A stretch of DNA of 36,089 nucleotides, from contig JALWNK010000060.1 in assembly GCA_026995935.1 (NCBI GenBank), positions 1-36,089 on the forward strand. Reading direction: 5' to 3'. The position numbers were made by a program, and so were the translations under genes. Origin of the DNA: Deltaproteobacteria bacterium (lineage in GTDB: Bacteria > Desulfobacterota > Dissulfuribacteria > Dissulfuribacterales > QOAL01). The notes beneath the pieces are model-generated. The model made no database searches, was not told where the DNA came from, and saw only the letters and a list, made by a program, of their open reading frames with translations. This document shows positions 1 to 36,089 of this stretch, piece after piece; the stretch's first letter is position 1; each line of letters starts with the position of its first letter.

Positions 1-19
1 TTTTTTTATGCCAGTGAAT

Positions 20-50
20 GGGGCCTTTGAAACCTAGGTCAAGCAGGCCC
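20..50. other. Imperfect stem-loop downstream of cheW
   Basis: Positions 21-26 (GGGCCT) pair with 45-50 (AGGCCC), and 27-30 (TTGA) pair with 39-42 (TCAA), leaving a two-base bulge and an eight-base loop. It lies just past the cheW stop codon on the minus strand, so it may mark the 3' end of the che transcript. No T-run follows the stem in the direction of che transcription, so it is not a standard intrinsic terminator. Its role is unproven. Confidence 0.35.
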
Positions 51-62
51 AAAAAAGAAAGA

Positions 63-581
63 TCAGGAGCCGTTCTTTTTCGTCTCCTCGGACCTTTCAA
101 GGGCATTGCTGTTTAGTATTATCAGGAGTTTGCTATCCAGCTTGCACACCTGATCAACGTATTTAAGGTCTATGCCCTCAATCATGTCAGGCGGCGGCTC
201 AACCTTTTCCGTAGGTATGGACATTACGTCCCCAATCCGTTCCACGAGGAGGCTAACGGGTTCCTCTCTGTTCCCCATTATTACGTTATTGTATTCCCTC
301 TTTTCATCCTTGCAATCGCAAGACAGTCCAATTCTGGAGGCAAGATTAATGGCCGTAAGTATCTGGCCCCTGAGATTCACCACGCCAGAAACGTACTCCG
401 GCGCCATTGGAACCGGGGTTACATCCAGGGCCTTGTTGATTTCTATCACGTCGTCTATGGGCAGGCCGAAAAAGTGCTTGTCGTAGTAAAAGGTGACAAA
501 CTGTGAGGTATCGGCCATGGACATCTCAACCACGTTTCCCTTTTTATTCACTGCTGGAAGCGTTTCGTTATTAAGGCTCAT
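63..581 (-). CDS. cheW: Chemotaxis coupling protein CheW
   Basis: CheW is the cytoplasmic adaptor that links chemoreceptors to the kinase CheA. The 172-residue product is a single CheW-like SH3 domain (about residues 25-165). Typical family features are the strand FYYDKHFFGLPIDDVIEI, the stretch VPMAPEYVSGVVNLRGQILTAINL and a late LLVERIGDV segment. An N-terminal extension of about 25 residues makes it slightly longer than a minimal CheW. An AGGAG Shine-Dalgarno about eight bases before the ATG supports the start. It is the last gene of the minus-strand operon cheY-cheB-cheR-cheA-cheW and lies only 14 bases after the cheA stop. It is most like CheW rather than the two-domain CheV, because no receiver domain follows. 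Family assignment is firm; the receptor partner is not in the window. Confidence 0.94.
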   Translation of the reverse strand: MSLNNETLPAVNKKGNVVEMSMADTSQFVTFYYDKHFFGLPIDDVIEINKALDVTPVPMAPEYVSGVVNLRGQILTAINLASRIGLSCDCKDEKREYNNVIMGNREEPVSLLVERIGDVMSIPTEKVEPPPDMIEGIDLKYVDQVCKLDSKLLIILNSNALERSEETKKNGS

Positions 582-595
582 TGTCTATTCTCCTT

Positions 596-3307
596 TTATG
601 CTGCTGTTTCCAGTGCCTTTTCCTTAAGAAGGCTGTTTGCAGCCCTTAAAACCTGGTCTCTGTCAAGCTTTGACTGGTAATCATCAATCCCGGCCTCAAG
701 ACCCTTCTGCCTGTTTTCCTCTCCTGAAAGGGAGGTGACTGCAATTATGGGAACATCCTTGTTGCCAGCCTCGCTTCGAATTTTTCTGGCAAGCTCAAAA
801 CCGTTCATCTTGGGCATCTCAATGTCGGTTATAACCAAGTCAAAGTGGTCTGATTGAAAGATTTCCCACGCCTTCTGGCCGTCCTCGGCCTGGACCACGT
901 CGTATCCAGCACCAGTCAGGTAAGAGAGCAGCATGTTCCTGTAGAAGGTGGAATCCTCAGCAAGGAGTATTTTCGCAGGTGTGTCTGCATAGAGTTCTTC
1001 CTGTGTAAAGAAATCCGGGTCATGCATAGAGATTATCTGGTAGACATCCAGGAACAGGGTCGTCCTGTCCTTTATGATTGCAGAGCCCAGGATTCCTTCC
1101 TGCTTGAAGGTTCCCTCCTCCACATCTATGGCAAGATCCAAGCTGTCATCAATCTGGGATACCAGAAATGCAATGTCCTTGTGGTTCATGTGAAAGACAA
1201 TGAGATGGTACTCGTCCTGCTCGGGAAGTGGAGAAATGGGCAGGTAATTTTCCAGCCTGATAACAGGCATGGAATGGCCCCTGTACTGGATAACCTCCTT
1301 GCCGCCAACAAATTCAAGGTCAGATGCCTTTATCTTGTCAAGCCTGTTGACCAGGGCAAGGGGCAGGGCAAAGTATTCGTTCTCTCCTATTGTGCAGAGA
1401 AGTAGAAACTGGTGGTCGTCTTCAACTGTCTTGGTGTTTACGACAGTACCATGTTTCATTGCGTCGTCTCCTGCCGCAGCAGACGATGTTATTCCAACCA
1501 CGTCCAGGATGAGGGCCACGCGACCGTCTCCCATGAGTGTTGTTCCTGCAAAAACGGGGATGTGTTTCAGGTGAGATCCAAGGGGTTTTACTACGATTTC
1601 TTCAGAGTCGCTGATGGAATCCACAACAAGGCCGAAAAGGTGGCCGCCTGCATTGAGAACCACGATATTCATGCCATCTTCCTCTGAAGCCTCTTCCTGC
1701 TCATCCAGTCGCAGGACATTTCTCAGTCTTATCAGAGGCAGAATTTCACCACGCAAGCGGTAGAATTCCGAATTTCCAATCTTTTGTACATCCCTTTCCA
1801 TGAGTTTTGGATTTAAGTGCACAAGCTCAACCAGGTTTACCTGGGGAATGGCGTATCTCTGGTCCTGGCTGGTTACGATGAGGGCAGGTATGATTGCCAG
1901 GGTGAGGGGAATCTTTATCTTTATGGTGGTTCCCACTCCGACTTCGCTTAGAAGTTCAACTGTTCCGCCAAGCTTCTCTATGTTTGTCTTGACTACATCC
2001 ATTCCTACCCCACGGCCAGAGATGTTGGTAACCTTTTCCGCAGTGGAAAAGCCGGGTTGGAAAATCAGCATCAGGGCCTCCCTGTCACTGAGGGCCTCTG
2101 CCTGCTCCTCGGTGATGAGTCCCTTGTCAACGGCCTTTTGCCTGAGTTTATTGGGGTCGATGCCTGCGCCGTCATCCACTATCTCTATGATGACCTGACC
2201 GCCTTCGTGGTAGGCCTTCATGGTGAGGGTTCCCACAGGCGGCTTTTCCTTTTGGACCCTGATGTCAGGCGGTTCGATTCCGTGATCAATGGAGTTTCTG
2301 ACCATGTGAGTCAGGGGATCCTTTATGCTCTCGATAATGGACCGGTCAAGCTCTGTTTCTGCTCCCTCTATCCTGAGCTGGACCTTTTTCTCTGCCGTCT
2401 TGGCGAGATCCCTGACAATCCTTGGGAACTTGTTGAAGACGTTACCTATTGGCTGCATCCTGGTCTTCATTATCTGTTCCTGGAGTTCCGTCACCACGAG
2501 GCTCATACGCTGATTCGCCGTAAGAAACTCAGGATCATTAAGCTGGTTGGCAAGCTGTGTGAGCCTGTTCCTGGAAAGGACCAGCTCGCCGGCAAGGGTC
2601 ATGAGCTGGTCAAGGAGATGGACATCAATCCTTACATGGCTTTCCGTAAGATGCGCCGATGAAGGGGCAAGCTTTCTGGCAGGCTTCTTGGGCTTTGGTT
2701 TGGATGGTGACTGCTTCTTTGCCTCTGCCTTTTTCTCTTGCTCCTCCTTATTCTCCGTCTTGTCTTTGGACGGTTCTGTTCCAGACTCGTCCCTGTCTTC
2801 TGTCTTTGACTCTTTTTCTGAAGGTTGCTCCCCGGAATCCTCTTCCGGCTGTTTTTCAACCGATTCTTCTGCGGCCTTTTCTTCCGAATCCTGTGCCTGG
2901 CCTGTGGCCTCCTTGGCAATTTTTTCAGAAAAGTTTCTGAGATCAACTATAAAGTCCAGGTAATCCGTATCTACGGGTTCCTTTCCCGTGGCTTCAAGCT
3001 CTGCCAGTATGGCCTTGATGTAGTCAACGGACTGGAGAAGCATCGTGGTTATGTCCTCGTTGACCTTTATGACACCATCCCTCAGCTTTGAAAGGATATC
3101 CTCTGCAAAATGGGCTATGCCTTCCAGGGTGGTGAAGCCAAAGAAGCCAGAGGTCCCCTTTATGGTATGGATGGTCCGGAAAATGCTTTTAATGAGTTCT
3201 TCGTTTTCCGGATCTTGTTCCAGTTCCACAAACTGCTGATCAAGGAGTTCAAGGTTCTCCTTGGATTCTGCCAGAAAATCTTTCAAAATGTCGTCTTCCA
3301 TTCCCAT
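596..3307 (-). CDS. cheA: Hybrid chemotaxis histidine kinase CheA with two CheW domains and a C-terminal receiver
   Basis: CheA autophosphorylates and passes phosphate to CheY and CheB. This 903-residue form shows, in order: an Hpt domain with the phospho-histidine at about residue 47 (RTIHTIKGTSGF); a long Glu/Lys/Ser-rich linker (about 135-215) where a CheY-binding P2 domain would sit; a dimerisation helix pair (about 222-300); and an ATPase domain with N-box HMVRNSIDHGIE (about 334-345), DDGAGID (378-384) and GRGVGMD (431-437). A regulatory CheW domain (about 470-600) and a second CheW-like domain (about 640-770) follow. A receiver domain (about 778-903) has its phospho-aspartate at about 828 (VITDIEMPKMNG). 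Classical CheA has one CheW domain and no receiver, so this is an extended hybrid. The ATG at 3307 has GGAG seven bases upstream. It lies 50 bases downstream of cheR and 14 bases before cheW. Confidence 0.96.
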   Translation of the reverse strand: MGMEDDILKDFLAESKENLELLDQQFVELEQDPENEELIKSIFRTIHTIKGTSGFFGFTTLEGIAHFAEDILSKLRDGVIKVNEDITTMLLQSVDYIKAILAELEATGKEPVDTDYLDFIVDLRNFSEKIAKEATGQAQDSEEKAAEESVEKQPEEDSGEQPSEKESKTEDRDESGTEPSKDKTENKEEQEKKAEAKKQSPSKPKPKKPARKLAPSSAHLTESHVRIDVHLLDQLMTLAGELVLSRNRLTQLANQLNDPEFLTANQRMSLVVTELQEQIMKTRMQPIGNVFNKFPRIVRDLAKTAEKKVQLRIEGAETELDRSIIESIKDPLTHMVRNSIDHGIEPPDIRVQKEKPPVGTLTMKAYHEGGQVIIEIVDDGAGIDPNKLRQKAVDKGLITEEQAEALSDREALMLIFQPGFSTAEKVTNISGRGVGMDVVKTNIEKLGGTVELLSEVGVGTTIKIKIPLTLAIIPALIVTSQDQRYAIPQVNLVELVHLNPKLMERDVQKIGNSEFYRLRGEILPLIRLRNVLRLDEQEEASEEDGMNIVVLNAGGHLFGLVVDSISDSEEIVVKPLGSHLKHIPVFAGTTLMGDGRVALILDVVGITSSAAAGDDAMKHGTVVNTKTVEDDHQFLLLCTIGENEYFALPLALVNRLDKIKASDLEFVGGKEVIQYRGHSMPVIRLENYLPISPLPEQDEYHLIVFHMNHKDIAFLVSQIDDSLDLAIDVEEGTFKQEGILGSAIIKDRTTLFLDVYQIISMHDPDFFTQEELYADTPAKILLAEDSTFYRNMLLSYLTGAGYDVVQAEDGQKAWEIFQSDHFDLVITDIEMPKMNGFELARKIRSEAGNKDVPIIAVTSLSGEENRQKGLEAGIDDYQSKLDRDQVLRAANSLLKEKALETAA

Positions 3308-3357
3308 GTTCTATCTCCTAAGTGTAGTTCTTGTTATTTTCTCCAGTCTTGTCTGGG

Positions 3358-4173
3358 TCACTGTTTCTGCCAGCACGTGGTTCTTCCAAAGTTCTTCCTC
3401 TTCATGTTTGAAGGAAGACCCACCGGGGTCTCTGTTGCGCCCAAAAAGAGGTAACCTCCTGGGTTTATGACCTTCACTATCTTTTCCAGGATGGACTGCT
3501 TGGTCTTCTGGTCAAAGTAGATGAGCACGTATCTGCACATGACCACGTCAATGTTGTTGATTCCTATGAGGGGGCCCATGAGATTAAGCTTCTTAAAGCG
3601 TATGAGCTTCTTGAGCCTTTGATCCACCATCCAGAATGCCCCCTGCTGTTTGAAATACTTGATAAGCAACTGTATGGGCAGGCCTCGGTTCACCTCCACC
3701 TGTGTAAAGCGGCCGGCACGGCCCTTGTCAACGGCCTGCTGAGATATGTCAGAGGCGATGATTTCCCTGCGCCAAGTCTTGATCTGGGGAAAGTGTTCTT
3801 CAAGGATTATTGCGATGCTGTATGGCTCCTGCCCGGTTGAGCAGGCGGCGCTCCAGAACCTCAGGGTCTTTTTGCTTTTTCTGGCCTCAATGAGTTCCGG
3901 TATTATTTCTTTTTTAAGTACCTCAAAGGGGTGTTGATCCCTGAAGAAGTAGGTTTCATTGGTGGTCATTGCCTCAATGATCTGCTCCTTCAGCTTTTGG
4001 GAGGGCTTGAACTTTGCCTTACGGTAAAGTTCATTAATATCCTTAAGCCCTAGCACCCTTGCAAGCTCGTTCAGCCTGCTCTCAAGCAGATATTCCTTAC
4101 CCTTTGAGAGGGCGATCCCGCTTGATTCCTTAACCAAGGTAGAAAAGAACCGGAACTGTTCCGGATTAATCAT
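3358..4173 (-). CDS. cheR: Chemoreceptor methyltransferase CheR
   Basis: CheR transfers methyl groups from S-adenosylmethionine to glutamates on chemoreceptors, giving adaptation. The 271-residue product has the helical N-terminal domain (about 1-75). The signature TTNETYFFRD (about 69-78) follows, then the SAM-binding loop FWSAACSTGQEPYS and the later acidic and hydrophobic core motifs. In the usual CRN(V/I)LIYF motif the Asn is replaced by Tyr (CRYVLIYFD), a mild departure that would need checking against homologues. No C-terminal TPR or pentapeptide-binding extension is seen. It starts 18 bases after the cheB stop and its ATG overlaps nothing, so it fits translational coupling within the che operon. 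Assignment is firm. Confidence 0.94.
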   Translation of the reverse strand: MINPEQFRFFSTLVKESSGIALSKGKEYLLESRLNELARVLGLKDINELYRKAKFKPSQKLKEQIIEAMTTNETYFFRDQHPFEVLKKEIIPELIEARKSKKTLRFWSAACSTGQEPYSIAIILEEHFPQIKTWRREIIASDISQQAVDKGRAGRFTQVEVNRGLPIQLLIKYFKQQGAFWMVDQRLKKLIRFKKLNLMGPLIGINNIDVVMCRYVLIYFDQKTKQSILEKIVKVINPGGYLFLGATETPVGLPSNMKRKNFGRTTCWQKQ

Positions 4174-4191
4174 TGTCTACTAGTCCCCTTT

Positions 4192-5307
4192 TCAAAATCT
4201 ATGTCCTGATAGTTCCAGTATTGTGGAAGTCATACTTCCCAGGGGCACGATCCTGTCAGCTATGCCTGACTCGGCCACAAATTTTGGCATGCCCCACACC
4301 ACGCATGTCTCCTTGTCTTGGGCGAGGATAATCGCCCCTTTTTGCTTTAGAACTTGGGCACCTTTAAGGCCGTCCTGGCCCATTCCCGTCATTACGGCAG
4401 CCACCACCTTTCCCCCGTAAGTTTCAGCAAGTGACCTGAAAAGCACGTCCACTGCGGGCCGGCAGCTGTTTTCAGGGGGGTTTTGATTCAGGGTCACAAC
4501 ATGAGATTTGCCTTTTCTCTTCACCTCCATATGGAAATCCCCAGGCGCTATGTAAACGGTTCCGCCTTTCACCTTCATGTTATCCTGGGCCTCCACTACC
4601 TTCAGCTTGGATTTTTGATCCAGTCTGTTGGCAAGCTGTGCGGTAAAGACAGGCGGCATGTGCTGAACAAGAAAGATGGGGAGCCTGAAATTTGCTGGAA
4701 AACGAGGAATGACCTCGTTGAGTGAATTGGGTCCCCCTGTTGAAACACCAATGCCAACTGCCTCTATCCTGGAAGGCCGGAGGATCCTGCCTTTGGGAGG
4801 CAAGGTGCACGGCCTCTTAGGGCTCCCGTTTTTTACGCCGGGATCCCTTTTAACAGGTCCTTTGGCCTTTTTAAGGGCCATCCTTTGCGGCCTTCTGCCG
4901 TTGGAACTAGGCCCAAGGGCCTCTATTTTGGGTATGAGAAGGTTTTCAATGGTCTTAACGCTTTCAGAAAAGGCACCGGTACCCTTGGGCTTTGGCACAA
5001 AATCAACGGCCCCTCTGGACAGGGCCTCTAGTGTGGTCTTTGCTCCTTGACTCGTAAGGCTTGAAAACATTATGACCACTGTCTTCAGGTGCTGCCTCTT
5101 TATGACCTCAAGGGTGGCTAGACCGTCCATCTCCGGCATCTCTACGTCAAGAACGGTAACGTCTGGCCTTAACACCCTGATCTTTTGTACTGCCTCGCGT
5201 CCATTGGTGGCTGTGCCCACCACTCTGATCCTTGGATGCCTTTCAAGGGCCTCCTGCAGGATCTTCCTGAAGACCAGGGAATCGTCAACAACCAGAACCC
5301 GGATCAT
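4192..5307 (-). CDS. cheB: Chemotaxis methylesterase/deamidase CheB
   Basis: CheB removes methyl groups from receptor glutamates when phosphorylated by CheA, opposing CheR. The 371-residue protein has an N-terminal receiver domain (VLVVDDSLVFRK, phospho-acceptor in VTVLDVEMPEMDG). A basic linker follows (about 130-180), then the catalytic esterase domain. The catalytic triad is visible as the serine in GVSTGGP, the histidine in VQHMPP and the aspartate in TGMGQDG. Length matches the family (about 350 to 370). Its ATG overlaps the cheY stop in an ATGA arrangement (5304-5307), so translation of the two is probably coupled. cheR follows after 18 bases. Assignment is firm. Confidence 0.96.
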   Translation of the reverse strand: MIRVLVVDDSLVFRKILQEALERHPRIRVVGTATNGREAVQKIRVLRPDVTVLDVEMPEMDGLATLEVIKRQHLKTVVIMFSSLTSQGAKTTLEALSRGAVDFVPKPKGTGAFSESVKTIENLLIPKIEALGPSSNGRRPQRMALKKAKGPVKRDPGVKNGSPKRPCTLPPKGRILRPSRIEAVGIGVSTGGPNSLNEVIPRFPANFRLPIFLVQHMPPVFTAQLANRLDQKSKLKVVEAQDNMKVKGGTVYIAPGDFHMEVKRKGKSHVVTLNQNPPENSCRPAVDVLFRSLAETYGGKVVAAVMTGMGQDGLKGAQVLKQKGAIILAQDKETCVVWGMPKFVAESGIADRIVPLGSMTSTILELSGHRF

Positions 5308-5675
5308 AGACCAAGCACCATTTTTACCTTTTCTTCCAACATTTCCGGTGTAAAGGGTTTCATTAGGTATTCATTGGCACCCGCCATTACCGCCTTTATC
5401 ACGTTTTCCTGCTGGTTTTCCGTGGTCACCATCATTACCTTTGTGTCGTTCCACTCTGGCTTCTTTCTTATTTCCACAAGGCAGTCATAACCCTCCATCT
5501 CTGGCATGTACCAATCAAGCAGCACCAGGTCGAAGGGCCCCTCTTTTTTTATCTTGTCCAGGGCGTCCACCCCGTTGACTGCCTCCCTTATTTCCCCAAA
5601 GGCGTTCATTTGCTTGAGACCCGCCTTTACAATGTTTCGCATGGATTTGGAGTCATCGACCACGAGTGCCTTCAT
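5304..5675 (-). CDS. cheY: Chemotaxis response regulator CheY
   Basis: CheY is the diffusible single-domain response regulator that, when phosphorylated by CheA, binds the flagellar switch. From the chosen start the protein is 123 residues: the acidic pair in ALVVDDSKSMRN, the phospho-aspartate in LVLLDWYMPEMEG, the Thr in VMMVTTEN and the Lys in YLMKPFTPE are all present. The open frame continues 56 codons further upstream, but that extension is not CheY-like. The ATG at 5675 has AGAGGT six bases upstream and matches family length. It is the first gene of the che operon and overlaps cheB by four bases. A sigma-28-like promoter lies about 50 bases upstream. PilG-like or CheY-like regulators of other pathways look similar, but the operon context favours CheY. 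Confidence 0.95.
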   Translation of the reverse strand: MKALVVDDSKSMRNIVKAGLKQMNAFGEIREAVNGVDALDKIKKEGPFDLVLLDWYMPEMEGYDCLVEIRKKPEWNDTKVMMVTTENQQENVIKAVMAGANEYLMKPFTPEMLEEKVKMVLGL

Positions 5676-5722
5676 AGAATGACCTCTGTAATGTTTTTGT
5701 GTGATATGTCTATTCAATGTTT

Positions 5723-5749
5723 TTATCGAAAATTCTGTCCAAATCATTA
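5723..5749 (-). promoter_or_regulatory. Candidate sigma-28 (FliA) promoter of the che operon
   Basis: Read on the minus strand, TAATGATT (5749-5742) is followed by 11 bases and TTCGATAA (5730-5723). The flagellar sigma-28 consensus is TAAAGTTT-N11-GCCGATAA. Each half matches at six of eight positions with the exact spacing. Transcription would start near 5715, about 40 bases before the cheY ATG. Chemotaxis genes are classic sigma-28 targets, so the position fits. Confidence 0.55.
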
Positions 5750-5915
5750 AGTAATTTTGACAGCTAACCAAAATATGTCTCCAGATTCTCATGGACTCTG
5801 CTAGGGCTGACGGACGCAACAGAGGCGAAAACTTGGAAAACATCCTTGAGAGCTTAGGGAAAATGGGCTAAGACATGGCAGCATAAGAAAATTAGGAACA
5901 AAAAGGTGCAGACCT

Positions 5916-8813
5916 ATGGACTATAAAGATACGCTCAACCTTCCGAAGACAAAGTTTCCCATGAAGGCCAATCTCAGCCAGAAAGAGCCACAGATGCTGA
6001 AAAAGTGGAAAGAGATGGCCCTATATCAAAAGCTTCTTGAAAAGGGAAAGGGCAGGGCCAGGTTCATCCTTCATGACGGCCCTCCCTATGCCAATGGCCA
6101 CCTACACCTGGGACACACGGTTAACAAGGTACTTAAGGACATAATAGTCAAGTACCAGATGATGACGGGTCATGTTGCCCCCTTTGTACCCGGCTGGGAC
6201 TGTCATGGCCTGCCAATTGAGCACAACGTGGAAAAGAAGCTTGGCTCCAAAAGACACAAGATGGACAAGCTTGATATAAGAAGGCAGTGCAGGGAGTACG
6301 CTGAGCGCTTCGTTGACATACAAAGGGCAGAATTTGAGCGTCTTGGTGTGCTCGGGGACTGGGAAAATCCCTACCTCACCATGAACTACGACTACGAGGC
6401 AACAATAGCCAGGGAGTTTTGCAATATCTATCTAAACGGTTACGTGGTTAAGAGCACAAAGCCCGTTTACTGGTGCCCAACCTGTGTTACCGCTCTTGCA
6501 GAGGCGGAGGTGGAGTATGCCCCCCATGCCTCTCCGTCCATTACTGTCAGGTTCCCTTGCGGTGATGACATGAGGTCATGGCTAAGGAAGAGGGTTTCCG
6601 GCCTTGGTGATTATGAAAGGTGCTATGTTCTCATCTGGACCACAACCCCATGGACCCTTCCAGCAAACCGTGCCGTGGCAGTACATCCAGACCTGAACTA
6701 TCTGGCAGTGAAGATTCCTGCACAGAAGGTTAAAAAGACCCTTTCCCAAGAAGGAGAGGTAAAGGATGAGATATGGATAGTGGCTGAGGGCAGGCTTCAG
6801 GCCATTTTGTTGTCTCTTGGGTTTGAGCAGGCAGACGTTAAGATACTTGGCGAGTTTAAAGGGGATGAGCTTGAGGGCCTAAGCGTGCGTCACCCCTTCA
6901 TAGAAAGGCAGGGGCCGGTCATAACCGCAGATTATGTGACCCTTGAAAGCGGTACCGGAGTTGTGCACATAGCCCCAGGGCATGGAAGCGAAGACTATGA
7001 AAGCAGCAGAAAGTATAACCTTGAGGTCTATTCACCTGTGGATGACAGGGGCATTTTTACAAGCGAGGTAGAGGGATTTTCAGGCCAGAACATATTCAAG
7101 GCAAATCCACAGATAATTGAGCTTTTGAAAGAAAGGGGCATGCTCATCCATACCGAGGAGCTCACCCACAGCTATCCCCACTGCTGGAGGTGCAAGAGGC
7201 CGGTCATCTTCAGGGCCACGGCCCAGTGGTTCATCTCCATGGACAGAAATGACTTAAGGGAGCGCGCGTTAAAAAACATCGATAAGGTCAAGTGGATACC
7301 TTCATGGGGCAGGGACAGGATCTACGGCATGGTTGAGGCCCGTCCAGACTGGTGTATTTCCAGGCAGAGGGCATGGGGTGTTCCAATAACCGTCCTTATC
7401 TGCAGAAACTGTGGGGAGCCCGCCCTTACAGGGGAGATGGCGGAAAAAATAGTCTCCTTTTTTGAAAAGGAGGGGGCAGACTCCTGGTTTGCAAGGCCTG
7501 TTTCCGATTTTATTCCACAGGGGTTTGTCTGTTCCTCCTGTGGCGGAAGCGATTTTTCCAAGGAGGAGGACATACTGGATGTCTGGTTTGATTCAGGTGT
7601 AAGCCATGCTGCCGTTCTTGAAAGGAGAGAAGAGCTTTCCTGGCCGGCAGACATGTACCTTGAAGGAAGCGATCAGCACAGGGGATGGTTTCAAAGCTCT
7701 CTTTTGACATCAGTTGCCACAAGGGACAAGGCGCCCTACAGGTCTGTTCTCACCCATGGTTTCGTGGTGGATGGCAAGGGCAAGAAGATGTCAAAGTCCG
7801 TTGGAAACGTTATACCTCCTGAAAAGCTCATAAAGCGCTTTGGCGCAGAGATATTAAGGCTGTGGGTGAGCGCGGAGGATTACAGGGATGACATTAAGAT
7901 ATCAAATGAGATACTCCAGAGGCTCACAGAGGCCTATCGTAAGATAAGAAACACCATTAGGTACCTTTTGAGCAATCTTAGTGACTTTGACCCGGAAAGA
8001 AACTCACTTCCCCTTAGTAAGCTCGAGGCCCTTGACAGGTGGGCACTGGAAAGGGTCGCAAAGGTCCTCTCCAAGGTCAAAAGGGGGTACGAGGATCATA
8101 AGTTCCACATTGTGTTCCATCAGATACACAGGCTTTGCACTGTGGATTTGAGCGCCCTTTATCTGGACATCATCAAGGACAGGCTTTACTGTGAGTTAAG
8201 AGATGGGGAAAAAAGGCGTTCTGCCCAGACCGCCCTTTTTCACATAGCAAAGCACCTTATAACCAGTATGGCTCCTGTACTGTCCTTTACTGCAGATGAG
8301 GCGTGGGTGCATCTTACAGGAAATGATGGGGACTCCGTGTTTTTCCAGCAGATGTCTGATCCTCCGGCAGGTCTTTTATCCAAAGAGGAAGAGGCTTTCT
8401 GGGAGCAGGTGTTTGATTTGAGGGGAGAGATTACAAAGGCCCTTGAGCTTGCAAGAAGGCAGAAACGAATAGGTCTTGCACTGGACGCCAGGGTCCTTGT
8501 GAGATTGCCGGAAGATTTAGGCCTTGAGCCTGGAAAAGGGCTTGAAGAGTGTCTTAAGATGGTGACCATAGTCTCACAGCTTGAGATTGTGGAGGATTTT
8601 GATCAGGAGCAGGCCTCCAATCAGGCAGATATATGGGAGAGCGAAGAGATTAAGGGGCTTTCCTGTCTCGTGCTTCCTGCCAAGGGGGAAAAGTGTGCAA
8701 GATGCTGGACCTGGAGCGAATATGTTGGAAAGGACAGGGACTTTCCAGATGTGTGTGAAAGGTGTGCAGGCGTACTCAGACAGATGGCGTTGCTCCACAA
8801 ACAAGATGAATAA
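5916..8813 (+). CDS. ileS: Isoleucyl-tRNA synthetase
   Basis: IleRS charges tRNA-Ile and edits valine. The 965-residue protein shows the class I HIGH-type motif as HLGH (64-67) within PPYANGHLHLGH and the KMSKS loop at about 624-628. It has the CP1 editing domain between them (about 190-400, including WTTTPWTLPANRAV). A C-terminal zinc ribbon with four cysteines (about 927, 930, 947 and 950) is also present. This is the bacterial type I form with the C-terminal zinc site. The ATG at 5916 is preceded by AAAAAGGTG. It is divergent from the che operon and heads a plus-strand run with a phosphatidyltransferase, rsmI and kdsB. No T-box-like leader was recognised in the 240-base upstream gap. Assignment is firm. 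Confidence 0.98.
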   Translation: MDYKDTLNLPKTKFPMKANLSQKEPQMLKKWKEMALYQKLLEKGKGRARFILHDGPPYANGHLHLGHTVNKVLKDIIVKYQMMTGHVAPFVPGWDCHGLPIEHNVEKKLGSKRHKMDKLDIRRQCREYAERFVDIQRAEFERLGVLGDWENPYLTMNYDYEATIAREFCNIYLNGYVVKSTKPVYWCPTCVTALAEAEVEYAPHASPSITVRFPCGDDMRSWLRKRVSGLGDYERCYVLIWTTTPWTLPANRAVAVHPDLNYLAVKIPAQKVKKTLSQEGEVKDEIWIVAEGRLQAILLSLGFEQADVKILGEFKGDELEGLSVRHPFIERQGPVITADYVTLESGTGVVHIAPGHGSEDYESSRKYNLEVYSPVDDRGIFTSEVEGFSGQNIFKANPQIIELLKERGMLIHTEELTHSYPHCWRCKRPVIFRATAQWFISMDRNDLRERALKNIDKVKWIPSWGRDRIYGMVEARPDWCISRQRAWGVPITVLICRNCGEPALTGEMAEKIVSFFEKEGADSWFARPVSDFIPQGFVCSSCGGSDFSKEEDILDVWFDSGVSHAAVLERREELSWPADMYLEGSDQHRGWFQSSLLTSVATRDKAPYRSVLTHGFVVDGKGKKMSKSVGNVIPPEKLIKRFGAEILRLWVSAEDYRDDIKISNEILQRLTEAYRKIRNTIRYLLSNLSDFDPERNSLPLSKLEALDRWALERVAKVLSKVKRGYEDHKFHIVFHQIHRLCTVDLSALYLDIIKDRLYCELRDGEKRRSAQTALFHIAKHLITSMAPVLSFTADEAWVHLTGNDGDSVFFQQMSDPPAGLLSKEEEAFWEQVFDLRGEITKALELARRQKRIGLALDARVLVRLPEDLGLEPGKGLEECLKMVTIVSQLEIVEDFDQEQASNQADIWESEEIKGLSCLVLPAKGEKCARCWTWSEYVGKDRDFPDVCERCAGVLRQMALLHKQDE

Positions 8814-8840
8814 ATGATTTATATTGAGGGAAGGTGTTAA

Positions 8841-9449
8841 GTGGATAACACCAGTTTCAGTGACAGGTTGAGGAAACTCACCTATCCTCTTCTTTTGCCT
8901 GTGGCAAGATCCCTTGGCAGGCTTGGGCTTACCCCTAACATGCTTTCTCTTATTGGAATGGCTGCATATGTGGTGGCAGCCCTTGTCCTTGCATCTGGTC
9001 ACCCTTACGCGTGTGCCGCCTTGCTGGTTGTTTTTGGCCCTCTGGATGTTCTTGACGGCACCCTTGCCAGGGATACCGGGCAGGACAGTGATTACGGTGC
9101 TTTTCTGGATGCCACCCTTGACAGGTACGAGGAGTTTTTCATATATGCCGGCCTTCTCTATTACATGCTTTCGAACCTCAAAGAAGGGCCTTTTTCCGCC
9201 CTTCTTGTCATTTCCGCTCTTTCAGGCTCCTTTTTTGTAAGCTACACCAGGGCAAAAGCAGAGGCCCTAGGCTTTGAATGCAGTGTTGGAATACTTACCA
9301 GGTTTGAGCGAATAGTCCTTTTCATACTTGCAATAGTCACAGGCTGGCTTGACGCCTTTCTTGCAGTTATAGCCATATTGTCCTTTGTAACCACCTTTCA
9401 ACGAATGGCCGTAGTTGCCAGGCAGGCAAGAAAAGATGGAGGAGAATAG
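8841..9449 (+). CDS. CDP-alcohol phosphatidyltransferase family membrane enzyme
   Basis: This family swaps the CMP of a CDP-alcohol (usually CDP-diacylglycerol) for another alcohol at the membrane. The complete catalytic signature DG-x2-AR-x8-G-x3-D-x3-D is present at about residues 73-95 (DGTLAR, then DYGAFLD and ATLD). The rest of the 202-residue protein is a series of hydrophobic segments consistent with about six membrane helices. The late segment SYTRAKAEALGFECSVGI plus RFER resembles the phosphatidylinositol-phosphate or archaetidylinositol-phosphate synthase branch more than E. coli PgsA; this is from memory of the families, so the alcohol substrate is not assigned. The start is GTG with GAGGGAAGG six bases upstream. 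It lies 27 bases after ileS and overlaps rsmI by 14 bases. Confidence 0.85.
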   Translation: MDNTSFSDRLRKLTYPLLLPVARSLGRLGLTPNMLSLIGMAAYVVAALVLASGHPYACAALLVVFGPLDVLDGTLARDTGQDSDYGAFLDATLDRYEEFFIYAGLLYYMLSNLKEGPFSALLVISALSGSFFVSYTRAKAEALGFECSVGILTRFERIVLFILAIVTGWLDAFLAVIAILSFVTTFQRMAVVARQARKDGGE

Positions 9450-10350
9450 GGGCCGCCTGTTGGTGGTTGCCACGCCCCTGGGAAACCTTGAAGACATAAC
9501 CCTAAGGGCCATAAGGGTGCTAAGGGAGGTGGACCTTGTTGCCTCGGAAGACACCAGAAGGACCAGGAAACTCCTCAGCAGCCTGGGAATAGGCGTAAGA
9601 CTTCTAAGCTGTAACGAGCACAACGAAAGGGAGAGGGTTGGGGATATCCTTGAAGTGCTAGAAAAAGGCAGGGATGCAGCCCTTGTAACAGATGCCGGCA
9701 CCCCGGGTGTGTCTGACCCTGGTGCAAGGCTTGTAAGAGAAGTGAGGGAAAGGGGCTTTACGGTCCTGCCCGTGCCTGGCCCAAGTGCGGTCTCGTCCGC
9801 CTTGAGTGTTAGCGGTATGAGGGCTGACGCCTACCATTTTGCAGGTTTTCTTCCAAATGCTCGAGGGGACCGGAGAAAGGCCCTTGAGACTCTGGCAGGC
9901 CTTTTGGTGCCTGTGGTCTTCTTTGAGGCGCCCCACAGGATAATGGATGCACTAAGGGATATGATAGATGTCCTTGGGGACAGAAACGGTTTTCTGGCCA
10001 GGGAGATGACAAAGGTCCATGAAACCTACCTTTTTGGAAGGCTTTCCCATATACTTGATGAGCTAAGAAGGTCCAAACGGGTCAGAGGCGAGATCACGAT
10101 AATAGTGGAAGGAAGTGCAAGAAAGGCGGGTCAGGAAAGGGCCGTAACAAAAGAAATGAAAGATCTCTTAAGTGTCCTTCTTTCAGGAAAAAGGATGGGT
10201 GTAAAGGAAGCATCTACCATATTATCGAGGCTAACCGGTATGAAAAGAGGAAGGATATACCAGGCGGCCCTTGAGATAAATAATGAGATCAATAATGAAA
10301 CGAACAGTGAGATGAACAGTGAGATCAACAAGGGCGAAGAGGGCGTATGA
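9436..10350 (+). CDS. rsmI: 16S rRNA (cytidine-1402-2'-O)-methyltransferase RsmI
   Basis: RsmI methylates the 2'-OH of C1402 in the 16S rRNA decoding centre using SAM. The tetrapyrrole-methylase fold motifs are clear: VVATPLGNLEDITLRAIR near the start, LVASEDTRRTRKLL, ALVTDAGTPGVSDPG, VLPVPGPSAVSSALSVSG and FFEAPHRI. The ATG at 9436 gives 304 residues. A TTG seven codons earlier is possible, but family members start close to the glycine-rich first strand. The core ends by about residue 279. It is followed by a tail of five in-frame 12-base repeats encoding E-x-N-x units (see the repeat entry). The gene overlaps the preceding phosphatidyltransferase by 14 bases and the next gene, kdsB, by four (ATGA). 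Confidence 0.95.
   Translation: MEENRGRLLVVATPLGNLEDITLRAIRVLREVDLVASEDTRRTRKLLSSLGIGVRLLSCNEHNERERVGDILEVLEKGRDAALVTDAGTPGVSDPGARLVREVRERGFTVLPVPGPSAVSSALSVSGMRADAYHFAGFLPNARGDRRKALETLAGLLVPVVFFEAPHRIMDALRDMIDVLGDRNGFLAREMTKVHETYLFGRLSHILDELRRSKRVRGEITIIVEGSARKAGQERAVTKEMKDLLSVLLSGKRMGVKEASTILSRLTGMKRGRIYQAALEINNEINNETNSEMNSEINKGEEGV
10273..10332 (+). repeat. Five 12-bp tandem repeats at the rsmI 3' end
   Basis: Five consecutive 12-base units at 10273, 10285, 10297, 10309 and 10321 follow the pattern GA(G/A)A(T/C)xAA(T/C)A(A/G)x. They are in frame with rsmI and encode E-[I/T/M]-N-[N/S/K] five times, followed by GEEGV and the stop. Unit length is a multiple of three, so copy-number change by slippage would not break the frame. 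The units differ at several third and second positions, so the array is not freshly made. Confidence 0.9.
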
Positions 10351-11105
10351 CAAAAAGCCGTGTAGTTGTAATAATACCTGCAAGATTTGGCTCAACCAGG
10401 CTTCCTGGAAAGCCCCTTGCAGACATTTGCGGGCTTCCAATGATTGTAAGGGTGGCCCAGCGCGCAACTCTTATAAAGGGTGCAGATACCGTGGCAGTGG
10501 CTACGGATGACGCAAGGATTTTAGAGGCAGTGGAGGCAGGCGGTTTTACCGCTGTCATGACCTCTTCTTCACATCCGTCTGGTACAGACCGGATAGCAGA
10601 GGCGGCCCAAATCCTTGGCCTTTCCCCTGAAGACATTGTAATCAACGTCCAGGGAGATCAGCCTCTCCTTGACATACAGGCCGTGCAGAAGATGCTCCAC
10701 CTTTTTGTCTCTGACAGCCGTTTTGTAATGGCCACCGCAGCCTGCCCCATGGACAGGGAAGAGGCCAGGGACCCGAACCGGGTAAAGGTGGTGGTTGATG
10801 AAAATGGCTGTGCCATATACTTTTCCAGGGCCCTCATACCCTTTGACAGGGACGGTATTTTAAAGGGCGAAAGAGATCCATATCTAAGGCACCTTGGCCT
10901 ATACTGCTACCGGGTAAAGTTCCTGAAACGGTTTGTTTCATGGCAAGAAGGAAGGCTTGAGTCCATTGAGAGGCTTGAGCAGTTGCGGGTCCTTGAAAAG
11001 GGCCTAAAGATTGGTGTGGCCGTGGTGGATAGCGCCCCTTCTGAGGTGGATACCAAAGAAGACCTTGAAAGGGTAAGGCTGCTTTTTAAGAATGGGCCTT
11101 TCTAG
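10347..11105 (+). CDS. kdsB: 3-deoxy-manno-octulosonate cytidylyltransferase (CMP-Kdo synthetase)
   Basis: KdsB activates Kdo with CTP so it can be added to lipid A, an essential step of the lipopolysaccharide inner core. The 252-residue protein has the nucleotidyltransferase loop IIPARFGSTRLPGKPL at residues about 9-24, VATDD, the sugar-binding stretch SSSHPSGTDRIAEA and INVQGDQPLL. The YCYRVKFL and ESIERLEQLRVLE segments in the C-terminal third also match. Length matches the family. The ATG overlaps the rsmI stop in an ATGA arrangement, with GAGGGCGT just upstream, so the two are probably co-translated. The stop codon lies on a CTAG palindrome shared with the convergent murI stop. Its presence is the best evidence that the host makes lipopolysaccharide. 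Confidence 0.97.
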   Translation: MTKSRVVVIIPARFGSTRLPGKPLADICGLPMIVRVAQRATLIKGADTVAVATDDARILEAVEAGGFTAVMTSSSHPSGTDRIAEAAQILGLSPEDIVINVQGDQPLLDIQAVQKMLHLFVSDSRFVMATAACPMDREEARDPNRVKVVVDENGCAIYFSRALIPFDRDGILKGERDPYLRHLGLYCYRVKFLKRFVSWQEGRLESIERLEQLRVLEKGLKIGVAVVDSAPSEVDTKEDLERVRLLFKNGPF

Positions 11106-11896
11106 GCCTTTTGAAGCTCTACCTTTTGCCCAAGAAATCTTTCCACGATATCTTTTGTATGTTCTGTAAGATCTGAAAGGTAAAACCTGCTCTCTTCTTT
11201 TATTTTCTCAGGGGGAGGGCCGTACTTTTCATAGACATATTTGGCAACCTTTTCCGCCACCTCCCTTGAAGGGTCAACAATCCTTATTCTTTTTCCTGCC
11301 TTTTCCCTAATGACAGGCTCTAAAAGGGGATAGTGGGTGCATCCAAGGACAAGGGTGTCTATCTGCTTGTCCTTTAAGGGGCGAAGGTACTTTTTTACTA
11401 TCATTCTTGTTTCTCTTGCCTTAAGCCAGCCTTCCTCAACAAGGGGCACAAGGAGGGGACAGGGTTGCTGAAAGACTTTTGTACCTGGTCGTGTTTCAGG
11501 TATGAGTCGTGGATACACGTTGCTTGAGACCGTGGCCCTTGTACCCATTATTCCTATTTTTCCTTTTTTTGAAAGTTTGCATGCCCTTTCTACTGAAGGG
11601 GTCACTACTTCAAATACGGGAATCTCCAGGCTGCTCCTAAGGGTATCCGTTGCGCAGCTTGCCGCACTGTGGCAAGCGATAACTATTATATTTGCCCCTT
11701 TTGCCATTAAGAAATGGGCGTCCTCTTTGGCATATCTTCGGAGAATTTCAGGACTTTTTGGTCCATAGGGGGTCCTGGCAGTATCCCCAAAGTAGACAAT
11801 GGGCACGTTAGGAAGGATTGACAAAAGCTGCCTTACTACGGTAAAACCACCAACACCAGAGTCGAAAACCCCAATTTTTACACTATGAGAATCTAT
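11102..11896 (-). CDS. murI: Glutamate racemase, probable AUA start
   Basis: MurI converts L- to D-glutamate for peptidoglycan stem peptides. The conserved core is YFGDTARTPYG, the first catalytic cysteine in IVIACHSAAS and the second in LGCTHYPLLEP. The essential N-terminal motif VKIGVFDSGVGG is encoded only if the frame is read upstream of the first TTG (11824), so the gene must start further out. Between the in-frame stop TAA (11950-11948) and that motif there is no ATG, GTG or TTG. An ATA at 11896-11894 sits nine bases after a perfect AAGGAGG (11912-11906) and gives 264 residues, the normal family length. I therefore choose AUA as the start. The active-site motif reads ACHSA rather than the commoner ACNTA. 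The gene is convergent with kdsB, sharing its stop palindrome, and divergent from the phosphofructokinase gene. Confidence 0.9.
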   Translation of the reverse strand: MDSHSVKIGVFDSGVGGFTVVRQLLSILPNVPIVYFGDTARTPYGPKSPEILRRYAKEDAHFLMAKGANIIVIACHSAASCATDTLRSSLEIPVFEVVTPSVERACKLSKKGKIGIMGTRATVSSNVYPRLIPETRPGTKVFQQPCPLLVPLVEEGWLKARETRMIVKKYLRPLKDKQIDTLVLGCTHYPLLEPVIREKAGKRIRIVDPSREVAEKVAKYVYEKYGPPPEKIKEESRFYLSDLTEHTKDIVERFLGQKVELQKA

Positions 11897-11905
11897 CTTG
11901 CCTTT

Positions 11906-11912
11906 CCTCCTT
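11906..11912 (-). promoter_or_regulatory. Shine-Dalgarno that decides the murI start
   Basis: On the minus strand the bases AAGGAGG are a full match to the anti-Shine-Dalgarno. They are followed by a nine-base spacer and the codon ATA at 11896-11894. The frame from this ATA runs directly into the MurI motif KIGVFDSGVGG. No canonical start codon lies in that frame between here and the motif. Confidence 0.7.
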
Positions 11913-11923
11913 GCAGTCGCAAG

Positions 11924-11951
11924 TTGAAGATTTGCTTTCTTGTAGTATTAA
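11924..11951 (+). promoter_or_regulatory. Candidate sigma-70-type promoter of the phosphofructokinase gene
   Basis: TTGAAG (11924-11929), a 16-base spacer and TATTAA (11946-11951) would start transcription near 11958. That is about 20 bases before the proposed TTG start at 11980 and just ahead of its AGGAGG. The longer TTG start at 11911 would lie upstream of this promoter, which argues against it. Confidence 0.45.
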
Positions 11952-11979
11952 ACAAAAAAAAAGGCAACAGGAGGCACAA

Positions 11980-13332
11980 TTGGAAAACCAGTGCACGACA
12001 GTAAGTTTAGTTGACGAGCTTGAAAATATTGATGAAATCATAACCGAGATTCCAAACTTGGGAAAACCAACTGTCCCATCTCCACTTCAGAAAAGATCCT
12101 ATCCCTGTTTTGTCCGGGATGAGGACAGGGTCCTTCTCCTTGCCTCGTCCCAGCGGGTTGCCGCCTCTTGCAAAAAGGGCTCACTTCCTGCCTTTGAGCT
12201 GGCAGGCCCAAGGGAAAACATCTATTTCGATCCATCAAAGACTAAGTGTGCCATAGTCACCTGCGGGGGCCTGTGTCCAGGCATAAACGATGTAATACGC
12301 TCCATAGTGATGGCCCTTTTCCATGGTTACGGAGTAAGGACCATCCTTGGAATCAAGTTTGGACTCAGGGGATTCATACCGTCCTACGGTCTGGATGTCA
12401 TGGAGTTAACCCCTGAGAGTGTTGCCAGGATACACGAGTATGGCGGGACCATCCTGGGCTCGTCAAGGGGCCCTCAGCCGGCAGAGGAGATCGTTAACGC
12501 CCTTGAGCGCATGAACGTATCAGTCCTTTTTACCATTGGCGGGGACGGCACCTTCCGTGCCAGCAGGAAGATAGTGGAAGAGATAAAGAAAAGAGGGCTT
12601 AAGATATCGGTTATTGCCGTGCCAAAGACCATAGACAACGACATCTTCCTGGTGGAAAAGACCTTTGGTTTTGATACTGCCGTGGAGATGGCCTGCGAGG
12701 CCATTAAGAGCGCCCATACAGAGGCAATTGGAGCACCAAACGGCATTGGCCTTGTAAAGCTCATGGGAAGGTATTCCGGATTTATTGCTGCAGCGGCCAC
12801 CATTGCCTTGAGGGAGGTGAATTACTGCCTGATTCCTGAAAGTGACTTTGACCTTGAGGGGGAAAAGGGCCTTTTAAGGGAGCTTGAGAAGAGGCTTGAC
12901 CAGAGGGGACATGCGGTTATTGTTGCGGCAGAAGGGGCCGGGCAGAAGTTTTTTGCAGACCAGCCAAAGGAGACCGACGCCTCTGGAAATGTAAAACTTG
13001 GCGATATTGGCAAGTTTCTCAAGGAAAAGATTCAGGAATACTTTGTCTCAATTGGCAAGGAGCTTACCATAAAGTACATCGATCCAAGTTACATAATAAG
13101 GAGCGTTCCTGCCAATGTGGATGACAGCCTCTACTGCGGAAATCTCGGTCAGAATGCCGTTCATGCGGCAATGGCAGGAAAGACAGACATGATGGTAAGC
13201 CTCTGGAATGACAGGTATGTCCACATACCGCTTGAAAGCGCCACCATGCACAGAAAGCAGGTCAATCTAAAGAGCATGTTCTGGATGAGTGTGCTGGAGT
13301 CCACGGGCCAGCCGTCGTTAAAGAATGAATAA
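11980..13332 (+). CDS. ATP-type 6-phosphofructokinase (long TP0108/plant-like group)
   Basis: This enzyme phosphorylates fructose 6-phosphate at C1. Motifs are GGLCPGIND for the nucleotide loop, GGDGT (about 187-191) and PKTIDND (about 215-221, with the catalytic Asp in TIDND). LVKLMGRYSG and the effector/substrate-side segment AAEGAGQKFF follow. Glycine rather than aspartate after GGD points to ATP rather than pyrophosphate as donor by the usual family rule; the Lys in PKTIDND is typical of the long, plant or trypanosome-like group. The N-terminal ~80 residues before the kinase core are characteristic of that group. A TTG at 11911 opens the frame, but TTG at 11980 has AGGAGG five bases upstream and is chosen, giving 450 residues. 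It is divergent from murI and followed 27 bases later by the TPR lipoprotein. Confidence 0.88.
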   Translation: MENQCTTVSLVDELENIDEIITEIPNLGKPTVPSPLQKRSYPCFVRDEDRVLLLASSQRVAASCKKGSLPAFELAGPRENIYFDPSKTKCAIVTCGGLCPGINDVIRSIVMALFHGYGVRTILGIKFGLRGFIPSYGLDVMELTPESVARIHEYGGTILGSSRGPQPAEEIVNALERMNVSVLFTIGGDGTFRASRKIVEEIKKRGLKISVIAVPKTIDNDIFLVEKTFGFDTAVEMACEAIKSAHTEAIGAPNGIGLVKLMGRYSGFIAAAATIALREVNYCLIPESDFDLEGEKGLLRELEKRLDQRGHAVIVAAEGAGQKFFADQPKETDASGNVKLGDIGKFLKEKIQEYFVSIGKELTIKYIDPSYIIRSVPANVDDSLYCGNLGQNAVHAAMAGKTDMMVSLWNDRYVHIPLESATMHRKQVNLKSMFWMSVLESTGQPSLKNE

Positions 13333-13359
13333 TATCTAAAAAACGTTTAAGGGGGAATA

Positions 13360-15648
13360 ATGAAATTTTCACGCATCAAAAGGGTCGTTGTCTTCCTGGT
13401 AGCAGTATCAGTTATGCTCATGGCAGTTTCAGCATGTTCCTCTCCAGAGGAGAAAAAGGCGGAACATTACCAGAGGGGGCTCGAATACGTTAAGAAAAAC
13501 GACCTCAAAGCTGCAATTATCGAGTTTAAGAACGTTACACAGATTGATCCAAAATATGGTCCTGCCCACTACCAGCTTGCCCTGGCGTACACAAAGCTTG
13601 GAGACTTTCGCAATGCCCTTTCAGAACTGAGACAGACAGTGGACGTTGACCCTACCAACAGGGATGCCAGGGTAAGGCTCATCCAGTTTCTTCTTCTGGC
13701 AAAGCAGTACGATGAGGCAGGAAAGCATATCAAATACCTGCTTGAGAAAAATCCGTCAGACAAGGAGGCCCTTTTACTAAAATCTGCCCTTCTTCTGAAT
13801 CAGAAAAAGTATGATGACGCCATAAAGGTGCTAGAGCAGGCAAGAAAGATAGACCCAAAGGACAGCAGGGTCTACATGAGCCTTGCCAATGCGTACAGCC
13901 TCAAAAAAGACTTCAAGAAGTCGGAAAATGCCCTCAGAAAGGCCCTTTCCCTAACAAAAAACCCCAGGCAGAAGGAGCGGATAACCCTGATACTTGTGGG
14001 CATACTTGAGGCGCAAAAGAGGGTCAAGGAGGCCGAGGATCTTTTCAAGAAGGTTGAAAAGGAAAGCAAGGGGGACCCCAACATATCCCTTGCCCTTGTG
14101 AAATTCTACCTGAGACACGGGAAAAAGGATGAAGGCGTAAAGAAGCTTGATGAAATATTAAAGAAGAACCCCAAATATGTTCCTGCCTACCTCTTGAAGG
14201 CAGACCTTCTCATTCTTCAAAACAGGGCAAAGGAGGCGGCCACCTACCTTGAAAAGGCCCACAAGCTTACTCCAAAGGACCTGGACATAACCGCAAAACT
14301 TGCCCTCATGAACCTTAATATGAACAAGACAGAGGCTGCAAAGTCGCTTGCAGACCAGGTTTTAAAGAAAAACCCCAAACACCCTGTGGCCTTGCTGGTA
14401 AGGGGTCGTCTTGCACTTATGAACAGGGATTTTAAGACGGCAGTTGAGGACTTAAGTGAAGTTTTAAAGGCCAATCCCAGGGAGCCCCAGACGCTCTATT
14501 TCAGGGCGGTTGCCAATCTGGGCCTTGGTAAGATAAAGGAAGCAGAAGACGATCTAGTAAACTGCACCGTTTCTGCGCCAAATTTCCTTAAGGCAAGGCT
14601 CCTTCTTGCTGATGTGTATCTTAAGGAAAAGAAGCTTGACGACTCCCTGTTCCAGACAAACTACGTGTTAAAGAGGGTAGGGGATGAGCCGGTTGCCTTG
14701 AGCCTTCATGCCTCTGCACTCCTTCAAAAGGCCAAGTACAAGGAGGCAAAGGCGGATATTGAAAAGGTGCTCAAGAAAAATCCAAAGGATATCTCGTCAA
14801 GATACATGCTTGCAAGGGCCTACTTTGGGTTGGGGCAAAAGGACAAGGGCCTTAAGATACTAAATGAGATTGTTCAGGAAAGGCCCGGCTATCTGCCTGC
14901 AGTTTATTCCCTTGTGACCTACTACGTTTCCAACAAGCAGCCGGAAAAGGCCGTCTCCTTGCTCAATGAACTCCAGAAGAAGGCACCAAAAAGCGCGGCT
15001 CTGGCCGCCATGAAGGGAAGGCTCCTCATGTCCCTGGGGAAATATGAGGAGGCAGAAAAGGCATACAAGCAGGCCATCTCAATAAATCCGAACCTGGCCG
15101 AGGCATATCTCTCCCTTGGAAAGATATATGTCAAGCTTGGAAAGGCAGAAGAGGCGCTGAAGGAATATCAGAAGCTTCTTGAGAAAAAGCCCAAGTTCCT
15201 GACTGCATACATGGCCATTGCAGCAATAGAGCAGAGGCTAGGCCATACGCAAAAGGCCATTGATGCCTACAAGAAGGCCCTTGAAATCAACCCCAAGTTT
15301 GCCCCCGCCGCCAATAACCTGGCGTGGCTTCTTGCCGAGAAGGGAGATCTTGAACAGGCTGCCATCTACGCCCAGAGGGCAAAGGCGGCAGCACCTGGTC
15401 AGCCCTTCATTCTGGATACCTATGCATGGATACAGGCCAAGAAGGGCAACTTTGACCTTGCCGTTGCAGATCTTTCAGAGGCCCTTAAAAAGGTGCCTGA
15501 TCATCCAACCATCAACTATCACATGGCCTATGCGCTGAAAGGCCTTGGGAAAAAGAAGGAGGCCACGGAGTATCTTAAAAAGGCCCTGGAATCAGGGCAG
15601 AAGTTTCCTGAAAAAGAAGAGGCTGAAAGGCTGCTCAAAGAACTTTAG
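13360..15648 (+). CDS. Large TPR-repeat lipoprotein (PrsT-like)
   Basis: The 762-residue protein starts with a lipoprotein signal: basic MKFSRIKR, a hydrophobic stretch and lipobox VSAC with the lipidated cysteine at residue 26. The remainder is a nearly uninterrupted array of about twenty 34-residue TPR units, recognisable by recurring A-x3-L-x6-A-x2-x-Y patterns and closing P residues. It is therefore expected to be a membrane-anchored periplasmic or outer-membrane scaffold for protein contacts. The overall form resembles the TPR lipoproteins annotated PrsT near exosortase/PEP-CTERM loci, but no exosortase or polysaccharide genes are in the window, so no pathway is assigned. The ATG has GGGGG four bases upstream. 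The stop codon overlaps the rlmN GTG by one base, so the two are probably co-transcribed. Confidence 0.85.
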   Translation: MKFSRIKRVVVFLVAVSVMLMAVSACSSPEEKKAEHYQRGLEYVKKNDLKAAIIEFKNVTQIDPKYGPAHYQLALAYTKLGDFRNALSELRQTVDVDPTNRDARVRLIQFLLLAKQYDEAGKHIKYLLEKNPSDKEALLLKSALLLNQKKYDDAIKVLEQARKIDPKDSRVYMSLANAYSLKKDFKKSENALRKALSLTKNPRQKERITLILVGILEAQKRVKEAEDLFKKVEKESKGDPNISLALVKFYLRHGKKDEGVKKLDEILKKNPKYVPAYLLKADLLILQNRAKEAATYLEKAHKLTPKDLDITAKLALMNLNMNKTEAAKSLADQVLKKNPKHPVALLVRGRLALMNRDFKTAVEDLSEVLKANPREPQTLYFRAVANLGLGKIKEAEDDLVNCTVSAPNFLKARLLLADVYLKEKKLDDSLFQTNYVLKRVGDEPVALSLHASALLQKAKYKEAKADIEKVLKKNPKDISSRYMLARAYFGLGQKDKGLKILNEIVQERPGYLPAVYSLVTYYVSNKQPEKAVSLLNELQKKAPKSAALAAMKGRLLMSLGKYEEAEKAYKQAISINPNLAEAYLSLGKIYVKLGKAEEALKEYQKLLEKKPKFLTAYMAIAAIEQRLGHTQKAIDAYKKALEINPKFAPAANNLAWLLAEKGDLEQAAIYAQRAKAAAPGQPFILDTYAWIQAKKGNFDLAVADLSEALKKVPDHPTINYHMAYALKGLGKKKEATEYLKKALESGQKFPEKEEAERLLKEL

Positions 15649-16706
15649 TGATTGACTACAGATCAAAGACCCTGGCCGAGCTGGAAGGGCTCATGGAGTC
15701 ATGGGGAGAGGCTGCCTTCAGGGCAAGGCAGCTTTTCAAGTGGCTATGGAGGCCAGGGTTTTCAGGTATTACTGAAATAACAGAGCTTCCAAAGGCCCTC
15801 AGGGCGCGTCTTGCCTTAGAGGGCCTTGTTTATGGTCTTAAGACTGAAAGGGTGACGGCCTCCCGTCTGGATGAAACTGTAAAGTGGGCCTTCAGGCTCT
15901 CGGACGGGGCAGTTGTGGAGACTGTTCTCATTCCTGGCACCAATCACAACACCTTGTGCATATCGAGCCAGGTGGGGTGTGCCATGGGTTGCCGTTTTTG
16001 CCGCACTGGCACCATGGGCTTTCAGCGAAACCTACTTCCCTCGGAGATTTGTGGCCAGGTCCTAGCGGTGTTAGAGCAGACAGAGCCTGATAGGTGGCCG
16101 AGAAACATCGTTTTTATGGGAATGGGTGAGCCCTTGGCAAATCTTCAAAATGTAGTAACTGCCATACGAATCCTCACTAACGAGCTTGGCCTTAACTTTT
16201 CAAAAAGGCGTATAACCGTGTCCACCTGCGGTTTAGCCCCCCAGATAATAAGGCTTGGGAGAGAGGTGGAAGTTGGCCTTGCCATATCTCTTCATGCAAC
16301 AACGGATGAGCTTAGAAGCAGGATAATGCCCGTAAACAGGCGATATCCGCTTAAGGAGCTGATGGACGCATGCAGGAGATTTCCGCTGCCCAAGAGGCGA
16401 AGAATCACCTTTGAATACATTGTTCTTGGTGGGCTTAACCATTCGAGGCAGGATGCAAAAAGACTTGCAAGGCTTCTTCAGGGCATACCCAGCAAGATAA
16501 ACCTTATCGCCTATAATCCTGTGCATGGCCTGCCATTTAAGGCCCCAAGCAGCGAGGATGTTCTCAGATTTCAAAAATGTCTTATGGATAAGGGGTTTAC
16601 TGCCATAATCAGAAAGAGCAGGGGAAGGGATATAGAGGCCGCCTGCGGACAGCTTTGGAGCAAGATTTTAAAGAAGGGGTCTGAAAGGGTTACTGGCCTT
16701 GATTGA
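15648..16706 (+). CDS. rlmN: Dual-specificity 23S rRNA/tRNA adenine-C2 methyltransferase RlmN
   Basis: RlmN is a radical-SAM enzyme that methylates A2503 of 23S rRNA and A37 of some tRNAs. The cluster-binding motif CAMGCRFC gives cysteines at 111, 115 and 118, and the methyl-carrying cysteine is at about 333 in EAACGQL. FMGMGEPLAN, the STCGLAP segment and SLHAT are standard family motifs, and 352 residues is typical length. The start is a GTG (15648-15650) whose first base is the last base of the preceding gene's TAG stop; no strong Shine-Dalgarno is seen, so translation may depend on re-initiation. Its last 17 bases overlap the 3' end of the convergent ihfA-like gene. Confidence 0.96.
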   Translation: MIDYRSKTLAELEGLMESWGEAAFRARQLFKWLWRPGFSGITEITELPKALRARLALEGLVYGLKTERVTASRLDETVKWAFRLSDGAVVETVLIPGTNHNTLCISSQVGCAMGCRFCRTGTMGFQRNLLPSEICGQVLAVLEQTEPDRWPRNIVFMGMGEPLANLQNVVTAIRILTNELGLNFSKRRITVSTCGLAPQIIRLGREVEVGLAISLHATTDELRSRIMPVNRRYPLKELMDACRRFPLPKRRRITFEYIVLGGLNHSRQDAKRLARLLQGIPSKINLIAYNPVHGLPFKAPSSEDVLRFQKCLMDKGFTAIIRKSRGRDIEAACGQLWSKILKKGSERVTGLD

Positions 16707-16977
16707 TCTTGTTTCTAAGCACTCCTGAGGGCTTAAATGTTACCACCCTTCTTGGGGCCAGGATAAGATCTTCACCAGTATGGGGGTTTCTTCCCCTTCT
16801 TGCCTTTTTGTCTTTTATGGTAAACTTACCAAAGCCGCTTATGAGGACGCTTTCTCCATCCTCAAGAGTCTCCTTTATTATTTCTATCACCGTTTCCACG
16901 GCCCGAACGGCCTCAGCCTTGGAAAGGACTTCAGATTCGTACAGTTTGTTTATGAGATCCGCCTTGGTCAGAGTCAT
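16690..16977 (-). CDS. ihfA: IHF/HU-family DNA-bending protein (IHF alpha-like)
   Basis: IHF binds and sharply bends DNA as a heterodimer, organising promoters and recombination sites. The product has the family body MTLTKADLINKLYE, the beta-arm region FGKFTIKDKKARRGRNPHTGED with the intercalating proline in RNP, and a C-terminal FKPSGVLRNKIN. The ARRGRNP-TGE stretch and the MTLTKADL opening favour IHF alpha over HU, although the distinction is only moderately sure. A TTG six codons earlier opens the frame, but the ATG at 16977 has GAGAG about seven bases upstream and fits the family start, giving 95 residues. It is convergent with rlmN and overlaps its 3' end. The partner subunit gene is not in the window. 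Confidence 0.9.
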   Translation of the reverse strand: MTLTKADLINKLYESEVLSKAEAVRAVETVIEIIKETLEDGESVLISGFGKFTIKDKKARRGRNPHTGEDLILAPRRVVTFKPSGVLRNKINQGQ

Positions 16978-17134
16978 CTGTTTTCTCTCGTTCAAGATTT
17001 CAGGAAATTTTTAACAAAAAATGTAACCCTTTTTAACTAAAAGAAAAATCCCTGAGAGTCAAGAATGAAATTATATCAGTTTTTTGAGAATTTTGAAGCA
17101 GGAGGCAGCTTTCCCTATTCAGTGCCTTAAAGAC

Positions 17135-17167
17135 GGGTACCTGTGCCCAGATATTGCCCAGGCACCC
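17135..17167. other. Stem-loop downstream of the CBS-ACT gene
   Basis: GGGTACCTG (17135-17143) pairs with CAGGCACCC (17159-17167), with one central mismatch and a 15-base loop. It lies about 20 bases past the stop of the minus-strand CBS-ACT gene. No T-run follows on the minus strand, so at best it is a weak or Rho-assisted 3' end signal. Confidence 0.35.
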
Positions 17168-17189
17168 TGTTGATTTACTTCCAGAAGGA

Positions 17190-17870
17190 TCAACGCTTTC
17201 TCGGAATGTTACTGAGGTCTTCCTTTATGACAAACAGTATCTTGAATTCCCTCTTAAGATTCTCCACAAGCCTGTTAAGTTCCTCATCAGGCATATCCTT
17301 TAGCCTGACATAGACCTCCCTCTTGCCTTCAGGCATGTTCTCGTGGGAAGTCAACACGCTTACCACACGCCCTGCCTGTTCCCTGATCTGGTTCAGAAGC
17401 CTGTTTAAAGACCCAGGGCTGTCTTCCATCTCAAAGGCAATCTGTATGGGGCTTTGGTAGGCCCCGGTTATACTTATCATCACCTTGAATACGTCTGTCT
17501 GGGTAATGACTCCAATTACATGGTAGTCGTCATCCACCACGGGAATACCGCTAATACGGTTTTCCAGCATAATGACCGCCGCCTTTTCCACCGAATCGTT
17601 TTCCTTGAGGGTGATGGGGTCAGGGGTCATTATGTCCTTTACCTTGATTTCAGACAAAAGATAGTAGAGCTCGTGAACGTCAAGGGAAGTTGCCTTGGAT
17701 GGAGCCGCTTCCTTGATGTCCCTGTCACTGATAATGCCTATGAGCCTGCCGTCCCTGACCACAGGGATACGCCTGATCCCGTGTTCCTTCATCATTTGGG
17801 TGGCCTTCATGATAGATGTGTTCTCATCTATGACGATGGGGTCCTTTGCCATCCATTCCTTTACTAGCAT
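17190..17870 (-). CDS. CBS-pair plus ACT domain protein (AcuB-like)
   Basis: Two CBS motifs occupy about residues 7-58 and 80-130, each with the typical G-I-x-x-I-P-V-V and G-I-I-S/T-D core (HGIRRIPVVRDGRLIGIISDRD; ISGIPVVDDDYHVIGVITQTD). An ACT-like domain follows from about 140 (IQIAFEMEDSPGSLNRLLNQI). CBS pairs usually bind adenine nucleotides and ACT domains bind amino acids, so this is probably a small-molecule sensor. The order CBS-CBS-ACT is that of AcuB-type proteins, whose biochemical role is poorly known. The 226-residue length fits. The ATG at 17870 has GGAGGC five bases upstream. It is a single minus-strand gene, divergent from the ketopantoate reductase-like gene. An acs gene lies about 7 kb away; a functional link is only a guess. 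Confidence 0.85.
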   Translation of the reverse strand: MLVKEWMAKDPIVIDENTSIMKATQMMKEHGIRRIPVVRDGRLIGIISDRDIKEAAPSKATSLDVHELYYLLSEIKVKDIMTPDPITLKENDSVEKAAVIMLENRISGIPVVDDDYHVIGVITQTDVFKVMISITGAYQSPIQIAFEMEDSPGSLNRLLNQIREQAGRVVSVLTSHENMPEGKREVYVRLKDMPDEELNRLVENLKREFKILFVIKEDLSNIPRKR

Positions 17871-18055
17871 GGATTGCCTCCTGCCTTTTTTTTATTTATA
17901 ACCTGGTTGAAATGGCCCTTGCCAGATGGCGAAAACTGGATTCTAAACCTGAAAATCCAGAAATCCATGGTACAAGTTTGTTTTCTGTAATAGGCCAGCG
18001 GGGCTATGTCAAGGTTAAGTCATTAAATGGGGGAAAATCACGGCAGGCTGAAGGG

Positions 18056-19012
18056 ATGAGCCCTAAAAATCTGACAATAATAGGTCCGGGATCCCTGGGA
18101 ATCCTCTTTGCAACAAGGATATGGCAGGTATTTCCCAGCGTATCCCTGCTCCACCACGATGGTTTTAAGGCCCAGCGAATGGCAACAGGCGGCGTAGCGG
18201 TTTTAGAAGAGGGGGGGACTGTTCTGAGGGCCTTTCCAAAGGTAAGTGCAAATGCCCGAGAAATTGGGAGGCAGGACGTGGTAATGGTGCTTGTAAAGGC
18301 CTTTCAGACAGAACAGATACTTCCGGAACTGGAGTTGCTTTGCGCCCCGGACACCCTGGTTGTTACACTTCAAAATGGGATTGGAGCGGGAGACATACTG
18401 GCCAGGGTTGTACCTGCAGAAAATCTGGTGCTGGGGGTCACCATGCATGGTGCCAACAGGAAGGACGAAACAACCGTGGTGCATGCAGGAGAGGGAGATA
18501 CTATTCTTGGAATGTTCCAGCGAAATACACCCCCGAATAAAAGATTGAAGGGCCTTGCAAGTCTTCTTGAAAAAGGAGGTTTTGCCATATCCCTGGTGGA
18601 GGATATATATCCGGTCCTTTGGAAAAAGCTCATGGTCAACGTGGGGATAAATCCGATTACCGTTTTGAGCGGCCTTAGAAATGGCCAGATACTTGAACAT
18701 CCTGAGCTTGCGGCTATTCAGGAAATGGCTGTTCTGGAGGCCTTTAATGTGATGAAGGCACATGGGATAGACATAGGTATGAACTTTAAAGAAGTTTTGG
18801 GCCTTGTCCGTAAAGTATGCAGGGATACTTCAAAAAATATTTCTTCCATGCTCCAGGACAGGATAAACACGAGAAAGACCGAAATAGAATTTATTAACGG
18901 GGCCGTTGCCCGACTGGCCCGTGAGGCGGGAATGGATGCGCCTGTAAATGAGAGCCTGTACCATTGGGTTCGATTTTTCACAAGGAGGGGCTGGGATTTT
19001 GGGATATGTTGA
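18056..19012 (+). CDS. panE: Ketopantoate reductase family protein (PanE/ApbA-like)
   Basis: The family reduces 2-dehydropantoate to pantoate with NADPH in coenzyme A synthesis. The protein opens with the dinucleotide-binding loop IIGPGSLG (residues 8-15). It contains the middle segment VTLQNGIG, the catalytic-lysine region LWKKLMVNVGINPITVLSG, and the late RKTEIEFINGAV with the conserved glutamate and Asn-Gly. The frame is open for 70 codons further upstream, but that stretch has no family features. The ATG at 18056 places the Rossmann loop at the usual distance and gives 318 residues, typical length. No panB or panC is nearby, and paralogues of this family can act on other 2-keto acids, so the substrate is likely but not certain. 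Confidence 0.87.
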   Translation: MSPKNLTIIGPGSLGILFATRIWQVFPSVSLLHHDGFKAQRMATGGVAVLEEGGTVLRAFPKVSANAREIGRQDVVMVLVKAFQTEQILPELELLCAPDTLVVTLQNGIGAGDILARVVPAENLVLGVTMHGANRKDETTVVHAGEGDTILGMFQRNTPPNKRLKGLASLLEKGGFAISLVEDIYPVLWKKLMVNVGINPITVLSGLRNGQILEHPELAAIQEMAVLEAFNVMKAHGIDIGMNFKEVLGLVRKVCRDTSKNISSMLQDRINTRKTEIEFINGAVARLAREAGMDAPVNESLYHWVRFFTRRGWDFGIC

Positions 19013-19082
19013 TAGGCTGGTGGGTTTCTTTTTGTTGCAGGTGAAATCAGGCCTTTTCAACAATTTTTCCACCAAAAATCTA

Positions 19083-19111
19083 TTGACGCTGACCCACTTA
19101 GTGGCTATATG
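19083..19111 (+). promoter_or_regulatory. Candidate sigma-70-type promoter upstream of rho
   Basis: TTGACG (19083-19088), a 17-base spacer and TATATG (19106-19111) give a good -35 and a four-of-six -10 box. Transcription would begin near 19118, leaving a leader of about 235 bases before the rho ATG. The -10 box overlaps the ATG of the small ORF starting at 19109, so the two readings exclude each other. Confidence 0.45.
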
Positions 19112-19216
19112 AATAGCGTCAAGCTTAAGTATCTAAACGGCTTACCCAACCGAAAAGGCAGCATTTACCTCCACATTAAAAAATCAGGTGGTGGATTATT
19201 CAGACAAAGACCCTGA
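19109..19216 (+). pseudogene. 35-codon ORF resembling a tyrosine-recombinase N-terminus
   Basis: An ATG opens a 35-residue frame that reads MNSVKLKYLNGLPNRKG and then a basic, hydrophobic stretch ending SGGGLFRQRP. The order S-x-x-LKY-x6-R-x-G-x-I-Y-x4-KK-x-G recalls the first residues of many phage-type tyrosine recombinases, from memory of that family. Nothing after the stop continues the match, so if real this is a remnant. No Shine-Dalgarno precedes it, and chance similarity in so short an ORF is quite possible. It could also be a leader peptide of rho or simply non-coding. Confidence 0.2.
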
Positions 19217-19352
19217 TGCCTAATAAATCATTTTGGCCTTCAGGGCGATTTAAGTAACGTAACCCTAAGGTAAGGATGTAATTTAATTTCCAAAAATCAT
19301 ATCAATTCCCTGAGGACTAAAAACTAAGTTATAGAGGAACCAGAGGTATTTT

Positions 19353-20744
19353 ATGGCTAGGCGTATCAAGGCGAACAACAAGGACCAGTCTGCAGAAAAA
19401 AAATCGACCAGGGGTCAGGCTGAAAACTCTAAAAATAACGCAAGGCAGGAGACTGAAAATCCAAAGAATGTTAACAGGGGCGATGTGCCACCCACCCTGC
19501 ACCTTGATGAGCTCAAGAAAAAGAGCGTAAGTGAGTTATTTAAGATTGCCAATGACCTTGGAATAGATGTTACTCACAGCAGAAAAAAACAGGACATCAT
19601 CTTCAACATCCTCAAGGCCCAGGCGGCAAAGAACGGCACTGTCTATGGAAACGGTGTGCTTGAAATCCTGCAGGATGGCTTTGGCTTCTTGAGGAGTCCG
19701 GACTACAATTACCTGCCTGGTCCTGACGATATCTATGTTTCGCCTTCACAGATAAGGAGATTCAACCTTACCACAGGGGATACCATATCGGGCCAGATAA
19801 GGCCTCCAAAGGAAGGAGAGCGTTATTTTGCCCTTTTAAAGGTGGAAACCCTCAACTCTGATCCGCCTGAAAAGGCCTTTGAAAGGGTGCACTTTGACAA
19901 CCTTACCCCTCTTTATCCCCAGGAGCAGTTGAGGCTTGAGACAACTCCAGACAACCTTGGCGGAAGAATCATGGATCTCATGACCCCCATCGGCAAGGGG
20001 CAGAGGGGGCTCATTGTGGCGCCTCCGCGTACAGGTAAGACAATGCTGCTTCAGAGCATAGCAAACTCCATATCCTACAACCACCCGGAGGTCTTTCTCA
20101 TCGTTCTCCTCATTGATGAAAGGCCCGAAGAGGTGACCGACATGCAGCGTTCCGTGGATGCGGAAGTCATAAGCTCAACCTTTGACGAACCTGCCCAGAG
20201 GCATGTCCAGGTCTCCGAGATGGTGATAGAGAAGGCAAAGCGCCTGGTTGAGCACAAAAAGGATGTAGTGATCCTTCTTGACAGTATCACGCGTCTTGCA
20301 AGGGCCTACAATACGGTTGTCCCTCCAAGCGGCAAGATACTTTCAGGCGGTGTGGATTCAAATGCCCTTCACAGGCCCAAGAGGTTCTTCGGGGCTGCAA
20401 GGAATATAGAGGAGGGTGGAAGCCTTACCATAATCGCCACGGCCCTCATTGATACAGGAAGCAGAATGGACGAGGTGATCTTTGAAGAGTTCAAGGGCAC
20501 TGGCAACATGGAGATCCACCTTGACAGGAAGCTTACGGAAAAGAGGATATTTCCATCAGTGGATATCAACAAGTCGGGCACCAGGAAGGAAGAGCTTCTT
20601 CTTCCCCCTGACGTTCTCAACAGGGTATGGATACTTAGAAAGCTCCTTTCTCCTCTTAATCCTATTGACAGCATGGAGTTTCTCCTGGACAAGATGAGGG
20701 ATACAGAGAGCAACGAAGAGTTTCTTGCCTCCATGAACAAGTAG
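19353..20744 (+). CDS. rho: Transcription termination factor Rho
   Basis: Rho is a hexameric RNA-dependent ATPase that ends transcription. After a low-complexity Lys/Asn/Gln-rich N-terminal extension (about 1-48), the standard order follows. The N-terminal helical domain ([21 protein letters not shown], about 51-71) comes first, then the cold-shock RNA-binding fold ([15 protein letters not shown], about 101-115). The Walker A loop APPRTGKT (223-230), Walker [15 protein letters not shown] and the Q-loop/R-loop [20 protein letters not shown] complete it. Total length is 463, longer than the roughly 419 of E. coli because of the extension. The ATG has AGAGG six bases upstream. It heads the common block rho-rpmE-prfA-prmC and is preceded by a long leader that may serve autoregulation. 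Confidence 0.97.
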
Positions 20745-20839
20745 GCCGGTAAAGTGAAAAATAACTACTTGACTTGAACAACCGGTTTCTTATAAAAGTA
20801 AGCCGTTTAAAATTCTTTTATTTTCACAGGAGTAATGTC

Positions 20840-21058
20840 ATGAAAAAGGATATACATCCGGAATACCATCTTGCAAATGTCAGATGTGCCTGCGGAAACG
20901 AGTTCCAGGTGGGGTCCACCCTCAAGGAGATAAAGGTGGAAATATGTTCCCAGTGCCACCCCTTCTACACAGGAAAGCAGAAATTGGTGGACACTGCAGG
21001 ACGAGTGGAGAAGTTCATGAGAAAGTATGGCAAGAAGATGGAGTCCAAGGAGCAGTAA
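20840..21058 (+). CDS. rpmE: 50S ribosomal protein L31, zinc-binding form
   Basis: L31 bridges the ribosomal subunits. The 72-residue protein has the family opening MKKDIHPEY and the closing pattern [20 protein letters not shown]. The cysteines in RCACG and EICSQC are the four zinc ligands of the C+ form. The open frame starts 22 codons earlier, but the ATG at 20840 has AGGAG seven bases upstream and is the family start. It follows rho by 95 bases and precedes prfA by 30, a widely conserved order. Confidence 0.96.
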
Positions 21059-21088
21059 CCTGGAGGGAATTTTTCTTTCTGCCATACC

Positions 21089-22186
21089 ATGTTTGAGAGA
21101 TTAGACGACATAAAGGAGCGTTACAGGGAGCTTGAGACCAGGCTCAGTGACCCTGAAACAATCAGGGATCAAGAAACCTTCAGGAGGCTGGCCAAGGAGC
21201 ATTCGGATCTTGGCGAGATAGTGAGGACCTACGACAGGTACCTGAGCGTCCAGGATGAGATCAAAGAAAACAGGCAGATGCTTAACGATTCTGACCCTGA
21301 GATAAGACAGCTTGCCAAGGAAGAGCTGGACGGCCTTGAGAAGGAGGCAAAGGCCCTGGAGGAAAGGCTCAAGATCCTGCTCCTTCCAAAGGATCCCAAC
21401 GACGAAAAGAATATCCTTCTGGAGATCAGGGCAGGTACTGGAGGAGACGAGGCAGCACTTTTCGCAGCGGATCTTTTCCGCATGTACAGCCGTTATGCAG
21501 AGAAGAAGGGCTGGAAGGTGGAGATACTCTCTGCCCATGAGACCGGAATAGGGGGTTTCAAGGAGATAATAGCCCTTATTTCCGGTGACAAGGTCTACAG
21601 CAGGCTCAAGTACGAAAGCGGGACCCACAGGGTCCAGAGGGTACCTGAGACTGAGACACAGGGCCGGATACACACCTCTGCCGTTACAGTGGCGGTTCTT
21701 CCAGAGGCAGATGAGGTGGACGTACAGATTAATCCCCAGGATCTCAGAATAGACGTTTACCGGGCCTCAGGTGCAGGTGGTCAGCATGTGAACAAAACAG
21801 AGTCGGCAGTAAGGATAACCCACATTCCCACAGGGCTTGTGGTGCAGTGCCAGGACGAAAGAAGCCAGCATAAGAACAAGGCAAAGGCCATGAAGGTGCT
21901 GGCAGCACGACTATACGAGCTCAAACAAAGAGAGCAGCAAAGGCAGCTTTCCGAGGAACGCCGCTCCATGGTGGGAACCGGCGACAGGAGCGAGCGTATA
22001 AGAACGTACAATTTCCCCCAGGGCAGGCTTACTGACCACCGGATCGGGCTTACCCTTTACAGACTTGAAGATATCATGCAGGGGGAGCTGGATGAGGTTA
22101 TAGAGGCCCTGGGCACCCATTATCAGGCAAAGGCCCTTGCCCAAAACACAAAGGCCCCACAGGAAGAAAAAAGGTCAGTTGCGTAG
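21089..22186 (+). CDS. prfA: Peptide chain release factor 1
   Basis: RF1 reads UAA and UAG stop codons and triggers peptide release. The 365-residue protein has the GGQ motif at about 230-232 ([17 protein letters not shown]), the preceding [22 protein letters not shown] region of domain 2 and the C-terminal [15 protein letters not shown]. The N-terminal coiled region matches family length and layout. Presence of RIHTSA and of the TETQGR context favours RF1 over RF2. No strong Shine-Dalgarno lies directly before the ATG; a GGAGGG about 23 bases upstream is too far. The next gene, prmC, encodes the methylase of the GGQ glutamine, a classical pairing, and overlaps its 3' end. Confidence 0.96.
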
Positions 22187-23048
22187 CTCTGTCTCAACTG
22201 TTGGGGAGCTTCTAAGGGAAAAGACCGCACACCTTGCCTCGCACAAAAAAGAGTCTCCGTTTCTCTGCTCTGTTATTCTCCTTTCAAAGGTCCTTGGAAA
22301 ACCAAAGGAATTCCTCATAAGCCATCCCGAATACCAGGTTTCAGACAGGGCCATCAAGACATTTTCTCAGTTGGTCCAGCGTATTCTGCAGGGAGAACCC
22401 CTTGCCTACGTTACTGGAGAGAAGGAATTCTGGAAGTACAAATTTTACTGCAACCCTTCTGCCCTTATCCCCAGGCCCGAGACAGAGCTTCTGGTGGAAA
22501 AGGCCCTTGAGATATTCCAGGGCAGGAGTCCACGGGTGATTCTGGACCTTGGAACTGGCACTGGTGCCGTTGGCATAACCCTGGCAAGAGTCTGGAAGGA
22601 GGCCCTGGTTTTCCTTACGGATATCAGTCTGGACGCCCTTTTTCTAGCAAAGAAAAATGTGAAAAAGATCATCGGTGCCTCTGATAGGGTCTTTCTCCTT
22701 TGCGGAGACTGGTTCATGCCCTTCAGAAAGGACTTCAAGGCGGATATCATAACCGTTAACCCGCCTTACGTATCCAGGGCGGATGAAGTCCTTCTTCAAG
22801 AAGAGGTAAAGAGGTTTGAGCCAGAAACTGCCCTCTTTTCAAGGGATGAAACAGGGCTTTCCGAGATAAAGGCCCTGTTTTCCCAGGCAGCCTTTCATCT
22901 TGAGGAAAACGGGGTCATCCTTTGCGAGGTTGGCATAGGGCAGGCGCCAAGTGTCTGTAACTATGTAAAGGATATTGGCCTTTATAGTAAAGTGGAGACG
23001 TTTTGTGATCTTTCTGGGGTCGAGCGGGTGGTATGCGCATGGCCTTGA
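22179..23048 (+). CDS. prmC: Release factor glutamine N5-methyltransferase PrmC
   Basis: PrmC methylates the glutamine of the GGQ motif of release factors. The SAM-binding [11 protein letters not shown] and the substrate-side NPPY (about 194-197, TVNPPYVSR) are clear. The N-terminal helical domain ([19 protein letters not shown]) and the linker [15 protein letters not shown] are also as expected. The frame is open from a TTG at 22137. I choose the TTG at 22179, which has AAAAGG four bases upstream and puts the start where the family begins, giving 289 residues and an eight-base overlap with prfA. No obvious terminator follows; a 218-base gap separates it from motA. Confidence 0.93.
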
Positions 23049-23214
23049 TGCGAAAAGGTCTCAGACCATACGTTCTTTAAAGGGGTGTATCCGTGCATTA
23101 ATTACCCCATAGGGTGAGAAAATAATTCCCCACAGGGCCATTTTTTCCACTGACAATAAGGGTAGATGTAATAAAAGTCTTTAAAATCAATGGATTAGTT
23201 TTCTGTGGCTATCC

Positions 23215-23228
23215 GGCCTCCTTTTTGC
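23215..23228 (+). promoter_or_regulatory. Candidate sigma-54 element upstream of the motA-like gene
   Basis: GG (23215-23216), ten bases and GC (23227-23228), with the downstream half reading TTTTTGCT, fits the invariant GG-N10-GC core of sigma-54 promoters. The upstream half (CGGCCTC) matches the fuller consensus poorly. Transcription would begin near 23240, about 27 bases before the ATG. Sigma-54 controls many flagellar genes in related bacteria, which makes it worth listing, but the match could be chance. Confidence 0.3.
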
Positions 23229-23266
23229 TTTTCCTCCATAAAGCCAATACAAGCTGGAGGCATTTA

Positions 23267-24076
23267 ATGTTAAGACATCTTATTACAGCCATGGTGGTAT
23301 GTTCGTTTCTGGGCACGGGTTTTCTGTGGGGCGTAAACATTACACAGATTTTCAACCTTCAGTCCCTGGTGATAGTGTTCGGAGGGCTTTTCCTGGCTAT
23401 TTGGTTCAGTTTCCCAACTGAAAGGATGGTTGCCACCTGGAAGAGCCTAAAAAGTGCATTCAGGAATGAAGGAGAAGAGGCAGAGGATGAAAGGCGTATT
23501 CTTGCCCAGGCCCTGGGCCTTGCCAGGATCTACCGCCTAAAAGGGCCGATTGCCCTTCAAAGGGCCGCAACCCAGGTGGATGATGATTATCTCCGCTACG
23601 GAGCAATACTTGTTGCAGAGGGCTACAACGAGATTTCCCTAATGGGAGCCCTTCAGAGGGAAAACCTCAAGAGGAACGACCTGGCCCTGTCACAGGTGCA
23701 GCTGCTTAAGACCCTTGCAAGGCTTGCTCCTGCTCTTGGAATGGCGGGAACAGTCATAAGTCTCATGCAGGTCATGCAGCACCTTGGGACCGAGGGCACC
23801 CTTGGTGCCTCCCTTGGACTTGCCTTAAGCTCCACTCTGTATGGTATTTTACTCGCTAATCTCTTGTTTCTTCCTGCAAGCATAAAACTTCAGCAGTACT
23901 TTTCGAGGAGAGCGGATGCAAGAAGGATGGTCATGGACGTTCTTCTGGGTATTCAAAAGGCTGAACACCCTTTAAGGATTGCAGAGAGGCTGAATTCCTA
24001 TGAGCTTTACTGCGAGCTCAAGGAAAAGGGCAAATCAGGAGTACAGGTGGTTAGGCTTGAAAAACGGGCTGCCTGA
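23267..24076 (+). CDS. motA: MotA/TolQ/ExbB-family proton-channel protein (MotA-like stator)
   Basis: MotA forms the ion channel ring of the flagellar stator. The 269-residue protein has four likely membrane segments: about 2-22, 30-50, a third in LARLAPALGMAGTVISLMQV and a fourth in LGLALSSTLYGILLANLLFLP. The conserved proline in APALGM and the one closing LLFLP match MotA, as does a large cytoplasmic domain between helices two and three with charged residues. The frame is open from a TTG at 23225, but the ATG at 23267 has GGAGG six bases upstream. It is followed 17 bases later by a MotB-like gene, so the pair should work together. ExbB/TolQ is less likely, given helix layout and partner. 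Confidence 0.88.
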   Translation: MLRHLITAMVVCSFLGTGFLWGVNITQIFNLQSLVIVFGGLFLAIWFSFPTERMVATWKSLKSAFRNEGEEAEDERRILAQALGLARIYRLKGPIALQRAATQVDDDYLRYGAILVAEGYNEISLMGALQRENLKRNDLALSQVQLLKTLARLAPALGMAGTVISLMQVMQHLGTEGTLGASLGLALSSTLYGILLANLLFLPASIKLQQYFSRRADARRMVMDVLLGIQKAEHPLRIAERLNSYELYCELKEKGKSGVQVVRLEKRAA

Positions 24077-24093
24077 TAGATGAAGGGAGCAAT

Positions 24094-24738
24094 GTGTTGA
24101 ATACCACCAACAGATTAAAGATATATCCATTAACTGGAGGCAGGCCATTTGCGGAGGCACTGGAGGATGATTCCCTCTGGGTTCTTAGCCTAAGTGATCT
24201 TATGTCACTTCTTCTCATCTTTTTTCTGGTCTGGACCACCATCAAGATTACGCGACTTGAAAAAGAGGTGACCTCGTCACCCAGGCAGCCGGTAAGGACC
24301 CAAATGCACCTTAAGGATATGTCAAGGATAAAGGGTATGCTTTTTGATTTTTCACCCCTTGAGGTCAAAAAGGGTGCCATCATGATAGTGCTTGATCAGG
24401 AGGTCACATTTTCAAAGGGGTCAGATGGCATTTCTCCTGACGGAATGAAAATGATTTCTAGGATAGCCAGGGTACTTAAGGACTCAACCCATTACAGGCT
24501 GAAGGTGCTCGGCCACAGCGACTCCCTAACTGAAAAGGAAGGGGGCAGGTTTGCCTCAAACATGGCACTTTCCCTTTCAAGAGCGGCGGCAGTGGCTGGC
24601 GAGTTCATTTCTCAGGGCCTGGACCCGGAAAAGATATGGGTGCAAGGGCTTGGAGATCTCTATCCAAAAAAGATACAAGGAAGCGCCCCTGATGGAGTAA
24701 ACAGGAGAGTAGAGTTGATTATTGAACCAAGCCTCTAG
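24094..24738 (+). CDS. motB: MotB-like stator protein with OmpA-type peptidoglycan-binding domain
   Basis: MotB anchors the stator to peptidoglycan and carries the proton-binding aspartate. A single membrane segment (about 31-50) contains the key Asp at about residue 35 in LSLSDLMSLLLIFFLVW, matching the ADFMT motif of classical MotB. The periplasmic OmpA-like domain shows VLGHSDS, the SLSRAAAVAGEF helix, VQGLGDLYP and NRRVELII. At 214 residues it is shorter than many MotB proteins, mainly in the linker between membrane and OmpA domains. The start is GTG at 24094 with GGGAG four bases upstream; TTG at 24097 is an equal alternative. It is in an operon with motA. No other flagellar genes are in the window. 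Confidence 0.87.
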   Translation: MLNTTNRLKIYPLTGGRPFAEALEDDSLWVLSLSDLMSLLLIFFLVWTTIKITRLEKEVTSSPRQPVRTQMHLKDMSRIKGMLFDFSPLEVKKGAIMIVLDQEVTFSKGSDGISPDGMKMISRIARVLKDSTHYRLKVLGHSDSLTEKEGGRFASNMALSLSRAAAVAGEFISQGLDPEKIWVQGLGDLYPKKIQGSAPDGVNRRVELIIEPSL

Positions 24739-25078
24739 TTTTTCATCTTTCTAAGCATAAGGCCGCAAGGTTTTACGGTGTTGGGGCTACATGGCCATGT
24801 TCCTGGTGCTTTCCCTACCAAGGCAAGACGCCACAAAACTTCTAATCCCTCTTTTTTATTGAAAAAATTTTTTCATTAAGAAATTGTTTGGAAAGCGACT
24901 GCACATTTTATTCCAAAGTATTGGTTATATATATTTGTGAACTTTTCTCTAATTACTTAAAATCAAACAATAAATTTTATAGACTAAGCCCTTGACATAA
25001 TCATGAAATGAGTGAATAATCCTTCAGTTTTTGATGCAGCCTGAGGGCTGTAAAAATCCATGAAGGGAGAGTGAGACA
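24739..25078. other. 340-base gap between motB and acs
   Basis: The stretch is AT-rich in its second half. It holds a perfect 16-base palindrome TGAAAAAATTTTTTCA (24860-24875), the short dyad CCAA-AGTA-TTGG just downstream (about 24914-24925) and a strong promoter (24992-25020). A small hairpin CAGCC-TGAG-GGCTG sits in the acs leader (about 25036-25049). The long A and T tracts could give bent DNA or an upstream promoter element. No gene, tRNA or recognised riboswitch was found. Confidence 0.6.
24992..25020 (+). promoter_or_regulatory. Strong sigma-70-type promoter of acs
   Basis: TTGACA (24992-24997) is a perfect -35 box, and AATAAT (25015-25020) matches five of six -10 bases, with an ideal 17-base spacer. 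Transcription would start near 25027, about 52 bases before the acs ATG. AT-rich DNA directly upstream could act as an UP element. Confidence 0.7.
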
Positions 25079-27070
25079 ATGAGCGACAGCGAAAAAACCA
25101 TCCAGAGTCTTCTCACGGAAAAACGTGTATTTCGTCCCTCGAGAAAGGCCCAGATGACCGCCCATGTCAAGAGCATGAAGGAGTACAGGGAGCATTATAA
25201 GAGGGCACAGGAAGATCCTGCATCCTTTTGGGGGAAGAGGGCAGAGGAACTCATTTCCTGGGACAGAAAGTGGAGGACAGTGGTTAGGGCAGATTTTCAC
25301 AAACCCAAGATTGAATGGTTTATCGGAGGGAAGCTCAATGCATCCTACAATTGCCTTGACCGCCATCTCACCGATGGGAGGCGCAACAAGGCGGCCATAA
25401 TCTGGCAGGGCGAGCCGGACGAGGACGTAAAGGTTTACACCTACCAGATGCTTCATACAGAGGTGTGCCGTTTTGCCAACGTGCTTAAAAAACACGGTGT
25501 TAAGAAGGGAGACAGGGTATCCATTTATCTCCCCATGATCCCTGAGCTTCCCATCGCTATGCTTGCATGTGCCAGAATAGGGGCCATGCACAGTGTGGTA
25601 TTTGCCGGATTTAGCGCCCTCAGCCTTCAGAACCGAATTCAGGACTGTGAGGCAAAGATACTTATTACCGCAGATGCGGTGTTGAGGGCCGGGAAGACCA
25701 TTCCTCTTAAGCCCAATGCCGATGAGGCCTTAACGTCCTGCCCCAGCGTGGAAAAGTGTATCGTGGTAAAGCGCGCTGGAAACGATGTTGACATGAAGAA
25801 GGGCCGTGATTCGTGGTGGCACGAGGAGATGGCAGCCGATGACATAGACGACAAGTGCGACCCTGTATCCATGGGTGCTGAGGATATTCTATTTATCCTC
25901 TATACAAGTGGCAGCACAGGAAAGCCAAAGGGTGTCATACATACAACTGGCGGGTATCTCACCTACGCTGCACATACCACCCAGTGGGTCTTTGACATGA
26001 AGGACGAGGACGTTTACTGGTGTACCGCAGACATAGGATGGATTACGGGCCATTCCTACATCGTATACGGGCCCTTGGCCCTTGGAGCAACCTCCCTCAT
26101 GTTCGAAGGTGTGCCCACATATCCTGCGCCCGACCGTTTCTGGCAGATCGTTGAGAAGTTCAAGGTCAATACCTTCTATACGGCCCCAACTGTTATCCGC
26201 GCCCTTATGAGGGAGGGTACTGAATGGACGGAGAAGCACGATCTTTCCAGCCTCAAACTCCTTGGCACCGTGGGCGAGCCCATAAACCCTGAGGCGTGGA
26301 TGTGGTATCATCAGCACATAGGCAAAGGGAAGCTCCCTATAGTAGATACCTGGTGGCAGACAGAGACAGGCGGAATACTCATCTCACCTCTGCCATTTGC
26401 AACGCCTCTTAAGCCTGGTTCAGCGACCCTGCCCCTTCCGGGAATTGATGCCGACATACTCAGGGAGGATGGAAGCCGTGCCTCCGTCAACGAGGGTGGC
26501 CACCTGGTAATAAGAAGGGCGTGGCCTGGAATGCTAAGGGGCGTGTTTGGAGACCCTGAAAGGTTCAAAAAGACCTACTTTGAAAGGTTCCCAGGCGTCT
26601 ATGATGCTGGAGACGGAGCAAGAAGGGACGAGGATGGCTATTTCTGGATCATGGGCCGCCTTGATGACGTAATAAATGTTTCTGGCCACCGCATGGGTAC
26701 GGCTGAGATAGAGTCCGCCCTTGTGGCCCATCCGGCAGTTGCCGAGGCGGCAGTTGTTGGCATGCCACATCCTGTTAAGGGACAGGCGATATACGCATAT
26801 GTAACCCTTAAGGCAGGGCAGAAGGAGAGCGACAAGCTGGTCAAGGAGCTTCGCACCTGGGTGAGAAAGGAGATTGGCCCAATAGCCACTCCAGAGGTAA
26901 TACAGTTTGCCCCTGGTCTGCCAAAGACCCGCAGCGGAAAGATCATGAGAAGGATTCTCAGGAAGATCGCAGCAGGAGACTACAAGGATTTCGGCGACAC
27001 CTCTACCCTGGCAGATCCATCGGTGGTTGACGACCTTATTAAGGCCAGAAAGGCCATGATGAAGGACTAA
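25079..27070 (+). CDS. acs: Acetyl-CoA synthetase (AMP-forming)
   Basis: Acs makes acetyl-CoA from acetate, ATP and CoA through an acetyl-adenylate. The 663-residue protein has the adenylate-forming motif [11 protein letters not shown] (about 275-285), the TWWQTETGG stretch, [20 protein letters not shown] and the [13 protein letters not shown] hinge. The catalytic, acetylation-sensitive lysine is at about 621 in [11 protein letters not shown]. Length and motif order match Acs rather than propionyl-CoA synthetase, though short-chain specificity cannot be read exactly. The ATG is preceded by AAGGGAG. A strong promoter lies upstream and an intrinsic terminator follows, so it forms its own transcript. 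Acs is commonly found next to the cNMP-CBS-DUF294 and exonuclease genes seen downstream. Confidence 0.97.
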
Positions 27071-27106
27071 TGGACGGTTTACTCATAGAATAAAACCGGA
27101 GCAGAC

Positions 27107-27149
27107 AGGCCCCCATAGTTTTTATGCGGGGCCTTTATTTTTTTTATTG
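27107..27149 (+). terminator. Intrinsic terminator after acs
   Basis: AGGCCCCCAT (27107-27116) pairs with ATGCGGGGCCT (27124-27134), with a one-base bulge and a seven-base loop. A T-rich tract runs from 27135 to about 27149. It begins 36 bases after the acs stop. This is a textbook Rho-independent terminator and separates acs from the downstream regulator. Confidence 0.85.
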
Positions 27150-27169
27150 ACACCAAGAGGCAGGTTCCC

Positions 27170-29101
27170 ATGACAAATCAGGACAAGAAAGATGTTCACT
27201 CCGTAACCCCGGAGGTAATAATCGATTTTTTAAAAGGCACCATCCCCTTTAACGAACTTGACGAAAAGTCCCTTTTGAAGGTGGCCAAGAACTGTACCAT
27301 AGACTTTTTCCCCAAGGGCACCATGATATTCAAGCAGGACGAGACCGAGGTGGACTACCTCTATATTATTCAAAAGGGCGGTGTGAAGATATACCTTAAG
27401 GATGAGGAGGGGCTGGTTACCCTCAAGGACTTTCGGGGAGAAGGCTCTTATATCGGGGCTCTTCCCATTATTCAGGGAACCAAGGCCAATCTCAATGTGG
27501 AAACAGTGGAAGATACCTTCTGTTTCCTGTTAAAGAAAGAGGTTTTCCTTGAGCTCATAGAAGACAATCCCAAGTTTGCCCAGTACTATCTGAAAAGTTT
27601 TTCTGAAAAGTTTCTCCGGACTGCATATCAAGAGTTGAGGCAGCACAGGGTGGCCCCACGGACAGAGGGTACCCTTTACATGTTCAGCGTACATGTGGGG
27701 GACCTTGTAAAATCAGGGCCAAAGACCATTCCTGCAACCGAGTCCATACAGCTGGCAGCCAAGAAAATGGCTGAATATCACATAGGCTCCCTCCTGGTTA
27801 CAGACGAAAAGGGAGACGTCATAGGTATAGTTACGGACAAGGACCTTAGGACAAAGGTGGTGGCTCAGGGCCGAGCCGTTTCAGAGCCTGTGGCCAACAT
27901 AATGGCAAGCCCAGTGGAAACCATAAGCAGCCACAAGGTCTGTTTTGACGCGCTTCTTGCCATGATGAGCAGACAGATTCATCACCTTGCCGTGGAAAAA
28001 CAGGGTAAGATTATTGGAGTCATAACGTCCCATGACATAATGGTGCTCCAGGGAAGCTCACCCCTTTATCTTTTTAGGGAAATAGTGAGCCAGAGGACCA
28101 TTGAGGGGCTCTACCCGCTGTCAAGAAAGGTGCCCCTCATTGTGCGCACGCTCATAGAAGAGGGGGCAAAGCCAAACAATATAACCAGGATGATTACCAT
28201 TCTTAACGACCATATCCTTGATAAGCTCTTGAGCCTCATGGTGGAAAAATATGGGCCACCGCCCGTTCCCTTCTGCTGGCTCCTTATGGGAAGCGAGGGG
28301 CGAAAGGAACAGACCTTCCGCACCGACCAGGACAATGCCATTCTTTACCAGGATGCCGGCGACCCGGCAAAGGAGAAGGAGGCAAAGGACTATTTTGCAG
28401 CCTTTGGCAAGGAGGCCATAGAGCACCTGGTAAAGTGTGGGTATCCCCGCTGCCCAGGTGATATCATGGCCTCAAATCCAAAGTGGTGCCAGCCTTACTC
28501 GGTCTGGGAATCCTATTTTGAGGACTGGATACTGCGGCCAGAGCCAAAGCAGGTGATGCATGCCTCTATCTTTTTTGATTTCAGGCCAGGTTTTGGCAAG
28601 TTGGATCTTGGGGTAAGGTTAAGGGACCACCTTACAGATCTTGCAAAGAGGCAGGAGATTTTCCTGCTGCACCTTGCCAAGAACTGCCTGGAAAGCAGGC
28701 CTCCTCTGACCTTTTTCAGGAATTTCATCGTGGAAAAAGACGGCGAGCACAAGAACAGGCTGGATATCAAGAAAAGGGGTCTTGTCCCCTTTGTTGACTT
28801 TGCCCGTCTCATGTCCTTGAAATTTGGGATAAAAGAAACCAATACCATTGAGCGGTTAAGGCTCCTTTACGAGGGTGAGCACATTTCAAAGGAGCTTTAT
28901 ACCGAGACGGTTGAGGCCTATGAATTCCAGATGCAGATACGTTTTGTGCACCAGCTCAAGATGATGGAAGATGGGCTTCAACCCGACAACTATATTAATC
29001 CTTCTGATTTGACAGATCTTGAAAAACAGACCCTTAAGGAGGCCTTTGCCGTGATATCCAGGCTCCAGGCCATTATTAAAGACTTGTTTCCGCTGATTTA
29101 G
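27170..29101 (+). CDS. cNMP-binding, CBS-pair, DUF294 nucleotidyltransferase-like regulator
   Basis: The 643-residue protein has four parts. A cyclic-nucleotide-binding barrel occupies about 18-150 (FPKGTMIFKQDET, EGSYIGALPII). A CBS pair follows at about 175-310 (MAEYHIGSLLVTDEKGDVIGIVTDKDLR and a second copy). The GlnD-like nucleotidyltransferase core DUF294 (about 345-480) carries GSEGRKEQTFRTDQDNA, where the Gly-Ser and the DQDNA acidic pair are the catalytic-type residues. The C-terminal DUF294 helical domain runs from about 500 to 640. The fold suggests transfer of a nucleotide to a target under control of cyclic and adenine nucleotides, but no substrate is established. It follows the acs terminator and precedes a DnaQ-like exonuclease by 18 bases, a pairing common in Proteobacteria. 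No transmembrane segment is seen. Confidence 0.87.
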   Translation: MTNQDKKDVHSVTPEVIIDFLKGTIPFNELDEKSLLKVAKNCTIDFFPKGTMIFKQDETEVDYLYIIQKGGVKIYLKDEEGLVTLKDFRGEGSYIGALPIIQGTKANLNVETVEDTFCFLLKKEVFLELIEDNPKFAQYYLKSFSEKFLRTAYQELRQHRVAPRTEGTLYMFSVHVGDLVKSGPKTIPATESIQLAAKKMAEYHIGSLLVTDEKGDVIGIVTDKDLRTKVVAQGRAVSEPVANIMASPVETISSHKVCFDALLAMMSRQIHHLAVEKQGKIIGVITSHDIMVLQGSSPLYLFREIVSQRTIEGLYPLSRKVPLIVRTLIEEGAKPNNITRMITILNDHILDKLLSLMVEKYGPPPVPFCWLLMGSEGRKEQTFRTDQDNAILYQDAGDPAKEKEAKDYFAAFGKEAIEHLVKCGYPRCPGDIMASNPKWCQPYSVWESYFEDWILRPEPKQVMHASIFFDFRPGFGKLDLGVRLRDHLTDLAKRQEIFLLHLAKNCLESRPPLTFFRNFIVEKDGEHKNRLDIKKRGLVPFVDFARLMSLKFGIKETNTIERLRLLYEGEHISKELYTETVEAYEFQMQIRFVHQLKMMEDGLQPDNYINPSDLTDLEKQTLKEAFAVISRLQAIIKDLFPLI

Positions 29102-29119
29102 GTCAAGGGAAGGTAATTC

Positions 29120-29833
29120 ATGGGTCTTCTTGACCTGATTCCCTGGTTCAGAAAGCAGAAACACCCTGTCCTTGAGGACAACTACCTCTATTTTCAGGAC
29201 TTTGACCAGGACAGACCCTTAAAGGAATACGAGTTCGTGGTCTTTGATTCCGAGCTCACAGGGCTCAATCCCAGGAAGGACGAGATAGTTTCCCTGGGCG
29301 CAGTCAGGATAAGGAATCTCAAGATAATTCCCCAGGAAAACTTCTACTGTTTTGTTAAACCCCAGCGCCATCTCCCAAAGGATAGCACCCTTATACATAG
29401 AATCACTCCGGAGCAGATAAAAAATGCTCCTTCTATTGAGGAGGTTCTCCAGGACTTCGTCAAGTTTTGTAATGGCGCTCTCATCGTGGGGCATTACGTT
29501 GACCTGGATATGGCTTTCATAAACAAGGTAACTAGGCGCTATCTTGGAGGTCCCCTTGCAAATCCCTGCATTGATACCCTGAGGCTTGCCCAGCTTTACA
29601 AGGAGGAGGAGTGGGGCAACTACTACGACAGGTTCAACTACAATGTATCCTACAACCTCTCTGATCTTGCAGCAGAGTATGGTCTTCCAGAGTTTCAGGA
29701 ACACGATGCCCTAGGCGACGCCTTCCAAACCGCCTACCTGTTTCTGTTCCTGGTGAGAAAACTAAAAAAGGGTGGTATAACCACCCTGAAAGAGCTTTAT
29801 CTGGCAGGAAGGAGCTGGCGCTGGCTTTTCTAG
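29120..29833 (+). CDS. DnaQ-like DEDDh 3'-5' exonuclease
   Basis: The 237-residue protein has the three exonuclease motifs of the DEDDh group: Asp43 and Glu45 in VFDSELTGL, the Asp in GHYVDLDMAFINK and His/Asp in EHDALGDAFQTAYLF. It therefore should degrade single-stranded nucleic acid from the 3' end with two metal ions. Such proteins are often labelled DNA polymerase III epsilon, but this one lacks the C-terminal region that binds the polymerase, and its N-terminal 35 residues are distinctive. Its position 18 bases after the DUF294 regulator implies a joint operon and perhaps a substrate such as a nucleotidylated or tailed RNA; that is a guess. GGAAGG precedes the ATG. Its stop shares a CTAG palindrome with the convergent L,D-transpeptidase. 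Confidence 0.87.
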   Translation: MGLLDLIPWFRKQKHPVLEDNYLYFQDFDQDRPLKEYEFVVFDSELTGLNPRKDEIVSLGAVRIRNLKIIPQENFYCFVKPQRHLPKDSTLIHRITPEQIKNAPSIEEVLQDFVKFCNGALIVGHYVDLDMAFINKVTRRYLGGPLANPCIDTLRLAQLYKEEEWGNYYDRFNYNVSYNLSDLAAEYGLPEFQEHDALGDAFQTAYLFLFLVRKLKKGGITTLKELYLAGRSWRWLF

Positions 29834-31527
29834 CCCTCCGCACTCCTGGGGTTTACTAGTGCAAGCTTTATGGGTGTGTCAAGACCGATGAGTATCTTTT
29901 TGTCCCTGTTGTAGATGTCTGGCAAAAACGTAATGGTGTTGTCATGGTTTCTGACAACGGTCCAGTAGAGAATGAGTATGGGCATGCGTCTTTCAAGGTG
30001 GATTATCCTGTTTTTACCAGATGCAATGGCCTCCTTTATCTTTTCCATGGTCCATTTTTTTGAACCCTCAAAGAGTATTCTGGCAAGCTCAAGGGGCTTT
30101 TCAACCCTTATGCAACCGTGGCTGAAGGCCCGCATGTTTTTGGAAAAGAGTGCCTTGGCAGGAGTGTCGTGCAGGAAGACAAAGTGTTTATTGGGAAAAA
30201 TGAACTTGATCCTGCCAAGGGCGTTTTGGGGCCCTGGTTTTTGCCTGATGATGTAGGGAAATCGGGCTGGATTTATGTGCTTCCAGTTGATGGACCTTGG
30301 GTCTATCCAGTGGCCCTTGGCATCCACTATCTCCATATTGTTTTTTGATAGATATGACGGATTTCTCTTTATTTTGGGCAATACCTCTTTTTTAAGTATG
30401 CCTGGCGGCACCACCCAATATGGATTGACCACAACGTATTCCATGGTGGCCCTAAATATCGGGGTTTTCCAGTAAGGCTTCCCCACCATTACCTTGCAGG
30501 ACCACTTTTTTTTACCATTTTCAAAATAAAAAAGTCTGAAACCGGCAATATTCACCAGGAGAAAACGTTTAGGCAGATCATGTAGCACCCACCTTGCCCT
30601 TTCAAGATTTACTCTTATCTTGTCTGCCTTGAAGGCTGGGGTGAGATTCAGCATCTTGTTGGTGTTTTTTCCGACTACGCCGTCGGGTTCAAGTCCGTGA
30701 TGCAGTTGAAAGTCCCTTACAGCATCTTCAAGCTTATCGTCAAAAAGTTCGGGATCTTGTGTGGAATGTCCGTGTTGGAGAAAGCCTTCGGAAGCAAGTC
30801 TTGCCCTTAAAAGGGCCACGTCATTTCCCCTCATGCCAGGTCTGAGGGTCCTTGTGAGGTGAAGGTGTGGCCATGGATTCTTGGCAAACTGCCGGTATTT
30901 TTTAAGCCAGGTGCGAAGAACCGTGTAGTAGGGCTGATGCGGCCAGAGCCTGTCAAGCTCTCTGGTTATGTTGCCAGAGGATATGACCCTTTCAAGGTAA
31001 AGGGCCGGGTCCTTATCAAGTATCTTCCTCTTGAAATTCCAGTCGGGATCAAGGCTTTCAGGCGAAACCTTTCCATAATAGAGATGAAAGCTCAATCTCA
31101 GAAGGGCATCTGTCAATAGGACGTCCATGTCTGCCCTGTCGGATGCAGTTCCCTGTTCGTTTTGGATCTTTTTCATCAATCCAGTTATGGCCGAAAGGTG
31201 GTAATCTTCAGGATTGAGCCCGTGGTCAAAGGAACCCTTTATGGCAGCTAGCATCTCATGGATGGTCTTATGACTTGTCCAGGCAGGGGTGTAATTCCTG
31301 CCCATGTAAAATTTGGGGATGGTGATCTGGGATGCCACGCAGGTTGAACATACCGGCATCTTTTTGAACTGTTCAAGATATTGGCAGCGTTTGAGGATGT
31401 ATTCAGAAACGCTTCCTCCCGATGATTGTGCAAGGCTTGAATGGCCACTTGGAAATACAAGGCACAAAGCCAGGGCAAATAAATGCAGTAATAAATTAAA
31501 TGCCCTTTTAAATTCCTGCTTTTTCAA
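29830..31527 (-). CDS. L,D-transpeptidase of the YcbB type with peptidoglycan-binding domain
   Basis: These enzymes make 3-3 cross-links in peptidoglycan or attach lipoproteins to it. A signal peptide (about 1-34, ending HSSLA) is followed by a scaffold region. A peptidoglycan-binding domain (about 230-300; LRPGMRGNDVALLRARL and GLEPDGVVGKNT) and the YkuD catalytic domain come next. The catalytic motif is HDTP followed by SHGCIRVEKP, with the nucleophilic cysteine at about 472. A C-terminal domain of about 90 residues follows. Total length is 565, close to YcbB. Three cysteines lie just after the signal (about 48-66, including a CSTC pair). The start is TTG at 31527, the only one that keeps the whole signal peptide; it overlaps the upstream gene by 20 bases. 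No good Shine-Dalgarno is seen. Confidence 0.92.
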   Translation of the reverse strand: MKKQEFKRAFNLLLHLFALALCLVFPSGHSSLAQSSGGSVSEYILKRCQYLEQFKKMPVCSTCVASQITIPKFYMGRNYTPAWTSHKTIHEMLAAIKGSFDHGLNPEDYHLSAITGLMKKIQNEQGTASDRADMDVLLTDALLRLSFHLYYGKVSPESLDPDWNFKRKILDKDPALYLERVISSGNITRELDRLWPHQPYYTVLRTWLKKYRQFAKNPWPHLHLTRTLRPGMRGNDVALLRARLASEGFLQHGHSTQDPELFDDKLEDAVRDFQLHHGLEPDGVVGKNTNKMLNLTPAFKADKIRVNLERARWVLHDLPKRFLLVNIAGFRLFYFENGKKKWSCKVMVGKPYWKTPIFRATMEYVVVNPYWVVPPGILKKEVLPKIKRNPSYLSKNNMEIVDAKGHWIDPRSINWKHINPARFPYIIRQKPGPQNALGRIKFIFPNKHFVFLHDTPAKALFSKNMRAFSHGCIRVEKPLELARILFEGSKKWTMEKIKEAIASGKNRIIHLERRMPILILYWTVVRNHDNTITFLPDIYNRDKKILIGLDTPIKLALVNPRSAEG

Positions 31528-32281
31528 AGTACTGGAGGGCTCCTTTTGCGTTTATTATACGGGATTTTTGTAGGTAACACCTGTCTCTTCCAAAGATGAA
31601 CAGGCAGCTTCCATCCTTAATTGTCCTTATTATGGGTGCGGCCAGATTTTTGGGCAGGGCCGGGCAGCCAAGGCTTCTTCCAGCCCTTCCATACCTCTTA
31701 ATGAACTGCTTAGAGACGTAGTCTGCCCCATGAATGACTATCCTTCTTTTTACCGCATTGTCGTTTATCCCTGGCTCCACACCCTTAATGAGAAGGGAGT
31801 AGCCGTGTTTTCCCTTGTAGGTGCGGCCCGTAATAAAAAATCCAAGACAGCTCTTGTAGGAACCAGGACGGTTTGAAAAGCCACAGGCATATCTGTCCCC
31901 AGAATTTCTTCCGTGGGCCACAAGGGTCTTGTACAGAAGGCGGCCCTTTTTTATGTCCATTACAAAAAAGCGCTCTCTGTCTGAAGGCAGGCTGTAGTCG
32001 ATTAATACCACCCGGTCATCTTTCTTTATATTGCCATTTCTTTTGAGATTGAGGTAGCCAATGAGACACGTTTTAAAGGTCTCAAGGCTGGTATACTCTG
32101 AAAGCCCCATTTTTTTGTAGAGACTTCTGGCGTACCTGTCAAACTTCTTGGCAGTAAAGTTTTCCCTTTCAACGTAACAAGCTGCTGCTTGTTTTTTGTT
32201 CAGGGATGAAGAAGAAACACAGGGAAAGAGGCAGAATGCCACGGAAAGCACAAAACAAAGGCTTTTCCTTGGTTTTGTCAC
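31508..32281 (-). CDS. Murein L,D-transpeptidase catalytic-domain protein (YkuD_2 type)
   Basis: This 257-residue exported protein belongs to the second L,D-transpeptidase family. A signal peptide (about 1-25) is followed by a helical lead-in and the catalytic fold, with VIHGADYVS and the nucleophile at about residue 206 in RSLGCPALP. It probably acts on peptidoglycan stem peptides in the periplasm. The mature protein carries about seven cysteines, unusual for this size, and several could form disulfides. The start is GTG at 32281 with GGGAGGG six bases upstream. Its 3' end overlaps the start of the YcbB-type gene by 20 bases, so the two are translationally coupled. Two different transpeptidase types in one operon suggests linked roles in wall remodelling; the exact reaction of each is not shown by sequence. 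Confidence 0.87.
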   Translation of the reverse strand: MTKPRKSLCFVLSVAFCLFPCVSSSSLNKKQAAACYVERENFTAKKFDRYARSLYKKMGLSEYTSLETFKTCLIGYLNLKRNGNIKKDDRVVLIDYSLPSDRERFFVMDIKKGRLLYKTLVAHGRNSGDRYACGFSNRPGSYKSCLGFFITGRTYKGKHGYSLLIKGVEPGINDNAVKRRIVIHGADYVSKQFIKRYGRAGRSLGCPALPKNLAAPIIRTIKDGSCLFIFGRDRCYLQKSRIINAKGALQYFEKAGI

Positions 32282-32367
32282 AAATATCCCTCCCTTTAAG
32301 GAATTAAAAGGTTGTTAAAGCAGGCAAGAACACCATTGTGATAAATGTAGTGAAAACTGATGCCCTT

Positions 32368-32393
32368 TTAACATGCAAATCTATGCATGTTAA
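32368..32393. repeat. Perfect 10-bp inverted repeat, candidate operator
   Basis: TTAACATGCA (32368-32377) and TGCATGTTAA (32384-32393) are perfect complements separated by six bases. No T-run follows on either side, so a terminator is unlikely. The form is that of a dimeric regulator site. Confidence 0.6.
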
Positions 32394-32470
32394 GTGCCTA
32401 ATGAGGTTTTGCAGACAAAATATTTTTTCTCCAGGCGAGGCTGCTTGGCTCTGCCATTTCCTTAGGCCAG

Positions 32471-32508
32471 TTAACCAAGAAAATACGAACCTAATTATTT
32501 CTTGTTAA
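32471..32508. repeat. Near-perfect inverted repeat, second candidate operator
   Basis: TTAACCAAGAAA (32471-32482) and ATTTCTTGTTAA (32497-32508) are complements apart from one inserted C on the left arm. The spacing is 14 bases. Both this and the first dyad carry TTAAC at their outer ends, so the same or related regulators might bind. No other support is available from sequence alone. Confidence 0.5.
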
Positions 32509-32655
32509 TCCAGTGCTTCTCAAAGACAGAAACTGAATGGTTACTTATTAAATGCGAAATTGACCAAACTTTAAGTATTCTGTTTGAAACAAAACAGAAG
32601 TCTATACTAACTTGATTGTGAAATGAATTACAAACAAGAATGAGAATTTATTTAC

Positions 32656-32683
32656 TTGACTAAAAAAGGAAATTATAGATAAT
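32656..32683 (+). promoter_or_regulatory. Candidate sigma-70-type promoter of the molybdopterin oxidoreductase operon
   Basis: TTGACT (32656-32661), a 16-base spacer and GATAAT (32678-32683) give five-of-six matches in each box. Transcription would start near 32690, about 64 bases before the ATG. The dyads lie 160 to 290 bases upstream, a distance usual for activators rather than repressors. Confidence 0.55.
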
Positions 32684-32753
32684 TGAAAAGGTGAAATTTG
32701 TTATTTGAGATAGTTTTTCAAAAGGGTTTTCTAAATTCAAAAGGGAGGCGTTT

Positions 32754-34868
32754 ATGGAAAAGACAGTATGGAGCATGTGTGGAATGTGTTCCGTCAGATG
32801 TCCCATCAAGGTGGAAGTAGAAGATGGGAAGGTCCGATGGATTGAGGGGAATCCACACATCCTGAAGGGGAGTCTTTGTGCCAAGGGGTCAGCAGGAGTA
32901 GCACTACATAAGGATCCTGAAAGGCCTCAGCAGCCGCTCATAAGAAGTGGTGGAAGGGGTGCCGGGAAGTGGGAGCCGGTAAGCTGGTATACAGCCCTTG
33001 ATTATGTGGCAGAAAAGATAGAGAAGATCAAGGAAAAGTACGGCGCCAAGTCCATTGTCATGAGTTGCAGGGGAGGGCCATGGCAGGATCTCATCAAGGC
33101 GTTCTGTTATGCCATTGGTTCACCAAACTTCACCAACCATGACAGCGCCTGCGGCAGAAACGTTCACCATGCCAGCAAGTCGGTTTACGGTCTTGGTAGA
33201 AAGGGCTTTATATACGACATAGCCAATGCTGAACATCTTATATGTTTTGGAAGGAACCTGCTCGCCTCCCTGAGGGTTGCCGAGGCGAATCAGGTCATGG
33301 ACATGTTGGACAATGGCGGTAGTCTCACCTACGTGGATGTCCGCCAGACCCTTACTGGTATCAAGGCAACCAGGTTTTTCCAGGTCCGGCCTGGAACAGA
33401 CTACGCCCTTGCCCTTGGAATGATAAACGAGGTCATAAAGCAGGAGGCCTACGACAAGGACTTCGTGGAGAAGTATACCGTGGGCTTTGATCAGATGGCA
33501 GAGTTCGTTGAGCCCTACACTGCGGACTGGGCTGCCAAGGAGTGCGGAATAAAGGTCAAGAAACTCAAGGACTTTGTAAACGAGATAGGAGGCCAGCGGC
33601 CAAGGGTCATCTTTCATCCTGGCTGGATGCTTTCAAGGTATAATGATTCCTTCTATGCAAGCAGGTGCCTGCATATTCTGAACGTCCTCATGGGCAACAT
33701 AGAGACAGAGGGCGGTCAGTTGTTCCCAAAGACACCTGCGGACTGTGGCGTAAAGGGCCTGCGGACCTTCAGCTCAAATGTACCCAAACCTGAAGAAAAA
33801 CGGGCAGACGGAGTTGGCTGGAAATATAAGCACTTTGACAAGGGCCCGGGTCTCTTCCATCTTTACTACGAGGCCATGGCTACTGGTGAGCCTTACCCAA
33901 TTAAGGGGCTCATCTGCTACAGACACGATCCATTTACCTGTTTCCCAGACGTGGCGGCACAGAAGGAGGCCCTGGATAACTGCGAACTTCTTGTTTCCAT
34001 TGATACCCACTACAGCGAATTTGGCTGGTACAGTGACGTAATACTTCCAGAATCCATGTACCTTGAGAGGGAGACACCTATAGCCACCCAGAAGGGGCTT
34101 AAACCAAGGTTCATATACAGGGATAGGGCAGTGGATCCCAGGTTTAATACCAAACCATCCTGGGAGATACTCAAGATGCTGGCAGATAGATTGGGATTTG
34201 GCGATCTATTCCCCTTCCACACTGCAGAAGACATGTGGAATTGGCAGCTTGAGCCAACCGGCTACACCATAGAGGACTTTCAGGAAAAGGGTTTCGTTTC
34301 CCTTACCGATACACCGATAATGTATGACAGGGAAGATCTCGAGGGCAGGTTCAAGACCGCCTCTGGAAAGATAGAATTCATTAATGAGACCCTGGAGGGC
34401 CTCGGAATTCCCTCATTCAAGCCCTATGAATCCCCAAAGAAGCCTCCCAAGGGGCGTTTCAGGCTGGTCTTTGGAAGAAGCCCAGTGCATGCCCACAGTC
34501 ACACCATCAACAATCCCATGCTTCACGAGCTGTTTCCAGAAAACACTCTCTGGATCAATAAGCGCATAGCAACCAGGCTGGGTATAAACGACGGGGACTG
34601 GGTAGACGTAATTGGTGACAGCCAGATGGGGACAATACGCGCACATGTCACAGAGTTCATCCATCCCGAGGCGGTTTACACGGTTCATGGTTTTGGAAGG
34701 CAGGTTCCGCTCCAAAGCCGTGCCTACCACGCAGGAATGAGTGATCAGAAACTCCAGGAGGGGTTGCTGTTGCATATGGATGAGGCTGGAGGCGGCCTGT
34801 GCCTTTGCGAAAAGTTTGTAACTGTGCGCCGTAGCTCCAGGAATCCAAGAAGGAGGGTAGAACTGTGA
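32754..34868 (+). CDS. Molybdopterin oxidoreductase, DMSO-reductase superfamily, leaderless
   Basis: The 704-residue protein has a [4Fe-4S] site made by C9, C12, C16 and C42. The domains that hold two molybdopterin guanine dinucleotide cofactors follow, ending in a molydopterin-binding barrel (LVFGRSPVHAHSHTINNPML). A cysteine at about residue 133 (HDSACGRN) is at the place expected for the metal ligand. Length and partner resemble thiosulfate/polysulfide reductases (PhsA/PsrA), but the substrate cannot be read from sequence. There is no Tat signal: the first cluster cysteine is residue 9 and the ATG is set by GGGAGG five bases upstream. The enzyme is therefore expected in the cytoplasm, unlike classical PhsA/PsrA. 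Its stop overlaps the Fe-S subunit GTG by four bases. Confidence 0.9.
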   Translation: MEKTVWSMCGMCSVRCPIKVEVEDGKVRWIEGNPHILKGSLCAKGSAGVALHKDPERPQQPLIRSGGRGAGKWEPVSWYTALDYVAEKIEKIKEKYGAKSIVMSCRGGPWQDLIKAFCYAIGSPNFTNHDSACGRNVHHASKSVYGLGRKGFIYDIANAEHLICFGRNLLASLRVAEANQVMDMLDNGGSLTYVDVRQTLTGIKATRFFQVRPGTDYALALGMINEVIKQEAYDKDFVEKYTVGFDQMAEFVEPYTADWAAKECGIKVKKLKDFVNEIGGQRPRVIFHPGWMLSRYNDSFYASRCLHILNVLMGNIETEGGQLFPKTPADCGVKGLRTFSSNVPKPEEKRADGVGWKYKHFDKGPGLFHLYYEAMATGEPYPIKGLICYRHDPFTCFPDVAAQKEALDNCELLVSIDTHYSEFGWYSDVILPESMYLERETPIATQKGLKPRFIYRDRAVDPRFNTKPSWEILKMLADRLGFGDLFPFHTAEDMWNWQLEPTGYTIEDFQEKGFVSLTDTPIMYDREDLEGRFKTASGKIEFINETLEGLGIPSFKPYESPKKPPKGRFRLVFGRSPVHAHSHTINNPMLHELFPENTLWINKRIATRLGINDGDWVDVIGDSQMGTIRAHVTEFIHPEAVYTVHGFGRQVPLQSRAYHAGMSDQKLQEGLLLHMDEAGGGLCLCEKFVTVRRSSRNPRRRVEL

Positions 34869-35317
34869 ACAAATATATGCTCTATCTCAATGCAAAACGG
34901 TGTATAGGCTGTCATGGATGCGAGATTCACTGCAAGGCCAACAAGGACCTGCCAGTAGGACCCATTCTGTGCGAGATATCTCATGAGCCTCTAAAGTCGG
35001 TCAAGGGTGTTCCCAAGACAGAGTTCCTCTTTCGTTCGTGCTACCATTGTGAGGATCCATACTGTGTACCCATCTGTCCTACAGGGGCAATGAAAAAGAG
35101 GGAGGATGGCATCGTTTACATAGACCAGGAGCTCTGCATAGGGTGTATGGCCTGCGCAGGTGCCTGCCCCTGGACCATCCCACAGATAAATCCCGCCACT
35201 GGCAAGGCGGTTAAGTGTGACTACTGCATGGACAGGGTGGATCAGGGATTGAAGCCAGCCTGTGTTACAAAGTGTACTACAAGGGCCCTTAAGTTTGTTG
35301 CCCTTCAGGAAATATAA
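34865..35317 (+). CDS. Four-cluster ferredoxin-type electron-transfer subunit
   Basis: The 150-residue protein has four cysteine groups that would bind four [4Fe-4S] clusters: CIGCHGCEIHC, CYHCEDPYCVPIC, CIGCMACAGAC and CDYC with a later CVTKC. This is the PsrB/PhsB/DmsB-like electron-transfer subunit of molybdopterin enzymes. The start is GTG, overlapping the oxidoreductase stop (GTGA), with GGAGGG seven bases upstream. No membrane subunit (NrfD/PsrC type) or cytochrome follows; the next gene is on the opposite strand. Electrons must therefore come from or go to a separate soluble or membrane partner encoded elsewhere. A bidirectional hairpin terminates transcription just after the stop. Confidence 0.92.
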   Translation: MNKYMLYLNAKRCIGCHGCEIHCKANKDLPVGPILCEISHEPLKSVKGVPKTEFLFRSCYHCEDPYCVPICPTGAMKKREDGIVYIDQELCIGCMACAGACPWTIPQINPATGKAVKCDYCMDRVDQGLKPACVTKCTTRALKFVALQEI

Positions 35318-35328
35318 CCTCTGAAGAC

Positions 35329-35358
35329 AAAAAGGGGGCCTTTACGTGGCCCCCTTTT
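35329..35358. terminator. Bidirectional intrinsic terminator between the Fe-S gene and trmH
   Basis: AAAAGGGGGCC (35330-35340) pairs perfectly with GGCCCCCTTTT (35348-35358) around a seven-base loop. On the plus strand the stem ends in four Ts and on the minus strand in five, so it can serve both converging genes. The right arm and loop also encode the last residues and stop codon of the trmH gene, so the coding sequence runs into the terminator. Confidence 0.78.
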
Positions 35359-36085
35359 GCATCCTTATAAATTCCTCCCTTTTTAAAAGGTCTTCCAGTA
35401 TCTTTTCTCCCCGTTTTACAGACCTCAGATACCATAGGGCCTCAAGTCTTTCCATCTCATCCCCCTTAAGGCCCCATGTGCTCTTTGGAAGTTTCTCAAG
35501 TTTTCTCCTGAGCTCAAAGAGAAAAAGTGCGGCAGTAACCGATACGTTCAGGCTTTCTGTAAATCCCCTAATGGGAATAAATACCACTCCGTCACAGCCT
35601 TTTCGAAGCTCAGGGTCGAGCCCGTCAAGCTCCTTCCCAAGGGCTATGGCCACAGGCCCATCTTCAAGCACAATTTCATCCAGGGCAAATTTGAGCTTTT
35701 GCCTTGTCTCAAGGGCCCTTTCAGGAGGATCTGCAGCAAGTACTTTGTAGCCCTTATTTTTAAGTGTATCAATGCATTCCGTAACTGACGAGTGATTAAT
35801 GATGCTGATCCACTGCTGGGCCCCCATGGCTACGCCGTGGGTGGGTTTAAAGCGGTTTTCCATCTCTATCACGTGAAGATCCTGGATGCCAAAGGCCTCG
35901 CAACTCCTTACAACAGCGCTCATGTTGTGCTGGTGGTAGAGGTCATCAAGGACAAGGGTGATGTACCTTGTTCGTCTTGAAAGGACCTCGATTATCTTGC
36001 TGCGCCTCTTCTGCGTAAGAAGTGGGCCAAGCAGCCTTTTTATCTCTTTAGGCCCTGGCCTTTTCAGCAAGTTCTTCAGCTCCAC
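35342..36085 (-). CDS. trmH: TrmH-type tRNA/rRNA 2'-O-methyltransferase (SPOUT fold)
   Basis: SPOUT methyltransferases of this group methylate a ribose 2'-OH; TrmH acts on G18 of tRNAs. The three SPOUT motifs are visible: the Asn/Arg helix HNMSAVVRSCEAFG, ALGKELDGL and the knot IPIRGFTESLNVSVTAALFLFEL. The opening region (TQKRRSKIIEVLSRRTRYITLVLDDL) and the C-terminal LEALWYLRSVKRG favour TrmH over RlmB. The start is a GTG at 36085 with only four bases of window beyond it, so a longer N-terminus outside the window cannot be excluded. The 3' end overlaps the bidirectional terminator. The length of 247 residues is normal for the family. Confidence 0.85.
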   Translation of the reverse strand: MELKNLLKRPGPKEIKRLLGPLLTQKRRSKIIEVLSRRTRYITLVLDDLYHQHNMSAVVRSCEAFGIQDLHVIEMENRFKPTHGVAMGAQQWISIINHSSVTECIDTLKNKGYKVLAADPPERALETRQKLKFALDEIVLEDGPVAIALGKELDGLDPELRKGCDGVVFIPIRGFTESLNVSVTAALFLFELRRKLEKLPKSTWGLKGDEMERLEALWYLRSVKRGEKILEDLLKREEFIRMQKGAT

Positions 36086-36089
36086 TGAC

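Follow-up and report, generated by a model that had tools for sequence, protein, structure and literature searches.

A predicted soluble two-subunit Phs/Psr-like molybdoenzyme without a membrane anchor in a Dissulfuribacterales genome, and its candidate role in sulfur-anion reduction

The window analysed here is the whole stretch of 36,089 nucleotides from contig JALWNK010000060.1 of a Dissulfuribacterales genome, hereafter the source genome. On its forward strand, two genes encode a molybdopterin oxidoreductase:

32754..34868, + strand: catalytic molybdopterin subunit, 704 aa, without a Tat signal; cluster residues Cys9, Cys12, Cys16 and Cys42, Mo-ligand Cys133, and compared positions Lys44, Arg106 and Trp291
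34865..35317, + strand: Fe-S subunit, 150 aa, with four [4Fe-4S] motifs and without a C-terminal tail

The two ORFs are joined by a 4-bp GTGA overlap in the ORF reading of the window. Pfam searches assigned Molybdop_Fe4S4, Molybdopterin, and Molydop_binding domains to the catalytic subunit and a 4Fe-4S dicluster domain to the Fe-S subunit, in which 16 of the 17 cysteines lie within four cluster motifs and hydropathy revealed no transmembrane segment. The 3' neighbour of the pair is a SpoU-type methylase gene on the opposite strand (Pfam); on the 5' side, across approximately 470 bp, lie two L,D-transpeptidase genes, also on the opposite strand. No membrane PhsC gene adjoining the pair was found by Pfam among the window neighbours. 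Hence, this is a two-gene molybdoenzyme that lacks both a Tat signal and an adjacent membrane subunit gene. The original prediction of a soluble, cytoplasmic, Phs/Psr-like pair, with four Fe-S clusters in the partner subunit and no NrfD-like or cytochrome gene next to it, was borne out on these points. The L,D-transpeptidase genes (29830-32281, - strand of the window) stand in tandem and are of different type (YkuD and YkuD_2).

The closest solved structure of the catalytic subunit was PsrA of Thermus thermophilus (2vpw_A, E 9.6e-110), and that of the Fe-S subunit was the B subunit of T. thermophilus PsrABC (3.4e-27). An AlphaFold2 model of the catalytic subunit (mean pLDDT 78.3, pTM 0.80, residues 1-47 mostly poor) also had PsrA as its top fold match (TM 0.83/0.80, 32% identity). 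The PhsA model scored 508.6 bits on the catalytic subunit, below its curated cut-off of 694. A cytoplasmic formate dehydrogenase was considered as well, given that the Fdh-alpha model scored 223.7 bits and that Lys44 and the size of the subunit presumably resemble FdhH. This identity is hardly credible, however, as the score is far below the cut-off of 666.25. Furthermore, the metal-ligand Cys or Sec of formate dehydrogenases is followed by His, whereas Cys133 is followed by Gly-Arg.

One scan recovered 51 related loci at 62-95% identity, so the pair is more than a chance arrangement. The source genome itself contains a paralogue of the catalytic subunit (L065 8221-10821, 55% identical), and when this paralogue served as query, 78 out of 297 genomes from across the phylum had homologues at E 1e-150 or better. 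The set analysed comprised 134 catalytic genes at 133 loci, or 129 genes once five duplicates were removed. In 110 of the 126 loci with room for it, a B subunit gene lies no more than 400 bp downstream in the same orientation; two of the 16 exceptions (L018 and L023) do carry the gene, which automated parsing had missed. In a quick IQ-TREE tree of 48 rows, the clade stood apart from PsrA, the PhsA of Escherichia coli SE11, and a MolyA-like protein with an SH-aLRT of 99, and a FastTree tree of 108 rows with PhsA left out agreed on a separate clade. The IQ-TREE tree contained only four reference proteins, and as their branches are long, no order among them is claimed. With the references used, the window enzyme thus falls outside PsrA and one enterobacterial PhsA, and not inside a well-characterised clade, the outcome that would have refuted the original prediction. 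It has the traits of its clade, namely no Tat signal, Arg106, a Trp or Tyr at position 291 (Trp here), and an adjacent four-cluster B subunit. Judged by sequence, it appears to form a third type and not a PhsA stripped of its anchor, being about equally far from PsrA (34.5% identity) and PhsA (31.9%).

The cytoplasmic location rests on the N-terminus. In the window protein, cluster residue Cys9 is preceded by only eight residues, and hydropathy revealed no strongly hydrophobic stretch in residues 1-60. Reading upstream from the start, an in-frame stop is reached after 16 codons, on which ground an overlooked Tat signal or an earlier start codon was rejected. Across the clade, the N-terminal cluster motif was intact in all of the 134 catalytic genes but L041 and L049, whose N-terminus is missing, and no convincing Tat signal was found in the other 132 with a strict and a lax pattern. 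The lax pattern matched three of three controls and caught the KRR start of L066, which the strict pattern missed. The strict pattern matched L177 alone and the lax pattern L116 alone; both matches were judged to be chance, as sequence similarity to the other members sets in only shortly ahead of the first Cys. For the same reason, the hydrophobic stretches in long open frames ahead of the first Cys in L004, L031, L050, L051, and L116 were taken as untranslated.

Five NrfD-family matches in the source genome might suggest that the enzyme is anchored by a separately encoded NrfD-type or cytochrome subunit. Nevertheless, we consider this very unlikely and, for NrfD-type subunits, which the model search outside the window covered, rejected it: all five are on contigs other than that of the pair, and an enzyme without a Tat signal would have to be attached from the cytoplasmic side. 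Moreover, a search model built from three own-genome copies found NrfD within 1 kb of none of the 29 loci in the branch that holds the window pair (the window branch) and of one of the 58 other loci; within 3 kb, the count was 3 of 96 loci. At the sole locus with NrfD within 1 kb, L151, NrfD follows an Fe-S ORF of its own. The soluble, cytoplasmic, anchor-free state is a property of the clade and not of a single gene.

The closest named systems differ from the window pair in these respects. The polysulfide reductase PsrABC shares the fold, the Mo-ligand Cys, and the four-cluster B subunit with it, whereas the window pair lacks the Tat signal and PsrC. The enterobacterial thiosulfate reductase PhsABC (E. 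coli SE11 plasmid copy) has in common with it the domain order, the Mo-ligand Cys, the N-terminal [4Fe-4S] cluster, and the A-B gene order; its PhsA has a Tat-like start and is accompanied by phsC, both of which are missing here. The MOLY cluster (MolyA, MolyB, and MolyC) of sulfur disproportionators likewise comprises A and B subunits related to Phs/Psr and, in the excerpt available, is described as likely extracellular or exported, with a TorD/DmsD chaperone (PMC12998232). In contrast, the window pair has no Tat signal and no adjacent chaperone gene, and its catalytic subunit is 31.6% identical to the MolyA-like protein of L066. The L066 region of the source genome (7470-11051) resembles MOLY in encoding a DmsD/TorD-type chaperone, an A subunit with a Tat-like start, and an Fe-S subunit.

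The active site sets the clade apart further. PsrA Arg81, His145, and Arg332, which we take to line the active site, are replaced by Lys44, Arg106, and Trp291 in the window protein. The single SE11 PhsA sequence carries Arg85, Lys147, and His329, and all three compared positions of the window protein differ from both PsrA and PhsA, whereas the MolyA-like protein of the source genome retains the Arg, His, and Arg of PsrA. Among the 129 clade members, the Mo-ligand Cys (PsrA Cys173, Cys133 here) is kept in 128, with one gap. The position of PsrA His145 is Arg in 126, that of Arg332 is Trp in 103 and Tyr in 24, and that of Arg81 is Lys in 93 and Arg in 34; the two outermost compared positions differ from PsrA and PhsA in nearly the whole clade. 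In the window branch, Trp291 is found in 58 of 58 members and Arg106 in 57, with one gap.

These altered positions mean that the substrate may differ as well. The enzyme could act on something other than inorganic sulfur, such as arsenate, selenite, tellurite, or an organic sulfonate, or catalyse a non-redox reaction as acetylene hydratase does; acetylene hydratase and ArrA are indeed the next-ranked structures after PsrA. We regard this as distinctly unlikely, given that PsrA is both the best full-length match and the best fold, that a pyridine-nucleotide reductase with a rhodanese domain is encoded a few kb from the L189 copy, and that linkage to TauE/SafE permease genes spans distant lineages.

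Neighbourhood counts were restricted to loci flanked by 4 kb or more on each side, 29 in the window branch and 58 others. A TauE/SafE permease gene lies within 4 kb of 19 and 28 of these, respectively (47 of 87), compared with about 2.4 of 87 expected by chance from six TauE-like matches in the 2.59 Mb own genome; as the loci are related to one another, no formal P value would carry meaning. At 10 of the 29 window-branch loci there is no TauE gene in the 4-kb range, and none adjoins the window pair, the source genome having two long TauE genes elsewhere. In L125 and L126, rex, TauE, a membrane protein gene, and PhsAB form one run. At the Desulfobulbales-type example L034 (Desulfocapsa sp.), the run begins with a 162-aa protein, a sensor kinase, a response regulator, and TauE; then come a 220-aa protein that has three hydrophobic segments and the PhsAB pair, with a PPDK-like protein, a phosphatase, and a sigma-54 regulator after them. 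The recurrent 162-aa (2952-3440) and 220-aa (7283-7945) proteins had no Pfam match. Gene sizes alone had led us to guess an indolepyruvate oxidoreductase operon in the Desulfobulbales neighbourhood, a guess that was dropped when Pfam identified the TauE permease and two-component system. Several other window-branch loci likewise have PPDK-like genes close to TauE, and in the source genome a short TauE-like permease, a PPDK-like protein, and a response regulator are encoded in a row (L081 4958-9930). Two further regions of that genome, L078 8722-11187 and L079 8450-10919, each contain a long TauE/SafE permease gene beside a regulator gene whose domains we take to be Rex.

The source genome also contains dsrA and aprA. 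The TauE/SafE linkage and this dsr/apr background point to sulfur anions as the likely substrate, which the original prediction had called not evident. Our leading but tentative reading, with just short of even confidence, is that the window pair, soluble and cytoplasmic, belongs to a distinct Psr/Phs branch and acts as a sulfur-anion, most likely thiosulfate, reductase with a diffusible electron donor; substrate, direction, and donor are deduced from context. Electrons from the donor would pass through the four [4Fe-4S] clusters of PhsB and the [4Fe-4S] cluster next to the active site to a Mo/W-bisPGD with Cys133 as metal ligand, both in the catalytic subunit. There, a sulfur anion would be reduced, most likely thiosulfate being cleaved to sulfide and sulfite, products that DsrAB and AprAB/Sat could use. 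The TauE/SafE permeases may move thiosulfate, another such anion, or sulfite. We found no enzymatic activity in print for any identified clade member. In D. alaskensis, PhsAB mutants were slightly impaired on lactate/thiosulfate, with fitness values of -0.79 and -0.30 according to the available excerpt (PMC4215793), which bears on the clade only if those proteins belong to it. In Ca. D. rimicarensis, PhsAB, TauE/SafE, and NuoABCDHIJKLM are among the marked transcripts (PMC7117923, in excerpt). On the other hand, the excerpted account of Desulfolithobacter dissulfuricans reports low PhsA content in thiosulfate disproportionation, which runs counter to the thiosulfate reading, and more abundant PhsA-2 under sulfate reduction (PMC9751629).

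The genes beside the pair differ between branches. A flavoprotein gene lies directly downstream at 26 of the 58 loci in other branches and at none of the 29 in the window branch. All six tested flavoproteins have Fer4_20 and Pyr_redox_2 with 4Fe-4S domains, and that of L165 has a NuoF 51K domain in addition (Pfam); they presumably use NAD(P)H. The L176 protein, another possible partner, turned out to be a TPR protein (Pfam) and was rejected. Of the 58 loci in other branches, 19 have nuo genes within 7 kb; of the 29 window-branch loci, one does, L046, where a second PhsAB sits between the pair and the nuo genes. The PhsB tail follows a similar division: this C-terminal extension of about 17-24 residues in aligned examples is absent in 55 of 55 window-branch proteins (L100 is cut by the contig end) and present in 52 of 54 outside, and may be a docking element. 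The window copy has neither a partner gene nor the tail, for which a diffusible donor is the simplest reading. Electrons would thus come from an NAD(P)H-type flavoprotein or a complex I without NuoEFG in the sister branches, and probably from a diffusible carrier such as ferredoxin in the window branch. The original prediction had called the partner unknown; in the sister branches, the adjacent flavoprotein or complex I genes encode candidate partners.

The paralogue in L065 has both complex I-linked traits, adjacent nuo genes and the Fe-S tail, and the window pair has neither. Behind the paralogue follow nuoA, a nuoB-like frame (recognised on visual inspection), nuoC, D, H, I, J, K, and L, and two antiporter-type subunits. 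This recalls the NuoEFG module, in that a molybdopterin-fold protein and an Fe-S partner are encoded beside complex I genes, a likeness that applies to the paralogue only; the window copy lies away from nuo genes and has no Fe-S tail. The source genome has no NuoF match. NuoF is also absent from 11 of 18 other nuo-class genomes and is located elsewhere in the remaining 7 (12 matches), being on the same contig as the nuo-linked locus only in G249 and G102, far off; that PhsAB is the sole input of complex I therefore does not follow. In L153 and L156, the nuo genes lie upstream on the opposite strand, and in L120, L121, and L123 an additional Fe-S ORF separates PhsB from NuoA. A second PhsAB pair without Tat and a nuo run occupy L065 8221-17892 and L082 1914-4902 of the source genome.

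A comparable arrangement has been described in D. dissulfuricans, which has two PhsAB copies without C (PhsA-1/B-1 and PhsA-2/B-2; PMC9751629, PMC13047784), one of them tagged next to Nuo (GF1_30490-30520). The Nuo proteins encoded beside PhsAB-1 were seen only under thiosulfate disproportionation, the adjacency being read from tag numbers (PMC9751629). The excerpts consulted do not treat localisation, active site, TauE linkage, or partner swapping, and orthology to the GF1 proteins is presumed. In D. dismutans and T. dismutans, excerpts describe Nuo clusters without NuoEFG (PMC12142623, PMC4911364).

The Nuo genes without NuoEFG downstream of the paralogue also fit the opposite direction, in which cytoplasmic persulfide, polysulfide, or sulfide plus sulfite would be oxidised and electrons passed to a carrier or, by the paralogue, into forward-running complex I. 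Such Nuo genes rise during sulfur disproportionation in Desulfurivibrio dismutans, whose authors, in the part of the paper available, suggest an unknown electron-donating oxidoreductase (PMC12142623). We consider the oxidative direction unlikely, although nothing decisive speaks against it, direction being unreadable from sequence. The flavoprotein branch resembles an NAD(P)H input module, though it could accept electrons, and the D. alaskensis fitness values fit reduction if those proteins belong to the clade. Returning to sulfur-anion reduction, a wider version, which we find doubtful, would make the clade a modular cytoplasmic thiosulfate-splitting enzyme with a swapped electron module. In its complex I form, PhsAB would replace the NADH module, and complex I would run in reverse, the proton motive force driving menaquinol electrons to thiosulfate; the window copy would be the tail-less soluble form with another donor. 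A reverse electron transport step of this kind is postulated for thiosulfate disproportionation.

'PhsAB without C' has already been published for Desulfobulbaceae. The literature searched yielded neither the clade nor its residue signature, and no mention of swapped partners or of a tie of cytoplasmic PhsAB to TauE. As there is no agreed enzyme set for sulfur disproportionation or thiosulfate use in the excerpt consulted (PMC12998232), a cytoplasmic Phs-like clade with its own signature and adjacent donor genes offers concrete candidates. Donor assignment by copy would guide which to pair with NAD(P)H, complex I, or ferredoxin, and the complex I form, if true, would identify the machinery by which electrons are transported in reverse during disproportionation. 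Our results also suggest that, within Desulfobacterota, genes annotated as 'thiosulfate reductase PhsA' include cytoplasmic as well as exported enzymes.

Two candidate regulatory features lie upstream of the pair:

32616..32633, + strand: Rex-like palindrome TTGTGAAATGAATTACAA, differing at 2 positions from the Rex consensus used
32656..32683, + strand: sigma-70-like promoter TTGACT-16-GATAAT, 10/12 matches

The promoter scan gave 4 sites versus 3.8 in shuffles, that is, no excess; the TTGACT block is kept in most of 12 aligned upstream regions. The palindrome lies at -138 of the window gene, and a similar block occurs in 8 of the 12 regions, the window counted (L001, L003, and L012 lack it). 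Rex-like sites with at most 3 mismatches numbered 4 in the window versus 2.34 expected, and those with at most 2 mismatches numbered 14 in the genome versus 4 for the reversed pattern. No known Rex target was recognised among the ORFs listed around 9 of these 14 sites. Among 125 upstream regions, 7 had a site with at most 2 mismatches versus 0.33 expected from dinucleotide shuffles, and 17 had one with at most 3 versus 3.4; many of these come from close relatives. The counts are no more than suggestive of Rex control of the pair. At L046 (6807-13465), the two PhsAB types are separated by approximately 1.5 kb, and a palindrome that matches the Rex consensus perfectly lies upstream of the first of them.
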